A DNA stretch of 24,411 nucleotides from Thraustochytrium sp. TN22 (lineage: Eukaryota > Sar > Bigyra > Thraustochytrida > Thraustochytriidae). The DNA lies in assembly GCA_013306675.1 (NCBI GenBank), contig JABLUY010000378.1, positions 1 to 24,411 on the forward strand. The letters are read 5' to 3'. A model generated the notes under the pieces. That model was given only the letters and a program-made list of their open reading frames with translations, made no database searches and was not told where the DNA came from. This document shows positions 1 through 24,411 of the stretch, in pieces. The first letter of the stretch is position 1, and each line of letters opens with the position of its first letter. Made by a program: the position numbers and the translations under genes.

Positions 1-537
1 GGCCCTGGCCATCCCTCTACACAAGATGTGCAGGTGTCGATCCGCATTTGCCGCGCGAATCTGACATAGTTTACATGGAGCAAGTCCTTCTCAACTTCTC
101 AAGTTCATTTCCCTTTTCTCGCCATCGTCACATGCCGGCGGGGCTGTTGAAATCTGACCCGCCCGCCGCGAAGTGACTCGCTCACTTCTCCCGCCAAAGG
201 AGCGCCTGTCGCGCTGCAATCGAGCCTTGCTCTTGGCGCAGGTTGCGATTGCGCAGCCATTTGTGATCGGCGCGTCAGGCTCGCGTTGATCGCGTCCCGA
301 GCAGAAGCCAGTTGCGCATTTTTCACGTGCGCGCTTCCAAGCCCCAGCATGATTTTAACGCAACCGGGCAGGCAGAGCGCTTCATCGCGACACTCCTGGA
401 GGGCCCGAGCGACATCGCCACCATCATGGCACGCACCATGGACATGCGCAACACACAGTGCTGCAAGGCCGAATACAAGGCCATGACGACGCCGCCGTCG
501 AGGCCGCGCTTCCGGCTGTAGGGCGCTGAATGCGGAG
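1..537. other. Left-edge region without a supportable gene
   Basis: Only short overlapping reading frames occur here, on both strands. A plus-strand frame from 312 to 521 is in the same direction as the TPR remnant and might be a fragment of its upstream part, but it has no recognisable domain. I see no RNA gene. Confidence 0.4.
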
Positions 538-2092
538 ATGCAGGGACAGCAGCGCGACTGGCTGACCGGCATCGCGCGCAGCAAGATCGACGAGACACGG
601 CGCCAAGGCGGCGACATGCTCGAGATGGCACACGTGCTCGGCCAGGTTGGTTGCTTGTTCCATGCGCAAGCCAGCTACGATGACGCAATTCGCTACCCTC
701 AAGAAGCCATGGATATTCTCCAGGACGAGCTCGGGCCGCGACATCCCGAAGGTAGCGACGGTGCTTTGTGATAAGGATGGATCGGTTTCTGCGCAGGGAA
801 ATGTACTGCAGTGCTACAAGGAAGCCTTGTCGACTCGCGAAGAGTTTTCAGGCCGCGGCACCCAAAAATGAATGGCGAACACACTGAACAATTTGGGTGA
901 GTGTACGAGAGTCAGAGCCGCGCTGCGGTACTTTGATGAAGCATTGTCGAATTCGCAAGGAGATCTCGGGCCGCGGCACCCTGCCGTTGCGACCACGCTC
1001 AACATCGGCAGCGTGAACAATGAGCAAGGCCGCCACGACGATGCGCTGCGGTGCTACGAGGAAGCCTTGTCGATTTGGCAAGAAGCCCTCGGGTAGCGCA
1101 TCCCAAAGTCGCGTTCACGCTTTCAAAATATGTGTATGTAGTCCAGGCCCGCTACGAGGAGGCTCTGCTGTGCTACGAGGAAGCCTTGTCGATTCCGCTA
1201 GAAGCTCTCGGGGCGCGGCATCCTCATGTAATGACCACGCTCGGCAGTATGGTTTATGTCTGCAAAACCATGGACGCCAAGAGTAGGCGTTGCGAGGAGT
1301 CTTTGTCTATCAGGCGAGAACGTCTTGCGCATCGGCGGCATCCTTCGTCAACAGCATGGGTAGCGAGTACAAGGCCTAGGGCCGCTACGACGAGACGCTG
1401 TGGTCTTCAAGGAAGCTTCGTCCAGGAAGCTCTCGGGCCGCAGTATCCTTGATGTTGCGGGCACGCTCAACAATTCAAACGTCCCAAGGCCGCTACGATG
1501 AGGCGCTGCGGTGCTGCGAGGAAGCCTTGTCCATCGCCGGAGAAGTATTTGGATAGTGGCATTTCCTTACGGCGCATGCACTCAATAACATTGGTGCATT
1601 ACACATGCACGCGGAGAATGGCATGCCGTACTGACCAGCAGGCCGAGAGCATCTTGCTCGCGACTTTAGGACCAGCTCATCCTCACATGCGCGCTGATCA
1701 GAACTCGATTCAATCCTGCCGAATGAACCTTCTGTCATACAAATTGGTTCAGGCCGCTTGATGTGGCGCCAGAGCCCAACGAGGCTGGTTCAAGCAGCCA
1801 ACAACGGATGTCCTCATGTTCGCGCCTCGGCAAGGGAGGAGAGCAATAGTGCGCGACGCCTTGAACGCAAGGTCAGCATCTCGCGTCTTCCAGTGGACAA
1901 TCGAACTGCAGCTTCGTATGAGTCGGGGCCAGTCTCGTGAAGGATGCCTTCAAGAACGCGAGTCGGCTGAACGACGATCAAGACCTGTGCTTTGGAGATA
2001 CAACACTGCTGTGCTTCGAGGATGTGTTGTTGCTGTAGCAGGAAGCCTCCGGTCCGCGGCAGCACTCGCTCATGACTTTCGGTGCCTTGCAT
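538..2092 (+). pseudogene. Decayed kinesin-light-chain-type TPR repeat gene
   Basis: A tandem array of about nine degenerate repeats, spaced roughly 110-126 nt (about 42 codons). Each carries a DNA core encoding 'YEEALSI' followed by an 'LGPRHP'-like motif; cores begin near 703, 819, 938, 1058, 1178, 1296, 1409, 1518 and 1637. A last faint copy near 2010-2090 reads as a Cys-Phe-Glu-Asp motif followed by a Gly-Pro-Arg. This is the TPR form found in kinesin light chains and in many protist repeat proteins. No single frame survives: the repeats shift between frames, and stops interrupt them, for instance just after the repeat near 1058 and near 1376. The best preserved copies (about 1130-1240 and 872-1090) are still readable as TPRs. 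I infer a dead or dying gene. Many small introns would be an alternative, but I see no consistent splice sites at the frame changes. The original start and end cannot be defined. Confidence 0.75.
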
Positions 2093-2349
2093 TCAAGGAT
2101 CTTCGTTCGGTCCCTGGTCCCTCGTACGTGCGCCCCTCTTGCGCACACGCTGCTTTGCGCAGCGAGCACGAGACAGCGAGGCTCGTGCTCGTGCTCGACG
2201 TCCTTCCCACATTCTTTGCGCTTGGCACTCTCCGCCAGGCCAGTCCGCACGCAGGCATTGCTACCGGATGGGAATTGGTGAGATGGAATGCTACACAGAT
2301 GGACTAAAAGATTCTAAACGTTTGCGTTGTGCGCAGGGGCACATTGCGT

Positions 2350-2413
2350 CAGGCAGGCAGGCAGGCATGCAGGCGGGCGGGCCGTGCAGACAGGCAAGCA
2401 AGCAGGCTTGGCA
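2350..2413. repeat. GGCA-type simple repeat 3' of the HAD gene
   Basis: Repeated GGCA/GGCG tetranucleotides (caggcaggcaggcatgcagg, then gcaagcaagcagg) lie between the TPR remnant and the stop codon of the phosphatase gene. It is low-complexity DNA and probably falls in the 3' untranslated region of the minus-strand gene. Confidence 0.7.
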
Positions 2414-2459
2414 AGTTGCTTTGCGTCAACAGAGCGTCAGGAGTGGCTCGAAGGGGCGT

Positions 2460-3323
2460 CTAGCGCCGGAGGACGGGCACGGTGAGCTGCTCGAAGACGC
2501 GCTGGAAGTTGTGCATGGAGGGCAGAATGAGGTCGGCGTGCTGCGAGATGTCCTCGAGCGATCCGGCGCCGTTGGGGATGCCAATGCGCAGGCCGACGCC
2601 GGCGGCGTGGCCCATGCTCATGTCGGTGATGGTATCGCCGACCATGACGGTGCTGCGGGGATGGACGCCGAGGCGGTCGCAAATGTAAAAGATCTGCGCC
2701 GGGTTGGGCTTGGGCGGGAGGTGGTCGTCGTCGCCGCAGACGATCTCGTCCACGAGGTGGTCGACCTGGAGCCAGGCGAGCGTGGCCTCGGTGACGTCGC
2801 GGTCGTCGGTGGTGCAGACGGCGATCTTGGAGCCGCGGCGGTCGCGCAGGAACGCGAAGAGCGCGCGCAGGTCGGTGAGCGCGCGCGTGTCGGTGGTCGG
2901 GTCGGGCATCTGCCACATGGCGCGGATGACGGCGACGGCCTCGTCGAGGTGCGACTTGCGGTGGCCGCGCAGCGCCTCAACGCAGATCTCCTCGATGCGG
3001 TGCATGGGCGTGCAGCACAGCGGGCTCCTGTTGTGCACCGAGAAGTTGGCGCGGTCAAAGCCGAGCGCGCTGGTGAACACCTTCATGCCCTCTGCGTCGA
3101 GGTGGCCTCCCTCCTCGAGCCGCGCGCACAGCTTCTCCGCCCACCTGCCCCACATGTACTTGAAGTCGATGAGCGTGCCGTCCTTGTCAAAGATGACGAG
3201 CTCCGGCGAGAAGCGCTCCTCGCCCACGGGCGCGTGCGGCAGGGCGGCCGCGGCGGCCGCCTGCACGCTGCTGCTCTTCCATCTCCTCGCGGCGGCGCCC
3301 GCCGTCGCCGCGACCGCGCGCAT
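2460..3323 (-). CDS. HAD-superfamily phosphatase, probably organelle-targeted
   Basis: Encodes 287 residues. All four HAD motifs are visible: motif I DKDGT at residues 46-50 (nucleophile Asp46, acid/base Asp48), motif II with CTTDD at 170-174, the motif III lysine in PPKPNP (Lys205), and motif IV GDTITD at 229-234. About 120 residues separate motifs I and II, which fits a helical C1-type cap as in phosphoglycolate phosphatase-like enzymes. The likely reaction is hydrolysis of a small phosphomonoester using Mg2+; the substrate cannot be read from sequence. Residues 1-35 are rich in Ala, Arg and Ser with no acidic residue before the Gly-Glu-Glu near 34, typical of a mitochondrial or plastid presequence. 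This supports the first Met as start. The gene is single-exon. It lies tail-to-tail with the TPR remnant, and a perfect AGCTAG palindrome sits about 50 nt upstream of its ATG. Confidence 0.88.
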   Translation of the reverse strand: MRAVAATAGAAARRWKSSSVQAAAAAALPHAPVGEERFSPELVIFDKDGTLIDFKYMWGRWAEKLCARLEEGGHLDAEGMKVFTSALGFDRANFSVHNRSPLCCTPMHRIEEICVEALRGHRKSHLDEAVAVIRAMWQMPDPTTDTRALTDLRALFAFLRDRRGSKIAVCTTDDRDVTEATLAWLQVDHLVDEIVCGDDDHLPPKPNPAQIFYICDRLGVHPRSTVMVGDTITDMSMGHAAGVGLRIGIPNGAGSLEDISQHADLILPSMHNFQRVFEQLTVPVLRR

Positions 3324-3373
3324 CCTCCCCTACTCCGTTCGCTCGCAGCGCCTGCACTGGCAGTTCCGTGTCT

Positions 3374-3395
3374 ACTAGCTAGCTAGCTAGCTAGT
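3374..3395. repeat. Perfect 22-bp CTAG palindrome
   Basis: Five CTAG units flanked by A and T form a perfect 22-bp palindrome about 50 nt upstream of the phosphatase start codon. Related palindromes recur at 9224, 11274 and 15917. Its position would suit a promoter element, but a simple repeat is equally possible. Confidence 0.8.
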
Positions 3396-4238
3396 CGGAC
3401 GAGTACAGGTACAGGTACAAGTCCCCGCCGAGGTCCTGGTCGCCTGGCCTCAACGCGCCAGAACCGGTGCGCGGTCGCAGGAACCGGCGCCTGCTCGCCG
3501 CCCGCGGCGGGCTGGCCTGCCGCCCGCGCTCGCCCGCGCGCGGACTGCCTGCCGCTGCGCCCGGGGCCCGCGCGCTGCTCCGCCCGCGGCGCCCGAGCGC
3601 TCGCCCAGTCGCCCAAGCGCGCTCGCTCGATTCGAATTCTGTTTGAAATCGAATCGAGCGTTGATTCGGGTCTGGCGCGCTGGCGTTTTGGCCGCCGCCG
3701 GCCCCCCCCTGCGACACTGGGCGGCGCCCCCCTCACAGCGCGCCAGAGGCGCCCCCCCCGCGCGCGCGCGCCTCGGCCAGAGGGCCCCCCCTGGGAGGGT
3801 TCTGGCGCGCAGGGGGGCTGGTCCGGAGATTCGAAAGCAGACCCGCCCGCGCGCCTCTGGCTAGGCCGCGCCCAGCGAATACCCTAGCCGCGCCGCCGCG
3901 GGCCGGAACCGGCGCCGGCGGCTGGAACGCGGGAACCCGGCAGCGTTGCGGTGACCTTGGAGCCAAACAAACTTGAAATGCAGAATCGCAGATGCAGATG
4001 ATACTGGTACTTAGGACAGGAGGTGGCGGCGAGCGAGGCTGAGCGGTACCTCACGCCGGTGGCGGCGGCGGGGCCGGGCGCGCGGAGCTGAGCCCCGCCG
4101 GCGGGTCTGGACAAGGGCTCCTTTTTCCATCCGCAACCCGCAAGGGACCAAGGCAGGCTGGGGAAGGAAGGGAGGTGAAAATGCTGCGTCGCAGGCGAGC
4201 GCGTCACCGGCGCGTCGACGCGCGTCGCAGCGAGCGTC
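3396..4238. other. GC-rich intergenic region
   Basis: About 840 nt between two minus-strand genes. It should hold the 3' end of the large membrane-protein transcript and the promoter of the phosphatase. It contains the inverted repeat at 3624-3660 and C-rich or CG-alternating runs around 3700-3800. No domain-bearing reading frame is present. Confidence 0.6.
3624..3660. repeat. 12-bp perfect inverted repeat with 13-nt loop
   Basis: The arms CGCTCGATTCGA (3624-3635) and TCGAATCGAGCG (3649-3660) are exactly complementary and flank a 13-nt AT-richer spacer. The element lies in the intergenic DNA between the phosphatase start and the end of the large membrane-protein gene. It could form a hairpin in RNA or be a protein-binding site. 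Confidence 0.8.
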
Positions 4239-7200
4239 TCAGGCGCTCTCGGTCTCGGGGTTGATGCGGTCCTCGACCTCCTTGGTGAGGACCTGCTTGG
4301 CCTCGTCGCTCGAGCCGCCCAGGTTCATGGCCGCGCCCGCGGCGCCGAAGGTGTTGCTGGCGCCCGTGGAGAGCACCGAGGCGCCCGCGATGATGCCGGA
4401 CTGGACGAGGGCGGCGAAGCCGCCGTTGGGGTGGAAGGCGGACATGCTGACGAGGAGGAAGACGATGATGAAGCAGAGCACGAGCGCGAGCGCCATGAGG
4501 TAGAGCGCGATCTGGAAGGAGGAGAGCCCGAGGCCCTGGCCCACGACGCTGCCGGCGAGCTGCGACACGAGCCAGTCCCAGGCGCCCAGAAACTCCTCGC
4601 GCGACACCGCGCCGTCGTTGCCGGCCACGTCGCAGTAAGCGAACATCATGTCGCGCTTCGACTGCAGCACGTTGATGCCGAGCGTGTCGAAGAGCGTGTC
4701 GAACTCGGCGCGAGTCAGGACGCCGTCGCCCACCGCGACGCTCGCGTCCGCCTCCTCGTGCTCGTGCTCTTGCTTGGGCGGGACGTCCTCGTCCTCGCCC
4801 CCCTCCGCAATCGCCGCCGCCTCCTCCTCCTCCTCCTCCTCCTTGGCCGCTTGCTCGGTGACCTCGGTGTCGATAAAGGTGAAGAGGTCGGTCGGGTCGA
4901 AGGTGTAGTCGACGTCGGTGGTGATGGAGAGCAGGCCCGTGGCGACGCTCTGGCCGCTCTTGAGTTTAAGTGCGCACGCCTCGATGACGCGCTCGGCGAC
5001 CTTTTGGTTGAAGATGTCCGTCATGGTGGAGCGCAGCTTGTCGCGGACCTTGAAGAGACGGTGGTACTGGTACGAGAGGATGGAGAGGAAGCAGCCGAGC
5101 GCGGAGCCCATGGGCAGAAGCTTCTCGGGCTGCAAAAAGGCGGCCAGGAGAATCCAGGCGCACTGCATGCTGAGGAAGCTCACGAGGACGAAGATGGAGA
5201 CAGAAAAGACGAGACGGTAGCCGAGGCGGACGGCGCGCTCGATGGCCCAGTGCAGGTGCACGGCGTCGAGGTACTCGAGCAGGAGGAGCGTGTAGCAGAC
5301 GGCAAGAATGGAGACGGCCAGCTTGCCGGCGACGCGCAGCAGCCAGATATTGTCAAAGGAGCTGAGGCGCGTAAGCGGCGGCACGCCAAGGTCCTGGTCG
5401 TGCATGCTGTTGGCGGGGCCGAGCGTGGCCGAGTGCGTCATTTGCGCGGCCAGCGCAAGCTCGAGCAGCATACAGGGCGCCACCGCAAAGGCGAGCTGAT
5501 GCACAGCCGTCTCCATGTACTGCCGCAGGTACCAGCGCTTGGTGAAATGCGGTCGGTGGTCGAGGCGGTCCACGTGGTCCAGGCCACGAATCGTCTCGAT
5601 GCGCGTGCTCTTGAGTCGGAGGCCAGCCAGGGCGAGCAGGTCGGGCGAGAGCGTCGGGACTGGGACGCCCGGGCGCACGACCCGCGCAAAGGCGGAAAAG
5701 GCCTCGTCGAAGCCGGGCACCTCCTTGTGGTCTTTGGTGATGAGCGAGTCGAAAGAGACAAAGTCGCGCAGGTTGCCGGTGGTGATACAAAAGGCGCGCA
5801 CGAAGGCCTGGAGCAGCGCGGCGTCCCCAGCGTCTTTCAGGTCGGCGAGCTGCGCCGCGTGCGCGCGGCGGTAGGCCGCATAGTCGCGCACGGGCGCGGC
5901 GCGGCGCGGACGGTGCGACACTGGGGCGCCGTCGAGGCGCCAGAGGCAGCCGTGCACGCGCATGGCCATGGTGCTCCGCGTGCGCACGCCAAATTCGGTC
6001 AGCAGGCGCCGCTTGACGGTGATCATGTTTTCCTCCATGTCGATGTTCTCCTTGAAGCAGTAGCGCTCGTACTCCTTCATGAAGACCGAGAGCGTGAGCG
6101 CGTTCTCCTGCCGGCGGTTCAAGGACGACGCCGACGCTGGCGGTGGAGCCACGGCCGCCGCCTTGGTCCGGCGCACGCTGCGCATGGGGTGCGCGAGCAT
6201 GCGCGTGATGCGGTTCGCGCCGGCGAGCGCCGACCCGCTGCCCGCGCCCGCAACCTCCGCCTTGACGTCGTAGGTGTGACTCACGAAGGATGAGAGCGAG
6301 TCGGCCCAGGCGCGGCGCAGCGGATCGACCAGGAGCACGTCGAAGAGCTCGACCGGGCGCTCCAGCGCGCTCAGGTGCACGCCCTCGGGCGAGCCGCGCT
6401 GCTTGGCTGGCGCCAGCGGCTGCACAAAGAGCTGGCTTCCAGCGGCGCTCACGCTGACGTAGGCCTCGTCGCCGTCTGCTAGGCGCGACTCCAGCACCTT
6501 GCGGCGCGCGCTGTCGTTGTGGAAACGCTCGCGCAGCTGGTGGCCCATAATGGCGGAGAAGCGCGAGAGGAAGACCGCCGACATGATGACGCCAATGATG
6601 AGACTGAGCACGAGCGAGAGCGTGCCGCGCGAGTCCGAGGAAAAGGTCGTCTGCACGAGCCTGCCCGTGGCCGGGTCCTTGATGAAGCGGAGAAACTCGG
6701 GCCGGTCGAAGGAACCCGCGTCGTCCACCACGACCAGCGTGCCCCAGAGAGAGGTGCGGAAGCGAGGCAGCAGCACGCGCAGCAGCTCCTTGCCCATGGC
6801 CTCGACCGTGGCGCTCGTGTTGGACAGCTGCCACGGCGACGAGGGCGCGAAATCGATCCTGAAGCGCTGCACGTCCGGCTCCAGCAGGCCGAACGAGAGG
6901 CTGTCGAGCAAGGCCGGCGGCAGCGACATGTACACGGGCTCGTTCGTGTACACGAAGCGCACCACCGAGGTGCTGCTGTGCTCGTTGAGAAAGGGCGACA
7001 TGTCCGCGTAAAAGACCGCGAAGATCGACGTGGGCACCCCGGCGTCCTGCGCCACCGGCCCGTTCCCGTACGGGTCGCGCACCGCCTTGAATATGGCGCC
7101 CGCGTCTGACTTGAGCATGCGCAGGTCGGGGCCAGTGTCCTCCTCGGAGGCGTCCTCGTCGTCGTCCTCCGCTTCGGCAGCCAGCGCCGCCGCCTCGGCG

Positions 7201-8414
7201 CGCGCGGCCTCCACGTACGGCGCCGCGCCCGCCTCGGTCCACAGCGCCACTTGCACCATGCCGTCGTCCGTCATGATGGTGACCGAGTCGGTCTCGAGGG
7301 CGGAGAAATCGGTCTCGCTGCCGGAGGAGATATTCAAGGCGTCGTCCAGCGCCAAGGTGGCCTCGCGCGTGCACCAGGGCACGACCGAGTAGTCGAGCTC
7401 GGAGCGAATAATATCGTACAGGTCTGGCGTCGACACCCAGTTGACGCCATAGGGAATGAAGGTGGGCGTGGTCTGCCAGCTGCACGCGTCCAAGACCGGG
7501 CAGCCGGAACCGCAGCACTTGCCGATGGACTCGAGGCCGGCCGTGAAGTCGTCCGCTGTGACCTTGCGGTTGTTGTCCTTGTCGAAGGCCGTCAAGATGC
7601 GCTGCAGGTAGCGGCCCGAAGTGCAGTCGGCCAGGACCTCGTCGAGCGGCTTGTGCTCAACCTGCGGCGCCGAGAGCGTCACACGGTCGTCGTAGGTGGT
7701 GGCGCGGTACTTGACGTCGAGCAGGTCTGGTGCGCCCGTCGTCTGGTTCGCGTGGTACACGAGCCGCACGTTGGCGCTGGCCGCCGAGAGCCAGGCGTTG
7801 GCGAGGCGAGAGTCGACCGCCACGATGGGCTCCTTGCCGCTCGTGATCTTGGTCTTGGTGAGCACCGTCGTCTCGCGTACCTCCACGCGCACGCTCTCGC
7901 CCTTGACGGTGAGTTGGTCCAGCTGCAGCCCGGGCTCTAGCGTCAGCGTTGCCATGGACGACGCCTCGTCCTGCGCCACCTGCGTGACGCGCAGGTGCAG
8001 GCTGTTTTCCGCCGGCACGTAGACGTCCACACGGCACACCGGTGAGCAGTACCGCGATTGGTACGCCTGGCAGTCCAGCGGGCTCGATATGGTCACGTAC
8101 TCCACGAGGCTCGTCCCTGACCGGTACACCAAGCTTGTGCTGACCTTGGCCAGGTTGCGCTTCACCCGCAAGGAGCCCTGCGTGCAGCCGCCGCTGCATG
8201 GCTTCACGTAGACGCTGCAGCCGCCCACGTTGAGGTCCAGCGTCGTCCTCGCATCGAAGTCCAGCGCCGTTGTCAGGAAAAAGGCCAGCGCTACGAGGCG
8301 GTACAGCCCGTACAGCACGAGCGGGTTCGCCACGAAGGCCACCAGCCGTACCGCGCGCTGTCGGGACTTGCTCGCGTCCAGGTTGCGCGCCGCGCGCCCC
8401 AGCAGAGCGGCCAT
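4239..8414 (-). CDS. Large multi-pass membrane protein with EF-hands
   Basis: Encodes 1391 residues without an intron. I do not recognise the family. Hydrophobic, likely membrane-spanning segments lie near residues 25-50, 597-620, 970-992, 1022-1048, 1066-1096 and 1299-1326. Between the first two is a Cys-rich region (several Cys at 66-127 and 300-348) that looks extracytoplasmic, with N-glycosylation-type NQT, NIS and NTS sites. It contains a good EF-hand loop at residues 278-289 (Asp, Asp, Asn and a final Asp at positions 1, 3, 5 and 12). A weaker EF-hand-like pair lies at about 1226-1275, after a run of Glu residues (1192-1198). The middle part (about 620-965) is soluble and basic. The layout suggests a calcium-responsive channel, transporter or sensor, but no pore or transport motif can be named. 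The start Met is followed by a basic stretch and then the first membrane segment, so it is plausible. Confidence 0.85.
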   Translation of the reverse strand: MAALLGRAARNLDASKSRQRAVRLVAFVANPLVLYGLYRLVALAFFLTTALDFDARTTLDLNVGGCSVYVKPCSGGCTQGSLRVKRNLAKVSTSLVYRSGTSLVEYVTISSPLDCQAYQSRYCSPVCRVDVYVPAENSLHLRVTQVAQDEASSMATLTLEPGLQLDQLTVKGESVRVEVRETTVLTKTKITSGKEPIVAVDSRLANAWLSAASANVRLVYHANQTTGAPDLLDVKYRATTYDDRVTLSAPQVEHKPLDEVLADCTSGRYLQRILTAFDKDNNRKVTADDFTAGLESIGKCCGSGCPVLDACSWQTTPTFIPYGVNWVSTPDLYDIIRSELDYSVVPWCTREATLALDDALNISSGSETDFSALETDSVTIMTDDGMVQVALWTEAGAAPYVEAARAEAAALAAEAEDDDEDASEEDTGPDLRMLKSDAGAIFKAVRDPYGNGPVAQDAGVPTSIFAVFYADMSPFLNEHSSTSVVRFVYTNEPVYMSLPPALLDSLSFGLLEPDVQRFRIDFAPSSPWQLSNTSATVEAMGKELLRVLLPRFRTSLWGTLVVVDDAGSFDRPEFLRFIKDPATGRLVQTTFSSDSRGTLSLVLSLIIGVIMSAVFLSRFSAIMGHQLRERFHNDSARRKVLESRLADGDEAYVSVSAAGSQLFVQPLAPAKQRGSPEGVHLSALERPVELFDVLLVDPLRRAWADSLSSFVSHTYDVKAEVAGAGSGSALAGANRITRMLAHPMRSVRRTKAAAVAPPPASASSLNRRQENALTLSVFMKEYERYCFKENIDMEENMITVKRRLLTEFGVRTRSTMAMRVHGCLWRLDGAPVSHRPRRAAPVRDYAAYRRAHAAQLADLKDAGDAALLQAFVRAFCITTGNLRDFVSFDSLITKDHKEVPGFDEAFSAFARVVRPGVPVPTLSPDLLALAGLRLKSTRIETIRGLDHVDRLDHRPHFTKRWYLRQYMETAVHQLAFAVAPCMLLELALAAQMTHSATLGPANSMHDQDLGVPPLTRLSSFDNIWLLRVAGKLAVSILAVCYTLLLLEYLDAVHLHWAIERAVRLGYRLVFSVSIFVLVSFLSMQCAWILLAAFLQPEKLLPMGSALGCFLSILSYQYHRLFKVRDKLRSTMTDIFNQKVAERVIEACALKLKSGQSVATGLLSITTDVDYTFDPTDLFTFIDTEVTEQAAKEEEEEEEAAAIAEGGEDEDVPPKQEHEHEEADASVAVGDGVLTRAEFDTLFDTLGINVLQSKRDMMFAYCDVAGNDGAVSREEFLGAWDWLVSQLAGSVVGQGLGLSSFQIALYLMALALVLCFIIVFLLVSMSAFHPNGGFAALVQSGIIAGASVLSTGASNTFGAAGAAMNLGGSSDEAKQVLTKEVEDRINPETESA

Positions 8415-8615
8415 CCTGCCCTGGGGTTTGCCTTTCTGAGCTAATCATAAGTCAGCGAAGAGCGAGGGTGCACCTCCATGGTGTCCGAGTCCTGCGGCGA
8501 GCCCACCTCTCCATAACGGTCTCACGTCCAAGAGCGCGGCAAGAGCGCGTGGCTGCTTCTTCAAGTTCTCTCTGCACACCAGTGGCACCCACCACAAACT
8601 GGCAAAGCTGCAACC
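8415..8615. promoter_or_regulatory. Divergent intergenic region (putative shared promoter)
   Basis: About 200 nt separate the start of the minus-strand membrane-protein gene from the first ATG of the plus-strand small basic gene. The two must carry their promoters here or inside each other. I see no clear TATA box. Confidence 0.4.
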
Positions 8616-9153
8616 ATGAGCAGCAGCAGCAGCAGAAGCGGACGCAGCGGCACAGTCACGGCGCGGGGCAAGCGTGCCAGGCCGCGCGCGCCCGCCAAGC
8701 GCGGCGGCAAGCGAGCCTGCGAGCTCGGCAGTGCTTGGTACGTGGACATGGAGCTTGCAAAATATGCCCAAGATGATGCGTAGGCTGACCGACGGCGCGG
8801 AGGACAGCCCGTACAAGGACGAGCACCAGCACAAGATGGAGTTTGACCATGACAGCAAGCCCGCCGCCCCAACCGCGCCCGCGCAGCGCGGCTTTGCAGG
8901 CAGAGGAAGGCGGCTTGGAGGAGGAGGAGGAGGCCAGCCACGGCAGCAGCCGATGCCGAAGAAGCCAGCGACGCCAGAGCGAAGACGAGCAGCTGCATCT
9001 GCAGCTTCTCTCCGAAGAGCCGCGGCGAGTGCGGCAAACGTACAAGCGCCAGCCTCAGGAGCTGCAGCTGCAGCTGCTTCGGAATCAAGACCTGCAAGCA
9101 AGAGGCGAAGGACGACCAAATCTAGCGCTGATGGCGTGGTGGACTTGACGTGA
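8616..9153 (+). CDS. Small basic Ala/Lys/Arg-rich protein, possibly two exons
   Basis: An ATG at 8616 in good context (CAACCATGAG) opens a frame starting MSSSSSRSGRSG and rich in Arg, Lys and Ala, which stops at 8782. A possible 46-nt intron, 8738-8783 (GTACGT...GATGCGTAG), would join it in frame to the longer frame that ends at 9153, giving a product of about 163 residues. Without splicing, the downstream frame could start at an ATG at 8674. The downstream frame is supported as coding because the neighbouring tandem copy keeps the same residues in the matching frame (QQPM.K..ATP.RRR and RP.SK.RR.TKS). The product is highly basic, ends with RPASKRRRTTKS followed by an acidic tip, and has no recognised domain. 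It could be a chromatin-associated or nuclear protein; this is inference. The splice model is uncertain, since 46 nt is very short for an intron. Confidence 0.5.
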
Positions 9154-9223
9154 TGTGAATCGCCGAACTTTGATGTGTTCAAGGCTTTGTTGCGGGGCTT
9201 GCGCAGACAAAGGACCCTTCGAC

Positions 9224-9237
9224 CTAGCTAGGCCTAG
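9224..9237. repeat. Overlapping CTAG palindromes
   Basis: CCTAGCTAGG followed directly by overlapping CTAGGCCTAG form adjoining 10-bp palindromes at the junction between the two copies of the small basic gene. They resemble the AGCTAG palindromes elsewhere in the window and may mark the duplication junction. Confidence 0.6.
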
Positions 9238-9677
9238 GCTGTCTGACAGCGCCGAGGACAACGTGTACGAGGACGTGAGCACCAGCCGAGCAGGACATTG
9301 AAACAGACCGCCGCCCCAACCGCGCCCGCACAGCCTGAGCGCAGCTTTGGATGCAGGGGATGGTGGCTTTTAAAAAAGGCGGACGTCAGTTTCGGCAGCA
9401 GCCCATGCAGAAGAGGCGAGCGACGCCAACGCGACGGCGAATACAGCCTGCAGCTGCCGCCGCTGATGATGATCTGAGAAAAAAGAAGAAAACCAGGAAA
9501 AGGAAATGGGCCGGTGGGAGTACAGAGGTGCCTTCTTCGGGACCAAGACCTACAAGCAAGCTGAGGAGAATCACCAAGTCCTGCAGGCCTACCGGTGATC
9601 CGCCAAGCTGCAATGACGAAATGAATGTGTTCAAGCAGTCAGTCGGTCGGTCGGGCTCCGTCCGTGCTTGGTCGTGA
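9231..9677 (+). pseudogene. Diverged tandem copy of the small basic gene
   Basis: DNA from about 9231 to 9633 is a diverged copy of 8782-9187. Both begin with AGGCTG(A/T)C.GAC.GCG/CCGAGGAC, share the block CCGCCGCCCCAACCGCGCCCG and the CAGCAGCC.ATGC.GAAGA block, and end in ATGTGTTCAAG. In this copy the start of the frame reaches a TGA near 9299, and the reading frame differs before and after about 9340. An open frame from 9351 to 9677 keeps the Lys/Arg-rich part, including SGPRPTSKLRRITKS. There is no copy of the first exon. I infer a 5'-truncated, frame-broken duplicate; a shortened functional gene starting at 9351 cannot be excluded. Confidence 0.6.
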
Positions 9678-10737
9678 ACGTGAGTTTGGCTTTGCACGTG
9701 TTCTGTTTTTTCTAAAAAGGCTGTCTGTGGCCCAGAATCGCTTCCTCGTCAACTTCGCGCGGCGCAACGCCGGCTGCGCCGTTGGTCCAACGGTGTCTTA
9801 GACCATTTACTCTTTTTCCCGAATCTCCCGTGAGTCGGCGCGACCGCTCTCTCTCTCGCCCGCCGGCGCGGCCGCTCGCGCGCCTCTCACCGCCCGCTCC
9901 GCGTCGTCACCGGCCGCGCCGCGCCTGCGCCGCCGCGAGCCAGCCACTGGCAGGCGGGGTCGCCGCTCCGCTGTCGTCCGCCCGCGGCCTCCGCGCGCCT
10001 TCAAGTTCAAGTGACGTTAAGTTCCAGCTGGAGCCGGCGACCCCGGTGACCGACGGCCGACGGTTCCACGCGTCACCGGTCCGACAGGAGAGCGATGGAC
10101 CGGCGGGGCAGGGCGGGCGCACCTGGGCGAGGCCCCGCGCAAGCGCGTATCCGTGTGGCCGGCACTGTCCGGGCCCTTGCGCGCGTGTTGCCGCACTGTT
10201 GCGCAAGTGGGGGGGCCGGCTGAATCGAAGGCACGGGCTGCGCAGGGCCGGGTGGCCACGCGGCGCGCACGGGGGGGGTGGACTGGCGTCACTGGCCCGC
10301 CGGCGAGGCTATGACAACAGGTTGGCGAGATCAGGACCTGACTCACGAGTCGCGTGTCGGGCTCTCCGAGTCCGCCGGTCCGAGCCAGCCGCCCGATGCC
10401 TGGCGGCCGGTCGCGGCGTGGCGGCCGCGGCGGCGGCGTTCCGCGGCGCGGCCTGGCGGCGGCGGCGGGACCGGGGCTGGGGCCGGCGATCGTCTTCATC
10501 GATCGATTCGTGTTGCCAGTTCAAGACTTTACCCCACCACGACATCGAAGTTGATGATCAAACCGACGCGGCCGCATGCGCCGCGCGCCGCCAGAGGATG
10601 CGGCTGCCCGTTTCCAGGTCGCCTGTGCCAGAAAAAGCTGCGGCTGCCTGGCAGCGGCCTCCAACCCCCGTGTGTTTTCTGGAGCTAGGCCAGGCCTGCA
10701 GCCGCACGAAGAGCGTCGTCTTCACAGTGATGACAGT

Positions 10738-10820
10738 CAGCCAGCCAGCCCGACGAACAGCCTGGCCGCCGCCCTGGCCGCCTGCGACGCGGATGTCTGC
10801 TGAGGCAGGCTGGCTGGCTG
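10738..10820. repeat. 13-bp perfect inverted repeat, 57-nt spacer
   Basis: CAGCCAGCCAGCC at 10738-10750 is exactly complementary to GGCTGGCTGGCTG at 10808-10820. The spacer is itself rich in GGCCGCC motifs, so a long hairpin is possible. The arms are simple CAGC-type repeats, so chance origin from slippage is also possible. Confidence 0.75.
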
Positions 10821-11273
10821 CGCCACTGGCCAGCCGCTGGCCAGCGCTGGCGGCGGGCAGACCTGGACAGACAGCCTGAGGCGGCTGGCGAGCGAAGCGC
10901 GAACCGAGCTCCAAACCGAGCCTGGAAGTTCAAGTCGCCCTGGCTGGTGTGAGGCGCTGTGATCATGAGCGGCCACGGCCGGCCCGGGTCGTTCTTCGGC
11001 GGGTCACGCGCTCTGACCCAATGACTGCCAGGTGCTGGGAGGCGGACGAGCAGAATATGCCGCAAACAGCTGCGTGCCACGCACGCGCGACGTCACGACT
11101 CACGAGGTGCTCGCGGTCGGCTCGGCTCGCCACGCCTCGAAGCGCCGTCGCGACCGAGCGCCGGCCAGGCCCAACTCGAAGGCGCGGCCTGCACTGCAGT
11201 GGATCCGGGCAAGGAGGCCTTGACCGCCTCGCCGAGCTTGCGGCTACGTGCAGTCGGGCGCGCTCCAGCGAGC

Positions 11274-11303
11274 GAGCTAGCTAGCTCGCGAGCTAGCTAG
11301 CTC
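11274..11303. repeat. Perfect 30-bp AGCTAG palindrome
   Basis: GAGCTAGCTAGCTC directly joined through CG to its reverse complement gives a gapless 30-bp palindrome. It shares the AGCTAGCT core with 3374-3395 and 15917-15932. It could form a cruciform or bind a dimeric protein. Confidence 0.85.
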
Positions 11304-11966
11304 AGGCAGCGCCGTCGACGACACGTGCGATTATGGCGGCGGGACCGTCGAGCGTGCCACCACAGCATCCGCCGCAAACTTTTGCGACGCCGCGCCGCAG
11401 CCAGCCCCCAGCGGACGCCGCCGCGGCAGCGCGGCGGCGCGGCGCGGGAAGCGGGGAAGCGCGCGGCGGAGGCCGCGCAGCGGCGGCGCCGCGGCGGCCG
11501 CCTCCGCGCCGCGCCACCGCGCGCGTACTTGCGAACTGGCGCAGCTCACGCCTGGCGCCGGCCTCCCAGGCGGGCCAGCGGCGGGCGGCCTGCGAGCCCA
11601 GGCAGCGGGAAGCCTGACATTATCGTCATCGCTGCGACCCGTCCGCGGCAGGCGCCGCCGCCGGCGCAGAGCCACGGCCGGCCTGCCGCGCGGCCGCCAG
11701 CAGCGGCGAGGCCGCGGCGAGCCTGAGCGAGGCCGGGTCCGAGTCCTCCGACTCGACGTCTCCCGAGTCCCCTTCGCTGCCGCTGATAGGACAGGACAAG
11801 GCTAACATAACAACAAGGAAGGCTCGCACGGCACGAGCTCAACTTGCGATGAGACGAGCCTCCAGAAGACGCCCGCCTGCGGCGCCTGGCCAGCGAGCAT
11901 GGCGAGCGGGGCGTCGAGCGGCACGCGTGCCGCCTGGCTGGCTGGCTGGCACCGGTGATGGATCGA

Positions 11967-11982
11967 TCGATCGGCCGATCGA
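11967..11982. repeat. 16-bp GATCG palindrome in a GATC-rich patch
   Basis: TCGATCGGCCGATCGA is a perfect palindrome within a patch (11957-11994) of repeated GATC and CGATCG words. Nothing further can be said about its role. Confidence 0.7.
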
Positions 11983-12239
11983 CGGTCGATCGGTCCATGG
12001 AGAGGATGGATGACGCCTGCCGCCCACGCCGAGCAGCGAGGGCGCGCGGCCGGGTGAGGTCGGGGGACCTCAGCCATACCTCGGGCCGGCCGCAGCGGAC
12101 CCGGCGCGCGCGGCGGCCGCGGAGCGGGCGAAGCGACCGGGTCCGGTGCAGGCGGCCGGATCCGTGGCGATTCAAAATGCGCTGGGCGGCTCGTGTTGTG
12201 CTGCCCTCGAAATCAAACCACGTTCGCTCGAATCGGCCG

Positions 12240-12320
12240 GCGCTCGCTCAAGCGCTCAAGCGCTCAAGCGCGCAAGCGCTCGCTCAAGCGCTCGCCCGCG
12301 CGCGCGCGCGCGCGCGCTCG
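12240..12320. repeat. CAAGCGCT repeat followed by alternating CG tract
   Basis: Several copies of an 8-9-nt word (CTCAAGCG, with palindromic AGCGCT inside) run directly into about 24 nt of strictly alternating CG near 12296-12318. Such alternating CG is the classic sequence able to adopt Z-DNA. The patch lies about 270-350 nt upstream of the 12589 start codon. Confidence 0.75.
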
Positions 12321-12486
12321 GCACCCGCTCGACTCGACGCGCGCGTGTACGCGCTCGCGGCGCGCAGGCGGCAGCCATCGCGCGGCGCGGAGGAGCGCGC
12401 GCGCGCCAGGGACGCGGCCGTCGGCATCCGGCGCTGCCGCACGCACCGCACGCACGCGAGCAGACGCAACGCGACGCGGCGCGGCG

Positions 12487-12535
12487 TGGCACACACGCGA
12501 CGCGAGGCGACGCGAGGCGACGCGGGGCGAGGCGG
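12487..12535. repeat. Decamer GCGACGCGAG tandem repeat
   Basis: About three and a half imperfect copies of a 10-nt GCGACGCGAG unit lie 55-100 nt before the start codon of the 12589 gene, probably in its promoter or 5' leader. Confidence 0.65.
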
Positions 12536-12588
12536 CGCGGCGGCGGAGCGACGGGCACGCTGCGGCAGACGCGCATCGCTGAGAGAAG

Positions 12589-15078
12589 ATGAACTGGAAT
12601 GAGGTCTCCGCGGACCAGCAGCAGCAGCCGCAGCCGCAGCAGGAGGAGCTGCTGCTGCCGCATCCGCATCCGCATCCGCAGGATCATCAGCACCAGCACA
12701 AGCAACAACATCAAATGTACCAGCACCAGCACCCGGGTAGCTTCGACAAGATGCTGCTGGGCCTGCTGAGTCTGGATGAGTGCGACGCGACAGTCGCGGA
12801 GGTCTTCGGCCACCCAAACGGCGACGAGCACATGAGCGCTGTGGACGTGGACGCAATGGTCCACCTGGACCACGTGGAGCCCCCCGAGAGCATCGGTCAG
12901 GCTGAGCAGTGGGAGACGGACGCGGACGCCGGCGAGGTGCTCTCGCACGAGACCACGTACGAGGCGCTCTCATACGAGGCGCCTGCAAGCATCTTTGCCG
13001 ACGACGGCTACAACCAGGTGCAAGCGAACAAGCACATTACTGGCGAGTGGTGGGGCGCCTACGTGGACGAGGCCTCGTGGCCGAGCAGGTTCCAGCGCAA
13101 CAATAAGCAGGCGGGCCAGAAGAACCTGCGGTGCTTTCCGACGTGCGCGTCGCCGCACCAGGCGTGCAAGTTCTGCGGGACGGAGGTGAGCTTCCAGGCA
13201 GTCTTCAAGCCAGCGGAGCACCAGGCGCCGGGCGCGCAGCTGCCGCGCTTCATCGCGTACGGGCGCTTTGACACGGCCGCCGGCGCCTTCAAGGAGTTCG
13301 ACGTAGGCAGCCTCATCTCGCTGGAGGCGATCCGGGCACAGGAGCGCAAGCGCGGCCGGCCCCTGGCGCCCTGGTACCCGAGCTCGCAGGAGGTGCAGAA
13401 GGCGCCCGACGGCCTGACCTACAACATCGACTTCAAGTTCAACAGTCGCGACCACCAGGGTTGGCACTATGACTGGCAGAGCACCAAGTACTCGTGCGAC
13501 ACCAAGCACGTCTTCAATGTGTACATTTTCACCTTCGAGTCCGAGGACACGCTCCACTGCGTGGGCAAGTTTGCCAGCCCTTCGTTCGAGATCTACTGCC
13601 GCCGCAGGCAACGCTTCTCCAAGGTCGACCCGTCCAAGGTCGCGCTCTCGTCGGCCTCGCTCATCTACCACATCGCCGTCCTCCTGCAGCGCGCGGAGCT
13701 CAGCGCGGAAGAGGACAGCTTGCTACCAGGGTCGCCCGGTAGCAGCGGCAGCGGCGGCGGCGGCGATGAACGCACGCGCCGGCTGCAGACCATCCTGCGC
13801 AGGCTCGCGCAGCACATCGTCTCGGAGAGCGCCTTTACGGAGCGCATCACCGCCGTCTGCCGCGACATCGCGTACCGTCGCGACAACGGCGAGAGCGTGG
13901 ACGTCGGCTTTCGGAACTTCATCGATGCCATCAAGGACTACCTTCATTCGTTTCTGACGCAGCAAGGCTCCACCCTCAGCGAGCTCGAGGAGCTCTATCA
14001 AGCCGCCACAGACCTCGTCAAGACCAAGGAGGAGGACAAGACCAAGGAGGAGGACGAGTCGGACGCCGAGGACCAGTCCGCCGCCAGCTCCAGCGTGAGC
14101 TCGAGCTCCGGCGCCGCGCCGCCCGACCCGGCCGTCGGCACAAAGCGCAAGTTCCAAAACCCGGCACACAAGAAGGTCTCCGAGCTCGGCACGGTTGGGC
14201 TCATCGACCTCAAGGACCCCGAGTATCAGCTCCGCCAGGTCTTTTTGACGCTCATCGCGTCCTGCTCCAAGGCGGCGCAGAGGACGAGTCGCGAGCCCAA
14301 CCGCGTCGACCCCAACGTGCTCGTGTCGCTGCAGGGCGACGCGAAGCGCTCTCGCACCGACGTCTCCGCCGCCTCCATGGGCTCGCCGCGCGGCTCGCCG
14401 CTGCCCAAGCCCGCGCGCCTGCCGCAGGCCGACCTCGATCGCTACGTGGCCTATGACCCGTCCATGTCATTTGTCGGCTTCAACCCGAACGGCGAGCCCG
14501 ACTTCGATGGCGTCTACTCGCCGCTGCCCGGTACGGCGCAGCGCCTTTGGTACCTGCGCACCGGCCCGATCATGAAGTGGCCCCAGACGCGTGCGCGCCT
14601 CATCAGCCAGATGGAGAGCACCTTTGCGATTAGCCTCTCCAACACGCACCTCACCTTTCAGCTCAAGCGAAAGCTGCTTTCGGACGGCGTGCTCGACTTC
14701 GTCCTGGACGGCGTTGAGCATCCCTTCGATCTCATGGACCCTCTCATGAATGCTGGCGATAAGTTCCTCGCGCTCACCAAGGCCGCATGGACCTGTGGCA
14801 ATGCCATGGTCATTGCACACCGCTACACTGAGAACATGCGCCTCTTGCGCTTCTACTGGAAGGACCGCGCCCATGAGACGCTTCGCGGTCGAGCCATCCT
14901 CGAGACGCGCGTCACCCCCTCGAGCCCATGGTCCATTCAGGCCATGATCAACCACGACAAGCACATTCTCTCGCACGATCCCGCCACATTTGCCTCGCTC
15001 GACTACAACTACACACACTCGGGCAGGGCCCATGTCGCGCCGCCTTCTCCGGCGCTCGTGAACCTTGGTTCATTCTGA
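12589..15078 (+). CDS. Unrecognised 829-residue protein, probably nuclear
   Basis: Single-exon frame whose start lies in AGAAGATGAACTGG. I do not recognise a family. Residues 9-50 are Gln/His/Pro-rich low complexity encoded by CAG and CATCCG repeats. Residues 151-345 form a compact, non-repetitive region containing C182-x3-C186-x6-C193-x2-C196, a possible zinc site, followed by a beta-rich stretch with many aromatic residues that ends in a basic CRRRQR (337-342). A Ser/Gly linker (380-393), an acidic/Lys heptad-like KTKEED duplication (478-489) and a basic KRKFQNPAHKK (519-529), possibly bipartite nuclear signal, follow. Residues 620-805 form a second well-ordered region rich in Trp, Phe and Leu. 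Two conserved-looking globular parts joined by disordered linkers would suit a transcription regulator, but that is inference. No transmembrane segment or signal peptide is seen. Confidence 0.85.
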   Translation: MNWNEVSADQQQQPQPQQEELLLPHPHPHPQDHQHQHKQQHQMYQHQHPGSFDKMLLGLLSLDECDATVAEVFGHPNGDEHMSAVDVDAMVHLDHVEPPESIGQAEQWETDADAGEVLSHETTYEALSYEAPASIFADDGYNQVQANKHITGEWWGAYVDEASWPSRFQRNNKQAGQKNLRCFPTCASPHQACKFCGTEVSFQAVFKPAEHQAPGAQLPRFIAYGRFDTAAGAFKEFDVGSLISLEAIRAQERKRGRPLAPWYPSSQEVQKAPDGLTYNIDFKFNSRDHQGWHYDWQSTKYSCDTKHVFNVYIFTFESEDTLHCVGKFASPSFEIYCRRRQRFSKVDPSKVALSSASLIYHIAVLLQRAELSAEEDSLLPGSPGSSGSGGGGDERTRRLQTILRRLAQHIVSESAFTERITAVCRDIAYRRDNGESVDVGFRNFIDAIKDYLHSFLTQQGSTLSELEELYQAATDLVKTKEEDKTKEEDESDAEDQSAASSSVSSSSGAAPPDPAVGTKRKFQNPAHKKVSELGTVGLIDLKDPEYQLRQVFLTLIASCSKAAQRTSREPNRVDPNVLVSLQGDAKRSRTDVSAASMGSPRGSPLPKPARLPQADLDRYVAYDPSMSFVGFNPNGEPDFDGVYSPLPGTAQRLWYLRTGPIMKWPQTRARLISQMESTFAISLSNTHLTFQLKRKLLSDGVLDFVLDGVEHPFDLMDPLMNAGDKFLALTKAAWTCGNAMVIAHRYTENMRLLRFYWKDRAHETLRGRAILETRVTPSSPWSIQAMINHDKHILSHDPATFASLDYNYTHSGRAHVAPPSPALVNLGSF

Positions 15079-15239
15079 TGGACGACTTTCTTAAGTTATT
15101 TCTCATGATGTCTTATCTATTTCAAGATTGAGCGTGTGAATCGAGGCGGCGAGAAGCAGTTGCGGTGAAAAGCAGTGGCGGTGAAGCTGGACCCTTTTTA
15201 ATGTGAGACTTCATTTGCGCTTGACTCACACCTCGAATC

Positions 15240-15395
15240 GCTCATCTCGTTGATCTCAGCCAAGAGAAAGATGCAAGCAAGCAAGATCATGGGCTCATGC
15301 TAAACGTCCACCGTGGCTTGCCTTGTAGTAGCGCCAATGGTACTCACTGTCAGGGCTCAGGTCAACACAGAGCCAACTCCGGGCGACTTGGTTCG
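15240..15395. repeat. Tandem duplication, copy 1 (156 bp)
   Basis: Almost identical to the next 169 bp. Both run from GCTCATCTCGTT to GACTTGGTTCG and share long exact blocks, for example from GAGAAAGATGCAAGCAAGCA on. Copy 1 lacks two short insertions found in copy 2. Confidence 0.9.
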
Positions 15396-15564
15396 GCTCA
15401 TCTCGTTCTTCCAATTGATCTCAGCCCAGAGAAAGATGCAAGCAAGCAAGATCATGGGCTCATGCTAAACGTCCACCGTAGCTTGCCTTGTAGTAGTTAG
15501 CGCCAATGGTACTCACTGTCAGGGCTCAGGTCAACACAGAGCCAACTCCGGTCGACTTGGTTCG
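15396..15564. repeat. Tandem duplication, copy 2 (169 bp)
   Basis: Direct neighbour of copy 1. It differs by an extra 9 nt (CTTCCAATT) near its start, an extra TTAG after GTAG, and a few substitutions. The small divergence implies a recent duplication. No coding frame explains the conservation. Confidence 0.9.
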
Positions 15565-15821
15565 TTGAAGCACGTCATTCGACCAACTCTTCATCTCAGC
15601 CTCGGCCGGCGCAGGCCAAGTAGGCCCAAGCTCAGGCTCAGCATCATGACTCATCCTTCATCACCTGGCGCGCGCTCGAAGCTAGCTGGTGACTGTATGG
15701 ACCCGGGAGTTGGCGGTCTGTGCACGACATGAGGCGAGTGGCGGCGCCGCTCACAGACTCGCAACTCGGCTGGAGCGCGGGCGCGGAGCGACGGGCGGGG
15801 GCGCGGCGCGGCGAGGGCAGC

Positions 15822-16362
15822 ATGGACAAGTACGGCACGCACGGCGGCATCACCGTAAGTCTTGGCGGCAGGCGGCAACGAGCGTGGGAAGGAGGCGCGG
15901 GGCGAGGCGAAGAGCTAGCTGGCTAGCCAGCTGTCATTCATGGCCGCGGACGGCACGGCCGCGCCCAACCACCGTCGATCGGGCACGAACTAACGCGCAG
16001 CGTGAATGAGACAGTGCGACGGCTGCGCGGCGCGGCCGATCCAGGGCTTTCGGTACAAGTGCAAGCACTGCCCGAACCATGACCTGTGCGAGACGTGCTA
16101 CGCCAAGTTTCAGGAGGGCGAGCACGCGCAGGACGCCAGCATGGCGCGCGTGAACAAGGTGAGCTCCAAGGTGGAGGACCATGAGTTCTATCAGCATGCC
16201 GCGACCGACACCTCCTTTGTTGGCCTGTCCGCCAAGAAGGAGGCGCAGGCGCCCAAGGCGGCTGTCAAGAAGGTCAAGCCGAATGAGCCCTGCTCGTGCG
16301 GCTCCAACAAAAAGTTTAAGAAGTGCTGCGGCAAGCCCGGTGCTACTGCTGCTGCTCAGTAG
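15822..16362 (+). CDS. ZZ zinc finger plus SEC-C motif protein (two exons)
   Basis: Exon 1 is 15822-15854 (11 codons, MDKYGTHGGIT) and exon 2 is 16015-16362; the spliced product is about 126 residues. The split reconstructs a complete ZZ domain at residues 8-42: the HGGIT of exon 1 joins CDGCAARPIQGFRYKCKHC and DLCETCY, matching the family pattern of CxxC pairs that bind two zinc ions. After a linker, residues near 103-118 contain CSCGSNKKFKKCCG, a SEC-C motif, which binds one zinc and is known from SecA tails and many small eukaryotic proteins. ZZ domains usually mediate protein contacts, including histone tails and N-degrons. The combination suggests a small zinc-binding adaptor. An ATG at 16006 would give a single-exon version, but that would lack the N-terminal ZZ residues. 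The gene faces the NELF-C/D gene tail-to-tail. Confidence 0.85.
15855..16014 (+). other. Spliceosomal intron of the ZZ/SEC-C gene
   Basis: 160 nt with donor GTAAGT, a branch-like ACTAAC at 15989-15994 and acceptor GAGACAG ending at 16014, phase 0. The nearer CAG ending at 16000 lies only about 6 nt after the branch-like site, and using it would give Arg-Glu-stop. The acceptor at 16014 instead restores the ZZ motif exactly. Confidence 0.82.
15917..15932. repeat. 16-bp AGCTGGCTAGCCAGCT palindrome inside the intron
   Basis: A perfect 16-bp palindrome within the intron, preceded by another AGCTAGCT. It belongs to the group of AGCT/CTAG palindromes seen at 3374, 9224 and 11274, and could form a hairpin in the intron RNA. 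Confidence 0.7.
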
Positions 16363-16570
16363 AAGAGCCACCTGATGGGAATGTTGCGCTGTAGAGGTTC
16401 GTATTACACAACAATCGAAAAGGTCGTTTTCGTGCTGCTGCTGCCAGGCTGCTGAGGACGACATGTGGCGAATCATATGTCGCACAGGAGAGAACCTTCG
16501 ACTCAACAGCTCTCGCCTCAGCACCTTTCCTTTCCTTTTTTCTCTTGTCATTATGGTCTCGTCCGCCCAG

Positions 16571-18879
16571 TCACTTGGGTTTGAACGGCTTGAGGGAGAT
16601 CACCTCGCGCTTGACGGGTCTCGGCCCGTTGTTATTGTTGTTCGCCGCGGCAGCGCCGGCAGCAGGAGCAGCAGACGTGCCGGCAGAAGCAGTATTTGCA
16701 GAGGCGGCGGCGGCGGCGGCGGCGGCTGCAGCGGATACCACGGTAGCGACGCGAGTGCCGGCTCCGGTGGGAGGCAGAGGGCGGGGCTGGCTCGCGGGTG
16801 GACGTGTGATGGGCGTGTCGAACCTCGTGACGGAGGAGGAGACCGCGGAGGATGGCATGGTCGCCGAGAGTGCGACGGTGCTCTGGCAGCGCTGGCGAAG
16901 GTCGTTGACGACGCGAAAGTCATCGCGCACTTGGGAGGCGCGCACGGCGCGTGTGCAAGCGTCGAGGTTGACAAGCTGCAGGACGGCGCGCGCGAACTCA
17001 GGCGAGATGTTGCTGCCAACGGTCTTGGCAAGCTGCACGATAAAATGCCGCACGAGGACGGCGTCCAGCTGGCCCAGGGACGCCTGGTTGCGCACAAACT
17101 CGAGGACCTGGAAGACGAAGCCGGACTGCACGAGGAGGATGAACTCGTCGATGATGAGCGTCTTGATCTCCAAGAGCCTGGACTGGTAAACGTGAGTCGG
17201 GTTGATGGGCAGCACCTGGCAGAGCGCGAAGAATGCCATGATGCGCTGCAATGGGTGGGCGCGCGCCGCACCGCGGATGAGATGCATCATGACGCGCATG
17301 CCCGTGAAAAAGTACCTCTCCCTGTGAAAGGCGGGCGAGACCATGCAGGCGCGCGCGAAGCGAATGACGCCGCTAGATACGATCGGGTACTCCTCCACGA
17401 AGGATGCTAGTGTTTCCATGCTGGTCGAGGAGACCTGGAGCTCCTCCATGGACATGGTCTTGGGGTCCTTGCAGATGGTGATGGCATCGACGAGCGCGAC
17501 GTAGACCTCGCGCTCCTTGCCTTGGCCCGGCACGCGCGCAGCGGCGACGGCCGCCAAGTACGCGCCGTTCTGAATGGAGGTTGCGTCCATTGTGCGAAAC
17601 GGGTCGAAGAGCTGAGTGGTGAGCAGCAAAATGACCTCCAGCCGGCGCAGCGGCCACAGCGGCACGGCGGCCGCCTCCTCATTGCGCTCCGGATCGTAGA
17701 TGCTGCGCAGGCGCGCCAGGGCATCCGGCTTGAACATGCGATCCTTGAGACAGGTGCGCAGCAATGTGGCGAGCGTGGGAAAGCCACCGCAGCCTGGGCC
17801 GGCACTCAAGCCGCCAGCGTTGCGCCGATTGATGGGCTTGCACAGCTGATTGGCCTCCTGCCGGCCCTGCTCGCCCTGCTTGCGCGGCATGTTGGCCAGG
17901 CCCTGGCGAAGCCGGCGCACCCTACTACGCAGAAGCGTCGACGACAGCCGCGCGGGCCGCGCGGCGCGTGCCACGGACGCCTCCGCCGACACGGCCTCCG
18001 GCACGTCGTCGCTGCCCTCGAGCGCCTCCAAGGCCTCCATGGCGAACAGGTACGTGTACTGCGAGTGCCAGGCCAGCGTGCGGAAGCGCTCCTCCAGCTC
18101 GCTCAGCTCCGCAGGCCCCTTGCCGCGGCTGTCCTCGCACTGCAAGATCTCGCGCAAAAGGTCTGTGAAGGTGCGGCGAAAGACGGCAAAGTAGCTCGCC
18201 GGGTTGATGGCCTCCGCCACCTCCGCATGGTGGCCCTCCTTGCACATGGCGCGCACCGCAAAGTCCAGCAGCGGCACGGTCTTGTGCTTGTCGGCTAGCC
18301 CGATCAGCGTCTTGCGCCAGTACTCACTGCGGAGCATGCCGCGCAGCCACGCCGGGGGCTCGCTCTGCTCCATGATCTGGTCCAGCTTGTCGCGCGCAAA
18401 GTGCTGCTCCACTAGCTTGGCCAGATAATCGGCCACGGCCGGATGCGGCTCGGACGGCGAGGCAGGGCCCGCCGCCGCTGCCGGAGGCGCTGCCGCCTCT
18501 ACGCCATTCCCGCCGGCCGCCTGCTTCTTTGGCTCCAGCATGTCGAGCCACCTCGTGGCCAGCCCAATGTACTCGGCGTACCCGTCGTAACCGGACGAGA
18601 GCATCTCGACAAGCAGGTCTACGTCGCGCCGTTCGCGCTTCTTGCGTCGCTTCGGGTCTTCGCCCTCTCTGCGCAGCCACTGCGCCATCCACGACTTGAC
18701 ACGCGGGTCCAGGATCGCATCGCGTCCTGTCAGCCGCGCCTGCAGCTCCCGCCGCTCCTCCGACATCTCTTCCATCGCGTCCTCCACGTCGTCCTCCGTC
18801 GCCGCCGCCTTGCGCTTCTTGCTCGAAGGAGACGGGAGCGTCTTGGTGGCAGCGGCCGTCGTTGTTGTGGTATCCGAGA

Positions 18880-18916
<37 letters not shown>

Positions 18917-19267
18917 GGCGTCACTGCTGCTGTTGTTGCTGGTGACGGCGGTGGTGGTGGTCGTGGTGGTGTTGCCGCCGGCGGCGGCTGTGGTGGCGGC
19001 GGCAGTGGCGGCGGCGGCCGCGGCAGCAGCGGCCGCTAGCTCCTTGGCCGTCTCCTCCGTTGGCCGCTGCCACCGCACGGCGCCCGTCGCCTTGTGCTGG
19101 TACAGCGGCATGCCCTCCACCGTCTCCAGCTGCACCCAGCCTTCCGCCAGGGCCGGGGCGGCGGGCGTGGCGGGCGTGGCGAGCGTGGCGGCCGCCTCTG
19201 CGCCGCCGCCCTCCGCCGCCGCCGCGTCCGCCGCCGCCGCGGCCGGCGTCGCCGCATCCTCCGCCAT
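16571..19267 (-). CDS. NELFCD: WW-domain / NELF-C/D (TH1) fusion protein
   Basis: Encodes 898 residues. Residues 43-69 form a WW domain with Trp44, Trp66 and Pro69 and a GMPLYQHKATG core; WW domains bind proline-rich ligands such as RNA polymerase II tails. An Ala/Thr run, an Asn run (118-129) and a Lys-Lys-Arg-Lys patch (150-153) follow. From about 180 to 770 the protein matches the TH1 family, the NELF-C/D subunit of the negative elongation factor that holds RNA polymerase II paused. Recognised blocks include RDAILDPRV (182-190), PPAWLRGMLRSEYWR (304-318), YTYLFAMEAL (404-413), YPIVSSGVIRF (627-637) and SGFVFQVLEFVRNQ (715-728). The tail (800-898) is Pro/Ala/Asn-rich and ends in basic PVKREVISLKPFKPK. 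The family normally has about 580-590 residues, so the extra length is the WW head, the linkers and the tail. The start Met is the first in frame. Confidence 0.85.
18883..18916. repeat. TTG/AAC trinucleotide run (poly-Asn)
   Basis: A run of about 12 GTT units on the plus strand, which is AAC on the coding strand, encodes the Asn run in the NELF-C/D head region. It is a likely length-variable microsatellite. Confidence 0.85.
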
Positions 19268-19575
19268 CGTTGGCGTGCCGCTTTGATTTGATAACTATTT
19301 GGATGCTCGCTCGCTCTGGCTCGAGCGACAGGCGCCGTCGGCCGCAAAAGCGAGTGCGCTGAGCTGAAGGCCGGCAGGCAGAAATCGGGTAAGAAGAAGC
19401 GGCGGCGGACGCGGAGGCGCAGGCAAAAGGCCAAGGCGCCCCCCTGTGCATGCGTTCTGCGTCGGCACGGCCATCGCCGTTGCCTCGTTCAAGGCATGTG
19501 CCCGTTGACGCTCGATGGAAAAACAAGGTTTTAGCTCAGATCAGATCATCATCGTCGCCGTCGTGGAAACTACAA
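19268..19575. other. Spacer between kinesin and NELF-C/D genes
   Basis: About 310 nt between two minus-strand genes. It must contain the 3' end of the kinesin transcript and the promoter and leader of the NELF-C/D gene. No gene and no clear promoter motif is visible. Confidence 0.45.
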
Positions 19576-21915
19576 TCAGACGTCGAGCGATGGCTTGTCC
19601 TTTGGGTCGTCCTGGTCGTCCTGGCCAGTGTGCTGCTCGACCGCCGTGGCCTTATTTGTGGCGGGCGAGGACAACCAGCCAAAGACGCCACCTGAGGAGG
19701 ATGCCTTGGTCGTGCGTGCCGGCGTGGAGTGAACCGAGGCAGGCGAGGAAGGGTCGAAGCCGCCGCCCCGGAGCGGCTTGACGATGCGGTTGACGCCACC
19801 GTGCTGCGGACTCCGCGTGGAGGACTTGTTCATAAAGGCGAGCGCCTTGGCGCCAAAGGTGGTCTGTGACTCGGCGAGCTCTCGCCGGGCGCGGCCTAAA
19901 TCGAGCTGGAGCTGCTGCACCTCCTTTTGCCGCTCCAGGTGCATCTCCTCGAGCTCGAGCGCATGGCGCTCGGCCTGAGCGCGAAAGTTGAAGTCCTTCG
20001 ACTTGAGGTTGTTCTCCAGGACCTTGATGCGGTCCTCCTTGAGCGCGAGAAGCTGCGTCTTCTCAGCGGCCGCAAGCTCGGCGTACGCGTACTTGCGCAG
20101 CAGCTGCTTGTGCACGGCGATGAGCTGGTAGAGTCGTTGCTCGAGCGCCGGGTCGATATTCTTGGCCTGGTCCGTGCCGGCTTCGTCGGCGTTGGCGGCG
20201 GCCCCTGCCGCTGCCTGGGCCGCCGCGGGCGCGGCGGCCTCGCCGCTGGTCTTTTGCGCCAGAGCCTGGCGCAGCCGGCGCACCTCCTCCTTGGAGGCGG
20301 CCAGCTGCTCCTCGAGCGGCGCGTCCGGCGCGACCTGGACCGGGGGTGGTGGCGAGCCGGCGGCGGCCATGGCGGCCGCCGGCACGGTGTCGAGCTCGTG
20401 ATTGAGTCGCTCGTTCTCCTTTTGCAGCGTGGCCACTGTGAGCTCCACCTCCTTGAGCTGGTGCTCCAGGTGCGCATAGGTGCCCGCGGCCTCGTCCACC
20501 TTGGCTTGCAGCGCCTCCTTGTCGGCCTGCAGGGCCGCGAGCTGCTCCGCGACCCCGGCATCCGACGCGCTCGCCTCCGCGGCCGCGGCACCCTGCTGCT
20601 TGGCGTCATTGAGCTCTTGCGAGAGGATGCGCAGCTCAGCGTTGGACCGCTCCAGCTCGCGCAGGTCGTTCTCGTGCGCCTCGCGCAAATCCTTGAGCTG
20701 CAGCTCCAGCTGCACGACCTGCGCTGAGGCGGCCTCCTCGGCGGACGCCGCGTCCACGGCGGCGGCTGCCGCGGCCTCGGCGCCCGCCTCGCCTGCGCTG
20801 CTCACACTGCCGCGCGCGAGGCGCTGCTTGAGTTTCTCTATATACTGCGCCTGCACGTCGATGGCGCGCTCCGCCTGCGCGAGGAGCGCCTCGAGCTCCT
20901 CAACGGTGCGCACCTGGTTGACAACGGCCTTGTTCTTGATGGCCTTGGCGCGGTTGCCGAAGCGCAAGGTGTTGAGCGTCTCCAGCGCGTTGTAGGAGCT
21001 CGGCGACACATTGATGATGAGCCAGGTGCGTGCGTTGCCGCCCAGGGACTCCTGCAGCATGCGCGTGAGCTTGGAGTCGCGGTACGGCACGTGCGCCGAC
21101 TTGCCGTCCGTAAGCGCGTTGATCACCTTGCCGAGCGCCGAGAGCGAGAGGTTGATCATCTTGGCCTCGTCGAGCCGGTCGCCCGTAGCGCCCGTCTTGC
21201 GCACCATCTCGGAGCCCGCCAGGTCCACCAGGTTGATCTTGCTCGTTTTGGTGGTCCCCGTCGTGCGGTCGGTCTGCACGAGCTGCAGCACGAAGACACT
21301 GTGGCTGCGGGAACTGCCCTCGTTCATGCCCGTGGCCGCCTGCGCCCGATTGCTGGCGCCCAAGGCCATGAGCTCCATCATCTCCTCGAAGCTGTTCACA
21401 TACTGCTCGCTCATGTTCTCCACGTAGATACCGCGCTTGGGATCCTCGCGCACCTGCAGGTTTTGCCGCGTCACGTCCAGCAGGTCGCGGATGCGCTCCA
21501 GATAGATCTCCACGTAGCTGCCGCGCACCGTGAACTCCATGTTCTCGCTGGCGCAGGCAATGGTCTGGAAGATCGCCTCCACGGTGCGCGGAATCACGCC
21601 CGCCAGCTCCGGGTCTGTGATGCTCGGGCCCTGCATCGTGTGGGTCTTACCGGACGACGTCTGGCCGTACGCGAAGATGGTCCCGTTGTAGCCCTCGAAC
21701 ACGTTCTGCACCAGCGGTCGCCCGATGCACTCGAACACCTCCGCCTGCGTGCTGCTCGGCGCGAACACGCGGTCGAAGGTGAACCTGTTGTCGCCCATGC
21801 CGCTGCCGTTGTCCACGGAGATCTCCTCCGCCTTGAGCCGCACGGCCATTTGCCCGCCGGCCGCCTGCTCCTTTGCATTTTGCGGCCGCACGCGCACCAC
21901 CACGTGCACCGCCGC

Positions 21916-21946
<31 letters not shown>

Positions 21947-21954
21947 TCGCTCAT
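19576..21954 (-). CDS. KHC: Kinesin-1 heavy chain
   Basis: A plus-end-directed microtubule motor. With the start used here the protein has 792 residues; the frame stays open to an ATG at 22290. In the numbering of that longer frame, the motor domain spans about 128-455: P-loop GQTSSGKTHT (209-218), switch I NEGSSRSH (323-330), switch II DLAGSE (356-361), and HVPYRDSKLTRMLQ (400-413). The neck linker and KNKAVVNQVRTVEELE (452-467) are typical of kinesin-1. Coiled coil follows, with the conserved kinesin-1 tail pattern VHKQLLRKYA and ERHALELEEM. The C-terminal IVKPLR (836-841) followed by Gly-Gly-Gly corresponds to the autoinhibitory IAK motif. I chose the Met at 21954 because the 112 residues before it are Arg/Pro/Ala low complexity from a GCGCCC repeat, and the ATG context (GCGCCATGAG) is good. 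Kinesin-1 fits much better than other kinesins. Confidence 0.93.
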
Positions 21955-22084
21955 GGCGCCGCCCGAGACGTTGGCGTCCTCCCCAGCGAGCCCAGGCAGG
22001 CAAACTCCAGGCTCGCCCGCGCGGGCCTGCGCCGCTCGCGCGCGCGGCGAGCCCTGCCGCCGCTCCGCGCCCGCTCCGCGCCCG

Positions 22085-22117
<33 letters not shown>

Positions 22118-22508
22118 GCGCTTCGGCCGCGGCGACCTTTTGCTCTTTTGCGTGCGCACCGGCGCGGCGGCGGCGGCGGCGGCGGCGAGGCTGAGACCGA
22201 GACCGACGAGGAGGGCGTGGAGCACGTGGAGCGCGACCTGGAGGACTCGGCGCGTGGCGTCTCTCTCTCGGTGGTCGCGGTCATCGCCATGCCGTTGCGC
22301 GTCGCGGGGGCCTCATCCGTGCTCCAGCTCGGGTTTTTCCGTGAGCGACCGTGCAGAATGCGCCGGCGACGACAGGCAGCAGCTCGAGCCTCGCAGTCAG
22401 TTTTTTTGCACCGCCATGGTCACGGCAGCACGTCCGGCAGTGCAAATGGAGCAAAAAGAGCAATCAAAATCAGACTTCTTCGCGAGTAAGGAGTAAAAGT
22501 AGTGGTCA
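21955..22508. other. Kinesin 5' region
   Basis: About 550 nt between the chosen kinesin start and the stop codon of the next minus-strand gene. The part up to 22290 is an open extension of the kinesin frame; the rest has no gene. It should hold the kinesin promoter and leader and the 3' end of the neighbouring transcript. Confidence 0.5.
22046..22135. repeat. GCGCCC hexanucleotide repeats upstream of the kinesin start
   Basis: Imperfect GCGCCC/CGCGCC tandem repeats lie 90-180 nt upstream of the chosen kinesin ATG. Read in the kinesin frame they would give an Arg-Ala run, which argues for leader or promoter DNA rather than coding sequence. Confidence 0.6.
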
Positions 22509-24278
22509 TCAGGGCGCCGCAGCAGCTGCCGTGGCGGAAAAGGAAAAGTTCTGGTGGTTCTTGGCCTGGTTCGCCACCAGGATGCGCTCCATGGCGAGCT
22601 GCACCAGGTCTTGGTGCGCGAGCGGGGGCAGGTCCGGCGCCGAGGCGATGCCGCCCGGCGCCGCCGTAAGCTCCTCGCTACGAGCGAAGCCGGCCAGGTC
22701 AGCCTTAGTCAGCTCAAAGTGCTTGGGCGCCGCCAGCGAGACGCGCAGGTCGTCCGCGGTGCCGCTGCTGCCGGCGCTGCGGCGGCGGCTAGCGCCCATG
22801 GAGGAGGAGTCCGCGTCGTCCTCGTCGTCCGAGGGCGAGAGCGAGAGCGAGTCGAAGCCCGCCATGAAATCCTCCTCGTCCTGCTTGCAGCTGTTCTCCC
22901 AGCACTGCGTGAGCGGATTGAAGATCATCTGCCCCACCGTGTGCTGCTTGAAGCTGGAGTCGCGGAACGGGAGCAGCATGGGCCCCCGCGGCGGCGCCAC
23001 GCCGGACTCCAGGATCGGTTCGTCGTGCTCGCCGTCCACCGAGGGCAGCGACAGATCCGCCCAGCTGTCGCTCTCGGGCCGCGCGCGTCGCGCACTTGGT
23101 GCGGCCGACGAGGTTGTGCCACCGGCAACGCTCGCCACCGCGGCTGCCGGCGTCGGCGCCGGCGCCGGGGCTGGCGCCGGCGCGGGCGATGACGCGGGCT
23201 TGGGCTTGGCCAATGCTGCCTCCGGAGACTCAGACTTGCTTGGCGCAACCGGGGCCACGGCCTCGGCGTCGAGCTGAGGCAGGGTCGCGGGGTCAATCTC
23301 GAGGTCGTCCCAGACCTCTTCGGCCGCGTCCGGCTCGATAGCGGCTTCCACCGTCACGGGAAGCTGCGTGCCGCCGCCGCCGCCGCCGTCCAGGTTGCGG
23401 CGCATGTGCGCGGCGCGCGCTCGCGCCGCTCGCATCTCGCGGCGAACTTTGCTAGACGGCATGATTTCGGAAGCGCGTCGTTGCGGAAGCTGCCGCGCGC
23501 GTTGTCGCGACGACGCCGTCGCGGAGAGAAACGTCTTGGGCTCCGCCCGGGCCGCCGCCGCCGCGCTCGCCGTGCTGACCGAGCTCGCCGACCGACGATG
23601 GCGCGGCCGCCCGGCCGCCGGCGCGCCGGCGCCCGCACCGCCATCGGAGTCGCGCGGGCGTTGCTGCCGAAACGACTTGGTGCTCGCGGTGGCCGTGGGC
23701 GCCGTCGCACGCGCGCGCAGGCGTGCCGACGACGTGGAGGACGACGTCGCGGAGGACGCTGCAGCCGCCGTCGCCGCCGTCGCCCCGGCGGGGCCTCCTG
23801 CCCGGGGCAGGCTGGGCGAGCGAGGCCGCGTGGGCCGCGCCGTCCGAAAGCTCTTGCTCTTGAGGTCGCCCGACTGGCGCCGCAACCCCTGCTGCTGCCG
23901 GTAGCTACCGTGGCGGAAGGTGAGCGCCCGCGGCGTGCTCGCCGTCGCCGCGTCGCCGCCGTCGCCGCTGTCGATGATGACGCGCTCCGCCAGGCGCCGC
24001 AGCTCGGGCGAGCGAAAGTGCCGCGCGATCAGGCTGTGCAGGTCCGCCTCGCCGCCGCCCAGCGCCTCGAGCCGTCCCAGCGCCGACTCCGGCGCCGGCG
24101 CCGTCAGCATCTGGCCCTGCAGCGAGCGCTGCCTGCCTCGCATATCGCCGTCCGCTGCCGCTCGCCTCCCGCGCGCGCCGTCCGTCTTCGCTCGCCTCCG
24201 CGAGCCAGAGCAGGCAGCCAGGCCGTGCCGAGCTGCGTGCGGGCCGTAGTCAGTCGCGTCTACTCCCCTCGCATTCAC
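22509..24278 (-). CDS. Disordered protein with Byr4/Bfa1-like motifs
   Basis: Encodes 589 residues, mostly disordered and rich in Ser, Ala, Arg and Pro. Two short motifs stand out: an acidic EEVWDDLEI at 320-328 and, at 450-476, MIFNPLTQCWE followed by an acidic stretch and FMAGFDSL. The order of a WDDLE motif and then an M-x-F-(D/N)-P-x-x-x-x-W motif leading into acidic residues recalls Byr4/Bfa1, the scaffold half of the two-part GTPase-activating protein of the fungal septation/mitotic-exit network. The tail FELTKADLAGFARSEELT (521-538) may match its C-terminal conserved piece. The assignment rests on remembered motif shape and is tentative. The start is uncertain: Met1, Met46 and Met57 are all possible, and residues 1-45 look like leader DNA. 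Arg-rich regions (380-400, 255-295) suggest nuclear or centrosomal targeting at most. Confidence 0.6.
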   Translation of the reverse strand: MNARGVDATDYGPHAARHGLAACSGSRRRAKTDGARGRRAAADGDMRGRQRSLQGQMLTAPAPESALGRLEALGGGEADLHSLIARHFRSPELRRLAERVIIDSGDGGDAATASTPRALTFRHGSYRQQQGLRRQSGDLKSKSFRTARPTRPRSPSLPRAGGPAGATAATAAAASSATSSSTSSARLRARATAPTATASTKSFRQQRPRDSDGGAGAGAPAAGRPRHRRSASSVSTASAAAAARAEPKTFLSATASSRQRARQLPQRRASEIMPSSKVRREMRAARARAAHMRRNLDGGGGGGTQLPVTVEAAIEPDAAEEVWDDLEIDPATLPQLDAEAVAPVAPSKSESPEAALAKPKPASSPAPAPAPAPAPTPAAAVASVAGGTTSSAAPSARRARPESDSWADLSLPSVDGEHDEPILESGVAPPRGPMLLPFRDSSFKQHTVGQMIFNPLTQCWENSCKQDEEDFMAGFDSLSLSPSDDEDDADSSSMGASRRRSAGSSGTADDLRVSLAAPKHFELTKADLAGFARSEELTAAPGGIASAPDLPPLAHQDLVQLAMERILVANQAKNHQNFSFSATAAAAAP

Positions 24279-24411
24279 GCCGGCCTCCTCCTCCTCGCGC
24301 GCTGCCTCCGCGCGCCCCGCGCGCCGTGCTCGGGCCCGTTCTGCGCGCCGCCGTTTCCGCCGCGCCGCGCCCCGCCTCGCCGCCGCCGCCGCCGCCGCCG
24401 CCTGCGCTGCG
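24279..24411. other. Right-edge GC-rich region
   Basis: Upstream DNA of the last minus-strand gene, including a CGCCGC trinucleotide run near 24379-24402. No gene is seen. An upstream exon or promoter would lie here or beyond the window. Confidence 0.4.

Follow-up and report, generated by a model that had tools for sequence, protein, structure and literature searches.

Organization of the NELF-C/D locus

The window (the whole stretch of DNA analysed, 24,411 nucleotides of Thraustochytrium sp. TN22) yields a set of 393 open reading frames (ORFs). One of these, on the reverse strand from 19267 to 16571, encodes 898 aa from an ATG start with zero internal stops. An in-frame stop codon precedes this ATG, which follows nine codons later. 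In a Pfam scan, the ORF matched the TH1 family (PF04858) with an E-value of 1.8e-46 and 159.5 bits, well above the cut-off of 24 bits, and the match covers most of the profile in two stretches (positions 17-242 and 316-576 of 579). NELF-C/D chains from the PDB align to both TH1 halves (best E 3e-20), and the ORF was the sole place found when the entire genome (37.9 Mb, 453 contigs) was searched with the TH1 profile. In this DNA search the matched stretches lie at 18017-18811 (profile positions 18-242) and at 16880-17665 (profile positions 316-576). The locus comprises the following features:

16571..19267, reverse strand: NELF-C/D (TH1) gene, a single ORF of 898 aa with its stop codon (ORF plus TH1 and PDB matches)
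19148..19267, reverse strand: Ala/Pro-rich N-terminal lead, residues 1-40 (from sequence)
19061..19147, reverse strand: WW segment, seemingly degenerate, spanning residues 41-69 (W44, Y56, W66 and P69, with L55 in the groove column)
18815..19048, reverse strand: low-complexity linker, residues 74-151 (from sequence)
18017..18814, reverse strand: first half of the TH1 body, residues 152-417 (PF04858 positions 17-242)
16880..17665, reverse strand: second half of the TH1 body (PF04858 positions 316-576)
16574..16855, reverse strand: C-terminal tail, residues 805-898 (from sequence)
19268..19575, no strand assigned: 308-bp gap from the kinesin stop to the NELF-C/D start, presumed promoter

The linker runs from poly-Ala through poly-Thr and poly-Asn into a Ser/Lys/Arg stretch, while the tail is Pro-rich (RPPASQPRPLPP), contains poly-Ala/Asn and has a basic end. 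The protein has in common with animal NELF-C/D (NELFCD, PF04858) a TH1 body that spans most of the profile, but differs in a low-complexity C-terminal tail and in an N-terminal extension of about 150 residues that carries a WW-like module. Profile position 17 of the Pfam match corresponds to query residue 152, and in the human chain 8w8e_W, 24 residues precede the position paired with query residue 158, although this alignment is weak (-1.1 bits).

Upstream lies a kinesin gene on the same strand, whose stop is located 308 bp before the NELF-C/D ATG; the downstream neighbour, with ZZ and SEC-C domains, lies on the opposite strand and ends at 16362. These neighbours leave no space for a gene of its own to carry the WW segment. 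The base composition of the region was compared as well. GC at third codon positions (GC3) of the WW stretch is coding-like at 0.95, the highest of eight segments measured, with the lead close behind at 0.94; residues 1-35 show 0.86/0.80/0.94 for the three codon positions. Within the two flanking gaps, 120-base windows never exceed 0.85 GC at any codon position, and none of 70 windows in 9300-11500 reaches 0.95. The original prediction had placed a WW domain and a full TH1 body in one reading frame, and both the uninterrupted frame and the TH1 identity, for which it had proposed a profile search, hold. At the level of the DNA, we are highly confident that this is one fused WW/NELF-C/D gene.

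The remainder of the window holds further ORFs. The downstream neighbour at 16006-16362 is a terminal-exon-like ORF of 118 aa in which a ZZ zinc finger is joined to SEC-C, convergent with NELF-C/D. An ORF of 829 aa at 12589-15078 matches no Pfam family above cut-off, and an ORF of 1391 aa at 4239-8414 on the reverse strand contains membrane-like hydrophobic segments, and its EF-hand matches fall just under the cut-off.

A putative WW-related segment ahead of the TH1 body

WW domains are defined by two tryptophans 20-22 residues apart and a C-terminal proline. W44, W66 and P69 of the NELF-C/D protein show this arrangement, at exactly the residues named in the original prediction, and the fold-core residues W44, G52, Y56, W66 and P69 are kept. 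AlphaFold2, run on the single sequence, predicts strands at residues 44-50, 53-58 and 64-66, that is a three-stranded sheet, with a pLDDT of 76-87 in this block and a mean of 66.8 for the whole piece. However, the designation as a clear WW domain proved too strong, and the WW profile search proposed along with it came out negative: PF00397 matched nothing at E<=1 in the whole protein (Pfam scan) and nothing at E<=10 in the isolated segment, so that the Pfam cut-off for WW is not reached. The only Pfam match of the isolated segment is WW_USP8 (E 0.097-0.16), under its cut-off. The segment is also missing from the PF00397 places listed for the genome (150 of 221 candidates scored), and a structure comparison gave no WW domain among the matches listed.

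Nevertheless, the relation to WW domains as such is supported by other comparisons. A profile HMM built from 30 WW domains of the same genome ranks the NELF-C/D ORF first of the 393 window ORFs (E 2.9e-4 versus 0.33 for the next) and gives the segment 22.5 bits, compared to at most 11.9 bits among the shuffled versions listed (20,000 made; 18,711 entries listed including the real segment). At E<=0.1, 15 of the 18 matching PDB sequences are WW proteins, while the other three are PQQ beta-propeller proteins. WBP4 (E 7.5e-5) and DGCR8 (E 2.2e-4) are among the solved WW structures matched, and DGCR8 is the best single-domain match. Eight of 11 non-self tblastn matches within the genome (E<=10) overlap PF00397 places. 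Taken together, sequence comparison and structure prediction support residues 41-69 as a WW-related segment, beyond what chance would be expected to give.

Ligand face and likeness to DGCR8

Proline-ligand WW domains bind through an aromatic XP groove formed by Tyr or Phe plus Trp. The spacing of the two tryptophans and the proline is shared between the segment and the canonical WW domains (PF00397) of the same genome, whereas the ligand face differs at three positions. At position 11 before the second Trp, 29 of the 30 WW domains carry Tyr or Phe and the remaining one carries Val with a loop one residue shorter; the NELF-C/D segment has Leu55, in a column that we take to correspond to the XP-groove aromatics Tyr23 of Pin1 and Tyr28 of YAP. 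His58 occupies a position held by Asn in 27/30 and by His in 2/30, and Val64 one held by Thr or Ser in 25/30 and by Val in 2/30; both columns presumably correspond to groove residues of Pin1 and YAP as well. The second groove residue, Trp66, is retained. Loop 1 (LETVEG) is acidic, and in WW domains that bind phospho-Ser-Pro loop 1 is basic. The proline-binding groove of the module thus seems degenerate. Furthermore, PPxY, LPxY and PPLP motifs are found in none of the NELF-A, NELF-B and NELF-C/D proteins of the genome, and therefore any contact within the complex would not be of the classical type.

The WW segment shares with DGCR8/Pasha (PDB 4e5r and 3le4) an ungapped pattern, GW-x7-GxP[LV]YxH[KR]...VxWxRP, and, in addition, the replacement of the groove aromatic by a hydrophobic residue. 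The title of 4e5r is MGC78846; it is near-identical to 3le4 and presumably represents frog DGCR8. According to PMC3388087, the usual peptide surface of the DGCR8 WW motif is occluded, proline-peptide binding is considered unlikely, and the role of the motif lies in dimerisation and in binding heme. Unlike DGCR8, the NELF-C/D ORF gave no dsRBD match at E<=1 in the Pfam scan, and it has no Pro-Cys heme ligand beside the WW segment. Since the first Cys of the protein is residue 342, the sequence gives no indication of a heme site beside the WW segment like that of DGCR8.

Partner subunits and genomic background

Judged from sequence, the genome encodes NELF-B and a NELF-A N-domain besides NELF-C/D and thus shares relatives of these subunits with animals. 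The relevant features of the genome (G000), all on the reverse strand, are:

L044:889-4494 (contig C453), reverse strand: NELF-B homologue (bromodomain and COBRA1 matches)
L045:911-2089 (contig C104), reverse strand: NELF-A homologue (NELF-A_N domain, 392-aa ORF)
L034:1492-3108 (contig C442), reverse strand: RPB1 C-terminal repeats

NELF-B was found in the genome by a match of E 3.1e-20, in a frame of 1201 aa with the first Met at residue 167. Like NELF-C/D, this other core subunit carries an added reader-type module, but here the module is a bromodomain (PF00439, residues 552-635, E 2.9e-17). The isolated bromodomain piece matches TAF1 best over the whole domain (E 3.9e-21), while polybromo-1 comes first when ranked by summed domains. 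The piece keeps the stretch HPMDLSTI and Asn625, which we take to be the acetyl-lysine Asn of bromodomains. Residues 215-470 align to human NELF-B 17-280 (E 8.1e-29), residues 789-832 weakly (3.2 bits), yet colinearly, to human 296-338. Flanked by these two aligned pieces, the bromodomain apparently lies within the body of NELF-B, as part of some 320 residues with no counterpart in human NELF-B. The C-terminal part is assigned to NELF-B from the weak second piece together with the pair of COBRA1 stretches that Pfam gives for the full-length protein. Taken alone, however, it matched neither COBRA1 nor, at E<=10, any NELF-B chain of the PDB; if this part is not NELF-B, the bromodomain would represent a fusion at the C-terminus and not an insertion. 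The C-terminal tail of NELF-B is Ser-Pro-rich. In total, 30 bromodomain places were found in the genome.

The NELF-A_N domain was recognized with E-values of 1e-7 and 2.2e-8 in profile searches, and its 392-aa ORF contains no further Pfam domain at E<=1. The HDAg part of NELF-A was not seen in what is a weak test, and HEXIM was not found in the genome by a likewise weak search that had no positive control. The RPB1 C-terminal domain (CTD) comprises 19 YSPxSP units; 10 of 17 units listed are nine-residue units (YSPSSPAAA or YSPSSPAQA), and most of the others are heptads, for instance YSPASPA.

WW domains are abundant in this genome: at least 150 PF00397 places were found (150 of 221 candidates scored), three of them under the Pfam cut-off, and they fall in at least 92 open frames, a lower bound counted as distinct pairs of contig and frame length. 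A new WW fusion is therefore less surprising here than in a genome with few WW domains. At L048:769-3093 on the forward strand of contig C175, a myosin carries GYF_2 and WW domains before its motor. Another frame of the genome, 3044 aa long, encodes a polyunsaturated fatty acid synthase of the PfaA type, in keeping with a thraustochytrid.

Discussion

The best reading of these data is an ancient NELF core in which both core subunits gained accessory modules. As in animals, the TH1 body would most likely join NELF-A and NELF-B in a NELF core at paused Pol II, and the pausing function of NELF-C/D would follow from this homology. Ahead of it, the WW-derived module would be tethered by the low-complexity linker of about 80 residues. 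Since the proline-binding groove is degenerate, we moderately favour an overall reading in which TH1 does the conserved core job and the WW head makes a contact, structural or within the complex, rather than reading the phosphorylated CTD. Such a protein-protein contact could be a docking or dimerisation surface, or the module may weakly bind the Ser-Pro-rich tail of NELF-B or the Pro-rich tail of NELF-C/D itself. This role of the module, taken by itself, is assigned tentatively. In human NELF, N-terminal lysines of NELF-C are reported to crosslink to NELF-B and NELF-E (PMC4940160), which would bring a head attached at this end close to the NELF-B and NELF-E lobes.

The original prediction instead proposed that the WW head might dock the pausing factor to the polymerase or to a partner. 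A working reader of the Pol II CTD, or of another Pro-rich elongation partner, would fit the WW relation seen with the own-genome HMM, the PDB and AlphaFold2, the retained Trp66 and the Ser-Pro targets offered by the YSPxSP units of RPB1. However, Leu55 in place of the groove aromatic, the atypical His58 and Val64, the acidic loop 1 and the DGCR8-like match leave this proposal unsupported, and we consider it unlikely. For the human NELF-AC core, although it has a CID-like fold, PMC4940160 reports that CTD peptides were not bound significantly; this result speaks against CTD reading by the core but is silent on an added WW domain.

We find it similarly improbable that the module is a decaying, functionless passenger from domain shuffling. 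This would fit the WW-filled genome, with its many WW-bearing frames including the myosin, the altered groove residues and the low-complexity sequence that flanks the segment on both sides. Yet the fold-core residues are kept, and GC3 of the segment is the highest of the segments measured, if barely. Very unlikely is the notion that there is no WW domain and that a W-22-W-3-P spacing arose by chance in a GC-rich, Ala-rich lead. It agrees with the missing PF00397 match and with a structure comparison lacking WW among the matches listed, but neither the distance to the shuffles, the first rank among the window ORFs, the predominance of WW proteins in the PDB and tblastn matches nor the predicted sheet at the expected residues would then be expected.

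Section 6 of PMC11482795 describes NELF-B and NELF-C/D as ancient subunits with a wide distribution, whereas the HDAg part of NELF-A and NELF-E are said to have been added later. This raises the question of how a NELF core without HDAg and NELF-E finds Pol II or chromatin, and in this genome neither the HDAg part nor HEXIM was seen in the weak tests mentioned. Built-in modules, above all the NELF-B bromodomain with its putative acetyl-lysine Asn kept, point to a direct, testable route, namely binding of acetylated nucleosomes. Because a direct handle on such nucleosomes would follow, the bromodomain appears to be a better candidate for targeting than the WW segment. One might go further and suppose that in this lineage both core subunits gained reader-type modules by which NELF ties itself to acetylated promoter-near nucleosomes and to a further partner, an idea that we regard as more doubtful still than CTD reading by the WW head. 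If true, the pausing machinery would target itself and link the checkpoint formed by NELF with the barrier formed by nucleosomes, which are separate in the species studied so far. According to PMC11482795, S. pombe, which lacks NELF, has a 'proto-pause' that is set by the +1 nucleosome, while animal NELF forms a separate checkpoint. As this proto-pause is described for a species without NELF, it does not by itself support NELF acting there. That the NELF-B bromodomain would join the two is our speculation.

The main text of PMC11482795 contains none of the terms 'WW domain', 'bromodomain' and 'stramenopile', and in the main texts of the open-access literature searched, no report of a WW-NELF-C/D or bromodomain-NELF-B fusion was found. 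Thus NELF-B and NELF-C/D were already known as ancient subunits, and their fusions to bromodomain and WW segment are apparently new. Of both, the WW segment of NELF-C/D is the smaller curiosity, given its degenerate groove and the many WW fusions in this genome.
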